Origin: Embleya hyalina
GTDB taxonomy: Bacteria > Actinomycetota > Actinomycetes > Streptomycetales > Streptomycetaceae
Length of the DNA: 64,000 bases
Reading direction: 5' to 3'
Assembly: GCF_003967355.1 (NCBI RefSeq)
Contig: NZ_BIFH01000013.1
Coordinates: forward strand, 194,715-258,714
The translations under genes were made by a program, and so were the position numbers. The notes beneath the pieces were generated by a model, which ran no database searches, was not told the DNA's origin, and saw only the letters and a program-made list of their open reading frames with translations. Below, piece by piece: positions 1-64,000 of the stretch (position 1 is its first letter; the number at the start of each line of letters is the position of its first letter).

Positions 1-42
1 GCCACGTCCTGGCGGCCGTACTCGGCGAAGGGGACGCCTGAT

Positions 43-618
43 CTAGGCGTTCGCCTTCGCCTTGAGGGTGGCGATGTGGTCGAGGAGGCGGGGGTCGGCG
101 CGGAACCATTCGCCGCGCAGGCGGAGGTCCTGGAACGCCGCGTGCAGGCGGCGTTCGTCGGCGATCGAGCCGGGTTCGGTGTGCAGGACCTCGCCCGGGG
201 CGGACTGGGCCAGCCGGCGGCGCAGGTCGGTGGTGAAGCCGATCTTGATCCGTCGATCGGTGCGGATGAAGTAGACGAGCCCCTCGCCGAGCATGGTGAC
301 CTCGGTGGGTTGTCGGCGCGGGCGCCGGCCGGAGGGGGTCTCCTCCTCGTCGTCGGGTAGGCCGTCGTGGGCGAACTCGCAGGTGGCGGCCACGTGTTCG
401 GCGCACAGCGGAACGGGGGCGTCGGGGAGGGCCGGTGCGCGGCACCCACCGTCGGGGCGGGGCGCGATGCACAGGCCGGTGGCGTCGCTGATGATGACCT
501 CCTCGGCAGGCCGACCATTCCCGGGCTCGTCGACACGACCCCGGGAACTCCCATGTTTCCATCCCGGTCCGACACCGCGACGCCGGGACGGCGATACCGA
601 CGCCGCGACGCCGACCAC
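43..618 (-). CDS. GIY-YIG-like (T5orf172/Mug113-type) nuclease-fold protein
   Basis: 191 aa. The C-terminal half (about residues 112-180) carries the VYFIRTDRRIKIGFT core seen in the T5orf172/Mug113 branch of the GIY-YIG superfamily, followed by an arginine-rich helix and the GEWFR segment. The N-terminal half has cysteines at about 50, 59, 72 and 80 with a CAEH motif, which could form a small zinc knuckle (inference). The GTG at 618 is the only obvious start; a GGGAG lies about 15 nt upstream, so the start is uncertain. It lies 27 nt downstream of the VWA gene on the same strand and may be the last gene of that operon. A nuclease activity is expected from the fold, but the target is unknown. 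Confidence 0.75.
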   Translation of the reverse strand: MVGVAASVSPSRRRGVGPGWKHGSSRGRVDEPGNGRPAEEVIISDATGLCIAPRPDGGCRAPALPDAPVPLCAEHVAATCEFAHDGLPDDEEETPSGRRPRRQPTEVTMLGEGLVYFIRTDRRIKIGFTTDLRRRLAQSAPGEVLHTEPGSIADERRLHAAFQDLRLRGEWFRADPRLLDHIATLKAKANA

Positions 619-645
619 CGAGTGCCGGTGGACTCCCGGAGCAGG

Positions 646-1893
646 TCAGGGAGTTGGGCCGATGGTCACCACATGGGCCCAGTCGGGTGGGAGATCCGGA
701 GTGTAGTCGGGGTCGTCCTCGTTCGCGGAATAGCGGTGGACGCGGGGGAACAGGCCCACCACCGTGCGGCAGGACGGGCGGGTACCGGGCCAGGGGGTCT
801 GACCGTCCGTCAGCACCACGACGACGTCGGGGCGAGGGCTGCCGCGCAGGGCCTTGGCGAAGCCCGAGCGCAGGTCCGTACCGCCACCGCCGAGCAGCGT
901 GATGCCCTCGCCGTCGCACAGCGGTTGTACGATCCGGGCCGCCGCGTCGCACGACACCACGGTGACCAGGTCGCGCCGGCCGCCCACGGCGCGGGAGATG
1001 GCGGCCACTTCGAGGAGGGCGCTGCCCAGTTCGGCGTCGCTCACCGAGGCGGACGTATCGACCACCACGGCCACCCGAGGCGGCTTGCGGCGCAGGCTCG
1101 GCAATACGACGCCGGGCACACCGGCCGAACGGCGGGCGGGTCGGCCGTACGTGTAGTCGTCCGCACCGCCGGCGCCGGCCACCGCCGAGCGCACCGCCGC
1201 GCCCAGCAACTGCCGCCACGGCTGCGGTGGATGGAACACCTCCTCGGCCCACCGCCGCCACGACTTCGAGGCATGGCCGGGCCGACCCCGGATGCCCTGC
1301 GCCACCCGGAACCGGACCGCGTCCCGTTCCTGCTCGCTCAGGCCGTGCGCGCCGTCCGGTCCCAGATCCCACTCCCGATCCAACCCGTCGGCGCCGCTGC
1401 CGCAGTCCAGCCACGCCAGATCCAGCGTGACCAGTCCCATCACGATCTCGCGCAGGTAGGTCTCCATCAACTCGCCCTCGGACAGCTTGAACAAGCCCGG
1501 CAGCACGGCGCCTTCGGGCCGGGGCAGATCGTCGTCGAACGCGTCGTCGTTGATCTCGCAGTCGGCGGCGAGGTTCATCCGCAGCCGGTCCCCGCGACCG
1601 GTCAACCCGCGTTCGCGCGCCACCCGGTCGCTGCGCCCGTGGTGGTCGCGGAGCAGGTGCGACACCTCGTGCACCCACACGGAGGCCAGTTCCTCCTCGG
1701 GTGTCCGGGCCACGAACACCGGCGAGACGTAGCATCGCCAGTGCCGGTCGACGGCCATCGTCGACACCGTCCGCGACTCGACCACGTGCAGCGCGTACAG
1801 GGCGGTGGCCAGGTAGGGGCGGGCGCGGGCGGCGTACAGGCGGGCGGCGTAGAGCTTGTCGAGGTCCAGCACCCCCGGCGCGTCGGCGATCAT
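646..1893 (-). CDS. DUF2201-type putative metallopeptidase / VWA-like domain protein
   Basis: 415 aa. The N-terminal domain contains HEVSH at residues 75-79, a zincin-type HExxH, followed by DCEIND near 111-116. The C-terminal domain is VWA-like: a complete MIDAS with DTSAS at 279-283, GGTD near 338-340 and LTDG near 361-364. This arrangement is the DUF2201 family. The ATG at 1893 overlaps the TGA of the upstream MoxR ATPase (ATGA), which decides the start against longer in-frame readings and indicates translational coupling. MoxR ATPases commonly work with VWA proteins as metal-dependent chaperones, so the pair probably acts together in the cytoplasm. The substrate is unknown. Confidence 0.9.
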   Translation of the reverse strand: MIADAPGVLDLDKLYAARLYAARARPYLATALYALHVVESRTVSTMAVDRHWRCYVSPVFVARTPEEELASVWVHEVSHLLRDHHGRSDRVARERGLTGRGDRLRMNLAADCEINDDAFDDDLPRPEGAVLPGLFKLSEGELMETYLREIVMGLVTLDLAWLDCGSGADGLDREWDLGPDGAHGLSEQERDAVRFRVAQGIRGRPGHASKSWRRWAEEVFHPPQPWRQLLGAAVRSAVAGAGGADDYTYGRPARRSAGVPGVVLPSLRRKPPRVAVVVDTSASVSDAELGSALLEVAAISRAVGGRRDLVTVVSCDAAARIVQPLCDGEGITLLGGGGTDLRSGFAKALRGSPRPDVVVVLTDGQTPWPGTRPSCRTVVGLFPRVHRYSANEDDPDYTPDLPPDWAHVVTIGPTP

Positions 1894-3140
1894 CGGCCGG
1901 CCCGTGCGGTGACCGCGGTTCGGGCCGCCGCCCGGTCCGCGCGCCGGGACAGCGACACCGCCCCGGCCAGCCGCTCGATCGACGCCGGCACCTCCCAGTC
2001 CTGGTCGCGCAGCGAGGCGAGGGTGGTGGCGGGGACGACCACCAGGTCCGGGGCGCCGGTGTCGAGCGCGCGGACCAGGATCGTCCACGCCGCGTCCCAG
2101 CGGGACTTGTCCGGGCGCTTGCGGACCGCCTCGACCACGCCGTCGAGGACGGCCTGACGCAGGTCCCCGCGTTCGGGCAGGATCGCGCGGGTCGGGTCGG
2201 CGAGCAGGTCCTCGGGGTCCGGGAGGTCCATCCGGTCCAGGGCGGCCAGCAGTTCGAGCCCCGGACCGTCCCCGACGGTGCCCCTGATCAGCAGGGACAA
2301 CACCTCGCGGGAGGATCCGGCCGCGGTGGCGAAGGCGATCAGCGACACCGTCATGTCCCAGCTGCGCGGCGACGGCCAGGCGCCACCGCGACGGGCGTCG
2401 GTGGTGGGCAGCAGGTGGACGAGCTTGGGGCGGGTGGTGAGCAGTCCGCAGACCGCGCGGCGGGCGAAGGCCACGGCCTCGGCGAGCCGTGTCGGGTCCA
2501 GGACGGGCAGGGTGGCGTGCGGCCAGGTGCCGCCGAGGCCGCGCACCACGACGTCGTGGTCGTGCACCCACTGGAGGTGTACGAAGCGGTTCGCCATCGG
2601 CGGGCTCAGTTCCCAGCCGTCGGCGGCCGAAGCGCGCGGGTTGGCGGCGGCCACGATCCGGATGCCGGGCGGCAGTCGCAGGGCGCCGACCCGGCGTTCG
2701 AGGACGAGTCGGAGCAGCGCGGCCTGTACGGCCGGCGGCGCGGTGGACAACTCGTCCAGGAACAGCAGTCCGCGTCCGGCGCGCACGAGGCGAACGGCCC
2801 ACTCGGGCGGGGCCATCGGGACACCGTTGGCCGCCGGATCGTCGCCGACGACGGGCAGACCGGAGAAGTCCGAGGGTTCGTGCACGCTGGCGATCACCGT
2901 GGTGAGCGGCAGGTCCAGGGTCTCGGCGAGTTGGGTCAGCGCGGCGGTCTTGCCGATCCCCGGCTCACCCCACAGCAGTACGGGCAGGTCGGCGGCCACG
3001 GCCAGGGTCAGGGCCTCCAGTTGGGGATCGGGGCGGGGCTCGGTGGCGGTGTCCCGCAGGAGGGCCAACAGCTCCGCGGCCACGTCGAGTCGGGAGGCGC
3101 TGCGGGGTGCGGTGGCGGTGAGTGGGGTGTGTGTGGGCAT
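1890..3140 (-). CDS. MoxR-family AAA+ ATPase
   Basis: 416 aa. Walker A is GEPGIGKT (58-65), Walker B is LLFLDE (125-130) and the sensor-1 region is AAANP (about 165). The lid region follows from about residue 230. A ribosome site AAGGTGAT precedes the ATG at 3140. MoxR ATPases remodel or load partner proteins, usually together with a VWA protein; here the VWA gene overlaps it by 4 nt. The gene is second in a minus-strand operon after the 473-aa gene, from which it is separated by 138 nt, so a separate promoter is possible. Family assignment is secure; the substrate is not known. Confidence 0.93.
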   Translation of the reverse strand: MPTHTPLTATAPRSASRLDVAAELLALLRDTATEPRPDPQLEALTLAVAADLPVLLWGEPGIGKTAALTQLAETLDLPLTTVIASVHEPSDFSGLPVVGDDPAANGVPMAPPEWAVRLVRAGRGLLFLDELSTAPPAVQAALLRLVLERRVGALRLPPGIRIVAAANPRASAADGWELSPPMANRFVHLQWVHDHDVVVRGLGGTWPHATLPVLDPTRLAEAVAFARRAVCGLLTTRPKLVHLLPTTDARRGGAWPSPRSWDMTVSLIAFATAAGSSREVLSLLIRGTVGDGPGLELLAALDRMDLPDPEDLLADPTRAILPERGDLRQAVLDGVVEAVRKRPDKSRWDAAWTILVRALDTGAPDLVVVPATTLASLRDQDWEVPASIERLAGAVSLSRRADRAAARTAVTARAGR

Positions 3141-3278
3141 GATTGATCACCTTTTGGGTCGGGTGGGGGGCTTCGGGCGCGCGAAGGTACGCGCCCGCAA
3201 GCGCACACGGCGGCGCGCTCGGCGGCGCACACGTGTGTGCGTCGGCTCGAAGTCCCCGGGTCGGTCGGCGGATTCGCG

Positions 3279-4700
3279 TCAGTGCGGGTTCATGTTCCGG
3301 GGATGGGCGCGGCGGGTGCGTGGGCGGGGACGATCCGGGAGTGGGACGCGCTCGGGCGCCGGTCCGCCCAGGCCCGCTCGGAACAACCCGTGGGTGATCA
3401 ACCGTTCGGCGGCGTCTTCCAGTTCGTCGCGGAGGAGGCCACCGCGCGGTAGTGCGTCGGGGCCGAGCAGGCTCTCGACGACGGCGAGTGCGCCGGCGAT
3501 GTCGCCGTGGTCCAGACGTTCGCGGACGCCCGCGATGCAGTCCGGGCGACGGTGTGCCGCGTCGATGGCCTGGAGGCAGGGCAGCGGGGTGCCGGTCAGC
3601 GCGTGCAGCAACTCCTCGCGACGGATCTCGGCCGGATCGTGGTCGAGCGGCGCCAGGACGCCGTCGACCAGACCGATCCGGTGGCGAGCGCCCCGGCATT
3701 CCACGATGTCGGGTCGTCCCGCCGCGTGGTCCACGAGGGTGGGTGTCGCGCCCGGGACATGGCCCGGTACCAACGCCGCGGCGACCAGCGGGTGCAGCCG
3801 ATCGGGCTCGATCAGACCGGCGCGCAGCAGTTCCAGGTCGGGCGGTATCCAGGTGGCCGCGTCGGGCAGCACCGGCAGCCCGGTGGTGTCGCCGCCGGCG
3901 GGTCGCGCCTCGACGGCCGCGATCCGTACCGTCGGCGGCCCGGGGCCGTCGTCGTCCGCGACCACGCGCAGGACCAGCCGGCGACGGCCCCCGCAGCGCA
4001 CCGCGACCGAGCCGGTGCCGGCGGGTCGCCCCTCGGCCCGGAGCAGGATCGCGGCCTCGGCGGCCCACCGGTCGACGGCGCACTCGGCCGGGACCGGCCC
4101 CCACGCGGCCGGAGCCCGGCCCGAACTCCCGTCGGAGGGCGGCCGATCCGCCCCGGAACGGAGCCACAGCTCGTCGCTGCGGCGGGCGTCCCAGAGATGT
4201 CGGTGCAGGTCCAGGCGGAACCGTCGATGGGGGTGGCGGTGCGGATGGTGACGGAAGCCGGCGGCGTCGCGGTGCGATCCGTCCCACAGGGCGAGGGCGA
4301 TGCGCTGACCCGCGTCCGCCCACGCGGGTGGGGTACGGGCCACCAGGTGCACCGGCCGTGCGCCGCCGTGCTCCCCGACGTCGTACCGCGCCAGGGGCAC
4401 GGTCAGACCCGGGCGCAGCAGCCCGTCGGGAGCGATCCTCGGCATGTGCCAGCGCAGCAGATCCGGTGCCAGACCGCGCAGGTCGTCCCGGATTCGGGCG
4501 GCGAACTCCCCGCCACGCGTGCGGGCTTCGAAGCGGAGATCGATGTCGACGTCGACACCCGCGGCGGTGCAGGCGGCCTGCCAGTCACCGGCCAGCCGGC
4601 GAGTGGTCGCGGTCTCGATCATGGAGGGCGGCACGGCGAACTCGCGCACGCGCAGCCAGAGGGTGAGGCGGGAATCCCGATTCGCGATCGCAGTGAGCAT
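3279..4700 (-). CDS. Uncharacterised MoxR/VWA-associated protein
   Basis: 473 aa from the ATG at 4700, chosen because AAGGTGAG lies 6 nt upstream; the GTG at 4706 leaves no room for a ribosome site. I recognise no catalytic domain. The N-terminal third is well structured (WLRVREFAVPP, then MIETATTRRLAGDW, then DVDIDLR), the middle has a His/Arg-rich stretch (about residues 155-175), and the C-terminal part contains repeated hydrophobic-acidic helices. No signal peptide or membrane segment is visible. As first gene of the operon with the AAA ATPase and the VWA protein, it is the likely adaptor, substrate or third subunit (inference from context). I believe similar genes occur beside MoxR/VWA pairs in other streptomycetes, from memory and unchecked. 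Confidence 0.85.
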   Translation of the reverse strand: MLTAIANRDSRLTLWLRVREFAVPPSMIETATTRRLAGDWQAACTAAGVDVDIDLRFEARTRGGEFAARIRDDLRGLAPDLLRWHMPRIAPDGLLRPGLTVPLARYDVGEHGGARPVHLVARTPPAWADAGQRIALALWDGSHRDAAGFRHHPHRHPHRRFRLDLHRHLWDARRSDELWLRSGADRPPSDGSSGRAPAAWGPVPAECAVDRWAAEAAILLRAEGRPAGTGSVAVRCGGRRRLVLRVVADDDGPGPPTVRIAAVEARPAGGDTTGLPVLPDAATWIPPDLELLRAGLIEPDRLHPLVAAALVPGHVPGATPTLVDHAAGRPDIVECRGARHRIGLVDGVLAPLDHDPAEIRREELLHALTGTPLPCLQAIDAAHRRPDCIAGVRERLDHGDIAGALAVVESLLGPDALPRGGLLRDELEDAAERLITHGLFRAGLGGPAPERVPLPDRPRPRTRRAHPRNMNPH

Positions 4701-4888
4701 CAGCACTCACCTTGCGCGGTGGGGACCCCCAATCCGTGTACGGAGTGAGTAGTCATCGGCAGGAGCCTAGCGCCCTCGACCTCGGAGGGCCAGGGACCCC
4801 CCGGCGTGGGCGGGGACGGGGACGGCGAACGGGTCGGCGCCGAGTGCTCGACGTGCTCGCCGCGCGGGGGCTCGTCGAGAGCGACGCG

Positions 4889-4894
4889 TAGGCT
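4889..4894 (+). promoter_or_regulatory. -10-like hexamer TAGGCT, probable leaderless start
   Basis: TAGGCT ends 6 nt before the ATG at 4901 of the inositol-monophosphatase homologue, and no Shine-Dalgarno lies between. That spacing would put transcription initiation at or next to the start codon. No clear -35 is visible. Confidence 0.45.
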
Positions 4895-4900
4895 CCCCGT

Positions 4901-5719
4901 ATGGCGATCTTGGAGATGGAGACCGACGCGCGGCTGGCCGTACGGGCGGCGCGGGCGGGTTCGGCCGTGGTACGCGGGATGTACGGGACGTCGCCGGAGC
5001 GGTTCGACAAGGGCGCCGGGGACTTCGCCACGGCCGCCGATCTGGACGCGGAGCAGGCCATCCTGGAGGCCCTCCGCGGCGCGCGCCCCGACGACGCGGT
5101 CACCGGCGAGGAGAGCGGTCACACCGGCACGGCGGGCGCGGAACGCCGGTGGCTGGTCGATCCGTTGTGCGGCACGCTGAACTACGCCGTGGGCAACATG
5201 TTGGTCGCGGTGAACGTGGCCCTGCGAGTGGGTGCCGAGACCGTCGCGGCGGCCGTGGCGGATCCGTTCGCCGACGAGGTGTTCTGGACCGACGGCGCCG
5301 GGGCGTACCGTCGATTCGACGGCGAGGAGCGGGAGTTGGCGCCGTCGTCCGGGTCGCGGCTGGTGGACGTGAACCTCGATCCGCCGTTCCCCAACGCGCC
5401 GTCGTTCCGTGCGGTCCGGCTCCTCGCCGACCCGGACTTCGTCGCGGGCTTCCGGCCGCGCGTGGTGTCCACCACCCTGGCCGTCGCGTGGGTGGCCGCC
5501 GGGCGCCGGGCCGCGTACGTCACCGACGGCGACCTGCGCGACAGCGTGCACTTCACCGCCGGCATCGCCCTGTGCGAGGCCGCCGGTTGTGTGGTGACGG
5601 ACCTGTACGGCCGACCGCCGTACACCGGGGCGGCCGGGCTGATCGCCGCGGCCGACCGGGAAACCCACACCGCACTCCTGGAGATGATCCGCCGGCAGGC
5701 CCCGGCGGCCGACCGGTAG
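4901..5719 (+). CDS. Inositol monophosphatase family protein with altered metal ligands
   Basis: 272 aa, the usual family length. GEESG (about 68-72) keeps the first metal-binding Glu. The second motif reads WLVDPLCGTLNY where active enzymes have DPIDGT: the first Asp is kept and the second is Cys. The third motif, normally WDxAAG, reads VHFTAG, so the last metal-binding Asp is His. Active members dephosphorylate inositol phosphates or related sugar phosphates with Mg2+. Here activity may be lost or the metal changed. The gene stands alone, divergent from the MoxR operon. I recall this DPLCGT variant from other streptomycetes, which argues against recent decay. Start set by ATG 4901. Confidence 0.85.
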   Translation: MAILEMETDARLAVRAARAGSAVVRGMYGTSPERFDKGAGDFATAADLDAEQAILEALRGARPDDAVTGEESGHTGTAGAERRWLVDPLCGTLNYAVGNMLVAVNVALRVGAETVAAAVADPFADEVFWTDGAGAYRRFDGEERELAPSSGSRLVDVNLDPPFPNAPSFRAVRLLADPDFVAGFRPRVVSTTLAVAWVAAGRRAAYVTDGDLRDSVHFTAGIALCEAAGCVVTDLYGRPPYTGAAGLIAAADRETHTALLEMIRRQAPAADR

Positions 5720-5759
5720 GCGGTGTGGGCCGACCGACCGCGATCGGCGCGGGCACGCG

Positions 5760-6515
5760 TCACTCGCCTCGCGACGCCGGTGGGTCGGGGGCCGGGTCCG
5801 GGTCGGGGTTGGAAGCGGCGGCGGGAACGGGTTCGGGGCCGGGTGGGCGGCTCGGCAGGAGGAGGTGTCGTCGCGTCGTCGTCGTCACCACGACCGCCAT
5901 CAGGAGCGCGCCCGCCGCGTGGGCGAGGGCGAGCGTCATCCGGGAGTGCGTGAAACCCATCTCCGACCGGATCTGCCCGTCGAGTGGTCCGCTCCACTCC
6001 TTGCCGATCAGGCCCAACAGCCGGGTGAGCGTGGTGAACACGAGTATTCCCACGGCCGACACCAGCACCGGGGCAGGGCCGATCCCGGCGCGTCCGGCGT
6101 GCCCCGTCCGCCGGTGCCCCGAGCGGCACAGGACGCCGAAGCCGCGCGAAGGGCCGTACCAGGCCGCGCGGTTCCGGGAGACCAGCACGGTCCACCACAC
6201 GACCAGGGCGATCATCGTCACGCTCGCGACGAAGACCGCGGCGGCCGCCGTGTCGGTGGTGTCGTTCCCGTGTGGCACCATCCGGGCGCCGACCGATAAC
6301 GCCCCCGGATCGATCGACGTGTGCACACGCGACGCCAGGTCGGCCCGCCAGTCCCGATAGACGAAATACGCGTACACATCCGCTACGACCACCGCCAACG
6401 ACGCCGTGGTCGCCGCGATCCCCGTACACCACAGATGCCCCGACGCAACGGGGGGCACGTCCGAATCCCGCGCCCGGACCGCCAAGTTAGCCAAACCCAC
6501 GGATCGACCGGCCAC
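5760..6515 (-). CDS. Four-helix membrane protein, DUF4328-like
   Basis: 251 aa. Four hydrophobic segments at about residues 32-53, 90-112, 149-171 and 194-211. The loop between the second and third has an aromatic SRNRAAWYGPSRG stretch, followed by a His/Arg/Gly-rich linker. The last 40 residues are proline-rich and cytoplasmic-like. The layout resembles the streptomycete DUF4328 membrane proteins, whose function is unknown; the assignment is tentative. The start is a GTG at 6515. The gene is convergent with the monophosphatase homologue (40-nt gap) and shares no operon with neighbours. Confidence 0.7.
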   Translation of the reverse strand: MAGRSVGLANLAVRARDSDVPPVASGHLWCTGIAATTASLAVVVADVYAYFVYRDWRADLASRVHTSIDPGALSVGARMVPHGNDTTDTAAAAVFVASVTMIALVVWWTVLVSRNRAAWYGPSRGFGVLCRSGHRRTGHAGRAGIGPAPVLVSAVGILVFTTLTRLLGLIGKEWSGPLDGQIRSEMGFTHSRMTLALAHAAGALLMAVVVTTTTRRHLLLPSRPPGPEPVPAAASNPDPDPAPDPPASRGE

Positions 6516-6735
6516 GGCCCGCCCCTCGTTCTGGAATTCCTGCGTCTCCCAAGAATGCTGACCCCAATGCCCCCCGACCAGCCCGAACCCACATCCGACC
6601 GACCGGCGTCGCGGGCGACATGGGCGTATTCCCAGGCCGGGCGCAGCGCCCGATCCCCGGTGTTCGAGGTGGATCGGGGGTTGTGCGGGGTGTGTGGGGC
6701 TTCACAGGGGGGTGGGGTGGCGTCAGACTGTCGCG

Positions 6736-7320
6736 ATGAACTCGAATCCCACCGGGGCGGCGGGACGTGGGCCGCTGGAGCGGAAATCGGTTCCGTGCGA
6801 TCCGGCCGCGGTGCGTGCGCGTGGGCCCGCGGAGGCGGTCGAGGCGCAGTGGCGGAGGTTGTCGGTGTCGTGGGGATGGATGCGGCGGCGGCACGAGGTC
6901 GACTGGCCGGGTATGCCGTATCCGCGTACCGTCGAACTGCTCGAAGCGGCGGCCGCGGAACCGGCGTTGCGGCAGTTGTTTCCGTTCACCAGCCATTGGA
7001 ACCTGCATTTCAGCAGTTGCACACAGTTCCCCTACGTGGTGCGCGTGCCGTTCGTCGAGCCATTGCGTGATGGGCGGTTCCGAATTCGTGAGCGTGGCAC
7101 CGGGACCGAGTTCGACGAGGTGGACTCCGCCGCGGAGGCCGTCGCCGTCGTGCTGGCCCACGCGCCGGCGGATCTGGGGCCGGCGGTGGCGGGAAACGCC
7201 TCCGATCTCGGCGAGTTCGAGGTGTGGGAGCCCGGGCCGCTCGGGGCGAGCGACCCGGGCGGTGGGCCTACCTACGTCGACGATGGAGGCGGCGCAGGCG
7301 GCGGATCAGGGCGTCGGTGA
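6736..7320 (+). CDS. DUF6193-like hypothetical protein
   Basis: 194 aa from ATG 6736; a longer in-frame start upstream lacks support. The central part (FPFTSHWNLHFSSCTQFPY, then VPFVEPLRDGRFRI, then AEAVAVVLAHAP and GPAVAGNASDL) matches the pattern I know from streptomycete DUF6193 proteins, which are often placed near natural-product genes but have no assigned activity. No signal peptide or membrane segment. The last 20 residues are Gly-rich and low complexity. The 3' end overlaps the convergent gene at 7268-7534 by 53 nt. Confidence 0.7.
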   Translation: MNSNPTGAAGRGPLERKSVPCDPAAVRARGPAEAVEAQWRRLSVSWGWMRRRHEVDWPGMPYPRTVELLEAAAAEPALRQLFPFTSHWNLHFSSCTQFPYVVRVPFVEPLRDGRFRIRERGTGTEFDEVDSAAEAVAVVLAHAPADLGPAVAGNASDLGEFEVWEPGPLGASDPGGGPTYVDDGGGAGGGSGRR

Positions 7321-7534
7321 GTCGGGTGCCCAGGAGGCATCCGAGATACAGGACCAGGACCGGGACGACGGTGTCGAGGTCGACCGCGGTCGCCTGAGCG
7401 GTCTGGGCCAGGCCGAGGTAGCCGAGGCCGAACACGGTGTCGAGCCGATCCGGGCGGCGGGCGGCGGATGCCTCGGTGGTGCCTGGTGTGCAATCGCACC
7501 TTCGGTTACCGTCGGCCGAGGAGATGTCGGGCAT
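7268..7534 (-). CDS. Small hypothetical protein with one membrane helix
   Basis: 88 aa from the ATG at 7534, preceded by GGGAG at good spacing, which favours this over a longer upstream reading. The N-terminus has CDC at about residue 15; one hydrophobic segment (VVPVLVLYLGCLLG) sits near the C-terminus and is followed by a strongly basic tail (RRLRRLHRRRR). It overlaps the convergent DUF6193-like gene by 53 nt. The ribosome site and sensible membrane topology support a real gene, but no family is recognised. Confidence 0.5.
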   Translation of the reverse strand: MPDISSADGNRRCDCTPGTTEASAARRPDRLDTVFGLGYLGLAQTAQATAVDLDTVVPVLVLYLGCLLGTRLTDALIRRLRRLHRRRR

Positions 7535-7904
7535 GTGTGGCTCCCTGGGCTGCGTGCCGGGGGATCGGGGCGACCGCAGATCGCCCGGATCCCGTTCTTC
7601 GTGAGGTGGGTCGGTCCTCGGGATCCGCACGGATCCCGGGGACCGTTCTCATGCGGGGGCGTTTCGAGGTCCGGCCGTCCCGCCGTCTCGCGTCTCGCCG
7701 TCTCGCCTCGACGTCGGCCCCGGCGTCGTGCTTCAGCATCACCGGCGACGTCGGGCCCCGACAAGCGTGTTCGGGCCTTCGCGAGGCCCGCGCGCGAAGT
7801 CGTTTGCGCAGGTCGGGACGGCCCCGATGGGATCGGGTAACGGCATCGGCGCGCTACCCGACGGATACGATGCGAGACGAGAACGTCGCTGTTAGTTTTT
7901 CGGA
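7535..7904. other. Intergenic region, no gene supported
   Basis: 370 bp between divergent genes. Besides the hairpin at 7612-7645 it holds short CGTCTCG repeats at about 7684-7706 and an A/T-richer patch just before the ATG at 7905. I see no convincing ORF or promoter pair. Confidence 0.5.
7612..7645. other. Intergenic hairpin, 15-bp stem
   Basis: Inverted repeat 7612-7626 / 7631-7645 with a 4-nt loop; all pairs are Watson-Crick except one T-G. It lies about 80 nt upstream of the small gene starting at 7534 and 260 nt before the gene at 7905. It does not follow a gene on either strand, so a simple terminator role is not obvious. It could be a leader structure on the minus strand or an operator. 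Confidence 0.5.
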
Positions 7905-9836
7905 ATGAACCCCGGAGAACCGGCCCGCCCCGGCGACGACCGCATCCACCACCGGGTCGACGACGTCGACGACGCGGGCCAGTTGATGCGCTACGCCCTG
8001 GCCGCCCAGCTCGCCCGGCTCGAACGCCACGACATCCCGCAGAACGCGGTCGCCCGAGGCGCGGGCAGCGCCCCCGCCAAGGTCACGGGCAGCCTCCGGA
8101 CCCCCGTGCCCAAAGCCGAGTCGCCGGACGGTCGGCCGAACGGCAAGGGCGCGGTGCCGCTGGCGGGCGAGTGGCTGCGCAACCTCGATCGGGCGATCAC
8201 CGCGCCGGCCCCCGACACGGAGTCCCTGGGCGGCCTGAACTCGCTCGGCCTGCGCCTGCGCGGACTCACCCGCCAGGACACCCTGCCCGCGCACCTGCCG
8301 GCCGGCTGGACCCGGGAGATCCTGCGGGAGGACGCGGACACCGAATTCGCGGTACTGGTCCAGGCGTCGGCCCTGTTGGCCCTGTTCATGCCCGTCGACC
8401 ACGCCAGACGCTCGTCGGCGGAGCTGCGGCAGCGCCACAAGCGGAAGATCCATACCATCGCCGAACGGCTGGCCCTGATCGGCGGCGCACCCCCGTCGCC
8501 GCGCAACATCGACGCCCTGGTGCTGCTCGGCAGCCTCACGAAGTACGCCTTCGACGCCGACCTGGGCGATCTGATCGGCGGCGAACTGCGCACGTCGCCC
8601 CTGGGTTTCCGGCACTGGCGCGTGGTCACCAAACTGGTGCACCTGGGCTCGGAGAACCTGTCGTCCAACTCGCACCTCAAGGGCTGGGTGACCCGACTCC
8701 TGGACGACGCCGAGGAGTTGCGGCACCGCAGCATCTGCCCGGGACGCTCGCTGGACCTGGAGTCGGCCGTCGCGATCCCCCTGGAGTGGTCGCCGCCCGG
8801 CACCGACCGGGTACGCGCCATGCTGATCGCGCGCGCGACCGATCCGGACGCGACCATCAGGGAATGCGGCACCGCCGCCCTGGGCCTGTGGTATCGCACG
8901 CTCACCCAGAACCCGCTGCGCGACGAGGACCCCGTCCAGCGGCGGCGCGTCGCCGACGTCGAGGCCGAACTGCGCGAGGTGGTCGCGCTGTTCCGCGCGC
9001 CGACCCCGCGCCCGGACGCGGCCGGGCTGCGCTGGACCGCGGCCACCCTCGAGTCCGTGCTCGACGCCGGCACACCCGTCTGCAACACGTGGCCGGCGCC
9101 CGACCCCCGGGACGAGTCCTGGTTCGGCGTCGTCCTGGCCGCGGCCGACACGCTGGACACCCAGGACATCCCCGCCCGCATCCTGCAGCCGACCAAGGCT
9201 CTGTTCCTGCACCTGCTGCTGCAGAACGCGGTGACCCAGCGCCGCAAGGCCATCGACGCGCTGATGACGGGCGGTTGGACCGGCGCCATCGTGCACGCGC
9301 TGGATCACGTGCTCACCCGGGAGAAGGAGCAGACCTGGCTGCGGGTACGGGCGTTGTTCGTCATCGGCTTTCTCCAGCGGCGCGATCACACGGTGGCGCG
9401 GATCCTGGTCGATGCCTGCAAGGAGGCGCGCGCCCATCTCGCGACCGCGCCGACCGACGCCCGGATCCGGGAGATGCACGCGGTGCTGTTCGCCATCGGT
9501 GACTGCTTCGGGGCCGGCTTCGGCGCGCGGGACCGGGGCAACCTCAAGACCGTGCGCGCCGGAACCGCCCCGATCCTGCGGGAACTGGCCACCGGCGAGC
9601 TGACCCGGTCCGACCCGCGCTTCCACGTGGTGGCCAGGGCACTCGTGTACCTGCTGACGTTCACCGCCCAGGATCGCCGGGCCGGACGGGTCGACCTCTC
9701 CGAGGAACTGCTCGAGGCCCTGCGCGATCACCCCGACGAGACCACCCGCGAGTTCTGCGAGTGGACGCTCGCGTTCCGATTCGGAGCCGACGGGAGGGTG
9801 CGATCCCTGCTCTACGCGGCCGACCCGGACGAGTGA
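7905..9836 (+). CDS. Large alpha-helical hypothetical protein
   Basis: 643 aa, no signal peptide or membrane span. Residues about 26-60 (QLMRYALAAQLARLERHDI and following) could form a small helix-turn-helix-like segment, followed by a Pro/Gly-rich linker. The rest is continuous helix with alternating Leu/Ala and Arg/Glu, suggestive of HEAT/TPR-like solenoid repeats, e.g. around LVLLGSLTKYAFDADLGDLI and ARALVYLLTFTAQDRR. No catalytic motif is recognised. It stands alone between a hairpin-bearing intergenic region and a convergent gene 15 nt away. A regulatory or scaffolding role is only a guess. Confidence 0.8.
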   Translation: MNPGEPARPGDDRIHHRVDDVDDAGQLMRYALAAQLARLERHDIPQNAVARGAGSAPAKVTGSLRTPVPKAESPDGRPNGKGAVPLAGEWLRNLDRAITAPAPDTESLGGLNSLGLRLRGLTRQDTLPAHLPAGWTREILREDADTEFAVLVQASALLALFMPVDHARRSSAELRQRHKRKIHTIAERLALIGGAPPSPRNIDALVLLGSLTKYAFDADLGDLIGGELRTSPLGFRHWRVVTKLVHLGSENLSSNSHLKGWVTRLLDDAEELRHRSICPGRSLDLESAVAIPLEWSPPGTDRVRAMLIARATDPDATIRECGTAALGLWYRTLTQNPLRDEDPVQRRRVADVEAELREVVALFRAPTPRPDAAGLRWTAATLESVLDAGTPVCNTWPAPDPRDESWFGVVLAAADTLDTQDIPARILQPTKALFLHLLLQNAVTQRRKAIDALMTGGWTGAIVHALDHVLTREKEQTWLRVRALFVIGFLQRRDHTVARILVDACKEARAHLATAPTDARIREMHAVLFAIGDCFGAGFGARDRGNLKTVRAGTAPILRELATGELTRSDPRFHVVARALVYLLTFTAQDRRAGRVDLSEELLEALRDHPDETTREFCEWTLAFRFGADGRVRSLLYAADPDE

Positions 9837-9851
9837 CCCGGCGCGCGACGG

Positions 9852-10358
9852 CTACGTCGTCGGGTCGGGACCCGATCCGGCGTCGGGCTCGACGTGTGTG
9901 GCGTGTCGGAGCGCGTCGTCGATCGCGTCGGCCAGGGCGTGGAGTTGGCCGACCCAGTCCGGGCGGGACATGGTCAGGGGGGCGATGCGGGCGCAACCGG
10001 CCGCGGTGAGCACCGCGACCGTCTGGGCGGCGGTCAGGGGCAGCGCGCCGATGACCGGTCCGGCCGGGCTGCCGTACGGGTCCAGGTACGCCGGCAGGTC
10101 CCGGTCGACGCCGGGCCGGGCCAGACCGGGGCGGGGGTCCACCTCGGCCGGCCCGTACGGACGCAGCTCGGCGAGTGTGTGTTCGATGGCGCCGGCGAGG
10201 GCCCAGGCGGGGCCGCCCGGACGGCCCAGACCGCACAGCCAGGCCCCGGCCCGACCGCCGGCCGCGGTGATCCGCTCCAGGGCCGCACGTTGTTCGGGGG
10301 TGATCTTCGGGTCCGGGGCGGGGCGGGAACCGTCGGGCGGCGAGGCGTGGTTGCTCAT
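9852..10358 (-). CDS. Hypothetical protein
   Basis: 168 aa from the ATG at 10358 (an upstream in-frame ATG at 10409 is less likely). Composition is Ala/Pro/Gly-rich. A conserved-looking core runs from ITPEQRAALERITAAGG through AWALAGAIEHTLAEL to VIGALPLTAAQTVAVLTAAG and a C-terminal helix ending LRHATHVEPD. No membrane segment, signal or catalytic motif. Convergent with the 643-aa gene; 64 nt downstream of the RibD-like gene on the same strand, so co-transcription with it is possible. Confidence 0.7.
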   Translation of the reverse strand: MSNHASPPDGSRPAPDPKITPEQRAALERITAAGGRAGAWLCGLGRPGGPAWALAGAIEHTLAELRPYGPAEVDPRPGLARPGVDRDLPAYLDPYGSPAGPVIGALPLTAAQTVAVLTAAGCARIAPLTMSRPDWVGQLHALADAIDDALRHATHVEPDAGSGPDPTT

Positions 10359-10422
10359 ACCCCGTTGAACGAGCGACGGCCGAACACGATGCTGTGCACA
10401 CTGGGACACCGTCGCCCGGGGC

Positions 10423-11037
10423 CTACCGGTCGGCCCGGGACAGGTGCACCTTCGCGTCGTCGTACGAGGCGTCGCCAGCCGCCGCGGCCGGGCCGTACAC
10501 GAGGTGGAGCACGCCGGACCCGAACGCCTTCGACGAGATCAGCCGCAACGGGATCGACCCCTCGCCCTCGGTGAACAGCCGCATGCCGGTGCGCACCGCG
10601 ATCGGGTGCACGAACAGGTTCAGCTCGTCCAGCAGCCCGGCGTCCAGCAGCAGGCGCACGATCGAGACCGAGCCGCTGATCGAGATGTCCGCGCCCGGCT
10701 CGGCCTTGAGCGCGGTGACGGCGGTCACGACATCACCGCGCAACCGCTCGGAGTTGCGCCAGGTGAAGGTCGGCTCGCCGCGCGACACCACGATCTTGCG
10801 CGCGTCGCCGATCGCCTTCCCGAAGGCGGCGTCGTCGCCACCGGCCGCCTCCCGCTCCGGCCACGCGCCGGCGAAGCTGTCGTACGTCTTGCGACCCAGC
10901 AGGAGGGTGTCGGACGTCTCCAGCAGCGCACCAACGGCCGCACCCATCTCGTCGTCGAAGTAGGGGAAGTGCCACTGGTCGGGCGCCTCCACGACCCCGT
11001 CGAGGGAGATGAACAGGCCGGCGGTGATCTTCCTCAT
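10423..11037 (-). CDS. Dihydrofolate reductase family protein (RibD C-terminal fold)
   Basis: 204 aa. Begins MRKITAGLFISLDGVVE, the hallmark start of the RibD_C/DHFR-like family, and continues with LLLGRKTYDSFAGAWP and ISGSVSIVRLLLDAGLLDEL, the expected NADPH-fold elements. A GGAG lies 8 nt before the ATG at 11037. These proteins are NAD(P)H-dependent reductases of unassigned substrate, not true folate enzymes. It follows the SnoaL-like gene on the same strand (201-nt gap with no other gene). Confidence 0.9.
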   Translation of the reverse strand: MRKITAGLFISLDGVVEAPDQWHFPYFDDEMGAAVGALLETSDTLLLGRKTYDSFAGAWPEREAAGGDDAAFGKAIGDARKIVVSRGEPTFTWRNSERLRGDVVTAVTALKAEPGADISISGSVSIVRLLLDAGLLDELNLFVHPIAVRTGMRLFTEGEGSIPLRLISSKAFGSGVLHLVYGPAAAAGDASYDDAKVHLSRADR

Positions 11038-11238
11038 GATGTGCTCCAGAGTGCTGCGGTCGGTGCGGTGTCGCTGTCATGGAGGTAGACGACCACCGCC
11101 CGCGAAACTCATCGCCGAGGGTGGGACCGATGGGAAACCGGGTTCGACGGGTGTCCCGGCCGGGCCGCGAGGCTGCCGGACTCGTGCGCCGGCAGGCCGC
11201 GCGGACGGCCGCCCGGGTCGGGACGGCCGTCCGGGGGT

Positions 11239-11604
11239 TCAGCGGGTGGGCGGGGCGAATTCCGGCTGGTCGAGCACGCGCAGCCAGCTGCCGTCGGGTT
11301 GACGCCGCACCACCTGGGCGCGGGCGCCGGAGCCGTCCTTCGGCGGGGTCGAGGTGAGCGCGATGTCGCCGTTGATCAGCGTCGGCAGCGGTTCCTCGGG
11401 CTCGAAACGGGGACGGTTGGCCAGCACCCCGGCCCACAGCTCGCGGATGGCCTCCCGGCCCACGGTCGTGCTGCCCGGCGGGTAGGCCAGTACGGCGTCC
11501 TCCGCGTAGAGCGCGGCGACCCCGGCGGCGTCGCCGGCGTTGGACCGCTCCACGAACAGGCGGGTGATGTCCTCGGGGCGCATGGCCTTCTCGTACTCGG
11601 ACAT
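11239..11604 (-). CDS. SnoaL-like / nuclear transport factor 2-fold protein
   Basis: 121 aa from the ATG at 11604, supported by AAAGGA just upstream; an earlier in-frame ATG at 11652 lacks one. Features of the YybH/SnoaL cone fold: ITRLFVERSNAGDAAGVAALYAED at the N-terminus, PPGSTTVGREAIRELW, and a final strand ending LDQPEFAPPTR. Such proteins bind small hydrophobic ligands or act as isomerases or hydrolases. An inverted repeat at 11673-11691 lies 70 nt upstream and may be its operator. Substrate unknown. Confidence 0.85.
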   Translation of the reverse strand: MSEYEKAMRPEDITRLFVERSNAGDAAGVAALYAEDAVLAYPPGSTTVGREAIRELWAGVLANRPRFEPEEPLPTLINGDIALTSTPPKDGSGARAQVVRRQPDGSWLRVLDQPEFAPPTR

Positions 11605-11932
11605 GGTCTTTGTTCCTTTCCTCGTGGTGTGGCGGCCTTTCGTCGATTCCATCCTGCGCCCTCGCCCTCCAGAAATCCAACAGATGGATTTGCTGGCTCC
11701 CAGAAGTATTGGTCATGGCAAGCGGGTGGATGCGGACGTCGGTCCGGTACTGCCGCGCAGCCTGCATGTGACCCATACACCCCGGACCGGGTACTGCGGA
11801 TCCGGTACTCCGGTACTCGTCCCCCGGAAGGACGCCCGGGCGCCGCACCCGTTCATAGGGTCGCCGTAGTGTGCGCGGCCCTCGGGTCGCGGTGCGTGGT
11901 GTGCGTGGTGTGTCCGGAACGGGGCCGAGAAA
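11605..11932. other. Divergent promoter region, no gene supported
   Basis: 328 bp between the SnoaL-like gene and the histidine kinase. It holds the inverted repeat at 11673-11691. I see no ORF that is not a shadow. Confidence 0.5.
11673..11691. promoter_or_regulatory. Perfect inverted repeat, candidate operator
   Basis: AAATCCA-acaga-TGGATTT, 7-bp arms with a 5-nt spacer, flanked by CCAG and CTGG. Its A/T content stands out from the surroundings. It lies 70 nt upstream of the SnoaL-like start on the minus strand. No regulator gene is adjacent other than the two-component pair at 11.9-13.3 kb. Confidence 0.5.
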
Positions 11933-12661
11933 GTGGCGAGTGTGCGTGACCGAGCGAAATCGCTGTGGTGTGAGGTGTGGCGCGACCTGGTGTGCCTCCG
12001 CACCCCGAACCGGGGGCCGGTCGTCGCCGCGCGGACGGCGCGGGTGAGCCCGAGCCGGGCGGACGTACTCGACGCCCACGGCGCGGAGTTGCGCCGCATC
12101 GAACGTGACCTGCACGACGGCGCGCAGGCCGGTCTCGTCGCGGTGGCCATGCGGCTCGGTGTCGCCCGGGACCTCCTCGGCGCCCAACACCCGGTCGTCG
12201 CCGAGCTGTTGCGCGAGGCCCTGGAGGGCGCGGAGGAGGTGATGACGGAGCTGCGCGACGTCGTCCGCGCCGGCTACCCGCCGATCCTGGCCGACCGCGG
12301 GCTTGCCGGAGCCGTCGACGCCGTGGCCGCCCGGACCGGGGTCACCACCGACGTCCGGCTGGGCGAACTCGGCCGACTGCCCGCCGCCGTCGAGGCCGCC
12401 GCCTACTTCGTCGTGGCGGAGACGCTCGCCAACACCACCAAGTACAGCCGGGCACGTCGCGCCCGCGTCGGCCTGACCCGCCGCGACGGCACCCTGGTGG
12501 TCGAGGTCGCGGACGACGGAGTCGGTGGCGCGGACGAGCGCAACGGCACCGGCATCGTCGGCATCCGGCGCCGGGTGGCCGCGCTGGACGGCCGGGTGGC
12601 GATCACCAGTCCGATCGGCGGGCCCACCGTCGTCACCGTGGAGTTGCCGTGCGCGTCGTGA
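11933..12661 (+). CDS. Sensor histidine kinase without sensor domain (HisKA_3 type)
   Basis: 242 aa from GTG 11933. HisKA_3 phospho-acceptor in RRIERDLHDGAQ (His61), then HATPase_c with an N-box near ETLANTTKYS (163-172) and the G-box DDGVGGA (194-200). No transmembrane or PAS/GAF segment is present in the first 45 residues, so this kinase is cytoplasmic and much shorter than the usual NarX-type kinases. It may sense an internal signal, depend on a partner, or be a shortened copy. Its last 13 nt overlap the response regulator, so the two are coupled. Confidence 0.9.
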   Translation: MASVRDRAKSLWCEVWRDLVCLRTPNRGPVVAARTARVSPSRADVLDAHGAELRRIERDLHDGAQAGLVAVAMRLGVARDLLGAQHPVVAELLREALEGAEEVMTELRDVVRAGYPPILADRGLAGAVDAVAARTGVTTDVRLGELGRLPAAVEAAAYFVVAETLANTTKYSRARRARVGLTRRDGTLVVEVADDGVGGADERNGTGIVGIRRRVAALDGRVAITSPIGGPTVVTVELPCAS

Positions 12662-13296
12662 TCGCCGAGGACAACGCGCTGCTGTCGGCGGGCCTCGAAC
12701 TCATCCTCTCCGCCCGGGACATCGGCGTCGACGCGGTGGTCACCGACGGCCCCGGCCTGATCGCCGCGGTGGGCGCACACGTGCCGGACCTGGTCGTCAC
12801 GGATGTCCGGTTGCCGCCGACGTTTCGCGACGAGGGGCTTCGCGCCGCACTGGAACTGCGCCGCGTTCGCCCCGGCCTGCCGATCCTGGTCCTGTCGCAG
12901 TACGTCGAGCACGTCTACGCCCGGGAGTTGTTGTCCGACGGCGCGGGCGGCGTCGGCTACCTGCTCAAGGACCGCGTGGGTCGGATGGACGAATTCGTGG
13001 ACAGCCTGCGGCGGGTCGTGGCCGGCGAGACCGTGATGGATCCGGAGGTCCTGTCGCGACTGATGACGGCCGCCGCCGGCGGCCCCCTGGACCCGCTCAG
13101 CCCCCGAGAGCACGAAGTGCTCGCGCTGATGGCGCGCGGCCTGGGCAACGGCGAGATCGCCGAGATCCTGTTCGTCACCGCCAACGCGGTACACAAACAC
13201 GTCGGCAACATCTTCGGCAAACTCGGCCTGCCCGCGTCCGACGCCGGTCATCGCCGCGTCCAGGCGGTGCTCACGTACCTCCGCGACGGCCGCTGA
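12649..13296 (+). CDS. NarL/FixJ-type response regulator
   Basis: 215 aa from GTG 12649, overlapping the kinase by 13 nt. Receiver domain with AED near residues 6-8, phospho-acceptor Asp52 in VVTDVRLPP and Lys in GYLLKDRVG; LuxR-type HTH beginning LSPREHEVLALMARGL with IAEILFVTANAVHKHV as recognition region. It is the partner of the soluble kinase just upstream. A degraded relative lies at 41255-41630 (shared GYLLKDRVGR-like and DAGHRRVxAVLTY segments). Confidence 0.95.
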   Translation: MRVVIAEDNALLSAGLELILSARDIGVDAVVTDGPGLIAAVGAHVPDLVVTDVRLPPTFRDEGLRAALELRRVRPGLPILVLSQYVEHVYARELLSDGAGGVGYLLKDRVGRMDEFVDSLRRVVAGETVMDPEVLSRLMTAAAGGPLDPLSPREHEVLALMARGLGNGEIAEILFVTANAVHKHVGNIFGKLGLPASDAGHRRVQAVLTYLRDGR

Positions 13297-13382
13297 CGGC
13301 CGTCCGCCGTCGGGGCCGGGGTCGCTGTCGGCTTCGATCGGTACAGTCCCGGGCCGGGAGCGCGGACGTCGAGGAGGAGCGC

Positions 13383-14429
13383 ATGGCATACGGCGTCGAC
13401 CCGGACCGGGACACCTCGGCGCGGCGGCGGGCCCATCGTGCCGTGCTCGACCACCTCCTCGGGCTCGTCGCGGCCGCGCCGTGGAGTGATTGTGTGATGC
13501 TGCGCGGGAGCATGGCCATGGCCGCCTGGATGGGGGAGCGGGCGCGGGAGCCGGCGGATCTGGACTTCGTGGTGCCGCCGGCGCCGACCGTCCACATCGA
13601 TCCGTCGGCGCCATACCCCTACCTCGACGCCGTCGCGGCCGTGCAGCAGTGGCCGGAGGCGGCCGGCGGGGCGGCCGGATACGAGATGTGGGCCGACGGG
13701 GAGCGGGAGTTCGAGACGCGGGGCGTTCGGGTGATCGCGCCGCCCGAGGGTCTTCGCTGGGATACGGACCCGGATCCGGTGGGGTCGATCCCGGCATACG
13801 AGGACCTGATCCAATGGATCGGGAAGCAGCCGGAGCCGGCGCCGGGCCTGGTCCTGGACGCGAACGGCGCGCGTCGGGACGGCGGTTGGGACTACGCGTA
13901 CGACGGGCAGGGCGGGGGCGGCATGCGCATCCTGATTCCGTGGGAGGCGGAGGGACTGCCGCCGGGCGAGGCGCGGCTCGACTTCGCCTTCGACGAGAAG
14001 CTTCACCAACCCCCGGTGTGGACCCGGATACCGCGCGCCGACGGCGGGCCGGCGCCGGTGGTGCGTACCGCGAGCCGGGAGTTGTCCCTGGCCTGGAAGC
14101 TGGTATGGCTGCACGTCGACGGTGCCGGGGACAGTCGGCCCCGGAGCAAGGATCTCTACGACGCGGTCCTGCTGGCCGAGGACGAACGCACCCGGCTCAC
14201 CCCGGCGCTGCTGCGTCGGGTCGGCAGCGGTTTCATCCGGGGCGTGCCCGAGCACGGTTTCGACCCGGACGCGGTTCCCGTCGAGGAGGCGGACTGGTCC
14301 GCCCTCCTCGCGGACCTTCCCGGCGCACACGGCACCGCCCGGGAATGGCTCGGCCGGCTGGACGCGGCGCTGGCGCCGGTGTTCGCGGCGCGGGGAAAAC
14401 CGATCGCCCGCGGGCGGCGGCTCGCGTAG
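13383..14429 (+). CDS. AbiEii-like nucleotidyltransferase-fold protein
   Basis: 348 aa from ATG 13383 with GAGGAGGAG upstream. LRGSMAMAAWMG (40-51) and DLDF (59-62) fit the GS...DxD active site of the AbiEii/MenT nucleotidyltransferase family, and a conserved Lys follows in SLAWKLVWL. AbiEii proteins act as toxins or nucleotidylate tRNA or protein. No AbiEi-type winged-helix antitoxin is adjacent; instead an aminoglycoside-kinase-fold gene follows after 39 nt. A housekeeping or resistance role is as likely as a toxin role. The family call is firm at domain level only. Confidence 0.8.
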   Translation: MAYGVDPDRDTSARRRAHRAVLDHLLGLVAAAPWSDCVMLRGSMAMAAWMGERAREPADLDFVVPPAPTVHIDPSAPYPYLDAVAAVQQWPEAAGGAAGYEMWADGEREFETRGVRVIAPPEGLRWDTDPDPVGSIPAYEDLIQWIGKQPEPAPGLVLDANGARRDGGWDYAYDGQGGGGMRILIPWEAEGLPPGEARLDFAFDEKLHQPPVWTRIPRADGGPAPVVRTASRELSLAWKLVWLHVDGAGDSRPRSKDLYDAVLLAEDERTRLTPALLRRVGSGFIRGVPEHGFDPDAVPVEEADWSALLADLPGAHGTAREWLGRLDAALAPVFAARGKPIARGRRLA

Positions 14430-14468
14430 GGTGCCCCGGTCGTCGAACCGGGAAGGCGGGCCGCGGAC

Positions 14469-15461
14469 GTGGCGCCGAGGAATGTGACACGGGAACAACT
14501 GGCGGGAGCGGTACGGGCCGCGCTGGGCGGCGGTCGGCGGTTGGCGGGGGTCGAGCGGCTCACCGGCGGCACCCGGAAGGGGGTGTACCGGTTGACGATG
14601 GACGACGCGACATCGGCGATCGCCTATCTGTGGGAAGACTCCGAGAACTACTGGCCGGCGCACGAGGGCGACGACGACGTGGCCGATCCGTTCTCGCCGG
14701 GTGTCGGGCTCGATCTGTTCGAGGCGGCGCACGCCCGGCTCGCCACGCTCGGGCTGCGGGTGCCGGAGATCCACCTGGTCGACCGCGACCGGGCGCACCA
14801 TCCGGCCGACCTCGCCATCGTGGAGGACTTCCCCGGCGAGGACCTGATGACCCGGTTCGAGCGCGACCCGCGGGCGGTGGAGCCGACGATGGCGCGGCTC
14901 GTGGAGGCACTGGCGGCGATGCGGGCGCATCGGGCGCCGACGTACGGCAAGGTGGCGCTGATCGACGGGGGCGGTACGGCGCGGGGCACCTCCTGCGAGG
15001 GCGTCGTGCTCGACTTCGCGTTGCGCAACCTCGCCGAGGCGGCCGGGCGCGACCCGAGGATCGCCGCCGCCCGCGACCGACTGGACGAGCGGCTGCACGA
15101 ACTCGCCTCGGCGGTACGGCCGCGCGCCGAATACTCGGTGATCCACGGCGAACTGGGCCTGGACCACGTCCTGGTGGACCGGGACGGCAATCCGGTGCTG
15201 ATCGACATCGAGGACCTGATGTACTTCGACGTCGAGTGGGAGCACGTGTTCCTGCGCATCCGCCTCCACGACCACTACCGGCGGGTGGCGGCGGACGACC
15301 TCGACGAGGACCGACTCGCCCTCTACATGCTCGCCCAACGGTTGTCCCTGACCGCCGGCCCGCTGCGCCTGCTCGACGGCGACTTTCCCGACCGGAAGTT
15401 CATGCGGGACATCGCCGAACACAACCTGAACGAGGCCCTGCTGCTGATCGCCCCCGCGTAG
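14469..15461 (+). CDS. Phosphotransferase family protein (APH/choline-kinase fold)
   Basis: 330 aa from GTG 14469. ATP-loop region LTGGTRKGVYRL (31-42), catalytic HGELGLDHVLVD (226-237) in place of the usual HGDLxxxN, and IDIED (245-249) as the metal-binding DxD/E. The Glu and His replacements in the catalytic loop are unusual but occur in distant APH relatives. Kinases of this fold phosphorylate small alcohols, antibiotics or metabolites; the substrate is unknown. It follows the nucleotidyltransferase gene on the same strand and ends before a stem-loop at 15491. Confidence 0.85.
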   Translation: MAPRNVTREQLAGAVRAALGGGRRLAGVERLTGGTRKGVYRLTMDDATSAIAYLWEDSENYWPAHEGDDDVADPFSPGVGLDLFEAAHARLATLGLRVPEIHLVDRDRAHHPADLAIVEDFPGEDLMTRFERDPRAVEPTMARLVEALAAMRAHRAPTYGKVALIDGGGTARGTSCEGVVLDFALRNLAEAAGRDPRIAAARDRLDERLHELASAVRPRAEYSVIHGELGLDHVLVDRDGNPVLIDIEDLMYFDVEWEHVFLRIRLHDHYRRVAADDLDEDRLALYMLAQRLSLTAGPLRLLDGDFPDRKFMRDIAEHNLNEALLLIAPA

Positions 15462-15490
15462 CGGTCGACGCCGTCGACCCCGGTGGCCGT

Positions 15491-15519
15491 GGGCCGGGTC
15501 GGGGTGTCCGACCCGGCCC
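15491..15519 (+). terminator. Stem-loop terminator after phosphotransferase gene
   Basis: Perfect 12-bp arms (15491-15502 / 15508-15519) with a 5-nt loop, 30 nt after the stop codon at 15461. No T-run follows, as usual in high-GC actinomycetes. Confidence 0.6.
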
Positions 15520-15596
15520 GTCGGGCATATCGAGGGTCACGGTCGGCGCCGCGGGCGGGCCCGTCCGCGGTGATGTCGTCGCGAAAGGTGGTCGAT

Positions 15597-16148
15597 ATGA
15601 AGCTGTACACGCGTGGTGGGGATCGGGGCGAGACGGGGATCTGGGGCGAGCGACGGATCGGGAAGGACTCGGTGCGCATCGAGACGATCGGAAGCGTCGA
15701 CGAGTGCAACGCGATGATCGGCCTCGCCTTGGCCGCGGGTCTGCCGGAGCGGGCGGTGTCCGTGTTGCGGGGCGTGCAGAAAACGTTGTTCGTCGTGGGC
15801 GGTGAACTCATGGCACCGAGCCGGGTGGGGTCCGGGGCGGAGTTGCCCCGGCCGACCGGCGGGGAGATTCGGGAACTCGAGGACAGGATCGACGAACTGG
15901 ACGCGGCGACACCGCCGTTGACGAACTTCATCCTCCCGGGCGGAAGCCTGGCCGCCGCGCACCTGCACGTGGCGCGGGCGGTCTGCCGCCGGGCCGAGCG
16001 CGGTGCGGTGGCGCTGAATCGGCAGGAGCCGGTCGGGGAGTTCGTACTGGCCTACCTCAATCGGCTCGCGGACCTGCTGTTCGCGTTGGCGCGCTCGGTG
16101 AACCACGAGGCGGGCGTCCCCGAGGAGTTGTGGGCGCCCAGGGGTTGA
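15597..16148 (+). CDS. Corrinoid ATP:cob(I)alamin adenosyltransferase, PduO type
   Basis: 183 aa from ATG 15597, chosen because AAAGGTGG precedes it and MKLYTRGGDRGETG is the canonical family start; a longer in-frame reading is not needed. Further PduO marks are GSVDECNA (usual GxVDELNA), FILPGGSLAAAHLHVARAV, CRRAERGAV and YLNRLADLLF. It transfers the adenosyl group from ATP to Co(I) corrinoid, making adenosylcobalamin in the cytoplasm. It stands alone; no other cobalamin gene is near. Confidence 0.95.
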   Translation: MKLYTRGGDRGETGIWGERRIGKDSVRIETIGSVDECNAMIGLALAAGLPERAVSVLRGVQKTLFVVGGELMAPSRVGSGAELPRPTGGEIRELEDRIDELDAATPPLTNFILPGGSLAAAHLHVARAVCRRAERGAVALNRQEPVGEFVLAYLNRLADLLFALARSVNHEAGVPEELWAPRG

Positions 16149-16203
16149 TCGCGGGCCCGGCGGCCGAGCGTGGGGCCGATCGGCGCGACGGAGGCGATTT
16201 CGA

Positions 16204-18366
16204 TCACGATCGGCCCGAGCCGGGGTCGTCCGAGGGCTCCGGCCCGTCGGCACCGCAGCTCGCGCGCGGGCCGCCCGCCCGGTGCGGGAACCACCAGTTG
16301 GCCCGCCCCATCAGGGTCACCAGCGCCGGTGCGAGCACCCCTCGGACGATCGTCGCGTCCACCACGATGCCGACCGCGAGGGCGGTGGCCAGGATCCTGA
16401 CGTCGGTGACCGGGACGGTGGACAACGCGACGAAGGCCAGGAACAGGATCAGCGCGGCCGAGGTGACCAGCCTGCCGGTGCGGCCGATGCCGATCACGAC
16501 GGCCTCCTCGGTGGTGTCCCGTACCCCTCGGGCGGCGAGGTCGAGGTGCGCCTCGCGGATCCGGGTCAGGATGAACACCTCGTAGTCCATGGACAATCCG
16601 AACAGGAACGCGAACACCGCCATCGGCACCCACACGGTGATCGCCCCCGTGGCCGGGGTGTCGAAGAGCAGTTCGCTGCCGTAGCCCTTCTGCCAGATCA
16701 GTACGACCGCGCCGTAGGCGGCGGCCACCGACACGGTGTTCAGCACCAGGGCCTTGACCGGCAGCCAGATCGAGCGCAACGACCGCATCAGCACGAGGAA
16801 CGTGAGCACCGCGATCGCCGCCAGGACCAGCGGCAACGAGCCGTAGACGGCGTCCGCGAAGTCGCGATCCTGGGCCGGGCCGCCACCCGCGTGCGCCCCT
16901 GGCGTGTCGCGCGCCGCGGCCAGGACCCGGCCCACCGCGTCACGTCCCGCGTCGCCGGCGGGGTCATCGGCCGTCCACACGTCCACGACGCGCAGGCCCC
17001 CGCCGTCCCACCCGGCGGGGGCGATCGCACCGGCCACGCCGGGCTCGGCCGCCAACCGCCGGGCCAGCGCCCGCGCGTCGCCGTCGGTCGCCACCTCGAT
17101 CGGCTGGGCGATACCCGTGCCGAAGCCGGCGCCGTCGATCGCGGCGAACACCCGCGCGGCCTCGCCGCCGCGGCCGAGCGCCGTCACCTGGGGCTGCCCC
17201 ACCCGCATCGTCAGCGCGGGTGCGGCCAGGGCGAGCAGCAGCGCGCCGCCGATTACGGCGGCCGGGACCGGCCGCCGCGTGGTGGCCCGGGCGATCGCCG
17301 ACCACGCCCGGCCGTCCGGACGCCGGGTCCGGCGCGGTACGTCCAGCCGGGCACCGCACACGTACAGCAGCACCGGCAGCAGGGTCAGCGTGACCGCGAC
17401 ACTCACCAGCGGCATCAGCAGGCCCGCGTAGCCGACGCTGCGCAGGAACGGTACGGGCAGCACGACCAGCGCGGCCAGGGACAGTGCGACGGTCGCGCCG
17501 CTGAGCAGGACCGCGCGGCCGGCGGTGGTCGCGGCGCGCACGATCGCCTCGACGCGCCCGTTCGGATCGGGCCCGTCCGCGCGGTCGCGCTCCTCGCGCC
17601 ATCGGGTCACCACGAGCAGCGCGTAGTCGATCGCGATGCCCAGGCCGATCAGGGCGACCAGGTACTGCACGATGAACGACACGTCGGTGACCCGGGTGAG
17701 GCCGCCGACGAGCAGGAACGTCGTGGGGATGGCGATCGCGGCGGTCAGGAGCGGGATCACGGCCAGGCCGCCGGCGAAGGTCAGGCCGAGGACGACCAAC
17801 GCGCCCAGCGCGCCGAGCAGGGTCTCGGCGATCGGGCCGCGCGCGGCGCCGCTGTCGCGTCCGGTGAGCAGCGGCCGGCCGGTGACCCGTACGGGCGCGC
17901 CGGCGATCTCGACCCCGGCCACCGCCGCCCGCACCCGGGCCGGCGCGTCGCCGTACGCCTTCGGGCCCTCGCCGCCGGGCGGGTAGACCAGGGCCACCGT
18001 GCCGCGCCCGTCGGCCGAGATCAGCGCCGGGTCGCCGGTGGTCGCGAACGACGCGTACCGGCCGCCGGGCGGGGTGGCGCGCCGCACGGCCGCGTCGAAC
18101 GCGTCGCGCACCTCGGCCTCGTCGGCGCGGCGGCCCGCCGGGACGGTCACCTCGACGAGCAGCGGGGCGTTGCGGCCGCCGGTGCCGCCGAAGCGCTCCC
18201 GGATGAGGTCGTTGGCCTGTTGCCCGGGCCGGCCGGGCAACTCCGAGCCCTGGCTCAGCCGATCGACGGTGTCGCCGACGGTGGCGACACCCGCCGCGGC
18301 GAGCACCAACCAGACCAGGATCACCAGGCGCCGGTGTCCGAGGACCCAACGCGTCATCGTCTCCAC
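16204..18366 (-). CDS. MMPL/RND-family membrane transporter
   Basis: 720 aa from GTG 18366, chosen for the GGGGGA 8 nt upstream; GTG 18399 would run into the repeat region and has no ribosome site. Two homologous halves, each one helix, a large extracytoplasmic loop and a five-helix bundle, giving about 12 helices. The conserved GLGIAIDYALLVVTRWREE and FGLSMDYEVFILTRIRE segments carry the Asp-Tyr pair thought to relay protons in MmpL proteins. It probably exports lipids or hydrophobic compounds using the proton gradient. It faces a PadR regulator across a short region with direct repeats, so PadR control is likely. Confidence 0.93.
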   Translation of the reverse strand: METMTRWVLGHRRLVILVWLVLAAAGVATVGDTVDRLSQGSELPGRPGQQANDLIRERFGGTGGRNAPLLVEVTVPAGRRADEAEVRDAFDAAVRRATPPGGRYASFATTGDPALISADGRGTVALVYPPGGEGPKAYGDAPARVRAAVAGVEIAGAPVRVTGRPLLTGRDSGAARGPIAETLLGALGALVVLGLTFAGGLAVIPLLTAAIAIPTTFLLVGGLTRVTDVSFIVQYLVALIGLGIAIDYALLVVTRWREERDRADGPDPNGRVEAIVRAATTAGRAVLLSGATVALSLAALVVLPVPFLRSVGYAGLLMPLVSVAVTLTLLPVLLYVCGARLDVPRRTRRPDGRAWSAIARATTRRPVPAAVIGGALLLALAAPALTMRVGQPQVTALGRGGEAARVFAAIDGAGFGTGIAQPIEVATDGDARALARRLAAEPGVAGAIAPAGWDGGGLRVVDVWTADDPAGDAGRDAVGRVLAAARDTPGAHAGGGPAQDRDFADAVYGSLPLVLAAIAVLTFLVLMRSLRSIWLPVKALVLNTVSVAAAYGAVVLIWQKGYGSELLFDTPATGAITVWVPMAVFAFLFGLSMDYEVFILTRIREAHLDLAARGVRDTTEEAVVIGIGRTGRLVTSAALILFLAFVALSTVPVTDVRILATALAVGIVVDATIVRGVLAPALVTLMGRANWWFPHRAGGPRASCGADGPEPSDDPGSGRS

Positions 18367-18398
18367 GACGGACGTCCCCCGTTTCGAATGGATAGGCA

Positions 18399-18471
18399 CG
18401 CTACTTATGCGGCGGGAGTCTATACATAACGTCGCTACCTATCGGCAGGGGCATGTAGTCTCGCTACGCAT
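18399..18471. promoter_or_regulatory. Three CGCTACnyAT direct repeats, candidate PadR site
   Basis: Repeats at 18399-18408 (CGCTACTTAT), 18433-18442 (CGCTACCTAT) and 18462-18471 (CGCTACGCAT), spaced 34 and 29 nt. The last also forms GTAG-n5-CTAC with 18455-18458. They lie exactly between the MMPL gene and padR. A/T-rich TATACATAA sits between repeats 1 and 2. Confidence 0.5.
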
Positions 18472-18479
18472 CGCCGGTG

Positions 18480-18485
18480 TAGCCT
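18480..18485 (+). promoter_or_regulatory. -10-like hexamer TAGCCT before padR
   Basis: TAGCCT ends 8 nt before the ATG at 18494. No ribosome site fits in the gap, which suggests a leaderless or near-leaderless padR message. Confidence 0.4.
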
Positions 18486-18493
18486 GCCGACCC

Positions 18494-18820
18494 ATGAAGG
18501 CCGAAGTGCTCAAAGGACATCTCGAAGGCATGCTCCTGGCGGTGTTGGAGTCCGGCGAGCAACACGGCTACGCGATCGTCGAGGAGCTCAAGTCCCGCAG
18601 CGGCGGGCACATCACGCTGCCGACGGGCACCGTCTATCCGGCGCTGCACCGGCTGGAGACGGCCGGTCTGATCGCCGGACGGTGGTCGGTGCACGGCGGG
18701 CGGCGCCGGCGCAGCTACACGCTGACCCGGGCGGGAAACCGGGCGCTGAGCGAACAGCGCTCGTCCTGGCGGGAGTTCGCCGACGTCGTGTCCGGAGTGC
18801 TGGGGGTCGAGCCCGCGTGA
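18494..18820 (+). CDS. PadR-family transcriptional regulator
   Basis: 108 aa. MKAEVLKGHLEGMLLAVL then GYAIVEELKSRSGG, LPTGTVYPALHRLETAGLI and RRRSYTLTRAGNRAL are the winged-helix PadR core; it lacks the long C-terminal domain of larger members. It is divergent from the MMPL exporter and overlaps the next gene by 4 nt (GTGA). PadR repressors usually control a neighbouring exporter and themselves, which fits here. The repeats at 18399-18471 are the likely binding sites (inference). Confidence 0.93.
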   Translation: MKAEVLKGHLEGMLLAVLESGEQHGYAIVEELKSRSGGHITLPTGTVYPALHRLETAGLIAGRWSVHGGRRRRSYTLTRAGNRALSEQRSSWREFADVVSGVLGVEPA

Positions 18821-19638
18821 GGCCCACTCCCACGCCCGACGGTGGGCCCGAACCCGAGCGGGACGCGGCGCGTGCGCCCGTGCACGCCGCCCCGCCCGAC
18901 GTCGCGTCCGACGTCGTGCACGCCGCCCCGCCCGGCGTCGCGTCCGACGTCGTGCACGCCGCCCCGCCCGACGTCGTGATCGACGACTACCTGCGCCACC
19001 TCGCCGCCCGGTTGACCGGCACCCGGGCCCGGCGTCGGGCGATCCTCGACGAGGCGCTCGACGGACTGCTCGCGGCGGCCGAGGCACACCTGGACGACTG
19101 CGGCGACCCGGAGGAGGCCGGTCGCCGCGCCGTGGCCGAGTGGGGGTCGCCGGCCACCGTGGCCGAGGCATACAACGCCGCCACCGGCCGACGCCGGGCG
19201 CGACGACAGGTCCTGACCGCCCTCGGGGCACTGCCGGCGCTGGCGGGCGTATGGTCCACCGCCATGCTGGCCGGTCCGACCGGTCCCTGGGAGCGGCGAC
19301 CGCCCCTCCTCGACGCGGGCCTGGGGCTGCTCGCCTTCGGGACCGTCCTGGCCGCGGCCTCGGCGCTGTCCGGGCTGCGCGCGGCGACCGGCCCCCGGGC
19401 CGCCCTGCCGGGCGCGGCCCCGCCGCTGCGCGAGGCGGCCACCGCCACGTTCGGCGTACTCCTCGTCCTGGCCACCCTGCTCATGCTGGTCGTCAACCGC
19501 GGCGTGACCGCCCCCGCCTCGCTCGCCTGGCCGCTGGTCGCACCGGCCGCCGCGCTGAATCTCGCCCTCGCCGCACACCTGGCCGGCACCTGGCGCCGAC
19601 TGCGCGCGCACCGCCCCGCGCGTACCCGCCGGCCCTGA
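18817..19638 (+). CDS. Permease-prefix/HAAS-like membrane protein, PadR partner
   Basis: 273 aa from GTG 18817, whose GTGA overlaps the padR stop. The N-terminus holds a threefold 12-residue repeat (VHAAPPDVASDV). Next comes a helical segment IDDYLRHLAARLTG to DPEEAGRRAVAEWGSPATVAEAYN, which is the permease-prefix/HAAS pattern often found next to PadR genes, and then about four hydrophobic helices from residue 130 onward. Proteins of this type are often co-transcribed with PadR as sensors or modulators. Its function is not defined. Confidence 0.8.
   Translation: MRPTPTPDGGPEPERDAARAPVHAAPPDVASDVVHAAPPGVASDVVHAAPPDVVIDDYLRHLAARLTGTRARRRAILDEALDGLLAAAEAHLDDCGDPEEAGRRAVAEWGSPATVAEAYNAATGRRRARRQVLTALGALPALAGVWSTAMLAGPTGPWERRPPLLDAGLGLLAFGTVLAAASALSGLRAATGPRAALPGAAPPLREAATATFGVLLVLATLLMLVVNRGVTAPASLAWPLVAPAAALNLALAAHLAGTWRRLRAHRPARTRRP
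18880..18975 (+). repeat. 36-bp in-frame tandem repeat, about 2.7 copies
   Basis: Units begin at 18880, 18916 and 18952 (GTGCACGCCGCCCCGCCC...). Each encodes VHAAPP[D/G]VxxD. The units are near-identical, so the array is young or actively homogenised. Confidence 0.85.
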
Positions 19639-19830
19639 CGGACGCGCCGCCGTCACTCGTTGGCGTCACACCGCTCGCCCGGAGCGGCCCCGGCGCGTTT
19701 CCTGAGGTGGGGGCGCCATGCCGCCCTCGCCCCCGGGCCGCCCAGGCGATCGGGGGCACCCGTTCGGGCGAACCGCGCCGGCCGCACGCGTGGATCGTAT
19801 GTGCCTCGATGCGGTCCCGAAGGGCTTGCG

Positions 19831-21249
19831 ATGACGCCGAAAGCCGAAGTCCGTACCCGCGAGAACCCGCCGCCCACGCCCCGGGAGCGGGCCGAGCGCG
19901 GCAGGGCGGCGCGGGCGAAGGCGTCGCGGTCGAGCCACGCCGAGTTCGCGCCGACCCGGCGACCCGATCCGATCGACCTGATCGAGCGGCAATCGGCGTC
20001 GCGGGTACCGGAGTTGGTGCCGATTCGGTACGGGCGCATGGCCGAGTCGCCGTTCCGGTTCTATCGGGGTGCCGCCGCGATCATGGCGAGCGACCTTGCC
20101 GGCACCCCGAGTTCGGGGCTGCGGGTCCAGCTGTGCGGCGACGCGCACATGCTCAACTTCCGGCTGCTGGCCTCGCCCGAACGGCTGCTGCTGTTCGACC
20201 TCAACGACTTCGACGAGACGTTGCCCGGGCCGTGGGAGTGGGACGTGAAGCGGCTGGCCACGAGTCTGGTCATCGCGGGGCGCGAGAACGGCTACACGGA
20301 CGCCGAACGCGCCGACGTGGTCCTCGCGACCGTACGGTCCTACCGCGAGGCGATGCGCCGCTTCGCGGGCATGCGCAACCTCGACGTCTGGTACGCCAAG
20401 GCCGACGCGGATCGGGTCCGGGCGCTGGCGTCCGGGCGGTTGCACAAGCGTGGCCGGCGGCAACTGTCCAAGGCCATGGGCAAGGCGCGCGCCCGGGACA
20501 GCCTCCAGGCCTTCGCGAAGCTCACCCGCATGGTCGACGGCGAGCCGAGGATCGTCTCCTCGCCGCCGCTGGTCACCCCGATCGCCGAACTCCTCCCGGA
20601 CGCTGAACGCGCCGCGCTCGCCGGGCGGATCGGCGACCTGATCGACCGGTATCGGCAAACGCTCCGCTCCGAACTGCGCCACCTGCTCGGCCAGTACACC
20701 GTGGTGGACATGGCCCGCAAGGTCGTCGGCGTCGGCAGCGTCGGCACCCGCTGCTGGATCGTGCTCCTGCTCGGCCGCGATCTCGACGACCCGCTGATCC
20801 TCCAGGCCAAGGAGGCCGACGAGTCGGTCCTGGCCGCGCACGTCGGCCCCGCCGAGACGGCCACCCAGGGCGAACGTGTCGTCGCGGGCCAGCGCCTGAT
20901 GCAGGCCGCCGGCGACATGCTCCTGGGCTGGGAGCGGGTGGACGGCATCGACGGGCGGCAACGCGACTTCTACGTCCGCCAACTTCGCGACTGGAAGGGC
21001 ATCGCCGAACCGTCCCTGATGGTGCCGCGCGGGATGCGCGCGTTCGGCGAACTGTGCGGTGCCACCCTGGCCCGCGCGCACGCCCGCTCCGGGGACCGCA
21101 TCGCCGTCGCCGCCTACCTGGGCGGCCGGGACACCTTCGACCGCGCGGTGACCGCCTTCGCGGAAACCTACGCCGACCGGAACGAACGCGACCACGCCGC
21201 GCTCCTCGAGGCGGTGCGGTCCGGCCGGGTCACCGCCGAGGACGCGTAG
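19831..21249 (+). CDS. DUF2252 domain-containing protein
   Basis: 472 aa from ATG 19831. DUF2252 marks: RYGRMAESPFRFYRGAAAIM, LCGDAHMLNF, FDLNDFDETLPGPWEWDVKRL, QAKEADESVL, and YVRQLRDWKG near the C-terminus. The family has a protein-kinase-like fold and is common in actinomycetes; its reaction is not established. The region upstream (19639-19830) holds no other gene. It is convergent with the secreted protein gene at 21310; a weak GGTGGG/CCCACC stem lies between them. Confidence 0.92.
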   Translation: MTPKAEVRTRENPPPTPRERAERGRAARAKASRSSHAEFAPTRRPDPIDLIERQSASRVPELVPIRYGRMAESPFRFYRGAAAIMASDLAGTPSSGLRVQLCGDAHMLNFRLLASPERLLLFDLNDFDETLPGPWEWDVKRLATSLVIAGRENGYTDAERADVVLATVRSYREAMRRFAGMRNLDVWYAKADADRVRALASGRLHKRGRRQLSKAMGKARARDSLQAFAKLTRMVDGEPRIVSSPPLVTPIAELLPDAERAALAGRIGDLIDRYRQTLRSELRHLLGQYTVVDMARKVVGVGSVGTRCWIVLLLGRDLDDPLILQAKEADESVLAAHVGPAETATQGERVVAGQRLMQAAGDMLLGWERVDGIDGRQRDFYVRQLRDWKGIAEPSLMVPRGMRAFGELCGATLARAHARSGDRIAVAAYLGGRDTFDRAVTAFAETYADRNERDHAALLEAVRSGRVTAEDA

Positions 21250-21309
21250 CCCGGAAGGGGGTGGGCCACCGGGCGTCGGCCCCGTGACCCACCACCCGCC
21301 CCTACCGGC

Positions 21310-22260
21310 TCAGCGCTTGCGCTTGAACTCGTACACCGTCGCGCGCGCGGCGCAGTCGCGCGGCGGGATCATCTCGACGCGCAGCACACCGGTGTGCCGG
21401 TCGTAGTCGTTGCCCTCGGTCTCGAAGTCGACGGCCGTGCCGGGGCAGGCGCTGAGCTGGGGAAGCGCGCCGAGCGAGGTCACGTGTCCGGTAACGGTGC
21501 GACCGTTGAGCGCCTTCTTCAGTTCGATCTGCAACAGCGGCTTGGCCTCGGGGAACAACTTCCGGTCGGAGTCGTCCGACGCGCACAGCAGCCGCTTCGC
21601 GTCCAGGAACGTACAGCCCTGGATGTCCTTGACCGGACGGTCCAGTTCGATGGTGCCCGCGAGCGCGAGGTCGCCGCCGGTGCGCGCCGTGGCGGGGTTG
21701 AGCAGCGGGGTGGGGAAGACGAGCAGGCGGTTCATCGTGTCCCACTCGCCGGAGACCATCCAGCGGCTGTCGGGGGAGATCGCGGCGAACGAGTTGTTCA
21801 TCGCCTCGCCGGCCGCCAGCGGGTGCACGTACTCGTAGGCCGCGCCCGACGGCGTGGTCACCCGGAACATCTTCGCCGTCGCGTCGCCGCCGCCCTGGTA
21901 CGCGTCGAAAAGGTGGCCGCGTGAGGAGTCCGGGTCGCCGATGTGCGACCAGCCGCGCTCGCGCACCGGCGCGGGGATCGAGGTGTTGCCGGTGTAGTAC
22001 AGGTACGGCTTGGCGCCGTGCGGGCGCACGTTGGCCAGTCCCTGGGCCTGCGACGCGGCGTCGATCTCGTACCGCCCGATCGGCTGCCACCCCTTGATCT
22101 CGGACGGGAACGCCGGCTTCGCCCGCGCCGCCTGCTCGTCGGACACCTCCGCCGCGTGCGCCGTGCCGGTGAGCCCGACCGTCGCACACAGCGCGACGCA
22201 GGCCGCCCCGGCCGCCACGCCGCGTACCGCCGACCGCAAACCTCGGACCATCGACCTCAT
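21310..22260 (-). CDS. Secreted protein of unknown function
   Basis: 316 aa from ATG 22260, with GAGGAG about 12 nt upstream. A classical Sec signal: basic start, hydrophobic core GVAAGAACVALCATVGL and AHA-A cleavage at about residue 36. The mature part contains repeated beta-like stretches (PYLYYTGNTSIP, AYEYVHPL, SPDSRWMVSGEWDTMNRLLVF, DIQGCTFLDAKRLLC) suggestive of a beta-propeller-like fold, and two Cys pairs that could form disulfides. No catalytic motif. An uninterrupted minus-strand reading extends beyond this start to 24879, but only this part is a gene. Confidence 0.85.
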   Translation of the reverse strand: MRSMVRGLRSAVRGVAAGAACVALCATVGLTGTAHAAEVSDEQAARAKPAFPSEIKGWQPIGRYEIDAASQAQGLANVRPHGAKPYLYYTGNTSIPAPVRERGWSHIGDPDSSRGHLFDAYQGGGDATAKMFRVTTPSGAAYEYVHPLAAGEAMNNSFAAISPDSRWMVSGEWDTMNRLLVFPTPLLNPATARTGGDLALAGTIELDRPVKDIQGCTFLDAKRLLCASDDSDRKLFPEAKPLLQIELKKALNGRTVTGHVTSLGALPQLSACPGTAVDFETEGNDYDRHTGVLRVEMIPPRDCAARATVYEFKRKR

Positions 22261-22518
22261 GTGCACCGAACTCCTCTGCCGTGCCAGTGCCGTACCGACA
22301 GGTCCGGCCGCGAAGACCCTCGCGCAACGCGATGGCTGCCAGGCACCGCGTACCTGAACACCGGCGAACCAATGCCCCACGTTCCGGAATCTTGGCGTCC
22401 GTATCTCGGCGGGCACCCATCGCGGGTGCTCGACGGGGGGAAATCGGGGTCGGGGTTCGTGGGGTGGATCGGGGGGCAACCGGGGGGTGGGTGTGCTTCC
22501 TGGCTGGAGGTGGTGTCG

Positions 22519-23370
22519 ATGACGGACGGGTCCGGTGGGACGTGGCCGATGATTCCGGCGGCGGTCGAGAGGACCTATGGGGCGGACGATCTCGGGGCGA
22601 CGGGGTTGTTCGGCGGTGGGTTCATCAACTTCGGCTACTGGCAGGGGATCGATCTCGATCGGGCGCTCACCGAGGAGGATCGCATCGCCAGCCAGCGGGC
22701 GCTGTATCGGCACGTGCTGGACGGGTTGGCGCCGGGCGAGGGGCTGCGGGTCCTGGAGGTGGGCTGCGGGCTGGGGGCCGGGGGCGCGGTGGCGCTGGCG
22801 GAGTACGGCTTCGCCCGGGTCACCGGCATGGACATCCATCCGGAGCAGTTGCGGCGGGCCGAACGGGCCGACGCCGAGTCGTCGGCCCGCCGGCCCGGGG
22901 GGTTGCGGTTCGTGCGCGGGGCGGCCGAGGACATGCCGTTCGGCGACGGCGAATTCGACTGCCTGTACAGCGTCGAGGCCGCCCAGCACTTCCGTGACCT
23001 CGGGGCGTTCGCCCGCGAGGCCGCGCGGGTGTTGCGGCCCGGAGGACGCATGATCGTGGCCACCTTCCTCGTGCCCGACGCCGATCCGGTCCGGGCGCGG
23101 CGGCCGGCCGAGTTGCTGCACACGTTCGCCGAGGAACTGGACGTTCCGCACACCGTCCCGGAGTTGACCGACGCCCTCGAACGAGCCGGGCTCGGCGAGA
23201 TCCGGGTCGACTCGATCGGGGAGTCGGTCTGGCCCGGGTGGGACCGCTGGCTGGACCGCACCTGGGCGCCCGGCACCTGGCCGCACAACTTCCTCCTGGC
23301 CTACCGCGAGGGCACCCTCGACTACTTCACCGTCTCCGCCCGCCGCCCCGAGGGCGGGGGCACCGGCTAG
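22519..23370 (+). CDS. SAM-dependent class I methyltransferase
   Basis: 283 aa from ATG 22519. Motif I is VLEVGCGLGAGG (78-89), followed by MDIHPEQLRRAE, RGAAEDMPFGDGEFD and LRPGGRMIVATF. The N-terminal FINFGYW and YSVEAAQHF segments resemble small-molecule O- or C-methyltransferases of actinomycete secondary metabolism. It has no biosynthetic neighbours, so the substrate is unknown. Its stop overlaps the stop of the convergent S41 gene on the palindrome CTAG at 23367-23370. Confidence 0.9.
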   Translation: MTDGSGGTWPMIPAAVERTYGADDLGATGLFGGGFINFGYWQGIDLDRALTEEDRIASQRALYRHVLDGLAPGEGLRVLEVGCGLGAGGAVALAEYGFARVTGMDIHPEQLRRAERADAESSARRPGGLRFVRGAAEDMPFGDGEFDCLYSVEAAQHFRDLGAFAREAARVLRPGGRMIVATFLVPDADPVRARRPAELLHTFAEELDVPHTVPELTDALERAGLGEIRVDSIGESVWPGWDRWLDRTWAPGTWPHNFLLAYREGTLDYFTVSARRPEGGGTG

Positions 23371-24836
23371 GGATTCCGGCCGCCGAGCAGTCGTACCGCG
23401 CGGTCGAACGCGGAGTCGCGGTCGGCGGCGAATTCCGCGTCCGTGAAGACCGGGGTGCGGAAGTCGACCGGCAGGCCCACACCTTCGAAGCTTCGGCCGG
23501 TCGGGGAGACGTAGCGTTCGTTGGAGAGGGTGAACGTCCAGCCGTTGGGGAGCGTGCGGCCGAACATGTCGGAGAAGATGCCCTGCGTGTTGTCGCCGAC
23601 GAAGGTGGTGGGCCCCGGACGTTCGCGCAGGGCCAGGAGGAAGGTCTCGCCGGCACTCACCGTGGCGGGGCCGGTCAGGACCGCGACGGGGCCGGTGTAG
23701 CGCGGCGCGCCGGCGGCGGGCTCGATCCGGAACGGCTGGGGCCGGGTGAAGCGGGTGGGGTCGTGCGGGTCGTCGCGGGCGCTCTTGACGTAGGCGGGGT
23801 GGGCCCGGTCGGTCAGTCGGGCGGCGACGCGTCGGCCGAGGTCGTCCAGGCCGCCGAGGTTGACGCGGACGTCGATGATCAGGCCGTGCCAGGCGTCGGG
23901 ACCGGAGGCGTTCCCGGCGGTGACGATCGCGTCGAGGGCGCGGTCGAGTTCGGCCGCCTCGACCGCGAACGGGGCCTGGTCGCCGGTGTAGCCGACGAAC
24001 CGGTTGATCCGCAGATAGCCGATCCGGCCGGGGAGTTCGGCATAGCCGATCGCGCCCGCGGCGTAGGTTCGCAACGGCGTGCCGCCGAGGTCGCGGCGCT
24101 CGACGAAGGCCCGGATCCGGTCCTCGTACGCCTGGTCCAACTCGGGTGTCCCGGGGCGCGCCACCCGCCAGAAGCGGTCCAGGGCCGGGGCCCGCAGGGA
24201 GGTGTGGCCGTCGCGCAGCGGTTCGGCCATCGTGGTGAGGATCTCGAAGAGGCGATCGTCGGTGGTGTCCGGGCGCACCATCGGCCGATACTTCTCCCGG
24301 GCCGCCGCCCAGTCGACGCCGCGCTCGGCGAAGAAGGCGTAGTTCTCCCGGAACGTCTGCCAGAACACGTCGAAGACGGCCCGCGGGTCGGCGGGCGCGG
24401 GCCGCAGGCAGCCGGCCGGCAGGGTGCGGACGCGCCGCAACTCGCGGCGGCCCAGGGTGCCTTCGACGGTCAGGGAGGCTCGATCGGGGCGCCCGGGGAG
24501 CCGGCGTACGGTGATCGGGAAGTAGCTGTCGGGGGCGTCGCGGGCCCGGAACCGCGCGGAGCCGTCCGGTCCCGGGGCCTGCTCCCGGTACGCGGGGGTG
24601 CCGGGCACGCACCCGATGTCGGTCGTCTCGTACGGCCGCAACACGCCGCCGTCGATCGTGAGGACCGTCCCGTAGCCGTCGGAGCGCCAGACTCCGTCCG
24701 GGGCGCGCTCCGAGGCGGGCGCCGGCTCCGCGCCGACGGCCACGCCCGCGGAACCGAGCAGAGCCAGGAAAACCGTGCCCACCAGGGCGAGGCGATACCG
24801 GCCGCGGCGAACGCGGCCCACGTGTCGTGTGGTCAT
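23367..24836 (-). CDS. Secreted S41-family peptidase, tricorn-like
   Basis: 489 aa from ATG 24836. Signal peptide with core LALVGTVFLALLGSAGVAVGA. The catalytic domain has LRDGHTSL (His211, tricorn-like), DVRVNLGG (322-329) and TVSAGETF with the nucleophile Ser394. The position after GDNT that holds Lys in CtpA-type enzymes is Gln, so this is a Ser-His (S41B/tricorn-core) rather than a Ser-Lys protease. It probably acts on peptides outside the membrane. It is convergent with the methyltransferase. Confidence 0.9.
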   Translation of the reverse strand: MTTRHVGRVRRGRYRLALVGTVFLALLGSAGVAVGAEPAPASERAPDGVWRSDGYGTVLTIDGGVLRPYETTDIGCVPGTPAYREQAPGPDGSARFRARDAPDSYFPITVRRLPGRPDRASLTVEGTLGRRELRRVRTLPAGCLRPAPADPRAVFDVFWQTFRENYAFFAERGVDWAAAREKYRPMVRPDTTDDRLFEILTTMAEPLRDGHTSLRAPALDRFWRVARPGTPELDQAYEDRIRAFVERRDLGGTPLRTYAAGAIGYAELPGRIGYLRINRFVGYTGDQAPFAVEAAELDRALDAIVTAGNASGPDAWHGLIIDVRVNLGGLDDLGRRVAARLTDRAHPAYVKSARDDPHDPTRFTRPQPFRIEPAAGAPRYTGPVAVLTGPATVSAGETFLLALRERPGPTTFVGDNTQGIFSDMFGRTLPNGWTFTLSNERYVSPTGRSFEGVGLPVDFRTPVFTDAEFAADRDSAFDRAVRLLGGRNP

Positions 24837-25008
24837 GCACACCACGTTTCCAGGCCCGACGAACCCTCGACACCGCCACAGGTCGGAGAGCGAACTCCCT
24901 CTCGCGAGGCGGTACATCTCACCCGGTGGTCGGTGGTCGGTGGTCGGTTTCGCGGCGGGCGGCGACGGGGCGTGGCCTCGGCGTCGATCAGCGGGCAGGA
25001 TCGAAGCC

Positions 25009-25602
25009 ATGACCTCATCACCCGCATACCTCCTGCCGAGCGAGATCCGCGTACAGGGCCACGGGCTGTGGCTGCGCGAGTGGACCGACGACGACGTGCC
25101 GGCCATGGTCGAGCTGTTCGACGAGCCCGAGATCGACCGCTGGACGCCGCTGACCTCGCCGTTCGACGCCGAGGCCGCGCGGGCGTACCTGGCGCGGGCC
25201 CGCGCGTCCCGCGCGCTGCATCGGGGCATCCAACTGGCCGTCACCCTCGACGGCGGCGAACCGTGCGGCGAAATCCTGCTGTTCGCGGACGCCGACGGCC
25301 CCGACATCGATCTGGGCTCCGAGGCCGCGCGGCCGAGTCGGGTGGGGGAGATCGCGTACGGAATCGGCGCGCGGCACCGCCGTCGGGGCCTGGCCGCCCG
25401 CGCGGTGCGCCTGATGACGGAGTACGCCCGCGACGAACTCGGTGCCGACGCGGTGATCCTGCGCATCGCCGCCGACAACGCGCCCAGCATCGCCGTCGCG
25501 GTAAAGACCGGCTTCCGCCTCACCGACGCCGAGCCCGTCACCCGCCATCGCGCCGACCGCCACGTCGTCCTGAACACCTGGTTGCACCAGGGGCGACCGT
25601 AG
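25009..25602 (+). CDS. GNAT-family N-acetyltransferase
   Basis: 197 aa from ATG 25009. RimJ/RimL-like layout: LWLREWTDDDVPAM, EIAYGIGARHRRRGLAARAVRLM (acetyl-CoA loop RRRGLA) and NAPSIAVAVKTGFRL. Probably acetylates a protein N-terminus or a small amine. It stands alone and divergent from the S41 peptidase, with a 172-bp intergenic region in which I see no gene. Confidence 0.9.
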   Translation: MTSSPAYLLPSEIRVQGHGLWLREWTDDDVPAMVELFDEPEIDRWTPLTSPFDAEAARAYLARARASRALHRGIQLAVTLDGGEPCGEILLFADADGPDIDLGSEAARPSRVGEIAYGIGARHRRRGLAARAVRLMTEYARDELGADAVILRIAADNAPSIAVAVKTGFRLTDAEPVTRHRADRHVVLNTWLHQGRP

Positions 25603-25690
25603 GCATGCGGCGGGCAGCGGGCCCGTGAGTCGATATCAGCGATCGCTCAAGTGCGGCCGGTATCCGGGTCGTACTCCCGGGTCCGATCGC

Positions 25691-26074
25691 TCACACGACG
25701 GCTTCGCGGGCGGCCTCGTCGAGCATGGCGGCGATCTCGGCGGCTGCCGGGCGCGTGGCGGCGAAGGTGTCCGCGTCCGCGATCGTCTGCTCCGACTCGC
25801 GAAGGCGACGTGCCCGAGCCGGGAAGCGACGCAGCGCCACGAAGACGGCCCAGCGGTGCAGGAACGTATGCATGGGCACGGTGCTGTCCGTTTGCACGGC
25901 TTCCTGCCAAGCGGAATGAAACTCTCGTTCGAAGCGAACGGCCGCCGCCGGGTCGAGCGAGAGCACCGCCACCCGCAGCGCCTGCTCGGTCACCGGCGGC
26001 ATGGGGAACAGTGGCGCGTCTTCCGATGTCTCGGCGTGCGCATCGCCCACCACGATCGCCTCCTTGTTGCTCAC
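25691..26074 (-). CDS. DUF6247 family protein
   Basis: 127 aa from GTG 26074. The core LRVAVLSLDPAAAVRFEREFHSAWQEA, VPMHTFLHRWAVFVALRRFP and LRESEQTIAD matches the DUF6247 proteins I know from actinomycetes. Several of those sit beside small toxin-like genes, but no partner is visible here. No catalytic motif, signal peptide or membrane helix. Function unknown. Confidence 0.8.
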   Translation of the reverse strand: MSNKEAIVVGDAHAETSEDAPLFPMPPVTEQALRVAVLSLDPAAAVRFEREFHSAWQEAVQTDSTVPMHTFLHRWAVFVALRRFPARARRLRESEQTIADADTFAATRPAAAEIAAMLDEAAREAVV

Positions 26075-26153
26075 GGTCGTTCCGCCCCACCCTGCTGTCG
26101 AGCGTCCGCCCTCGTCCGTCGCTCGGCGCGATCACCGGTGTGGCGCGGAAGCG

Positions 26154-29230
<3,077 letters not shown>

Positions 29231-29236
29231 CCACGA

Positions 29237-29270
29237 CGTCCGGGTCGGCCCACACGGGCCGACCCGGACG
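29237..29270. terminator. Bidirectional stem-loop between katG and nadE
   Basis: Perfect 15-bp arms (29237-29251 / 29256-29270), loop ACAC, placed 6 nt after the katG stop and before the convergent nadE stop at 29297. Confidence 0.8.
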
Positions 29271-29296
29271 CCGTTCCACGAACCGCCACCGCGCGG

Positions 29297-30136
29297 TCAG
29301 CGCCACCAGTCGTCGTCGGGCGCGACCGGTTGGGCCCGCTTGTGCCGAGTCGCGCGATGGGTCGACTCCAGGCGCGCCGCCACCTCCGGCGCGACGTCGC
29401 CGCCCTCCAGGTACTCGTCGATCTGACCGTACGTCAGACCCAGCGCGACCTCGTCGGGCAGCGCGGGTCGGTCGTCCTCCAGGTCGGCGGTCGGCACCTT
29501 CTCCCACACGCTCGGCGGCGCGCCCAACTCCTGGAGCAGCGCCGCGCCCTGACGCTTGGTCAGGCCGGTCAGCGGGGTGAGGTCGACACCGCCGTCGCCG
29601 TACTTGGTGAAGAAGCCCGTCACCGCCTCGGCGGCATGATCGGTGCCCACCACGAGCAGGCCCAGCTGTCCGGCGATCGCGTATTGGATCACCATGCGCT
29701 CACGGGCCTTGATGTTGCCGCGCACGAAGTCCCGCAGCTCGGACTCCCCGCCCGCCGAATCGGCCAGACCGCGGGCCACCTCGGCGGCCACCGCGTCGGC
29801 GCCCGGCTTGACGTTCACCGTGACCGAGCGGTCGGGTCGGACGAACCCCAGCGCGATCTGCGCGTCGTGCTCGTCGGCCTGCACGCCGTAGGGCAGCCGC
29901 ACCGCGACGAACTCCGCCTCGTGGCCCTCGGCCCGCAACTCCTCGGCGGCGAGCTGGCACAACCGGCCCGCCAGCGTGCTGTCCTGGCCGCCGCTGATCC
30001 CGAGCACGTAGCCCTTGGCCGGGGTCGACCGGAGATAGTCCTTGAGGAAGTCGACCCGGCGCCGGATCTCCACCTTGGGCACGACGGCCGTCCGCACGCC
30101 GAGTTCGGCGAGAATCTGCTCCCTGGGGTTTGCCAT
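29297..30136 (-). CDS. nadE: Ammonia-dependent NAD+ synthetase
   Basis: 279 aa, the length of the NH3-dependent class. Start ATG 30136. ATP pyrophosphatase motif SGGQDS (48-53), then [43 protein letters not shown] and [19 protein letters not shown]. It amidates nicotinic acid adenine dinucleotide. No glutaminase domain is fused. A TACAGT hexamer lies 6 nt before the ATG, suggesting a leaderless message. Confidence 0.97.
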
Positions 30137-30142
30137 CCCCGT

Positions 30143-30148
30143 ACTGTA
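30143..30148 (-). promoter_or_regulatory. -10-like hexamer TACAGT before nadE
   Basis: On the minus strand TACAGT ends 6 nt before the ATG at 30136, with no ribosome site between. No clear -35. Confidence 0.4.
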
Positions 30149-30231
30149 CCGAGCGGGGCACGACCCGACGCCGGGGAGCGGTGTCGGCCGGCTCACGGGC
30201 CGCGCGGCCCGTGGTGGAGGGGACGGTACGC

Positions 30232-30807
30232 ATGGGCAACAGCGCACTGCTTGTGATGGACGTACAGCAGGAGATCGTCGAGATGGCCGACGACGGGTCC
30301 GGATACCTGGACCGGCTCGGCGCGGCGATCGAGGGGGCCCGCGCGGCGGGCATGTCCGTGATCCACGTGGTGATCGGGCTGCGGCCGGGGCAGCCGGAGG
30401 TGAGCCCGCGCAACCGGGTGCTCACGAACTCCGCGGCGATGGGGCTGTTCACCGAGGGCGCCCCGGGCACCGCGATCCACCCCGCCGTCGCGCCCCGCGA
30501 GGGCGACGTCGTGGTCACCAAACGACGCGGCAGCGCGTTCTCCGGCAGCGACCTCGACCTGGTCCTGCGGGCCCGCGACATCGACCACCTCGTCCTGGCC
30601 GGCATCGCCACCAGCGGTGTCGTGCTCTACACCCTGTGTCACGCGCAGGACCTGGACTTCGGCCTGACCGTGCTCGTGGACGGCTGCCTGGACCTCGACC
30701 CCGAGGTGCACCGGTTCCTGACCGAGAAGTTGTTCCCGCAGTGGGTGGAGGTCGCCCTGATCGAGGAGTGGCTGAAAACCGTCGCCGGCGCGGCGGAGCC
30801 GGAGTGA
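30232..30807 (+). CDS. Isochorismatase-fold (cysteine hydrolase family) protein lacking the catalytic Cys
   Basis: 191 aa from ATG 30232. Asp10 (LLVMDVQQE) and Lys97 (VVVTKRRG) of the Asp-Lys-Cys triad are present, but the nucleophile position in [11 protein letters not shown] is Val130. Members with Cys hydrolyse amides; those without, such as PhzD, hydrolyse isochorismate vinyl ether or lack known activity. I recall the GxATSGVVL form as a streptomycete subgroup, so it may be a functional variant. Divergent from nadE. Confidence 0.88.
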
Positions 30808-30829
30808 GCAAGGCCGCCGACGCCGCGCC

Positions 30830-32101
30830 TCAGCGGCTCGGCGGCCGGGTGCCCGTGTAGACGCCGATGGCCCGGTAGCGCAGTCCGGGCTGTCGGTACT
30901 CCTCCATCGCGTGGGCGAGCCAGCCGATCGACCTGGCCATCGCGAAGACCGCCTCGCCGGCGTCCGGCCGCATCCGCATGGCGTGCGCCAACGCGGCCAG
31001 CGCCAGGTCGGCGTTGGGGAATACGTCGGCGCGCGTGGTCGGTTCGCGGGTCAGCGCGTCCACGGCGCGGATCACCCGGGCGACCCGCTCGTCGTGCTCG
31101 GCGTGTTCGCGGAGCAGGCCGAGCATCAGGTCGGCGCGCGGGTCGTGTTCGGCGTAGAGCAGGTGGCCCAGGCCGGGCAGGTGTTCCCCGGCGCGCAACC
31201 GGTCGGCGACCGCGCCCGTGGGGCCGCCGCCCGCCGGGTCGAGCGCGTCGCGCAGGAAGCGGTACGCCAGCCCGATCGCCGCGCCGTGATGCCGGCCGTC
31301 GAACACCCCGAGGCCGGCCGAGACCACCGCGTACACGTCCGCCCGGGCGCCGGCCGCCACCCGCGCGGCCAGCGTGGACACCGCCAGGTCGTGGTCGGCC
31401 TTGAGTACGAGCGCGGCGTTCAGCAGCCGGACGCGCTCCGGGGTCGCCGCGCGGGCGGTCAGTTTCGGCCACAGCCGCGCCGCGAGAGAGGACCCGGTCG
31501 GCGGGGCCGCGCCCGGGCACGGGGGCAGCGTGTCCGCGATCATCGCGAGCAGCGTCTCGCCCGCGCGGACCACGGCCTGCTCCGACAGGTCGAAGCGCAG
31601 CGGATCGGCGGTACCCGCGGCGGCCACGATCATCCGGATACGGTCGGTGAGCCGGGCGGTGTCGGGCAGCAGGCTCACCGTGCGCCGGACCAGGTCGGCC
31701 GGCCCGGCGGGGGCCTCGAACGGGGGCACCTCGGCGAGGTCGACGCCCCGCCACAACCAGTGCGCCACCGACTCCAGGCGATACCCGGTGAGTTCGGCCA
31801 CGTCGCGGCCCCGGTAGTAGAGCCGGTCGTCGGCCAACAGGGTCACCCGGGTGTGGATACGTTCGATCGAGCCGTTGGCGGGGCGGGCGCGCCGGCCGCC
31901 GGTCCGCCCCGCCAACTCCTCCACGTCCGCGGCGGCGAACCGGCTGCCGCGCTGTCGCGACTCGCGCACGCTCGTCAGCAGTCCGCGACTGACGTACGCG
32001 TAGACGGTCTCGGGCTTGACTCCCAACCGTTGCGCGACCTGGGCGGTGGTCAGGTAATCCCGGTCACTTTCGTCGCCCGGCACGGCCCGTCGACCAGCCA
32101 T
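30830..32101 (-). CDS. Citrate synthase family protein with N-terminal HTH domain
   Basis: 423 aa from ATG 32101 (GGAAGG upstream). Residues about 16-62 form a MerR/excisionase-like HTH (LTTAQVAQRLGVKPETVYAYVSRG). The citrate synthase domain keeps the three catalytic residues: His in GRHHGAA, His in GLGHLLYAEHDPR, and Asp in NADLALAALAH. It is divergent from a second, HTH-free citrate synthase, with inverted repeats between the two. It may condense acetyl-CoA with a 2-oxoacid and bind DNA, possibly sensing its own substrate; that link is inference. Confidence 0.9.
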   Translation of the reverse strand: MAGRRAVPGDESDRDYLTTAQVAQRLGVKPETVYAYVSRGLLTSVRESRQRGSRFAAADVEELAGRTGGRRARPANGSIERIHTRVTLLADDRLYYRGRDVAELTGYRLESVAHWLWRGVDLAEVPPFEAPAGPADLVRRTVSLLPDTARLTDRIRMIVAAAGTADPLRFDLSEQAVVRAGETLLAMIADTLPPCPGAAPPTGSSLAARLWPKLTARAATPERVRLLNAALVLKADHDLAVSTLAARVAAGARADVYAVVSAGLGVFDGRHHGAAIGLAYRFLRDALDPAGGGPTGAVADRLRAGEHLPGLGHLLYAEHDPRADLMLGLLREHAEHDERVARVIRAVDALTREPTTRADVFPNADLALAALAHAMRMRPDAGEAVFAMARSIGWLAHAMEEYRQPGLRYRAIGVYTGTRPPSR

Positions 32102-32132
32102 TTCGTCGCCGCCTTCCGCTCGTATTGAGGCA

Positions 32133-32158
32133 ATCAACATTGACGATAGTTGATCGTC
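32133..32158. promoter_or_regulatory. Two overlapping inverted repeats between divergent citrate synthase genes
   Basis: ATCAAC (32133-32138) n10 GTTGAT (32149-32154), and overlapping it GACGAT (32142-32147) n5 ATCGTC (32153-32158). Both are perfect and lie in the A/T-richest part of the 112-bp gap. They could bind the HTH citrate synthase itself. Confidence 0.55.
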
Positions 32159-32213
32159 GGGACGACATTCGAGGTGGCCGAAGCGGAATCGTGCGCAGAG
32201 TGGGAGGCGTGTC

Positions 32214-33392
32214 ATGTCGGTCGTCGTCGACGGCGGGATCGAAGTACCCAGGGGACTGAAGGGGGTGGTGGTCACCACCACCGAACTGGGCGATGTGCAG
32301 GGCGCCAAGGGCTTCTACCACTACCGGCAGTACTCGGCGATCGAGCTGGCGGGCACCCGAACGTTCGAGGACGTGTGGTTCCTGTTCGTGCACGGCCGGC
32401 TGCCCGACGCCGACGAACGGGCGGCGTTCGCCGCGGAGTCGGCCCGGCTGCGGGTGTTGCCCGAGGAACTGCGGCCGGTGTTGCGCTCCATCGCCATGGC
32501 GGGCGAGCGCTTCGATCCGCTCGCCGGACTGCGTACGGCGCTGGCGCTGATCGGCGCCGCGCGTACGCCGCCGCCGCTGTGGGAGTCGTCGCCGGAGCGG
32601 CGCCGGGCGGACGCGCTCCTGGTGGGGGCGGTGACCCCGACGATCCTGGCGGCGCTGTACCGGATCCGGGCCGGGGCCGAGCCGTTGGAGCCCCGGGCGG
32701 ATCTGTCCACGGCGGCCAACTGGCTCTACCTGGTGACCGGCGAGGAGCCCGAACCCGAGCGGGTGGCGGCGATCGAGCGGTATCTGATCGCCACCGTCGA
32801 CCACGGCTTCAATGCCTCCACCTTCACCGCGCGGGTGATCGCCTCCACGGGGGCCGACCTGGTGTCCGCGGTGGTCGGGGCGATCGGTGCCTTCTCCGGT
32901 CCGCTGCACGGCGGCGCGCCGGATCGGGCCCTGGAGACGCTGGACGCGATCGGCTCGCCCGACGCGGTCGACGCGTGGGTGCGGCCCAGGATCGCCGAGG
33001 GCGAGCGGATCATGGGATTCGGGCATCCGGTCTACCGCACCGAGGATCCGCGCGCGGTGATGCTGGCCGAGCTGGCCCGCGAACTCGCCCCGCACACCGA
33101 CGCGCGGGGGGTCGCGCTGGTGGAGTTCGCGGGCACGGTGCACCGTCGGGTGACCGAGATCCTGGCCGAGCTGAAGCCGGGGCGGGAGCTGCACGTGAAC
33201 GTGGAGTTCTACGCGGGTGTGGTGATGGAACTGTGCGGCGTTCCCCGGAACATGTTCACGCCGACCTTCACGGTGAGCCGGGTGGTCGGGTGGTGCGCGA
33301 ACATCCTGGAGCAGGCCGAGGACACGAAGATCATCCGGCCGATCGCCCGGTACACCGGGCCGCCCGCGCCGCAGCCGGTGCCCGCCGGCTGA
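32214..33392 (+). CDS. Citrate synthase, CitA type
   Basis: 392 aa from ATG 32214 with GGGAGG upstream. Begins with GLKGVVVTTTELGDVQG, typical of the short CitA branch. His in GPLHGGA and His in GFGHPVYRTEDPRA are present; the third catalytic position reads NVEFYAG, Glu instead of the usual Asp, which I recall as normal for CitA/citrate synthase 2 proteins. Condenses acetyl-CoA (or propionyl-CoA) with oxaloacetate. Divergent from the HTH-fused paralogue. Confidence 0.92.
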   Translation: MSVVVDGGIEVPRGLKGVVVTTTELGDVQGAKGFYHYRQYSAIELAGTRTFEDVWFLFVHGRLPDADERAAFAAESARLRVLPEELRPVLRSIAMAGERFDPLAGLRTALALIGAARTPPPLWESSPERRRADALLVGAVTPTILAALYRIRAGAEPLEPRADLSTAANWLYLVTGEEPEPERVAAIERYLIATVDHGFNASTFTARVIASTGADLVSAVVGAIGAFSGPLHGGAPDRALETLDAIGSPDAVDAWVRPRIAEGERIMGFGHPVYRTEDPRAVMLAELARELAPHTDARGVALVEFAGTVHRRVTEILAELKPGRELHVNVEFYAGVVMELCGVPRNMFTPTFTVSRVVGWCANILEQAEDTKIIRPIARYTGPPAPQPVPAG

Positions 33393-33425
33393 GGCGCGGG
33401 CCGGGCCCGGGAGGGCCGGCCGGAC

Positions 33426-33818
33426 TCAGCGGGCGCTGCCGAGGTTCCGGTCGGCCTCGTCGCCTCGGAGCATGAGGGTGACCTCCTCGATGCGGTGGAA
33501 ACGGCCGTCGGGGGCCAGGTCGGCGAAGACGTAGACCTCGGTGCGTACGGTCGAGCCGTCGTGCTTGGTGATGTCGACCGTGTGCCGGTCGGCGTAGCGG
33601 GTCCCGTCGCGGAGTTCGTCGTGGACCTCGACGGAGCCGGCGGCCACGATCGTGCGCAGGTGGGCGATGTGCGCGAGGAATCCGGCGCGGTCGGCCCACT
33701 CCCCGTCGGTGCGCTGGCGGTAGTCCGGGGCGAAGTGCCGGTCGGCGGCCTCGTCGAGCGGGAGGTCGCGGTCGAAGAGCAGGTCGGTGAGCGCGGCGGC
33801 GATGCCGGTGGGAGCCAT
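33426..33818 (-). CDS. SnoaL-like / NTF2-fold protein under MarR
   Basis: 130 aa from ATG 33818 with AGGTAGGA upstream. NTF2-like features: DEAADRHFAPDYRQRTDGEWADRAG and HIAHLRTIVAAG at the N-terminus, then strands containing DRHTVDITKHDGSTVRTEV and the C-terminal strand FHRIEEVTLML. Probably binds a small ligand. It faces a MarR gene across two palindromic operators, so it is the likely target of that regulator. Confidence 0.88.
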   Translation of the reverse strand: MAPTGIAAALTDLLFDRDLPLDEAADRHFAPDYRQRTDGEWADRAGFLAHIAHLRTIVAAGSVEVHDELRDGTRYADRHTVDITKHDGSTVRTEVYVFADLAPDGRFHRIEEVTLMLRGDEADRNLGSAR

Positions 33819-33852
33819 GGGAGGTCCTACCTTTCGGGTGAGCGGAAGGGAA

Positions 33853-33889
33853 CGAACGAGATGCGTGCGCGACGCACGCATCTCGTTCG
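33853..33889. promoter_or_regulatory. Long perfect palindrome, MarR operator 1
   Basis: 17-bp arms (33853-33869 / 33873-33889) around the trinucleotide CGA. The core is ATGCGTGCG-CGA-CGCACGCAT. It is 35 nt upstream of the SnoaL-like start and 49 nt before marR. Confidence 0.75.
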
Positions 33890-33905
33890 CATACCGTAGC
33901 ACCAT

Positions 33906-33924
33906 ATGCGTGCGTCGCGCACGC
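33906..33924. promoter_or_regulatory. Second MarR operator
   Basis: GCGTGCG-TCG-CGCACGC at 33908-33924, preceded by AT, so it repeats the core of operator 1. It abuts the TATCCT hexamer at 33925-33930 in front of marR, which would give autorepression. Confidence 0.7.
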
Positions 33925-33930
33925 TATCCT
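33925..33930 (+). promoter_or_regulatory. -10-like hexamer TATCCT before marR
   Basis: TATCCT ends 7 nt before the GTG at 33938; no ribosome site lies between, so the message is probably leaderless. Confidence 0.45.
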
Positions 33931-33937
33931 TCGTGGT

Positions 33938-34381
33938 GTGGACAACGAGGTGGGATACGAGATCGCCGACGCGCTGGGCCTGTTGTTGCGGCGGACGACC
34001 CGGGAGCGGCTGCATCGGTCGTTGACCGAGGGCATGGGGGAGGCGGTGGACGAGGTGACCTACCCGGTCCTGAGCGCGCTGGCCCGGACGGGACCGCGCA
34101 GCGCGGCCGACCTGGCCTCCGACGTCGGACTCGACCGCTCCGGCGTCACCCGCCGCGCCACCCGTCTGGAGCAGGCCGGACTGGTGCGGCGCGAACCGCA
34201 TCCCACCGACCGGCGGGCGGCGCTGCTCGTGCTCACCGACGCGGGGGAGCGCGCCGTGGCCGAACTGCGCCGCCGACTGGCCGACCACATCACCGCGAGC
34301 CTGGCCGCCTGGCCGCCCGGCGCGGCGCGGGAGTTCGCCCGATCGTTGCACCGCTTCGTCGCGGACGGACCGTTCGCCTGA
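33938..34381 (+). CDS. MarR-family transcriptional regulator
   Basis: 147 aa from GTG 33938. Winged helix: VLSALARTGPRSAADLASDVGLDRSGVTRRATRLEQAGLV, and the wing PHPTDRRAALLVLTDAGER with the conserved DxR. Dimerisation helices flank it. Two matching palindromes lie immediately upstream, shared with the divergent SnoaL-like gene. The likely ligand is a small phenolic or hydrophobic compound (family knowledge). Confidence 0.94.
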   Translation: MDNEVGYEIADALGLLLRRTTRERLHRSLTEGMGEAVDEVTYPVLSALARTGPRSAADLASDVGLDRSGVTRRATRLEQAGLVRREPHPTDRRAALLVLTDAGERAVAELRRRLADHITASLAAWPPGAAREFARSLHRFVADGPFA

Positions 34382-34407
34382 CCGGGCGGGGGTGTCCGGG
34401 CGCGACC

Positions 34408-34926
34408 TCAGGCGGCGTCGAAGCGCCACCGGGTCTGGCTGTACGTGCCCTTGCCGAAGCCGAAGACGGTGGTCGGCGCCACGCGCAGGACCCGGGCCAC
34501 GTTGCCCCCGCTGCCGTGGAAGGCGCCGTCGCGGACCTCGAACCGCCAGTCGGGGCCGTACTTGCCCGCGTAGGCGTCGGCGATGCGGCGCAGGGTCGGG
34601 TCGTCCGCCAGGGGTACGGCGCGGCCCTCGACGACCAGGTCCAGGCCCCGGTCCAGGGCGTTGTCGCCGGTGGTCAGCACGCAGTTCGCGTTGGTGTGGA
34701 GGTTGTGCGCCTTGCGTTCGTCGGCACCGGTGCAAAAGTGCAGCGCGTTTTCCAGCCAGACCGCCAGCAGCGGTGTCACGTGCGGTCGTCCGTCCGGCCG
34801 CACCGTGCTCAGCCAGAACACCGGGGCGGTCGCCAGGCGGGTGACCGCCACCGACCACGGGACGGCCTCGGCGTCGGGATGGCTGTAGCGGGCGTCCAGT
34901 CGGGTGCGCGGTTCGTGCTGGGACAT
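34408..34926 (-). CDS. Pyridoxamine 5'-phosphate oxidase-like split-barrel protein
   Basis: 172 aa from ATG 34926 with GGAGG upstream. PPOX/FDR fold: VFWLSTVRPDGRPHVTPLLAVW, LHFCTGADERKAHNL, LDLVVEGRAVPL and the C-terminal VFGFGKGTYSQTRWRF. Members bind FMN or F420 and act on small substrates; this one resembles the F420-type subgroup often seen in actinomycetes, but the cofactor cannot be fixed from sequence. Convergent with marR (26 nt apart). Confidence 0.87.
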   Translation of the reverse strand: MSQHEPRTRLDARYSHPDAEAVPWSVAVTRLATAPVFWLSTVRPDGRPHVTPLLAVWLENALHFCTGADERKAHNLHTNANCVLTTGDNALDRGLDLVVEGRAVPLADDPTLRRIADAYAGKYGPDWRFEVRDGAFHGSGGNVARVLRVAPTTVFGFGKGTYSQTRWRFDAA

Positions 34927-35327
34927 CGGGCGTCCTCCGGGTGTCGGTGGTGCGCGGACCCGGCCGGGCCCGGGCGGGATCGCGCGGACCTTTGCGATCC
35001 ATTGCAAACGACTGCCCCGGGTTCGCGAACTCATCGGTGCGCGCGATTTTCCCGGATATGCGGGCCTTTTCCCGGGGCTTTCACAGGTCTTGGGTAAAGA
35101 GTCCATAAAAAAATCTTTGCCTCCCCTGTCTCTGGTGTCACAGGCGCATCTAGGGTCCGGATGCCCGACGCGAAATCCCGTCTCCGTCGTGACCCGACGG
35201 CCGGCGGGAGGTGGGGGTCGGGCTCTGCCGAATCAGCTCGACGTCGTGGGCGCGTAAGGCACCACAGCACCCTGATCGGCGTCGCTTCGCGTCCGGGACC
35301 ACCTTCCGGGCGGAAGGGGAGACCATC
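34927..35327. other. Intergenic region upstream of the M6 protease
   Basis: 401 bp. It holds an A-run (about 35106-35113) within an A/T-rich stretch, unusual for this genome, and a TAGGGT hexamer at 35151-35156 without a well-spaced -35. I see no ORF of its own and no recognisable riboswitch. Confidence 0.45.
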
Positions 35328-38090
35328 TTGAGTCGAGCGATACCCGGGCGCGGCGGTACGCCGCCGCGAGGCCTCCGGCGTTTCCGTGGCCCGGTGACTT
35401 TACTGTCGGCTTCCGTGCTCGTGGCCGCGGGCCTTTCCACGGTGACCGGCGCCGCGTCCGTCGCCGCGCCCGTGCGTGTGGACAACACCAGGGCGGTGTG
35501 GAATCCCGGACCCGAGGACACCTATCTCAACACCGTCGAAGCCGAGTTCCCCCAGGGCGTCGACGGCGAAGTGAGCGCCGCGGACAAGGCCCGCAAGGCC
35601 AAGGAGGGGCGCGGCAGCAAGGACCGTGAGGGCAACCCGCGTGCGGCGGGGCAACTGCGCCTGCTGGAGGCCGAGTCCCAGCGCACGGGCAAGAGCCCGG
35701 AGCAACTGAAGGCCGAGAAGAGCGGCTTGGCGCCGGGTCGGCAACAGAACGCCAAATTGCTGACCGTTCTCGTCGAGTTCAACGAGAACGCCAACGACGA
35801 CTTCTCCGGGTTCAACCGCCGCGCGAGCGTCCTGGATCCGTCCTGTGTCGTGGAACCGCCGGGCACCATCAAGAACGGCCCGCTGCACAACACGATCCCG
35901 GACCCGGCACTGGCCGGGAACGACAACAACACGCCGTGGGTCAAGGACTTCAGCCCCGAGCACTTCAACAAGATGCTCTACACCAAGCAGGGCATCACCG
36001 AGCGCATGCGCAAGGACCTGACCGGTCCCGACGGCAAGCCGGGTGTCGACGTCTCCGGCTACACGATGAAGAACATGTACGAGGAGATGTCGGGCGGCAA
36101 GTACACCGTCTCCGGCACCGCCACCCCGTGGATCAAGGTCCCGCACTCCGAGGCGTGGTACGGCGCGGGTGCCTGCGGCAAGCGTCAGCAGGACATGACC
36201 GGACACCCGAACAACCCGGGTGGCGCGGCCACGCTCGCGATCGACGCGGTGAACGAACTCGCGCGCAGCCAGCCGAACTTCCCGTGGGCCGACTACGACA
36301 AGGAGGACACCGGCGACGCCGACAACGACGGCAACACGCAGGAGCCCGACGGCGTGGTCGACCACCTGGTCCTGGTCCACTCGGGCAAGGACAAGTCCTC
36401 CGGCGGCGGCGCCGAGGGCACGTACGCCATCTGGGCGCACTCCAGCGCCGTGGCGGGCGGCTACACCGTGCCCGGACAGAACGTCAAGGTCGCCAACTAC
36501 ATCGTGCAGCCGGAGGACTCCGGCGTGGGCGTGTTCGCCCACGAGTACGGCCACGACCTCGGTCTGCCGGACCTGTACGACAACTTCAGCGGCGGCGAGT
36601 CCTCGGTCAACTTCTGGGACCTGATGGCGAGTGGTTCCCACTCGGGCCCGCTGTTCCAGTCGATGCCGGCCAACATGAGCGCGTGGTCCAAGTACACGCT
36701 GGGCTGGCTGACCCCCCAGGTCCTGAAGGTGGGTGACAAACCCACGATCGCCACCCTGGGCCAGGCGGCCAAGACGCCCAAGGGCACCCAACAGGCGGTC
36801 CGGGTCAACCTGCCCGACAAGGTGTTCCGATTCTCCACGCCGCACAGCGGCACCAAGGCGTGGTATTCGAACAACGACCAGGAGTGGGCGGACGTGAAAC
36901 TCGTCCGCGACATCGCGGTCCCGACCGGGACCGACCTGAAGTTCCAGTGGTGGAGCGACTATTCGCTGGAGGTGGACTGGGACTTCGGGTTCGTCGAGGT
37001 CTCCACCGACGGCGGCACCACGTGGCGGCAACTCGAGGTCCGGGACGACGCGGGCACGCTCGTGTCCACCCCGCCGGACTACCCGGACCCGAACGGCAAC
37101 CTGCGCCGGTTCGGCAAGAGCACCGGGCTCACCGGCGAAAGCAACGGCTGGCGCCACGACCACGTGGACCTGACCGCCTACGCCGGGCAGAACATCAAAC
37201 TGCGCCTGGGCGTCGACACGGACGCCGCGACGCAGGAGAAGGGTTGGCTCGCCGACGACTTCTCGCTCACCAACGGTGGCGCCACCGTGTGGTCGGACGA
37301 CGTCGAGCAGGGCGACAACGGCTGGACGCCCGTGGCGGGCTCGGTCGGTGCCGGTACCCGGGGCACCGGTTGGATCCGCTCCGACGGTACGTTCAACAAG
37401 GAGCAGTACTACCTGCTCGAATGGCGCAACCTGTCCGGCTTCGACCAGGGCCTGAAGTACACCTACACGTTCGGCGAGAACGGCAAGCGCTCCAAGCTCG
37501 CCTACAACGCGCCGGGCCTGCTGGTGTGGCTCCGGGACAACGAGTACCCGAACAACGGCATCCTCAACTACCTCGACCGGAATCCGTCGTTCGGTGCCAA
37601 GGGCGAGCTGTTGCTGGTGGACGCGAACCCCGAGCCGTACCGCTTCCCGCACCTGCCGTCGAACGAGGCGGCCAACGTGGAGGCCCGGGTGCAGTCGGCG
37701 AACGCGGCGTTCGGCTTCAAGGACACCGCGGGATTCCAGGCCTGCCTTCGGGCCGGCGACCACTGCGCGAACTTCGCCAAGACGGAGCCGGTGCGGTTCT
37801 TCTCCGACGTGTTCGGCTACGCGCCGGGTGTCGAGGCGGGCCCGAACGGATTCGTGGGCAAGGACCGCGACGGTTCCACCGTGGTCCCGGCGCGGGCGCC
37901 GTACTCGACCAAGGTGACCAAGCCGGACGGCTCACCGGACTTCGCGAACTACGGCAAGCCGTTCCAGAATTCGGTGACCGGTAACGGCAACCCCGGGTTG
38001 GAGAAGGCATACGGCGTGACCGTGTTCCCGATCACCCCGCTGCCGCACGACACGGGCGCCGTCGTCTGGATCGCTCCCGCGCGGAAGTAA
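35328..38090 (+). CDS. Secreted immune inhibitor A-like M6 metalloprotease
   Basis: 920 aa from TTG 35328; AAGGGGAG 8 nt upstream decides for this start. Signal peptide core VTLLSASVLVAAGLSTVTGAAS near residues 22-45. A pro-region with GxSPEQLKAE follows, then the catalytic domain with HEYGHDLGLPD (zinc HExxHxxGxxD) and a Met-turn FWDLMASGSH. The C-terminal half has two jelly-roll or MAM-like domains (SLEVDWDFGFVEVSTDGGTTW). Members digest host or environmental proteins outside the cell. It ends at a strong stem-loop. Confidence 0.95.
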   Translation: MSRAIPGRGGTPPRGLRRFRGPVTLLSASVLVAAGLSTVTGAASVAAPVRVDNTRAVWNPGPEDTYLNTVEAEFPQGVDGEVSAADKARKAKEGRGSKDREGNPRAAGQLRLLEAESQRTGKSPEQLKAEKSGLAPGRQQNAKLLTVLVEFNENANDDFSGFNRRASVLDPSCVVEPPGTIKNGPLHNTIPDPALAGNDNNTPWVKDFSPEHFNKMLYTKQGITERMRKDLTGPDGKPGVDVSGYTMKNMYEEMSGGKYTVSGTATPWIKVPHSEAWYGAGACGKRQQDMTGHPNNPGGAATLAIDAVNELARSQPNFPWADYDKEDTGDADNDGNTQEPDGVVDHLVLVHSGKDKSSGGGAEGTYAIWAHSSAVAGGYTVPGQNVKVANYIVQPEDSGVGVFAHEYGHDLGLPDLYDNFSGGESSVNFWDLMASGSHSGPLFQSMPANMSAWSKYTLGWLTPQVLKVGDKPTIATLGQAAKTPKGTQQAVRVNLPDKVFRFSTPHSGTKAWYSNNDQEWADVKLVRDIAVPTGTDLKFQWWSDYSLEVDWDFGFVEVSTDGGTTWRQLEVRDDAGTLVSTPPDYPDPNGNLRRFGKSTGLTGESNGWRHDHVDLTAYAGQNIKLRLGVDTDAATQEKGWLADDFSLTNGGATVWSDDVEQGDNGWTPVAGSVGAGTRGTGWIRSDGTFNKEQYYLLEWRNLSGFDQGLKYTYTFGENGKRSKLAYNAPGLLVWLRDNEYPNNGILNYLDRNPSFGAKGELLLVDANPEPYRFPHLPSNEAANVEARVQSANAAFGFKDTAGFQACLRAGDHCANFAKTEPVRFFSDVFGYAPGVEAGPNGFVGKDRDGSTVVPARAPYSTKVTKPDGSPDFANYGKPFQNSVTGNGNPGLEKAYGVTVFPITPLPHDTGAVVWIAPARK

Positions 38091-38108
38091 CCGCTCCACC
38101 CGCACGAT

Positions 38109-38147
38109 GTCGGCCCCCACGACGCAACTCCGGTCGTGGGGGCCGAC
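38109..38147 (+). terminator. Stem-loop terminator after the M6 protease
   Basis: Perfect 15-bp arms (38109-38123 / 38133-38147), 9-nt loop. Outer complementary stretches (CCGCTC and CCCGCA upstream; TGCGGG and GAGCGG downstream) extend the stem to about 38091-38166. Confidence 0.8.
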
Positions 38148-38236
38148 GTACGCCTGCGGGGAGCGGTTAGCATGCACAACACGGCGTGCCGATGAGGCGG
38201 TTGGTTGCCCGTGTGACCCGAGGGAAGAGGCGAGGG

Positions 38237-39082
38237 ATGTCGGAAGCGGAGTGGATGTCGCGGGATCCGCGCGAGGAGCCCTGGCCGGTGGTCGATCTGC
38301 GGCTGGATGTCCCGCATTCGGCCCGGGTCTACGACTACCTGATCGGCGGGAAGACCAACTTCGAACCGGACCGGGTGGCCGCGAAGGCGTCGGTGGCGGC
38401 GTGGCCGGCCCTGCCGATCTCGATGCGCACCACCCGCACCTTCATGCAGCGGGCGGTGCGACACCTCACCGAGCGGCACGGGGTACGGCAGTTCCTGGAC
38501 ATCGGCACCGGGATCCCGACCTCGCCGAACGTGCACGAGATCGCGCAGGGCATCGCGCCCGAGACGCGGGTCGCCTACGTCGACAACGACCCGATCGTGC
38601 TGACCCATGCGCGGGCGCTGATGTCGAGCACCCCCGAGGGCCGCACCTGCTACGTCGACGCCGACCTGCGCGACATCGACTCGATCATCGGCGCCCCGCA
38701 GTTGCGCGAGGTGCTGGACCTGTCCGAGCCGGTGGCACTGTCCCTGGTCGCGATCGTGCACTTCGTGCTCGACCGGGACGACCCCCAGGGCCTGGTGCGG
38801 CGCCTGATGGACGAACTCGCCCCGGGCAGCTTCCTGGTACTGACCGTGTTCACCGGCGACACCGACCCGGTGGGCGTCGGCGGGGTCGGGCGCGAGTACA
38901 ACGCGCGCGGCATCCCGCTCCAGATCCGGGACCGGAAGGAAACGCTCGCCTTCTTCGACGGCTACGAGTTGCTGGACCCCGGGGTGACGCTGGTGCACCA
39001 CTGGCGTCCGGACGCGGACGCGCCGGAGATCCGCGACGCGGACATCGCGATGTACGGCGGGGTGGCGGTCAAGAACGCCTGA
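38237..39082 (+). CDS. DUF574-type SAM-dependent methyltransferase
   Basis: 281 aa from ATG 38237, preceded by AGAGG; an in-frame start at 38186 is weaker. The family marks are clear: SARVYDYLIGGKTNFEPDR, FLDIGTGIPTSPNVHE (motif I), VAYVDNDPIVLTHARALM, DLRD and VALSLVAIVHFVLD. The fold binds S-adenosylmethionine. The family is strongly expanded in streptomycetes and its substrates are unknown. It lies alone between the M6 protease and a convergent hypothetical gene. Confidence 0.93.
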   Translation: MSEAEWMSRDPREEPWPVVDLRLDVPHSARVYDYLIGGKTNFEPDRVAAKASVAAWPALPISMRTTRTFMQRAVRHLTERHGVRQFLDIGTGIPTSPNVHEIAQGIAPETRVAYVDNDPIVLTHARALMSSTPEGRTCYVDADLRDIDSIIGAPQLREVLDLSEPVALSLVAIVHFVLDRDDPQGLVRRLMDELAPGSFLVLTVFTGDTDPVGVGGVGREYNARGIPLQIRDRKETLAFFDGYELLDPGVTLVHHWRPDADAPEIRDADIAMYGGVAVKNA

Positions 39083-39103
39083 TCGGGTCCGGCCGCCCGT
39101 CCC

Positions 39104-41056
39104 TCACGTGGCCGCCGCGGCCGCGGTGGTCAGCAACTCCGGTAGCGACCCCGGGAAATCGGGGACGATGCGGCCGGCGATCACCCACGCGTCGACACTG
39201 TCGCCCAGGGTGTTCGCCACATGGGCGGCGATCAACCGCCGGGCCTCGTCGAGTTCCTCGGGAAGCAGGGCCGCGAAGGCGTCGAGAGCGCCGAGCATGC
39301 GCAGGGGCGGCTGTGCCGTCTCGACGAACTCGCGCATGGTGAGCGTGCCGTCGGCGACCGCGTCGACGTACCAGTTGTCCGCCTCGTCGATCCACTCGCT
39401 CGGCCGGTCCCGCAACGGCTCGCGCAGCGGATGGCCGAGTGCGGCGCGCGCGTGGGCGGGTGAGCGCCGGCCCACGCGCGCGGCCGCCTCCGGATCGGAG
39501 TCGCAGGCCGCCAGGGCGAGTTCGTCCGGGCAACGCGGCTGGGCGGCGAGGTTGGCCAGGACGGCGCCGGGCAACTCGCCCCGCCGGTGGGCGGCGATCG
39601 CCTCCGGCCAGAACGTGTCCGGGACATGCCGGGTCGCGATCTCGGGATTGCGGCGCATCGCCGCGAGCAGTGCCGCCGGTCGCCCGGAGCCGGCCACCTC
39701 GCGCCGCAGCCGGCGCAGACCGTCGAGCGCGCGCGTGGTGTCCAGGAAGGTCCGCAGCGTTTCGTACTCGCCGTCCAGCCGCAGCCTGACCCGTCGGTCG
39801 AACAGCGCGACGCGGCCCCGGGTTTCCCACAGGCCGAGCAGTCCGCGCAACGTGGCCGGGCCGCCGAGGCCACGGGCCCCGTAATGCTCGAAGGCGGCCC
39901 GGATCAGATACGGATGGTGACCGTGGACCGCCTCGGCGCAGTCGCTCGCCAGTCTGGAACTCAACCAGGCGCGGCGTTCCAGGGGCAGCCGTACGCGTGG
40001 CCGCGCGTCGCGACGAGTGGCCCGGTGGATCGCGTAGGCGGCGTCCGGGCCCGGATGCGCCGACAACAACGCCGCGTTGACGTTCGGGTCGTGCAGCGCG
40101 AGCAGCCGCTCGACGGTCGAGGCGGTGGGCACGACGTCGTGGACCAGGTCCCAGGTGTGCTCGGGCACCCGCTTCAGCGCGGGCAATACGACCCGTCCGG
40201 CCAACGCCGTGCCGGCGCGGGCGAAGCCGCGCACGACCTCGACGGGCAGCGCGGCGACCACGCGGGCCGCGATCGCGGGATCCACCCGGCCCAGCATCCC
40301 GGCCGGCGAGAACGCCCCCCACCGTTTCCACTCACCGACCGCCGGACCGGGCACGACGGCGTCGAACTCGCGACCCATCACGGCCGCGTCGGTGCCGGCT
40401 CCGGTCCCGGCCGCACCGGACAGCCGCACGGCGTCGGCGCACAACTGCGGGAACGTCCCCCGATGGTCGGGGGCGTGCGCGATCAACCACCCCCAGGCCG
40501 CGAGGTCGTCGCCCGGCAACAACTCGGCCGCCTCGTCGAGCACTCGGTCGATCGCCGCGAGTCGCCGGTAGCGCCGGGGGCGGACGAAGAACTCCAGGGA
40601 ACGGATCGCCCACCAGCCGGGCGTGGCCGCCAACGCCACCCGACGCGGCGTCAGCACCCCGCTCAGCAACGCCGCTTCGAGCGGTCGGGTGGTCCACTGC
40701 GACCGAAGCGGCTCGGGTGGCGCGACGACCAGTTCCAGGGCGACCCGCGGCGGACAGCTTCGATCCGCGAGGAGGATCGTGCGGGCGAACTCCCGGATGG
40801 GTTCGCGGCGATGGGCCTCGCACACCTCGTCCCAGTCGCGCGTCGCGGCGGAGAGGAAACGTGTTTCGCGGGTGTCGGCGGAACGCGCCCAGGAGGTTCG
40901 GTCGGTGGGCTTGTCCGGTGTCCCGCGGCCGAGTTCCGGGGCGGGAGCGGCGCCTGGTCCGGGCACGATGCCGAGCCGGGCCCGGACCCGCGCCGCGAGC
41001 TTCGGATCGGCGCACCGCAGCAACAGCTCCGCCGTCGCCGGGGTGCCGGCACTCAT
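39104..41056 (-). CDS. Large hypothetical protein, helical repeats
   Basis: 650 aa from ATG 41056 (GGAGG upstream). Rich in Ala, Arg and Leu; almost entirely helical. Recurrent short units such as ARVVAALPVEVVRGFARAG, RLLALHDPNVNAALLSAHP, LLAAMRRNPEIATRHVP and VLANLAAQPRCPDELALAA look like variant-leucine/HEAT-type repeats. No membrane segment, signal peptide or catalytic motif. Function unknown; the repeats suggest protein binding. Single gene. Confidence 0.85.
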   Translation of the reverse strand: MSAGTPATAELLLRCADPKLAARVRARLGIVPGPGAAPAPELGRGTPDKPTDRTSWARSADTRETRFLSAATRDWDEVCEAHRREPIREFARTILLADRSCPPRVALELVVAPPEPLRSQWTTRPLEAALLSGVLTPRRVALAATPGWWAIRSLEFFVRPRRYRRLAAIDRVLDEAAELLPGDDLAAWGWLIAHAPDHRGTFPQLCADAVRLSGAAGTGAGTDAAVMGREFDAVVPGPAVGEWKRWGAFSPAGMLGRVDPAIAARVVAALPVEVVRGFARAGTALAGRVVLPALKRVPEHTWDLVHDVVPTASTVERLLALHDPNVNAALLSAHPGPDAAYAIHRATRRDARPRVRLPLERRAWLSSRLASDCAEAVHGHHPYLIRAAFEHYGARGLGGPATLRGLLGLWETRGRVALFDRRVRLRLDGEYETLRTFLDTTRALDGLRRLRREVAGSGRPAALLAAMRRNPEIATRHVPDTFWPEAIAAHRRGELPGAVLANLAAQPRCPDELALAACDSDPEAAARVGRRSPAHARAALGHPLREPLRDRPSEWIDEADNWYVDAVADGTLTMREFVETAQPPLRMLGALDAFAALLPEELDEARRLIAAHVANTLGDSVDAWVIAGRIVPDFPGSLPELLTTAAAAAT

Positions 41057-41254
41057 CCGATGCCTCCTCGCGGTATGGGACGTCCGTCCTTTGTATCGTG
41101 CCGCCGGGTGGCCGCGTGATCGGGCCCGATCATCCCACCCGTCACCGGCGACCGGGGCCGGACCCGGACTCTTCGGCACCCGCGCCGACCGACGGGTCTC
41201 CGACGCGCCGGTCGGAGCAGGTCGCGGACGACCCGGTCGGCGGCGCGTTGTCGG

Positions 41255-41630
41255 GCCAGGGTGTCGTGCCCGCGGGCGGCGATCGAAGTGCGGCGCGGGC
41301 GACCGGACTTCCCCATCCCGGTGTTGCCGTTGCCGCGGTACATCGAGCGGACATACGCGACCGAGCCGCTGTCCACCGGCCGGCACGGCGTCGGCTGTCT
41401 GCTGAAGGACCGGGTCGGCCGGGTCGCGGAGTTCGTCGAGGCGCCGCGCGAGGTCGCCGCCGGCGGCCTGGCGCCGGACGCCGAGGTGATCGCGCAGGTC
41501 GTGCGCCGCCGGGACGACCCGCCGACCGCGCCGACCGACATCTTCGCCGAGCCGGGCCTCGCCGCCGGCGACGCCGGACACCGCCGGGTGCTCGCCGTGC
41601 TCACCTACCCGGACGCGTCGCCCCGCCGAC
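41255..41630 (+). pseudogene. Degenerate NarL-type response regulator
   Basis: The reading from 41261 retains AAIEVRRGRPDFPIPVLPL, then VGCLLKDRVGRVAEFVEAPREVAAGG and, after a gap, AGDAGHRRVLAVLTYPDA. These align in order with the intact regulator at 12649-13296 (ALELRRVRPGLPILVL, VGYLLKDRVGRMDEFVDSLRRVVAGE, ASDAGHRRVQAVLTYLRD). The first part of the receiver, including the phospho-Asp, is missing, and most of the HTH between RRRDDP and NIF-like residues is deleted. No usable start is evident. The 3' end meets the convergent oxidoreductase gene. Confidence 0.75.
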
Positions 41631-43205
41631 GCGCGCCCGCGGCGCCGGCCCGCGCAGTACCGCCATCGCCGCGTTGTGGCCGGGGACGCCGCTCACCCCG
41701 CCGCCGCGCCGGGCTCCGGCACCGCACAGCAGGATGCGCTCGTGGGCCGTCTCGACGCCCCACGTCCCGGGCGGTTCGCCGTCCGGCGTGTAGGGCCAGG
41801 ACAGGTCGCGGTGGAAGATGTGCCCGGCGGGCAGCCCGAGTTCGTCCGCCAGGTCGAGCGGCGTGTGCACCTCCAGGCACGGGTCCCCGTTCGCGTCGCG
41901 CAGCAGGCAGTCCTCGATCGGCTCGGCGAGCACGTCGTCGACGGAGTCGAGCATCGCGCGCAGCGCCTTCGCCCGGGCGTCGTCGTGGTCGTCGGCGAAC
42001 AGGCGGGCGGGCATGTGCAGGCCGAACAGCGTCAGCGTGTGCACCCCGGCGGCCCGGGGCCCCGGACCGAGGATCGAGGGGTCGGTGAGGGTGTGGCAGT
42101 ACATCTCGCCGGGCGGCGGCGCCGGCATCCGCCCGGCCGCGGCCCGCTCGTACGCGTCGGCGAGTCGGGCATAACCCTCGTTGACGTGGAAGGTGCCCGC
42201 GAACGCCCGGCGCGGGTCCGCGCGCGGATCACGCAGGCGCGGCAGCCGGGCCAGCACCATGTTGACCTTGAGCTGTGACCCCTCCGGTGCCGGGCCGTCG
42301 GCCGGCTCGCCCAGCAGCCGGCCCAGTGTTTCCGGCGCGACCGCGGCCAGGACGTGTGCGCCCGTCACGCGATACCGCGTGTCGCCGATCGTGTAGGACA
42401 CCTCGCCGTCGGGGTTCACGGCGGTCACCGTCGCGCCCGTGCGCAGGTGTGCGCCCGCCGTTCGGGCCGCGTCGGCCAGGCTCGCGGTGACCGCGCCCAT
42501 GCCGCCCACCGGGACGTCCCAGTCGCCCGTACCGCCGCCGATCACGTGGTAGAGGAAACATCGGTTCTGCCGCAGCCCGGGGTCGTGCATCGGCGCGAAC
42601 GTGCCGATCAGCGCGTCGGTGGCGACCACGCCCCGCACCGTGTCGTCGGCGAACTCCGCCTCGATCAGGCCCGACAGGGGCTGCGCGAACACCGCGTCCC
42701 AGATCCGCTCGTCGTCCACGAGGCGGCGGAACTCGGCTTCGGAGCGCAGCGGTTCGGTGAGGGTGGGGAACACCCGCCGGGCCAGCCGGCCGGTGGCCGC
42801 GCCGAGCCGCTCCCACGCGTCGGCGTCGCGTACGCCCGCGAACCGGGTCAGTTCGGCCCGGGTGCCCGCCCGGTCCTCGGTGTCGACGAGCAGGCCGTCG
42901 GTGCCGCGCGGGGTGTACGACCCGATCCGCCGGCGCCGCGTCACCAGGGGCAGCCGCAGGTCCTCGACGATCTTTCGGGGCAGCAGGCTCACCAGGTACG
43001 AGTAGCGCGACAACCGCACGTCGACCCCGGGGAACGGCCGGGCCGACACCGCCGCGCCGCCGACCTCGTCGAGCCGTTCCACCACCACGACCGAGCGTCC
43101 CGCCCGCGCCAGGTAGGCGGCGGCGACCAGGCCGTTGTGGCCGCCGCCGACCACGACGACGTCGAATCTCCCACCGTCACGCACCACATCCGCCTCCGCG
43201 ATCAC
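41601..43205 (-). CDS. Phytoene desaturase-like NAD(P)/FAD-dependent oxidoreductase
   Basis: 534 aa. Rossmann FAD motif VVVVGGGHNGLVAAAYLARAG near the N-terminus, then VERLDEVGGAA, PVGGMGAVTASLADAARTAG, and the C-terminal FAD contact with ILLCGAGARRGGGVSGVPGHNAA. This is the CrtI/PYROXD2 branch; such proteins desaturate or isomerise polyenes or are of unknown substrate. No carotenoid genes are near. The start (position 43205) is the first in-frame candidate; residues before DVVVVGGG are not conserved. The 3' end overlaps the pseudogene by about 30 nt. Confidence 0.9.
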   Translation of the reverse strand: MIAEADVVRDGGRFDVVVVGGGHNGLVAAAYLARAGRSVVVVERLDEVGGAAVSARPFPGVDVRLSRYSYLVSLLPRKIVEDLRLPLVTRRRRIGSYTPRGTDGLLVDTEDRAGTRAELTRFAGVRDADAWERLGAATGRLARRVFPTLTEPLRSEAEFRRLVDDERIWDAVFAQPLSGLIEAEFADDTVRGVVATDALIGTFAPMHDPGLRQNRCFLYHVIGGGTGDWDVPVGGMGAVTASLADAARTAGAHLRTGATVTAVNPDGEVSYTIGDTRYRVTGAHVLAAVAPETLGRLLGEPADGPAPEGSQLKVNMVLARLPRLRDPRADPRRAFAGTFHVNEGYARLADAYERAAAGRMPAPPPGEMYCHTLTDPSILGPGPRAAGVHTLTLFGLHMPARLFADDHDDARAKALRAMLDSVDDVLAEPIEDCLLRDANGDPCLEVHTPLDLADELGLPAGHIFHRDLSWPYTPDGEPPGTWGVETAHERILLCGAGARRGGGVSGVPGHNAAMAVLRGPAPRARVGGATRPGR

Positions 43206-43334
43206 CGATCTCGCGCCGCACGACCGCGCCGGCCACAGGCAGCATAGGTGTGTTCATCCGCGGGCGGGCCCGACACACCCGGCGCCGAGTCGTGCGCGAT
43301 GTGGGGCACAACCCGCGAGTGGCGGGGCAGTTGA

Positions 43335-44636
<1,302 letters not shown>

Positions 44637-44668
44637 TGGTCGGCCGGCCCGTCCGGCGAACCCGCTCG

Positions 44669-44710
44669 GCCGGTCGCCGCCGCGCCACGATCGGCGCGGC
44701 GGCGACCGGC
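44669..44710. terminator. Bidirectional stem-loop, 18-bp stem
   Basis: Perfect arms 44669-44686 / 44693-44710 with a 6-nt loop ACGATC, between convergent stops at 44636 and 44722. Confidence 0.85.
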
Positions 44711-44721
44711 GCCCGGGCCGG

Positions 44722-45324
44722 CTATCGCTTCGGGTCGTCGGGTGCGCCCAGGATCCGGTCGAGCGCGTCGTGGACGATCCCGCGCATGGCGGCGGCGTCG
44801 TCCAGGTAGCAGCCGACCGCAAGGCCGTCGCGCAGCAGCATGAGGATGTCGGCGCCGGCCCGGGGACGGGCGTCGCCGGCCGCGGTCAGCAGGTCGGCCA
44901 CCATCGTGCGGAACCAGACCCGGTGCTCCAGGATCGCGCCGCGGACGGGATGCGCGACATCCGGGAATTCGGCGGCGGCGTTGATGAACGGGCAGCCCCG
45001 GAAACCGGGTCGGCGGCCGATCTCGACGATCAGGTCGAAGAAGCGCACCAGGACCTCGCGCGGCGGCAGGCTGGCGGAGTCGGCGAGGAAGTCGGCGACG
45101 GTCCGGCGCTGCGCCTCGAACTGCTCCGTCAGGTACGCGTGGACCAACGTGTCCTTGGCCGGGAAGTGGTGGTAGAAGGTCGCCTTCGCGACGGCCGCCT
45201 CGGCGATGATCCGGTCCACCCCCACGGCATGCACACCCTCCGCGTAGAAGAGCGTGCTCGCGGTGTCGAGCACGCGGCGGCGGGCCGGGCTCTCGCGGGG
45301 TCGATCGGGGGTCGTCGTGGGCAC
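44722..45324 (-). CDS. TetR-family regulator, probable regulator of ohr
   Basis: 200 aa from GTG 45324. HTH region VLDTASTLFYAEGVHAVGVDRIIAEAAVAKATFYHHFPAKDTLV, followed by a ligand domain with FRGCPFINAAAEF, typical of the TetR subgroup with TetR_C (YdeS/AcrR-like). It is divergent from ohr; a perfect AGACAG-GT-CTGTCT palindrome overlaps its own -10-like TAAAGT (45331-45336) and the ohr promoter. The Cys in the GCPF loop could be a redox sensor (inference). Confidence 0.93.
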   Translation of the reverse strand: MPTTTPDRPRESPARRRVLDTASTLFYAEGVHAVGVDRIIAEAAVAKATFYHHFPAKDTLVHAYLTEQFEAQRRTVADFLADSASLPPREVLVRFFDLIVEIGRRPGFRGCPFINAAAEFPDVAHPVRGAILEHRVWFRTMVADLLTAAGDARPRAGADILMLLRDGLAVGCYLDDAAAMRGIVHDALDRILGAPDDPKR

Positions 45325-45327
45325 GCC

Positions 45328-45357
45328 TTGACTTTACCAGACAGGTCTGTCTACGGT
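45328..45357 (+). promoter_or_regulatory. Predicted ohr promoter
   Basis: TTGACT (45328-45333), 18-nt spacer, TACGGT (45352-45357). The palindrome at 45339-45352 lies in the spacer. Confidence 0.55.
45339..45352. promoter_or_regulatory. TetR operator 1, AGACAG-GT-CTGTCT
   Basis: Perfect 14-bp palindrome with 6-bp arms, inside the divergent tetR/ohr promoters. Confidence 0.7.
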
Positions 45358-45373
45358 CTGATCCGTCGACCGA

Positions 45374-45387
45374 ACAGACCGATCTGT
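45374..45387. promoter_or_regulatory. TetR operator 2, ACAGA-CCGA-TCTGT
   Basis: Perfect 5-bp arms with the same CAGA/TCTG half-sites as operator 1, downstream of the ohr promoter and 45 nt before its start. Confidence 0.6.
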
Positions 45388-45431
45388 CTACACGGATCCG
45401 TCTGCCACCACCTGGAGAAGGCGGGACCACC

Positions 45432-45842
45432 ATGAGCCTGTACACCGCGATCGCGACCTCGGCCGGACGGGACGCCCGGGCGGTCAGCTCCGACGGGCAA
45501 CTCGACGTCAAGCTGGGCGTGCAGCGGGAACTCGGCGGCGACGGGATCGGCACCAACCCCGAGCAACTGTTCGCGGCCGGCTACTCGGCCTGCTTCGCCA
45601 GTGCGATGCGGCTGGTGGCCGAGCGCCAGGGTGTGGACGCGGCCGACGCCTCGGTCACGGCCGAGGTCGACCTGAACCCGAACGGCGACGGCGGCTTCGG
45701 ACTGAGCGTGACACTGCGCGTGGAACTGCCGGAGCACCTGTCCGCCGAGCAGGGCCGCGCCCTGATCGAGGCCACCCACCAGGTCTGCCCGTACTCGAAC
45801 GCCACCCGGGGCAACATCCCGGTCGAACTCGTCGTCGAGTAG
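45432..45842 (+). CDS. ohr: Organic hydroperoxide resistance protein, Ohr/OsmC family
   Basis: 136 aa from ATG 45432 with GGAG upstream. Ohr pattern: LYTAIATSAGRDARAVSSDG, GTNPEQLFAAGYSACFASAM with the peroxidatic Cys, and HQVCPYSNATRGN with the resolving Cys. Reduces organic hydroperoxides through lipoylated partners in the cytoplasm. Here the divergent regulator is of the TetR family rather than the usual MarR-type OhrR. Confidence 0.95.
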   Translation: MSLYTAIATSAGRDARAVSSDGQLDVKLGVQRELGGDGIGTNPEQLFAAGYSACFASAMRLVAERQGVDAADASVTAEVDLNPNGDGGFGLSVTLRVELPEHLSAEQGRALIEATHQVCPYSNATRGNIPVELVVE

Positions 45843-45889
45843 CCGACCCCGCGCCGCGATCGGGGTGGTGCGTTCGTCGCGCGGCCGGG

Positions 45890-46378
45890 TCAATCCGCCG
45901 CGCGCTCCCCGTCCCGGTCGTCGCCGGGCGGGGCGGGGCGGGCGGGGCCGCGATAGGTGAGCGTCTGGCTGTAGACGATGTTCGTGGTGGTGCCGCCGAA
46001 CCGCGCGAGGCGGTCGACGATCGCCTCCAGGTGCGACATCGACGTCGCCGCCACCTTGAGCGTGTAGCAGTCCTCGCCCGTGGTGCGCAGGCACTCCAGG
46101 ATCTCCCGCCGCTCCTCGAGCAGACGGTGCAGCGGGCCGTGCCGGCTTCCGGGGTACTTCAGGCGCACCACGGCCAGCACGGCGAAGCCGGTCCGGGCGA
46201 GGTCGACCTCCGCCCGGTAGCCGGTGATCACGCCGACCGCCTCCAGGCGCTTGACCCGCTCCGTCGTCGCGGACGCGCTCAGGCTGACCCGGCGCCCGAG
46301 TTCGGTCAACGGGATGCGACCGTCGCGCTGCAACTCGCTCAGGATGGCCCAGTCGGTGGCATCGAGATCCCCGGTCAT
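45890..46378 (-). CDS. Lrp/AsnC-family regulator
   Basis: 162 aa from ATG 46378. DNA-binding part: LDATDWAILSELQRDGRIPLTELGRRVSLSASATTERVKRLEAVGVI, then the RAM domain with LKVAATSMSHLEAIVDRLARFGGTTTNIVYSQ. The C-terminal tail is a Pro/Asp/Arg-rich extension. A TAGTCT hexamer 6 nt before the ATG suggests a leaderless message. Divergent from an LLM oxidoreductase that it may control. Confidence 0.93.
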   Translation of the reverse strand: MTGDLDATDWAILSELQRDGRIPLTELGRRVSLSASATTERVKRLEAVGVITGYRAEVDLARTGFAVLAVVRLKYPGSRHGPLHRLLEERREILECLRTTGEDCYTLKVAATSMSHLEAIVDRLARFGGTTTNIVYSQTLTYRGPARPAPPGDDRDGERAAD

Positions 46379-46384
46379 TCGGCC

Positions 46385-46390
46385 AGACTA
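46385..46390 (-). promoter_or_regulatory. -10-like hexamer TAGTCT before lrp gene
   Basis: On the minus strand TAGTCT ends 6 nt before the ATG at 46378; no ribosome site lies between. Confidence 0.45.
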
Positions 46391-46459
46391 CCGGCGGATC
46401 CACGGCGATCGGGCCCGAAGGGCACGAATTATGTCTTCAGTTGTCGGGTTGCCGCCGGA

Positions 46460-46465
46460 TAGCCT
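46460..46465 (+). promoter_or_regulatory. -10-like hexamer TAGCCT before the LLM gene
   Basis: TAGCCT ends 6 nt before the ATG at 46472, mirroring the divergent lrp arrangement 70 bp away. Confidence 0.45.
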
Positions 46466-46471
46466 CGATCC

Positions 46472-47377
46472 ATGCAACTCGGTGTCAACGTCCCCAACTT
46501 CGGCCCCGGCACGGATCCGGGCATGCTGCGCGACTGGGCGCAGACCGTGGAGGGGCTGGGATTCGACCTCCTGATGGTCTCCGACCACATCGCGATCACG
46601 CCCGACGTCGCGGAGCAGTACCCCGCCCCCTTCTACGAACCCTTCACCACGCTCGCCTGGCTGGCCGGCGTCACCCGGCGGGTCCGGCTGGGCACCACGG
46701 TGCTCATCGTCCCGTACCGACACCCCCTGCTCGTCGCCCGGATGGCCGCCAACCTGCACCGGTTGAGCGACGAGCGCCTGGTGCTCGGCGTGGGCGTCGG
46801 CTGGGCGCGGCAGGAATTCGCCGCGCTCGGGCTGTCGTTCGAACGCCGGGGCAGGACCACCGACGAGCACCTCGCGGCCATGCGTGCCGCGTGGGCGGGC
46901 GGCGAGGACGACTACCGCGCGGGTGATATCCCGATCTGGGTCGGCGGCAACAGCGACGCGGGCATCCGCCGCGCGGTGCGCCTCGGCGACGCCTGGCATC
47001 CGCTGCGCCGCACCGTGCCGTGGACGCGCGCGGCGGTCGATCGGATGCGTGACATCGCCGAGGGGGAGGGCCGGGCGATGCCGGCGCTGGTGCCCCGGAT
47101 CGCGCTGCACGTCACCGACGCGCCGCTGCCCGATGCCACGCGACTTGCGGGCGAGGGCACCATCGAGCAGGTTTTCGACGATCTGGACGGCCTGCGCGGC
47201 CTCGGCGCCGAGACCGTCGTGCTCGATCCGTTCGACGGCGATCCGGACCGGACCCGGCGTCCCGGGGCCGCGTGGCGCATGCTCGCCCGGGTGGCCGAGC
47301 GACCGCGTACGCCCGACGGCGATCGCACCCCTGCCGGCGATCGCACCGCGCCCGCCGATTCCATCGAAGCGAAATGA
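46472..47377 (+). CDS. LLM-class F420-dependent oxidoreductase
   Basis: 301 aa. Luciferase-like monooxygenase barrel: MQLGVNVPNFG, LGFDLLMVSDHIAI, RVRLGTTVLIVPYRHPLLVARMAA, LVLGVGVGWARQEF and IPIWVGGNSDAGIRRAV. The TIGR03619-like layout and actinomycete origin favour F420 rather than FMN as cofactor (inference). The last 20 residues repeat GDRTPA-type units. A nucleoside deaminase-like gene follows 10 nt downstream, so the two are likely co-transcribed. The divergent Lrp protein may regulate them. Confidence 0.9.
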   Translation: MQLGVNVPNFGPGTDPGMLRDWAQTVEGLGFDLLMVSDHIAITPDVAEQYPAPFYEPFTTLAWLAGVTRRVRLGTTVLIVPYRHPLLVARMAANLHRLSDERLVLGVGVGWARQEFAALGLSFERRGRTTDEHLAAMRAAWAGGEDDYRAGDIPIWVGGNSDAGIRRAVRLGDAWHPLRRTVPWTRAAVDRMRDIAEGEGRAMPALVPRIALHVTDAPLPDATRLAGEGTIEQVFDDLDGLRGLGAETVVLDPFDGDPDRTRRPGAAWRMLARVAERPRTPDGDRTPAGDRTAPADSIEAK

Positions 47378-47387
47378 CGGAGACCCG

Positions 47388-47873
47388 ATGACCGTGTCGG
47401 ACGACGAACTCATCCACCTGCGCCGCTGTGTGGAACTGGCGGCCGAGGCCGTGGCGGCGGGCGACGAGCCGTTCGGCTCGGTCCTGGTCGCCGCGGACGG
47501 CGCCGTCCTCGCCGAGGATCGCAACCGCGAGCGCAGCACCGGGGACCCGACCCGCCACCCCGAGATCGAACTGGCCCGCTGGGCGGCCGCGCACCTGACG
47601 CCCCCGGAGCGGGCCGAAGCCACCGTCTTCACCTCCGGGGAGCACTGCCCGATGTGCGCGGCGGCGCACGGCTGGGTGGGCCTCGGCCGCATCGTCTACG
47701 TCAGTTCGGCCGAGCAGACCGGTACCTGGCTGGCCGAACTGGGCGTGTCGGCCTCCCCCGTACGCGCCCTGCCGATCGGGGAGATCGTGCCCGGGCTCGT
47801 GGTGGAGGGCCCGGTCCCGGCGCTGGCCGAGGAGATCCGCGCGCTGCACCGCCGCTTCCGCGCCGAGGGTTGA
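47388..47873 (+). CDS. Nucleoside/cytosine deaminase family protein
   Basis: 161 aa from ATG 47388 with ACGGAG upstream. Zinc site: RHPEIEL (HxE, with Pro where most have Ala) and HCPMCAAAHGW (PCxxC). Begins DDELIHLRRCVELAAEAVAAGDEPFGSVLV, the tRNA-adenosine/guanine deaminase-type fold. Probably deaminates a base or related compound. Second gene after the LLM oxidoreductase; the pair might act on one pathway, for example pyrimidine or pterin breakdown, but that is only a guess. Confidence 0.9.
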   Translation: MTVSDDELIHLRRCVELAAEAVAAGDEPFGSVLVAADGAVLAEDRNRERSTGDPTRHPEIELARWAAAHLTPPERAEATVFTSGEHCPMCAAAHGWVGLGRIVYVSSAEQTGTWLAELGVSASPVRALPIGEIVPGLVVEGPVPALAEEIRALHRRFRAEG

Positions 47874-47879
47874 CGTGCG

Positions 47880-47912
47880 GCCGAGGGGCCGGTGGACGGC
47901 CGGCCCCTCGGC
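47880..47912. terminator. Bidirectional stem-loop
   Basis: Perfect 13-bp arms 47880-47892 / 47900-47912, 7-nt loop, directly after the deaminase stop and before the convergent stop at 47939. Confidence 0.75.
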
Positions 47913-47938
47913 GGCTGCGAGGGCGTCGTCGGCGCGGG

Positions 47939-48592
47939 TCAGTACGAGATGGCGACCCGACACGCGAAGGTCTCCCGGTCGTCGACGTGGCCGAGGATGA
48001 AATCGGCCAGGTCGGCGCGGGAGAGACGAGTGGGGCGATCCAGTGGTCGCGTCTCGTCGGGGCTGTACCGGTAGGTGCCGGTGCGCGGTCCGTTGGTGAG
48101 CATCGGGACGCGGATCACGGTCCAGTCGAGCGCGTCGGTGCGGGTGTCGGCTTCGGTCAGGTCCTGCTCCATGCGGTGCATGTCGGCGTAGGCGTGCCGG
48201 TGCAGGGGTCGCACGATCAGTCGGGTGACCAGGCGCTGGGCCGCCGGCACCCCGGCGCCCGTGTCGAGTGCGCCGGAGGAGAGGCAGACCAGCCGCCGGA
48301 CGCCCGCGGCGGACATCGAGCGACGCAGATTGGCCGTGCCCCGCGAGTAGACCGTGGTGGGCGAGCGGGTGGTGGCGCCGAGCGCGCTGAGTACGGCGGT
48401 GTGGCCCGGGACGACCGCGTCGATCGTGTCCGGGTCCAGGGCGTCCCCGGCGACCACGCGCAGGTTCTCGTGTCGGGTGGTGATGCGTCCCGGATCACGG
48501 GCGAGGGCGGTGACGTGGTGGCCGGCGACCAGGGCCTGCGCGACGAGCCGCATGCCGGTGCCGCCGGCGGCGCCCACGACGAGCAGGTTCAC
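47939..48592 (-). CDS. NAD(P)-binding (NmrA/SDR-a-like) protein
   Basis: 217 aa from GTG 48592, whose GTGA overlaps the SDR stop upstream. Starts VNLLVVGAAGGTGMRLVAQAL, the atypical-SDR dinucleotide loop GxxGxxG, then GDALDPDTIDAVVPGHTAVLSALG and LVCLSSGALD. It lacks a clear Tyr-x3-Lys, so an NmrA-like sensor or an epimerase or reductase with different chemistry is possible. Coupled to the SDR gene and probably under the divergent TetR. Confidence 0.9.
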   Translation of the reverse strand: MNLLVVGAAGGTGMRLVAQALVAGHHVTALARDPGRITTRHENLRVVAGDALDPDTIDAVVPGHTAVLSALGATTRSPTTVYSRGTANLRRSMSAAGVRRLVCLSSGALDTGAGVPAAQRLVTRLIVRPLHRHAYADMHRMEQDLTEADTRTDALDWTVIRVPMLTNGPRTGTYRYSPDETRPLDRPTRLSRADLADFILGHVDDRETFACRVAISY

Positions 48593-49413
48593 GGCGCGGT
48601 CGGGTCGGTCTGCGGCCGGCCGCCGGCGGGGCGACGGAAGGGCGGTGCGCCCGCGAGCTTGCCGCCGTCGATCGGCAGGGTGGCGCCGGTGATGAACGAG
48701 GACTCGTCGGAGCACAACCACACCACGGCCGCGGCGACTTCGTCGGGCAGACCGATCCGGCGCATCGGCATGGCCCGGGCGGCGGCCTGCCGGGCCTGCT
48801 CCCCGGCGGCCTCCAGCTGCTCGGTGTGGATCGGGCCCGGCGCGAGCGCGTTGATCCGGATGCCCGCGTCGGCGTAGTCGAGCGCGGCGGTGCGGGTGAG
48901 CCCGATCAGGCCGAACTTGCTCGCGACGTACCCGGCCAGTCCGCCGACGGCCTGGAGACCGGCGGTGGAGGACATGTTGACGATGGCGCCGCCGTTGCCG
49001 CTCGCGAGCATGGCGGGGATCTCGTACTTCAGGGCGAGGAAGACGCCGCGCAGGTTGACGGCGAAGGCGCTGTCGAAGGCGGCCACGTCGACGTCGGCGA
49101 GCGGGGTGGGCGGGTGGCCGCCGCCGGCGGCGTTGTTGACCGCCGCGTCCAGCCGGCCGAAGCGGTCGACGGTGGTGGCGACCAGTCGCTCGACGGCGCC
49201 GGGATCGGTGACGTCGGTCGGTACGGCGAGCGCACGGCCGCCGGCCGCGTCGAGTTCGTCGGCCAGTACGGTCAGCGCGTCCGCGTCGCGGGCGGCGAGC
49301 ACGACCCGCGCGCCGGCGCGGTGCAGGGCACGGGCGGTGGCGGCGCCGATGCCGCGACTCGCGCCGGTCACGATCGCGACGCGGTCGGCGAGGGGCTGCT
49401 GAGGGGTGGACAT
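48589..49413 (-). CDS. Short-chain dehydrogenase/reductase
   Basis: 274 aa. Cofactor loop VTGASRGIGAATARAL, NNAAGGG (NNAG variant), catalytic Ser in MSSTAGL and GYVASKFG (Tyr-x3-Lys), then LAPGPIHTEQLEAAG. Length 274 is within the classical SDR range. It is divergent from the TetR gene at 49559 and coupled to the NAD(P)-binding gene downstream, so the three form one regulatory unit. Confidence 0.93.
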   Translation of the reverse strand: MSTPQQPLADRVAIVTGASRGIGAATARALHRAGARVVLAARDADALTVLADELDAAGGRALAVPTDVTDPGAVERLVATTVDRFGRLDAAVNNAAGGGHPPTPLADVDVAAFDSAFAVNLRGVFLALKYEIPAMLASGNGGAIVNMSSTAGLQAVGGLAGYVASKFGLIGLTRTAALDYADAGIRINALAPGPIHTEQLEAAGEQARQAAARAMPMRRIGLPDEVAAAVVWLCSDESSFITGATLPIDGGKLAGAPPFRRPAGGRPQTDPTAP

Positions 49414-49558
49414 GGTGCACTCCCGGGTCGAGGTGGTGCGAAGGTGCGAATCGGGCGTACCGGGACGCCCGGGCAGGCCGGGGTATCCGCGATCCGCGAG
49501 GTCGCGTAGAATTCAATGGACAGACAGTAAATCCAAAATCGTGGAAGGGGCAAGCCGC

Positions 49559-50149
49559 GTGAGTCCGCGTGTGTACAAGTCCGACAAACGTCAGGCCGCA
49601 GCCGAGGACACCCGACTGCGCATCCTGACCGCCGCCCGCTCGCTGCTCGCGGCCGCCAAGCCCACCCAGATCACGCTCGACGGCATCGCCAAGGCGGCCG
49701 ACGTGTCCCGCCAGACCGTCTACAACGCCTTCGGTACCAGGGCCGGCCTGCTCGAAGCCCTCTTCGACGGGCTGGCCACGCGCGCGGGCGTCGACCTGTC
49801 CGAGGCGTTCGCCGCGCCCGACGTGGACGCGGCGCTGCGCCGGTTCACCGAGACCTTCTCGCGCTTCTGGGCCGCCGACCCGGTGGCGATCCGCCGGCTG
49901 CGCGGCATGGCGGTGCTGGACTCCGAACTCGACCGACTGCTGCGCGAGCGCGACGACATGCGCCGTACCGCGCTCGGTTCGCTCCTGGCGGCCCGGGGGG
50001 TGGAGGTCGGGCCGGAGACGATCGACGTCGTCTGGCAACTCACCGGCTTCGAGGTCTACGACGGCCTCGCCCGCCGCGACCCCGAGCGCGACCCGACCGG
50101 CCCGATCGCCGACGCCGTTTCGGCCGTATACGCGGCCGCGCGGGGCTGA
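49559..50149 (+). CDS. TetR-family regulator of the SDR operon
   Basis: 196 aa from GTG 49559 with GGAAGGGG upstream. HTH: LRILTAARSLLAAAKPTQITLDGIAKAADVSRQTVYNAFGTRAGLL. The C-terminal domain binds ligand. Divergent from the SDR pair; the 145-bp gap contains an A/T-rich stretch with GGACAGACAGTAAAT but no clear palindrome. Presumed local repressor. Confidence 0.93.
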   Translation: MSPRVYKSDKRQAAAEDTRLRILTAARSLLAAAKPTQITLDGIAKAADVSRQTVYNAFGTRAGLLEALFDGLATRAGVDLSEAFAAPDVDAALRRFTETFSRFWAADPVAIRRLRGMAVLDSELDRLLRERDDMRRTALGSLLAARGVEVGPETIDVVWQLTGFEVYDGLARRDPERDPTGPIADAVSAVYAAARG

Positions 50150-50151
50150 TG

Positions 50152-50178
50152 GGGCGGCCCGCGCCGCGCGGGTCGCCC
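50152..50178. terminator. Stem-loop between tetR and PARG genes
   Basis: 11-bp arms 50152-50162 / 50168-50178 with one mismatch and a 5-nt loop, between convergent stops. Confidence 0.5.
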
Positions 50179-50188
50179 GGGGCCCGGC

Positions 50189-51031
50189 TCAGCGCCGGCC
50201 GATCTCCGCGGCGCCGAATCGTTCGGTGAACGCCGTCCGGTTGGGCGAGTCGGGGGAGGGGTCGTGGATGGCGAAGACGACGTGCTCGAAGGCCGCCGCG
50301 AAGGGGCCGTCGGGGGCGAGGTGGTCGTGGAACGCGCCGGCGACCTCACGCGGGTCGTTGCGGAACACCCCGCATCCCCAGGCGCCCAGGACCAGTCGGC
50401 GGGCGCCGTGGTGGTGGGCCACCGTCAGGACGCGGCCCGCCCGGCGGCGAAGGGTCTCCCGGATGCGGCCGTGCGCGGCGGGGTCGCGCTGCAGGGTCGC
50501 GCCGGCGTTGGGGGCGGCGCAGGTCAGGAACGACACCGGGAACGGCTGGTCGAGGAGGCGAGCGTGCTCGTCACGGTGCACCGGGACGTCGGGGGACCAG
50601 ATGACCCGGTCGCTGTAGAGGAGATCGGGTCCGGCGCGGTGGGCGGCGTAGTAGTCGGGGGCACGCAACAGACAGGGATACAGCAGGCTGTTGCGGCACA
50701 GGTCCTCCTCCTGGGCCCGGGCACCGCGCAGATAGCCGCCGCCGGGATTGCGCGCGGAGGCGAAGTTCAACACCGCGATCGTGCCCGGGCCCGACCCGGA
50801 CAGGCGCCGCGCGGCCTGGAGGCTGCCCTCGCCGGTCACCCGGAATCGCGTCGACGGCCCGGCGCCGACCGGGTGCGGGGCGAGCGGCCCGTCCGGGGGA
50901 TGGCCGACGGTGCCCGACATCGCCGCGTGCAGCGCGGGCCCCACCCGGACCGTGCCGTAAGGAGTCGAGTATTCGCCCGTGGCGACGATCCGGGCGTTCA
51001 CGGCCGCGATGTCCCGCAATCTGCTGTTCAC
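50189..51031 (-). CDS. Bacterial-type poly(ADP-ribose) glycohydrolase (TIGR02452/DUF2263)
   Basis: 280 aa from GTG 51031, chosen because family members begin near SRLRDIA; a GTG at 51082 would add 17 residues. The PARG signature GGG-x6-QEE is present as [19 protein letters not shown]. Further marks are [20 protein letters not shown] and [15 protein letters not shown]. It removes ADP-ribose chains from proteins or DNA, acting in the cytoplasm. It is divergent from a UvrA paralogue. A TAGCGT hexamer lies 8 nt before the start. Confidence 0.92.
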
Positions 51032-51039
51032 AGGCTCGT

Positions 51040-51045
51040 ACGCTA
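51040..51045 (-). promoter_or_regulatory. -10-like hexamer TAGCGT before the PARG gene
   Basis: On the minus strand TAGCGT ends 8 nt before the GTG at 51031; it supports this start over the upstream GTG if the message is leaderless. Confidence 0.35.
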
Positions 51046-51228
51046 GAGGTTTGCCACGCGAGGGCCCAATTCCCTTCGGCACGCGGCGCGTCGCTCGCCG
51101 GTGATCGAACCGATCGGGAATGGAGAAGCGCGGTCATGGAGTCGGCGGCTAGCGTGAGCGCCACGCACCGCCGACCCGCGGCCACGGATCCGCCGCCACA
51201 ACGCCCGACCGCGAGCACAGGAGTCAGG

Positions 51229-53631
<2,403 letters not shown>

Positions 53632-53701
53632 GGGGACGGGGGATCGGTGCGTCCCGTCTCGGCGGTGCGTCCCGAGGTCTTGTACCCGAAGCCGTGATGC
53701 C

Positions 53702-53732
53702 TCGGTAGCGGTCACAAGCTGACCGCTACCGA
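53702..53732. other. Perfect hairpin between uvrA2 and alkZ-like gene
   Basis: 13-bp arms 53702-53714 / 53720-53732 (TCGGTAGCGGTCA), loop CAAGC. It lies 70 nt after the uvrA2 stop and 84 nt before the next gene. It could be a terminator for the first or an operator for the second. Confidence 0.6.
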
Positions 53733-53815
53733 TGGCAGGTTGGGGACATGGACGTGTGGAGAGGTGGGGGATCGGTCGTGGTCGTGCGACGGGAAACGAA
53801 GGGTGGCCGGTTCCG

Positions 53816-54913
53816 ATGACCGTTCTCGGCACGCGGGCGCTCAACCGGGCGACGTTGGCGCGGCAGTTGTTGCTCGATCGGGCGGACCTGCCGCCGGCGG
53901 CGGCCGTCGCGCACGTCGGCGGTCTCCAGGCGCAGGAACCGCAGGAGCCGTTCATCGGGCTCTGGTCGCGGCTGCGCGCGTTCGACCCCGCGACGCTGTC
54001 CGACCTGGTGACCGGGCGCGACGTGGTGCGCACCCACCTGATGCGCCGGACGGTGCACCTGGTCACCGCCGCCGACGCGCTGGCCTGGCGGGCCCGCCAC
54101 GCCTCGATGTTGCGGCAGCGGGTGATGGGCGTGTACCGCCGCGAGCTGGACGGGATCGATCTCGACGAACTGGCCGCGGAGGGCCGGGAGGTGATGGCCG
54201 ACGGGGTGCCGCGCTCGATGTCGGAGTTCGCCCGGGCGCTCGCCGATCGTCGACCCGACGTGCCGCAGCGGGCGCTGGGGGAGATGCTGATCGCGCTCGT
54301 CCCGGTGGTGCAGCTCCCGCCGCGCGGGGTGTGGCGGGTTCGGGCGGGCGTGCGCAACGCGCTCGTCTCCTCGTGGCTGGGGCGCGAGGTCGACCCCCCG
54401 GCCCCGGCGCACGCGGATCCGGTCGGCGAGGCGCTGGTACGGCGCTATCTGGCCGCGTTCGGCCCCGCCGCCTCGGCCGACCTGCGCGCCTGGTGCGGCC
54501 TCGCGGGCCTGCCGCGCGCGGTCGCCGCGGTGCGTGCGGAGCTGATCTCGTTCCGGGACGAGCGGGGGCGCGAGTTGCTGGACCTGCCCGACGCGCCGCG
54601 CCCCGACCCCGACACCCCCGCCCCGGTGCGCTTCCTCCCCGCCTTCGACAACGCGCTTCTCGGCTACGACGACCGCACCCGCATCGTGGACGACGCGCAC
54701 CGGGGCCTGTCGGTCGCCGGCGTGCGCGTGGTCCTGCTCGACGGTCGGGTCGGCGCGACGTGGAACGTCGACGGCGGGACGGTGACGGTCACCCCGCTGC
54801 GGTCGTTGTCCCGGGCCGAACACGCCGCCGTGGGCGAGGAGGGAGAGGCGTTGGCGTCGTTCCTGTCCGACGGCGGGAACGATCGGGTGCGGATCGACTC
54901 GGCCGCCGGCTGA
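53816..54913 (+). CDS. AlkZ-like (HTH_42) DNA glycosylase family protein
   Basis: 365 aa from ATG 53816. Winged-helix HTH_42 layout: LNRATLARQLLLDR, VAHVGGLQAQEPQEPF (the QxQ motif at 38-40 that is catalytic in AlkZ/AlkX), MRRTVHLVTAADAL, and the C-terminal FDNALLGYDDRTRIV. AlkZ excises bulky or crosslink adducts and protects azinomycin producers. Adjacent to the class II UvrA, so both may act on damaged DNA. Family assignment is good, substrate unknown. Confidence 0.88.
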   Translation: MTVLGTRALNRATLARQLLLDRADLPPAAAVAHVGGLQAQEPQEPFIGLWSRLRAFDPATLSDLVTGRDVVRTHLMRRTVHLVTAADALAWRARHASMLRQRVMGVYRRELDGIDLDELAAEGREVMADGVPRSMSEFARALADRRPDVPQRALGEMLIALVPVVQLPPRGVWRVRAGVRNALVSSWLGREVDPPAPAHADPVGEALVRRYLAAFGPAASADLRAWCGLAGLPRAVAAVRAELISFRDERGRELLDLPDAPRPDPDTPAPVRFLPAFDNALLGYDDRTRIVDDAHRGLSVAGVRVVLLDGRVGATWNVDGGTVTVTPLRSLSRAEHAAVGEEGEALASFLSDGGNDRVRIDSAAG

Positions 54914-55037
54914 GGCCGGCGCCCCGGTTTCCGGCTTTTGGCCCGAACTCCGGTGGGCGGGGGCGGATCCGCCTACCATCGACGTCGGGTGGGATGTTCG
55001 TGGCGTGGCGTGATCGCCGACCGGACCGGGGGGTTCC

Positions 55038-55625
55038 GTGCAGCCGTTGGCAGAGGACGAGATCGAGCTGGTGCTCGTGATGGTGGACGCGGCCGCGGCG
55101 GTCGTCGCGCCCGAGGACCGCGAAGATCTGTTCGACGACTTCGCGGAGGACATGCGCGAGAGCGGGCTGGTGCCGGGCGCCGAGTCGGTCGACGTCGACG
55201 AGAGCGACGCCGCGCTGGTGGACGGGCACGTGTTCCTCGGCATCGGATTGACCGTGCTGGGCCAGATCGCCTATCGGGTGTTGGCGGTCGCCACCGACAT
55301 CGCCATCAACCGGGGATTGCGCGACGCGGTCGGGTACGCCCGGGGGCTGTTCGCCTCGGCTGACGGGGACGCGGAGCCGGACGGGGCGGGTACACCGGGT
55401 ACACCCGGTGCGCCCGCGGCGCCCGGCCGGGACGCCGCCGGCGACCCGCCGGTGACGCGGGCCGTGCCGACCGTCGGGGAGATCGCCGCGCTGGTCCTGG
55501 CCGCCGAGGGGAACACCCTGCCCCCGCAGGTGGATCCGGCCGCGATCGAGGAGATCGTCCGCGAGCAGTTGCGCGCGTTGGCCGAGGCGGAACCCCGTGG
55601 GCCCGGCGACTCCGCGCCCGCGTGA
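55038..55625 (+). CDS. Hypothetical protein paired with membrane metalloprotease
   Basis: 195 aa from GTG 55038 (GGGGGG upstream). Acidic N-terminal domain EDEIELVLVMVDAAAAVVAPEDREDLFDDFAEDM; one moderately hydrophobic stretch (LGIGLTVLGQIAYRVLAVAT, about 74-93); a Gly/Pro/Ala linker with repeated GTPGTPGAPAAPG; and a C-terminal helix EIVREQLRALAEAEP. No family recognised. Its 3' end overlaps the protease gene by 29 nt in another frame, so the two are coupled. Confidence 0.75.
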   Translation: MQPLAEDEIELVLVMVDAAAAVVAPEDREDLFDDFAEDMRESGLVPGAESVDVDESDAALVDGHVFLGIGLTVLGQIAYRVLAVATDIAINRGLRDAVGYARGLFASADGDAEPDGAGTPGTPGAPAAPGRDAAGDPPVTRAVPTVGEIAALVLAAEGNTLPPQVDPAAIEEIVREQLRALAEAEPRGPGDSAPA

Positions 55626-56811
55626 GGCGGCCGACCGCACGTTCGACACGGCCCGGCTGCGCCGACTGCGCGGGCTGAACCGCGCCCTTCGGGTGTTGTG
55701 GGTCGCGGCCCTGGCGCCGCTGCTGTTGTTCAACGTGCCCCTCGTGGTGATCGCCGCGACGGACGGGACGGCCGACCCGTGGGAGTGGGCGGCGATCGGG
55801 ATCGGCGGCGTGCTCCTGCCGTTCGCGTATGTCGCGATCCAGGTGATGCAGGGATGGGCCGCGCAGTCGTACCGGCATCGGCACGACGGCGTGAAGCGTC
55901 GCGAGGTGGACTGGGGCGACCCGCGCTGGGAGGCGGTGCGGGCCTCGTTCGAGGCGTCCGGCCTGGATCCGCGCACGATCCGGGCACTGAGCGTATGGGA
56001 TCGGACCGCGACGCTGGTGACCCGCCACGTACCCCGGCCGACGCCGGGACGCCTGGGCCGGGGCAGCGACTGGGGTGTGCGGAACGGCGGTTGCCTGTTG
56101 GGCCTCGGTCTGGTCTGCGGAATCGTGGTGGCCGTCCTGGACGAGTTGGATGTGGATCCCACCGACGGCACCGCCTTCACCGTGTTCCTGGTGGTCGCGT
56201 CCGCGGTCGTGTGGCCCCTGGCGTGGCGCAACGGTCGGGCGCAGGCCTCGCTCAATCTCGGGAATCCCGACAACGTGGTGCTGATCCCGATGCACTGGCG
56301 GCCGCAGTTGCGCGACAACCCCTCCTTCCGGGTGCACCTGATGCACGAGATCGCGCACGCGCGGCACGACGATCCCGGGCGGCGCAAGCTGCTCGACACG
56401 TGCGCGGGGGTCGGCCCGTTCGCGGTCTTCGTGGACTCGGCGGCGGTGGTCGCCATGCGGCTGGGCGATGTCGTGCTCATGGTGTTGTTCGCGGCGACCC
56501 TGGTGAGCGGTATCGCCGGCGTCCGGCGGGCCAAGCGCCTGATTCCGCTGGTGCAGGAACTGCGCGCCGACACCGAGGCGTGTCGCGATCCGGAGGCGGT
56601 CGGGCATCTGTCCGCCTTCCTGCGGGAACGGCAGGCCGAGCAGCCGTCGCACGCGAAGGCGACGCGGCTCGCGGCATTGACCGAGGCGACGTGGCGTGGC
56701 CCGGGCGCGCGGCTCGTGGCGCCGGCCGCGCTTCCGGCGGCGCTGTTCGGGCTCCTGATCCTCGCGTCGGCGATCGCCCAGTGGGCGGGTGTGGTCGGCT
56801 CGTCCGGGTGA
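55597..56811 (+). CDS. Multi-pass membrane metalloprotease-like protein (gluzincin HExxH)
   Basis: 404 aa from GTG 55597. Hydrophobic segments near 32-53, 65-83, 165-183, 195-210, 284-305 and 375-395. HEIAH at 250-254 with ELRAD (321-325) as possible third ligand gives the M48/M56 gluzincin pattern; the active site faces one side of the membrane between helices. Related proteases process membrane or secreted proteins, or signal. The substrate could be the coupled upstream protein (inference). Little sequence similarity to known M48 enzymes is evident. Confidence 0.8.
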   Translation: MGPATPRPREAADRTFDTARLRRLRGLNRALRVLWVAALAPLLLFNVPLVVIAATDGTADPWEWAAIGIGGVLLPFAYVAIQVMQGWAAQSYRHRHDGVKRREVDWGDPRWEAVRASFEASGLDPRTIRALSVWDRTATLVTRHVPRPTPGRLGRGSDWGVRNGGCLLGLGLVCGIVVAVLDELDVDPTDGTAFTVFLVVASAVVWPLAWRNGRAQASLNLGNPDNVVLIPMHWRPQLRDNPSFRVHLMHEIAHARHDDPGRRKLLDTCAGVGPFAVFVDSAAVVAMRLGDVVLMVLFAATLVSGIAGVRRAKRLIPLVQELRADTEACRDPEAVGHLSAFLRERQAEQPSHAKATRLAALTEATWRGPGARLVAPAALPAALFGLLILASAIAQWAGVVGSSG

Positions 56812-56843
56812 TGCCGGCGAGGATGCTTGCGGGTGTCCGGTAT

Positions 56844-56871
56844 TTGTCAATACAATGTCACACCTTATAAG
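56844..56871 (+). promoter_or_regulatory. Predicted promoter of the racemase operon
   Basis: TTGTCA (56844-56849), 16-nt spacer, TATAAG (56866-56871). The A/T-rich stretch includes TTGT-n4-ACAA at 56844-56855, which may be an operator. The TATAAG hexamer ends 5 nt before the ATG at 56877. Confidence 0.6.
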
Positions 56872-56876
56872 GCTCG

Positions 56877-57965
56877 ATGGCTCGCCATCCGACCGTGCCC
56901 GCAACTCCCCACCCCCGCCAGGAAGAAGGCGCCCGCATCGTGATCGCCGCCATCGAGACCGTCGACTACCACGCCGCCGGCGAACCCTTCCGGATCGTCT
57001 CCCGCGGGCTGCCCGTGATCGCCGGGGACACCGTCGCCGAGCGGCGGGCGATCGTGCTCGGGGCGGGAGGCACCGCCACCGCGCCGCGCCCCGGTCCGCT
57101 CGACGACATCCGCCGACTGCTCACCCGCGAACCGCGCGGGCACGGCGGCATGTACGGCGGTTTCGTGGTACCGCCGGACGACGACGAGGCGCACCTCGGG
57201 GTGCTGTTCTGGCACAAGGACGGCTACTCCACCGCCTGTGGCCACGGCACCATCGCGCTCGGCGCGTGGGCGGTCGACTCGGGGCGGGTGGCGGCACCGG
57301 CGGACGGAACGGCGCGGGTGTACATCGACGTTCCCTCCGGTCGGGTCACCGCCATCGTGCACCGCCGCGCCGGGCGGACCACCGCGGTGACCTTCCGCAA
57401 CGTGCCCACCGGCATCGCCGCCAGGAAGATCCCGGTGACCACCTCGCGCGGCCCGGTACAGGTCGACCTCGCCCACTCCGGGGCCTGCTACGCCTCCGTC
57501 TCGGCGACCTCGCTCGGCCTTGCCGTCACCCCGGACCGGCTGACCGAGATCACCGCGATCGGCCGGGAGATCCGCGCCGCGCTCGCCGACGAGCCGGCCA
57601 CCCGCCATCCCGACGACCCCCGCCTCTCCGGGGTCTACGGCGTCATCCTCCACGAGGAACTGCCGGACACCGGGACCGGACTCCACCAGCGCAACGTCAC
57701 CGTGTTCGCCGACGGCCAGATCGACCGCTCCCCGTGCGGTTCGGGTACGTCCGCCCGACTGGCGCTGCTCGCCGACGGCGGACGGATCGCGACGGGCGAG
57801 GAACTGCGCCACGAGTCGATCATCGGTACGGTCTTCACCGGGAAGGTCGTCGGGACGCACCCCGCCGGCGTGCTCACCGAGGTCACCGGCACGGCGTATC
57901 GCACCGGCGAGCATCGGTTCCTGCTGGATGCCGACGACACGCTCGGGACGGGATTCCTGCTGTGA
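56877..57965 (+). CDS. Proline racemase / 4-hydroxyproline epimerase family protein
   Basis: 362 aa from ATG 56877; a GTG at 56940 with GGAAGAAGG upstream is an alternative that fits the usual family N-terminus better. Both catalytic Cys are present: Cys121 (STACGHGTIALG) and Cys287 (DRSPCGSGTS), which favours racemase/epimerase over the 3-hydroxyproline dehydratases where the first Cys is Ser or Thr. It would interconvert L- and D-proline or hydroxyproline epimers. Coupled (GTGA) to an OCD-family gene. Confidence 0.93.
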   Translation: MARHPTVPATPHPRQEEGARIVIAAIETVDYHAAGEPFRIVSRGLPVIAGDTVAERRAIVLGAGGTATAPRPGPLDDIRRLLTREPRGHGGMYGGFVVPPDDDEAHLGVLFWHKDGYSTACGHGTIALGAWAVDSGRVAAPADGTARVYIDVPSGRVTAIVHRRAGRTTAVTFRNVPTGIAARKIPVTTSRGPVQVDLAHSGACYASVSATSLGLAVTPDRLTEITAIGREIRAALADEPATRHPDDPRLSGVYGVILHEELPDTGTGLHQRNVTVFADGQIDRSPCGSGTSARLALLADGGRIATGEELRHESIIGTVFTGKVVGTHPAGVLTEVTGTAYRTGEHRFLLDADDTLGTGFLL

Positions 57966-58879
57966 CGGTCACGGATCGACTGCCCACCATCCCGGTCGAG
58001 TCGACGCCCGCGCAGGCGATCGACACGATCGAGCGCACGCTGCTCGCCGGACTCGACCCGGAGGATGTACCCGCCCGGTCGAGCGTGGCCGTGCCCGCCG
58101 GGGAACTGCTCCTGATGCCCGCGGCGGTGTCGTCGCACGTGGGCGTCAAGATCGCCGGGGTCGCCGTCGGCAATCCGGCCCGGGGGCTGCCCCGGATCAC
58201 CGGCAGCTACCTGCTCCTCGACGGGCCCACACTGCGACCGTTGGCCCTGTTCGACGGCGCCGCGCTGACCGCGCTGCGGACGCCCGCGGTCAGCGCCGTC
58301 GCGGTCCGGCGGCTGGCCGTCGCCGATGCCGCGCACCTGGTGCTGTTCGGTACGGGGCCGCAGGCGTACGGGCACCTGGCGGCCCTGCTCGCCGTCCGGC
58401 CGCTGAGCCGGCTCACGGTCGTCGCGCGACGCGTCGAGGCGGCCCGGGAACTGGTCGAGCACGCCCGCGGGTTCGGCCTCGCGGCGACGGTCGGGGCGCC
58501 GGACGCGGTCGCCGACGCCGACATCGTGGTGTGCGCGACCACGGCTCGCGAACCGCTGTTCGACGGCACGCTGGTCCCCGCCCACGCGGCCGTGGTGGCG
58601 GTGGGCTCGCACGAGCCGACGGCGCGGGAGGTCGACACCGCGCTGGTCCGGCGCTCGGCCGTGTACGTCGAGGCACGCTCCGCCGCCGCCAAGGAGGCCG
58701 GGGATCTGCTCCTCGCCGGATGGCACGCGAGCCGTGACGCCGGGGTGAACCTGGCGGAGTTGGTCCGCGGGGAGGAGACGGTCCCCCAGGACCGGCCGCG
58801 GTTCTTCAAGAGCGTGGGGATGTCCTGGGAGGACCTGGCCGTCGCGGTGGAGATGCACCGGCGGCACGAGGGAAATTGA
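57962..58879 (+). CDS. Ornithine cyclodeaminase / mu-crystallin family protein
   Basis: 305 aa from GTG 57962, whose GTGA overlaps the racemase stop. NAD-binding LFGTGPQAYGHLAALL, then VGSHEPTAREVDTALV and SVGMSWEDLAVA, the OCD family pattern. Members convert ornithine to proline, or reduce delta1-pyrroline-2-carboxylate to proline. Next to a proline/hydroxyproline racemase the second role is more likely (inference). The two form one transcription unit. Confidence 0.92.
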   Translation: MTVTDRLPTIPVESTPAQAIDTIERTLLAGLDPEDVPARSSVAVPAGELLLMPAAVSSHVGVKIAGVAVGNPARGLPRITGSYLLLDGPTLRPLALFDGAALTALRTPAVSAVAVRRLAVADAAHLVLFGTGPQAYGHLAALLAVRPLSRLTVVARRVEAARELVEHARGFGLAATVGAPDAVADADIVVCATTAREPLFDGTLVPAHAAVVAVGSHEPTAREVDTALVRRSAVYVEARSAAAKEAGDLLLAGWHASRDAGVNLAELVRGEETVPQDRPRFFKSVGMSWEDLAVAVEMHRRHEGN

Positions 58880-58940
58880 CCCACGAATCCGTGCTCCGAA
58901 TGCACCCTGTGGCTGGTCGATCCGGCTTCTAGGTTTGTTC

Positions 58941-58954
58941 CTGCCACCAGGCAG
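58941..58954. promoter_or_regulatory. Inverted repeat upstream of DHA2 exporter
   Basis: CTGCC-ACCA-GGCAG, flanked by TGTTC and GAACA one base out of register, 28 nt before the ATG at 58982. Possible operator; no adjacent regulator. Confidence 0.4.
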
Positions 58955-58981
58955 AACACACCGCACAGAACAGGCCACGCC

Positions 58982-60481
58982 ATGTCGTCCCGAGTCGCCA
59001 CGCCACGCCGCAGGACCGCCGCCGCCGAACCCGACGGCGGCGGCACCACCATCGCCGAGACGCCCTCCCGCCGTCGGCCGGGGCTCGTGCTCGCGCTGTT
59101 GGCCTTCGCCCAACTGATCATCTCGATCGACTACAACATCGTCTACGTCGCGCTTCCCGAGATCGGCACCGGGCTCGGCTTCTCCGCGCAGAACCTCCAA
59201 TGGGTGATCAGCGCCTACGCCGTCGCCTTCGGCGGCTTCCTGCTCCTCGGCGGCCGGGCGAGCGACCTGTTCGGACCGCGCCGGATGTTCACGCTCGGAC
59301 TGTCGCTCTACGCCGTCTCGTCCCTGCTCGGCGGACTCGCCGGATCGCCCGCGCTGTTGATCGCCGCCCGGGCCATCCAGGGCATCGGCGGCGCCTTCCT
59401 CTTCCCCGCCACGCTCACCCTCGTGTCCACCGGTTTCGCCGAAGGACGGGAACGCAACCGGGCGTTCGCGGTGTGGGGCACCGCCGGCGGCAGCGGAATG
59501 ATCCTGGGCTCGCTCCTGGGCGGCGTGCTGACCCAGTCCCTCGGCTGGGAGTCGGTCTTCTTCGTCAACGTCCCGTTGGCCGCCCTCGCCGCCGCGCTCG
59601 CGTTCCCGCTGATCACCCCCGACGCACCGCGGACCGGAGGCCGTTCCTTCGACCTGGCCGGTGCGCTCACCTCCACCGTCGGCATCACCGCCGTGGTCTA
59701 CGCCCTCGTCCAGGGACCCGAATCCGGCTGGACCGCCACCCCCGTGCTCGGCGCCGCGCTCGCCGGCGCCGCCCTGCTCGCCGCCTTCGTCGCCGTCGAA
59801 CGCCGCAGCGCCGACCCGCTGTTGCCGCTGCGCCTGTTCGCCAACCGCGACCTCACCGTCGGCACCGGCGTCACCTTCCTCTACATGGCCACCTTCGGCA
59901 CCCTGCTCTACTTCCTCACCGTCTACTTCCAGGGCGTGCACGGCTACGGCGCGCTGCGTACCGGCCTGGCCTTCCTGGTGCCGATGGCCGCCATCGCGGT
60001 CGGCTCGCAGACCGCGGGGCGGCTGGCCACCCGGTACGGCATCCGCCCGATCCTGATCGCCTCGCTCCTGACCGGTGCCGCCGGCGCCGCGATCATCGCG
60101 CCGACCATGTCCCCCGACGCCTCGTACGCCGCCCTGATCCCCGGGCTCGTGGTCCTGGGCATCGGCCAGGGCGCGGGCTACACCCTGATGTTCGGCGCCG
60201 CCTCGACCGGGGTGAACCCCACCGACCAGGGCATCGCGTCCGGTATCGCCTCCACCAGCCAGCAGATCGGCGGCGCCGTCGGCCTGGCCCTCCTGGTCGC
60301 CGTCGCCAACGCGGGCCTCGGCGACCACACCGGCGAGGCGCTGCGCGTCGCCACCGCCGACGGTCTGCGCACCGCCGTCCACCTGGCCGCCGCCGGCATC
60401 GTGCTGACCGCCCTGGCCGCGCTCGCCCTGCGCGGGCCGGTCGCCCGCGAGGTCGCCGCCCACGCCCCCGTCCACGTCTGA
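58982..60481 (+). CDS. MFS drug exporter, DHA2 (14-helix) family
   Basis: 499 aa from ATG 58982. Fourteen hydrophobic segments. DHA2 motifs: AQLIISIDYNIVYVALPEIG (motif D1 region), GGRASDLFGPRRMF (motif A) and RAIQGIGGAFLFPATLTLV (motif B). Exports drugs or metabolites with protons across the membrane. No regulator is next to it; an inverted repeat lies at 58941. It ends in a strong stem-loop shared with the anti-sigma gene. Confidence 0.93.
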   Translation: MSSRVATPRRRTAAAEPDGGGTTIAETPSRRRPGLVLALLAFAQLIISIDYNIVYVALPEIGTGLGFSAQNLQWVISAYAVAFGGFLLLGGRASDLFGPRRMFTLGLSLYAVSSLLGGLAGSPALLIAARAIQGIGGAFLFPATLTLVSTGFAEGRERNRAFAVWGTAGGSGMILGSLLGGVLTQSLGWESVFFVNVPLAALAAALAFPLITPDAPRTGGRSFDLAGALTSTVGITAVVYALVQGPESGWTATPVLGAALAGAALLAAFVAVERRSADPLLPLRLFANRDLTVGTGVTFLYMATFGTLLYFLTVYFQGVHGYGALRTGLAFLVPMAAIAVGSQTAGRLATRYGIRPILIASLLTGAAGAAIIAPTMSPDASYAALIPGLVVLGIGQGAGYTLMFGAASTGVNPTDQGIASGIASTSQQIGGAVGLALLVAVANAGLGDHTGEALRVATADGLRTAVHLAAAGIVLTALAALALRGPVAREVAAHAPVHV

Positions 60482-60491
60482 GCTCCCACCC

Positions 60492-60532
60492 CGCCGCGCG
60501 GCGCCACCCCCCGGGGTCGGCGCCGCGCGGCG
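60492..60532. terminator. Bidirectional stem-loop between MFS and anti-sigma genes
   Basis: Perfect 14-bp arms 60492-60505 / 60519-60532, with a further ACCCC/GGGGT stem in the loop; between convergent stops at 60481 and 60533. Confidence 0.8.
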
Positions 60533-61567
60533 TTACAGGCGGGCGAGGGACGCGGCCGCGGCGAGGGCGGAGTGGGCGGTCGGGTGATCGCCGGTGATGT
60601 GGGCGCGGACCGATGCGGGGGTGCGGCGGCCGCCGAAGAGCAGGCAGAACTCGACGGCGTCGGCGGTGACGGTCGCCCGCGGCGTGGCGTCGGGGGTGGG
60701 CAGGATCCATTCGCCGCCGCCCCGGCCGGTCAGGACCAGGCGGACCGGGGCCTCGGTCAACCTCGGGGCCAGGGCGCGCAGGCCGTAGGCGATCAGCTGG
60801 TCCAGGCGGATCGGGCGCACCGCGCGCAGGCCGAAGAGGCGGGCCAGGTCGCCGGTGTGGATCCAGGTCTCGAACGCGCGATCCGCGTAGGCGTCCACGA
60901 GCCGCGCGGCGGGCGCCCGCGGGCCCGTGTCGCCGGTCGCCGGGGCGGTGGTGTCGCCGGTCGGCGGGGCCGCGCGCAGCAGGCGGTCGGCCTGGTCGTG
61001 CCACACGGTGCGGGCCTCGGCGAGGGTGTGGTCGCGCAGCCGGGTCAGCACCTCGGCCGTGCGTCGACCGTCCGGGTCCCCGGGCCCCTCGCCCGCCGCG
61101 ATCGCCGACGGCACCGCCTCGGGCAGTCCCAGCGCCGCGCACAGGACGCCGTCGGTGGCGATCAGATGGGCCAGGACCCCTGGTACGTCCCACGGCTCGC
61201 CGACCGCGCCCGCGTCGCCGATCACCCGCCGCGTCGCCGGATCCCCGCCGGGCAGCACCTCGGTCAGCAGCGCGTCGAGCGTGGCCACGGCGTCCGCGAA
61301 GCAGGCGGCGTACGTGCCCACCGACGCGCGCGGGGCCCGTGCGCCGACGGCGGCCCGCAGCGTACGGGCACGCAACGCGGGCGGCGGAACCGGCCGTCCG
61401 CCGTTGCGGATCCGGCCGGGGACACCCGCCCGCAACCGATCGGCCTCGGCCCGGCAATCCGCGCACTCGCGCAGATGCGCCCGCACCCGGGCGTCCTCGG
61501 TCGGCTCGCACACCCCGAGCACCCACGCGGCGAGCACCGAGGGAATCCGGTCGTGGCTGTCGCTCAT
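60533..61567 (-). CDS. Zinc anti-sigma factor fused to DinB/maleylpyruvate isomerase-like domain
   Basis: 344 aa from ATG 61567, whose ATGA overlaps the ECF sigma stop. N-terminal zf-HC2/ZAS motif HLRECADC (His31-x3-Cys35-x2-Cys38). After a Pro/Arg linker comes an MDMPI/DinB four-helix domain (DVPGVLAHLIATDGVL near 125-143; YADRAFETWIHTGDLARLFG) and a C-terminal sterol-carrier-like part (VRLVLTGRGGGEWILPTPDATP). No transmembrane helix, so it is cytoplasmic. It probably binds the sigma factor and senses a thiol, metal or small ligand through the C-terminal domain. Confidence 0.9.
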   Translation of the reverse strand: MSDSHDRIPSVLAAWVLGVCEPTEDARVRAHLRECADCRAEADRLRAGVPGRIRNGGRPVPPPALRARTLRAAVGARAPRASVGTYAACFADAVATLDALLTEVLPGGDPATRRVIGDAGAVGEPWDVPGVLAHLIATDGVLCAALGLPEAVPSAIAAGEGPGDPDGRRTAEVLTRLRDHTLAEARTVWHDQADRLLRAAPPTGDTTAPATGDTGPRAPAARLVDAYADRAFETWIHTGDLARLFGLRAVRPIRLDQLIAYGLRALAPRLTEAPVRLVLTGRGGGEWILPTPDATPRATVTADAVEFCLLFGGRRTPASVRAHITGDHPTAHSALAAAASLARL

Positions 61568-62157
61568 CGTCCCTCCCCGCTCGTCCCGCGTCCGGACGGG
61601 TTTCCCAACAGTGTCGCCAACTGACGTAACCCGCCCCGCATTCGGGACTTCACCGTGCCCTCCGGGACGCCCAGACGCGACGCCACCTCCCGGTAGGTGA
61701 TGTCGGCGTAGAAGGCCAACTCGATCGCCTCGCGCTGCGCCGCGGGCAGCCGGGCCAGCGCCGACCGTACCCGGGCCGCCTCGTCGGCGGCCACCACACT
61801 GTCCTCGGCGCTCGCCACCCACTCCCCGCCGCCCGTGCGGCAGGCGTGTTCGACGCGCCGTTCGCGGGCATGCTCCGCGCGGACCCAGTCGACGGCGCGG
61901 CGGTGCGCCAACAGGCACAACCACCCGCGCAGCGAGCCGCGTTCGGGCCGGAACGCGTAGGGGTGTTCCCACAGATGCACGAACACCTCCTGCACGATGT
62001 CCTCGGCGGCCGTCCGGTTCCCGCTCACCCGCATCGCGACCGAGTGCACGAGCCCCACGAAGCAGTCGTACACCTCGGCGAGCGCGGACTCGTCGCCCTG
62101 GACGAGCCGATCGTGCACGTGCTCCTCCGCACGTGACGAATCGTTCCGTGCCTTCAC
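61564..62157 (-). CDS. ECF RNA polymerase sigma factor
   Basis: 197 aa from GTG 62157 with GGGGGTGGA upstream. Region 2: VYDCFVGLVHSVAMRVSGNRTAAEDIVQEVFVHLWEHP; region 4: LPAAQREAIELAFYADITYREVASRLGVPEGTVKSRMRGGLRQL. It has no extra C-terminal domain. The next gene, overlapping by 4 nt, encodes the probable anti-sigma factor, as in SigK-type pairs. The target promoter and signal are unknown; I see no clear ECF-type promoter upstream for autoregulation. Confidence 0.95.
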   Translation of the reverse strand: MKARNDSSRAEEHVHDRLVQGDESALAEVYDCFVGLVHSVAMRVSGNRTAAEDIVQEVFVHLWEHPYAFRPERGSLRGWLCLLAHRRAVDWVRAEHARERRVEHACRTGGGEWVASAEDSVVAADEAARVRSALARLPAAQREAIELAFYADITYREVASRLGVPEGTVKSRMRGGLRQLATLLGNPSGRGTSGEGR

Positions 62158-62313
62158 GCGTCCACCCCCCGGTGGTGACCAACGCCCACACGGTATTCGG
62201 AGCCGAACGCCGGGCGGATGAGCCGGAAAGGTAAAGAATCCCGGCCGTTCGTCGGGGTCATCCCGGCGGTTGATCGCCGCGCCGCCGCGCCGCCGCGCCG
62301 GTCGCGGGAGAGC

Positions 62314-62354
62314 GGGCCGCAGCACCCGGGTCGGTCGCCCGGGTGCCGCGGCCC
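62314..62354 (-). terminator. Stem-loop after the lipoprotein gene
   Basis: 17-bp arms 62314-62330 / 62338-62354 with one mismatch and a 7-nt loop, just past the stop at 62370 on the minus strand. Confidence 0.75.
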
Positions 62355-62369
62355 GTGTATGCGGATCGG

Positions 62370-62774
62370 TCAGGGCGACGGAGTCGGGTCCTCGTCCGGG
62401 ACGCCGGCGCCGCCGAGCCCGGGGGAGAGGTAGGCCGCGTCGGCGCCCATGTCGACGTACAACCGGGCCCAGGCGAGGTCGGCGGCCGTCGCGGCCCTGC
62501 CGTCGCAGTAGGGCTTGCGTCCGTTCGCGGTGTAGTGCTCCAGCACGGTCATGATCTTCGCGGTGTCGGCGTCCTCCTGCGAGGTGTAGTCCGGTCCGGG
62601 TCGGGACCGCTGGTGCTCCTGGCACGTCACCGTCGCGGGAGCGGCCGAGAACGGCGGGCGCTCGGCGTCGGCGTGCCCGCCCGAGCCGGTGCAGGCGGTG
62701 GCGGAGGCGACGATGACGGCGGTGAGCGCGAGTGCCGCGAGCGGCCCCGTCGTCCTGGTGGCTGTGGTCGGCAT
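62370..62774 (-). CDS. Small lipoprotein
   Basis: 134 aa from ATG 62774 with AAGGGAG upstream. Signal sequence AALALTAVIVAS and lipobox ATAC with Cys28 as the lipid-anchored residue. The mature part has two further Cys (VTCQEH, PYCDG) that could pair, and helical stretches (AKIMTVLEHYTANGR, AADLAWARLYVDMG). No domain recognised. It follows the NicO transporter gene on the same strand (77-nt gap), so a shared role in metal handling is possible but unproven. Confidence 0.88.
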   Translation of the reverse strand: MPTTATRTTGPLAALALTAVIVASATACTGSGGHADAERPPFSAAPATVTCQEHQRSRPGPDYTSQEDADTAKIMTVLEHYTANGRKPYCDGRAATAADLAWARLYVDMGADAAYLSPGLGGAGVPDEDPTPSP

Positions 62775-62851
62775 GGTGACCGACTCCCTTCCTGTATGGG
62801 TGTGTTGCCTCTTCGCGTCGAGTGCGGTCGGCGGTCGGTGTGCGCCGGGAC

Positions 62852-64000
62852 TCAGGCCGCCGCACGCAGGGTCAGGACCACGCCGACGACGCATACGGAT
62901 ACGGCGGTGGCCACGGGGAGGTACGTCGACCACCACACGCCGCGCGGCCGCCGGGACGTGGGTCGCAGGCGGACCAGGATCAGACCCGCGGCGGTCAGCA
63001 CGGCGGCCATGCCCACGCCGTAGGCCAGTACGAGCAGGACGCCGAAGACCGTGCGGCCCAGCGCCACCGCGCCCAACAGGACGACCAGTGCGGACGGACT
63101 GGGCACCAGGCCGCCGACCACACCCATGCCGACGAGGACACCGCGCGTGCGGCGGCGGCCTTCGTGGGCGGGCTCGGCGGGTGTTTCGGCGAGGGCGAGG
63201 GATGTGTGGTCATGCGGATCGGGATGCGGGTGGTCGTGGCCGTGGTCGTGGCCGTGCGCGTGCGGGTGCGCGTGGCCGTGCGCGTGGGTGTGTGCATGGG
63301 CGTGTCCGTGGGTGTGCGGTCCGTGCCGCTTCGCGCTCCCGGGCTCGGCCCGACTCGCGCGCAGGCCGCCCATCGCCCCGCGCAGCAGCCAGGCCCCGAT
63401 GCCGAAAACCAGCAGGCCGCTTGCCGTGCCCAGCCACATCAGCACCCGCTCGCCGGTCAGGGACGTCGACACGGTCAGCAGTGTGCCGACGGCCAGGACC
63501 CCCGCCGTGTGGGTCAGGGTTACCGTGGCGCCCACGGTCACCGCGTCGCGCACCCCCTGGCGGCGCCCGTCCGCCCCGCGCGTGGCCAGGTACATCGCCA
63601 TGATCGTCTTGCCGTGGCCGGGCAGGGCCGCGTGCGAGCCGCCCAGGACGAGCGCCAGGAGCACGGCGGCGAGGCCGGCCCCGACCGTCAGGTGATCGGC
63701 GCCCACTGCCGCGTCGAAGCGGCGTTGCGCGCTCGCGTACGCGCGTTCGATCGGGTCGGGCGTCGAGCGTCGTGCGGCCGGCGCGGGGCCGTCCGTGCCG
63801 GGCCGCACGCGGAGGTCCACGTCGCGCACGTCCGGCGGCGAGGTGAGCAGGTCGACCGGGTACGTGCGCAGCCCGTCGCTCGGGCTGGTCCGGGGCACCG
63901 GGGAGGTGCCGACCGCGATGCCCCGGCCCTCGGCGGTGAACTCGCGCCATCCCGGGCGGCCCTGGTGATTGCCGTCGTGCACGGATACCCGTGCCGGCCG
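62852..64000 (-). CDS. NicO-family nickel/cobalt exporter, 5' end beyond window
   Basis: The reading stays open through the last base, so the N-terminus lies outside the window; the visible part is about 382 residues. The first visible 80 residues look extracytoplasmic (TYPVDLLTSPPDVRDVDLRV), then helices containing GGSHAALPGHGKTIMAMYL (NicO metal motif) and TLTHTAGVLAVGTL. A histidine-rich loop of about 40 residues at 63200-63330 (HTHGHAHAHTHAHGHAH and DHGHDH) probably binds metal. RcnA-like efflux of Ni2+ or Co2+ is the likely role. Confidence 0.9.
   Translation of the reverse strand, partial: RPARVSVHDGNHQGRPGWREFTAEGRGIAVGTSPVPRTSPSDGLRTYPVDLLTSPPDVRDVDLRVRPGTDGPAPAARRSTPDPIERAYASAQRRFDAAVGADHLTVGAGLAAVLLALVLGGSHAALPGHGKTIMAMYLATRGADGRRQGVRDAVTVGATVTLTHTAGVLAVGTLLTVSTSLTGERVLMWLGTASGLLVFGIGAWLLRGAMGGLRASRAEPGSAKRHGPHTHGHAHAHTHAHGHAHPHAHGHDHGHDHPHPDPHDHTSLALAETPAEPAHEGRRRTRGVLVGMGVVGGLVPSPSALVVLLGAVALGRTVFGVLLVLAYGVGMAAVLTAAGLILVRLRPTSRRPRGVWWSTYLPVATAVSVCVVGVVLTLRAAA

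Follow-up and report, generated by a model that had tools for sequence, protein, structure and literature searches.

A three-gene unit of actinobacteria encodes a MoxR-type ATPase, a DUF2201 protein and a third protein of no recognised family

Described MoxR–vWA systems and the layout of the locus

MoxR–vWA ternary systems of the VMAP, iSTAND, FtsH and beta-propeller types were described by Kaur et al. in 2020 (PMC7159879). In these, a MoxR AAA+ ATPase, a vWA protein and a distinct, type-specific component are encoded in one operon. In jumbo phages, a MoxR AAA+ ATPase is paired with a vWA protein that bears a fused metallopeptidase at its N-terminus, and the pair was proposed to act in virion assembly (PMC7824862). 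Two further MoxR AAA+/VWA pairs, NorQ–NorD and RavA–ViaA, are chaperones whose members work together (PMC13036017, PMC10585395).

The window analysed here, a stretch of 64,000 nucleotides, contains a comparable set of genes, led by one for a protein designated P1 (Table 1). The four-gene layout given in the original prediction was confirmed, with all genes on the minus strand, as was the ATGA overlap between the AAA and VWA genes (positions 1890–1893), which recurs in many homologues. The description of a compact operon holds for the single strand of the triplet and for these overlapping genes, but not for P1, which is separated from the AAA gene by 138 bp with no overlap. Similarly, P1 does lie upstream of both partners, its ATG 5 nt downstream of the ribosome-binding-site-like AAGGTGAG; the first ORF of the operon, however, is probably the 18-codon ORF that precedes it.

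Table 1. Positions of the features discussed, numbered along the window
Feature	Position	Strand	Remarks
P1	3279..4700 (stop codon included)	minus	473 aa from ATG; leads the AAA and VWA genes
MoxR-type AAA+ ATPase	1890..3140	minus	416 aa; AAA_5 and AAA_3 above Pfam cut-offs
DUF2201 protein (N-terminal putative metallopeptidase and C-terminal VWA domain)	646..1893	minus	415 aa; DUF2201_N and DUF2201 above cut-offs
CHHC module of P1	3549..3707	minus	residues about 332–384; C335, H340, H354, C375
HExxH motif of VWA protein (HEVSH)	1657..1671	minus	residues 75–79
Upstream small ORF, 18 codons, MTTHSVHGLGVPTAQGEC then stop	4700..4756	minus	stop overlaps P1 start (TGATG)
-10-like box TAGGCT	4764..4769	minus	7 nt before small ORF
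GIY-YIG-like (MUG113/T5orf172) gene	43..618	minus	MUG113 and T5orf172 above Pfam cut-offs; 27 bp downstream of triplet

As in the ternary systems, a MoxR AAA+ ATPase stands beside a vWA protein and a conserved third protein. P1 had no Pfam match at E ≤ 1 and no significant fold match in the PDB, which makes it none of the four published third components, although these searches would overlook a very distant relative. The bpMoxR model gave the AAA protein 16.3 bits, short of the cut-off of 27. On sequence criteria, the triplet is thus a MoxR–vWA ternary system with a third component unlike those four. The vWA protein also differs, since it carries an N-terminal DUF2201 metallopeptidase domain where the ternary systems have variable C-terminal effectors. 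The effector turnover of those systems was not seen: the P1-linked VWA proteins share a single architecture, and no neighbouring gene recurs. The closest published two-gene architecture to the AAA–DUF2201 pair is that of the jumbo phages, which, unlike the triplet, is phage-encoded and has no third protein reported (PMC7824862). Nothing in a phage collection matched P1 or the VWA protein of the window, and a phage origin for the triplet was set aside, as neither phages nor viral contigs gave a match. Searches of the literature turned up no account of the triplet.

Linkage, distribution and neighbourhood of the triplet

The original prediction hinged on linkage of P1 to MoxR/VWA genes in other genomes, and this linkage proved to be strict. 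Gene order and strand were identical in all 20 loci of the first set examined. Of 80 homologous loci then fetched, 78 showed the same arrangement and the other two stopped at contig ends. These 80, mainly from Streptomyces, were the best of at least 508 genome loci with P1 relatives; P1 is conserved throughout the family and in every case precedes the AAA gene. P1 was present in 19 of 198 genomes sampled across the class, and the close AAA subfamily in exactly these 19. Since the three proteins always occur together, they most likely form one machine. We tentatively favour, at somewhat less than an even chance, a ternary ATP-driven machine for remodelling or proteolysis in which P1 is the selectivity subunit. 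If so, the triplet would encode an energy-driven machine for handling proteins that is widespread and brings a selectivity subunit of its own; it would also offer a simple genetic test of the function of a MoxR–metallopeptidase pair. Many soil actinobacteria encode the triplet, among them Streptomyces, which is of industrial and medical importance. A second DUF2201–AAA pair in Streptomyces (L224, L225) is a different paralogue without P1. As P1-free pairs occur, P1 is dispensable for some such pairs.

Individual loci provided further views of the unit. In one (L170), a deletion remnant fuses P1 residues 1–135 to the VWA C-terminus, as if the whole unit had been lost together; in another (L053), most of the P1 length is gone and the CHHC module is retained, which counts against the favoured reading. 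Four annotated Streptomyces plasmids carry the triplet, labelled hypothetical, MoxR/AAA ATPase and VWA-like. Copies from Nocardia and Streptosporangiaceae fall among Streptomyces copies in a tree whose deep branches are weakly supported. The triplet appears to be mobile.

No fourth recurrent gene or variable effector was found beside the triplet among homologous loci. Families 2, 4 and 8 appeared to recur, and were rejected as antisense ORFs over the VWA gene. The GIY-YIG-like gene had been described as trailing the operon; apart from the window, it accompanied the triplet in a single locus, from a sister species (L030), and because it was missing from all the rest it was rejected as an effector and judged to be outside the unit. 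Nearest neighbours were ordinary genes, mostly for metabolism and transport. Among 88 of them, the top PADLOC families had four members each, equal to the protein kinase domain count, which fits generic kinases. PADLOC gave no match for P1 or the VWA protein and only weak partial P-loop matches for the AAA protein, and neither a location among defence genes nor a known defence family was found for the triplet by PADLOC or in the neighbourhoods examined.

These data bear on whether the triplet is a biological-conflict system, anti-phage or self-limiting, with P1 as sensor and the peptidase as effector. Such a system would follow the logic of the published ternary systems, in which the core is joined by a third protein of a distinct kind (PMC7159879), and the fast change of P1, the plasmid copies, the lack of fixed neighbours and the interleaved Nocardia and Streptosporangiaceae copies would be consistent with it, the deep branches of the tree being weakly supported. 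However, variable effectors, which would have counted as support, and a recurrent partner gene were both lacking, the neighbours were mostly metabolic with kinase-type matches at the top of the PADLOC results, and in one genus (g9) 13 of the 15 genomes sampled had the triplet, a more regular occurrence than that of most defence systems. With no recurrent effector and ordinary neighbours, the conflict idea has nothing beyond fast P1 change and apparent mobility, and we consider it improbable. Of the original choice between a conflict and a chaperone system, then, the consistent three-gene set was borne out, while the conflict half gained no further positive evidence.

The AAA–DUF2201 core, P1 and the CHHC module

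The AAA protein has an AAA_3/AAA_5-type domain, conserved Walker A, Walker B, sensor 1 and Arg-finger motifs, and a VWA partner, as is characteristic of MoxR proteins. Its solved relatives include midasin, PspF and NorQ. The partner matched PF13203 (E 3.6e-23) and PF09967 (E 8.8e-14), with the HExxH-containing N-terminal putative metallopeptidase domain and C-terminal VWA-like domain of DUF2201 proteins, and its MIDAS residues are conserved. In an AlphaFold model (pLDDT 59), the HExxH sits in a predicted helix that is followed by a second helix. A further ligand is probable within NxAxDxEIND (residues 107–116). Structural matches of the VWA type were to Ro60 and integrin. The best zincin-type match was to selecase-type minimal metallopeptidases, at probability 0.96 but with E 0.38 and from a low-confidence model, so that it is weak; selecase stands alone, unlike the VWA-fused DUF2201 domain. 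Neither NorQ–NorD nor RavA–ViaA is known to have an HExxH peptidase domain or a P1-like third protein.

Conservation of HExxH in orthologues, a second point on which the original prediction could have failed, was complete: the motif is intact in 110 of 110 P1-linked VWA proteins. Together with the strict linkage of P1, this keeps proteolysis plausible as the output of the P1-linked triplet. Most of the distant AAA–DUF2201 pairs that stand beside CHHC-bearing proteins have lost the catalytic Glu. In the clade whose partners are only of the CHHC type, this Glu is replaced and HxxxH survives, which indicates that proteolysis is not a universal output. These natural variants, with HExxH intact beside P1 and Glu lost beside CHHC-only partners, could separate remodelling from cutting.

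The same variants would suit a maturation chaperone, in which P1 is a dedicated client enzyme that the AAA–VWA pair remodels or supplies with metal, much as NorQ–NorD serves nitric oxide reductase, and HxxxH handles metal in place of cutting peptides. Metal insertion is driven by NorQD (PMC13036017), and NorQ is related in sequence to the AAA protein; P1, for its part, has conserved Cys and His residues. Yet the Glu-containing motif is kept in every P1-linked copy, and P1 resembles no known enzyme in family or fold searches; this reading seems unlikely. In the ternary machine that we prefer, the MoxR-type ring and the VWA protein would engage as motor and co-factor, as in NorQ–NorD and RavA–ViaA, and the zincin-like domain of the VWA protein would cut or otherwise act on the client delivered by the motor.

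P1 belongs to no known family, as originally claimed: at E ≤ 1 nothing matched it in Pfam, NCBIfam or PADLOC, and database searches with its relatives gave isolated chance-level matches only. Its weak AlphaFold model (pLDDT 65) had no PDB match better than E 1.7, and PDB sequence searches gave chance matches alone, to flagellins and others (E ≥ 0.14). In every one of 3081 pairs P1 was the least conserved of the three proteins, with a mean identity of 71%, against 86% for the AAA and 82% for the VWA protein; it has a variable middle region at about residues 176–275. A module of about 52 aa stood out. Its Cys and His residues are invariant in two P1 alignments (A1, A3) and in 108 of 108 aligned copies, and it is probably metal-binding. 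This CHHC module has no name in any domain database searched. It is common to P1 and other third-gene proteins (hhalign E 1.3e-7), recurring in otherwise different proteins beside distant AAA–DUF2201 pairs. Dispersed paralogues also carry it; a genome may have up to about eleven such proteins, which differ in their C-termini, and two are fused to DUF2087. Strong matches were found in 12 of 297 genomes, all among the 22 that were DUF2201-positive.

As part of the preferred ternary machine, P1 would be an adaptor or sensor: through its CHHC module it would dock onto the conserved core of AAA and VWA proteins, and its faster-changing remainder would recognise clients. Rapid divergence is, however, equally expected of a loosely constrained client, and to that extent also counts against a selectivity subunit. 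More broadly, and somewhat doubtfully, CHHC may be a portable docking tag for AAA–DUF2201 machines, its carriers serving a single ATP-driven machine as clients or as alternative adaptors; this machine would cut if HExxH is intact and be limited to remodelling if Glu is lost. Alternatively, P1 could serve the peptidase as substrate or inhibitor, the AAA–VWA machine cleaving or extracting this pro-protein or lock to release an output. The one-to-one co-occurrence of P1 with intact HExxH is in keeping with this, and the variable region could be a cleavable linker, but the CHHC module also occurs in other third-gene proteins and in dispersed paralogues, which suggests a module for interaction more than a single substrate, and the proposal is quite improbable.

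The small ORF upstream of P1

A small ORF, mostly of 17–19 codons, was open and overlapped the P1 start in 94 of 98 distinct loci, with its frame kept in all 94. Among the genomes searched, the element occurs only at the P1 operon. Third positions were the least variable in codons 8–14, which points to constraint at the nucleotide level; a conserved peptide was accordingly not established. A conserved RNA hairpin in the leader was also rejected, since the leader was not unusually stable when compared with base-composition shuffles (mean z -0.28).

The sequence TANNNT, or one close to it, lay 7–8 nt before the small-ORF ATG in 90 of 97 reads. The position of this -10-like box suggests a leaderless transcript that starts at the small ORF, which would then probably be the first ORF of the transcript in place of P1. 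Translation of the small ORF may feed ribosomes to P1. Leaderless coupled small ORFs are known in mycobacteria (PMC4633059), where the small ORF opens the transcript and its stop overlaps the next start. Such an arrangement is predicted here as well; it differs in that it precedes a single gene family and is conserved in several actinomycete genera.

Composition and linkage of the three-gene unit

The four genes of the original prediction were all found on the minus strand of the window, in an assembly of 12 Mb (table). For the 473-aa first protein (P1), searches of Pfam, NCBIfam and PADLOC gave no match with E ≤ 1, and scans of 20 family members returned isolated chance-level matches only.

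Features of the locus and of fetched loci used for comparison (L handles, each in its own coordinates)
Feature	Location	Coordinates	Strand	Remarks
Small ORF	window	4700-4756	minus	TGATG overlap with P1 start
P1	window	4700..3279	minus	
AAA+ gene	window	3140..1890	minus	Pfam AAA_5 and AAA_3 above cut-offs
DUF2201/VWA gene	window	1893..646	minus	ATGA overlap with AAA gene; DUF2201_N E 3.6e-23, DUF2201 E 8.8e-14
GIY-YIG-like gene	window	618..43	minus	Passes Pfam cut-offs of MUG113 and T5orf172
Divergent neighbour ORF	window	4901-5719	plus	Reads like inositol monophosphatase family protein
Shortened P1	L053	10148-10663	minus	Large internal deletion; start region and CHHC module kept; AAA, VWA intact
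CHHC protein	L062			Immediately downstream of VWA gene
CHHC protein	L052, L064			Gene divergent, beside distant AAA-DUF2201 pair
CHHC protein	L207, L214, L218			Adjoins VWA gene
Second, different AAA-DUF2201 pair (Streptomyces)	L225, also L224	L225: 5033-7890 and 8624-10606		Without P1; in L225, following ORF reads like start of DnaK (Hsp70)

The predicted linkage of P1 to the MoxR-type ATPase (AAA) and metallopeptidase-VWA (VWA) genes was borne out by locus order, genome co-occurrence, a deletion remnant and plasmid annotations. P1 homologues occurred in 28 of the 61 genomes searched among relatives, and the order P1, AAA, VWA on a single strand was kept in all 20 loci with long flanks. Scanning of bacterial and archaeal genomes gave relatives of P1 on at least 508 stretches, the best 80 of which were fetched; 78 of these 80 held all three genes, ordered and oriented alike, while the remaining two ended at a contig end. 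Across 198 genomes of the class, P1 was present in 19, exactly those that encode an AAA of ≥57% identity; full P1 was absent where the only AAA was 48-53% identical. In one of the 19 (G105, locus L053), P1 had lost the greater part of its length. Another genome retained a remnant (L170) in which P1 residues 1-135 were followed by the C-terminal end of VWA. The operon body seems to have been deleted here, as expected from removal of the unit by a single deletion. Four annotated Streptomyces plasmids carry a hypothetical protein, a MoxR/AAA ATPase and a VWA-like protein.

In the tree, the operon's nearest named relatives were Streptomyces sp. SID3343 and Embleya scabrispora. Nocardia and Streptosporangiaceae copies formed two well-supported groups among Streptomyces copies, deep branches being weak. 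Together with nine plasmid records of P1, this placement suggests, without proving, transfer between families.

No recurrent fourth gene adjoined the triplet in the flanks of the fetched loci, where ORF calling relied on a heuristic of base composition and may have passed over small genes. Other frequent flanking families were set aside: they were either ORFs antisense to the VWA gene or widespread families, transporters among them, dispersed over various positions. The 88 nearest neighbours belonged to ordinary Pfam families (kinases, MFS, dehydrogenases); among the best 25 of 40 families, the top PADLOC families were each matched by four neighbours, as many as matched the protein kinase domain, which fits generic kinases. 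The GIY-YIG gene was judged not to belong to the unit; outside the window it stood beside the triplet in the sister species only.

P1 and its C-terminal module

P1 was less conserved than both partners in all 3081 pairs (mean identity 71% for P1, 86% for AAA and 82% for VWA), with a variable middle between conserved N- and C-terminal parts. Alignments showed C335, H340, H354 and C375 to be invariant in the C-terminal part, and this CHHC module may bind metal, judging from its residues. The structure model of P1 was poor and gave no structural match. The shortened P1 of L053 is perhaps a minimal P1.

The module recurred in other proteins encoded next to distant AAA-DUF2201 pairs, though not beside those of L065-L067. 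Profile comparison of P1 with the CHHC proteins of L062, L052 and L064 gave E 1.3e-7 over 57 columns. Strong hits occurred in 12 of 297 sampled genomes of the phylum, all 12 among the 22 that are DUF2201-positive; one further hit was weak (E 3.5e-4), in a DUF2201-negative genome. Nine of the 12 represent the P1 operon itself, and independent support for the association thus comes from three genomes in two families. Copy numbers of 7 and 11 were reached in two genomes from another class, with most copies lying away from the AAA pair. Dispersed paralogues in L207-L219 (genomes G251, G265 and G381; up to 11 per genome) differed in their C-termini, and two (L210, L216) ended in DUF2087 (E 2.8e-21 and 1.5e-23).

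Conserved motifs and the reading of the unit

Walker A, Walker B, sensor 1 and Arg-finger motifs were conserved in AAA, as were the MIDAS residues in VWA. The predicted conservation of HExxH also held: it was intact in 110 of 110 P1-linked VWA proteins (HEVSH 104, HEVAH 4, HEASH 1, HEAAH 1). Of 11 P1-free proteins checked, 9 had lost its Glu. Because of shared ancestry these counts are not independent, and a few loci enter them twice. L053, set apart from these 11, kept both a P1 fragment and HEVSH. The low-confidence VWA model was better in its N-terminal domain, with HExxH within a helix. It matched VWA domains of Ro60 and integrins in the PDB, and selecase over ~73 residues (probability 0.96, E 0.38); the model thus fits a zincin, short of proof.

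The three proteins are likely to form one machine, whose output would be remodelling and cutting of a client: their genes are strictly linked, residues of the motor and of the VWA domain are conserved, and HExxH is intact. NorQ-NorD illustrates how an AAA/VWA pair can work (PMC13036017). P1, which changes fast and whose module recurs beside other AAA-DUF2201 pairs, is best read as the selectivity subunit.

The original prediction had named a consistent three-gene set with variable effectors as support for a conflict or chaperone system; no variable effector recurred beside the triplet. In the ternary MoxR-vWA systems described so far, the further component belongs to one of four types (PMC7159879); P1 matches none of these types, and the effector diversity of those systems was not found here. 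We therefore place the triplet outside the published conflict systems, though of related kind. A MoxR and metallopeptidase-vWA pair has been reported in jumbo phages (PMC7824862); no description of the triplet was found in open-licence literature.

A small ORF preceding P1

A short ORF, mostly of 18 codons (consensus MTTHSVxRLGVPSAQGEC), lay directly 5′ of P1 in 94 of 98 distinct loci (97 of 101 reads); the four exceptions were the most distant P1 loci examined. Its TGA shares an A with the P1 ATG, and the P1 ribosome-binding site lies inside its last codons. In 90 of 97 reads, a -10-like box stood 7-8 nt upstream of its ATG. Small ORFs that are leaderless and coupled have been described in mycobacteria (PMC4633059). 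Within the genome that contains the window, the element was found nowhere but at this operon; a stricter pattern matched once each in 6 of 31 genomes searched. The frame was kept despite length changes. Third positions varied least in codons 8-14, which may mean that it is the nucleotides that are constrained. The conserved nucleotides include AGA and TTG codons, which are rare in high-GC actinomycetes.
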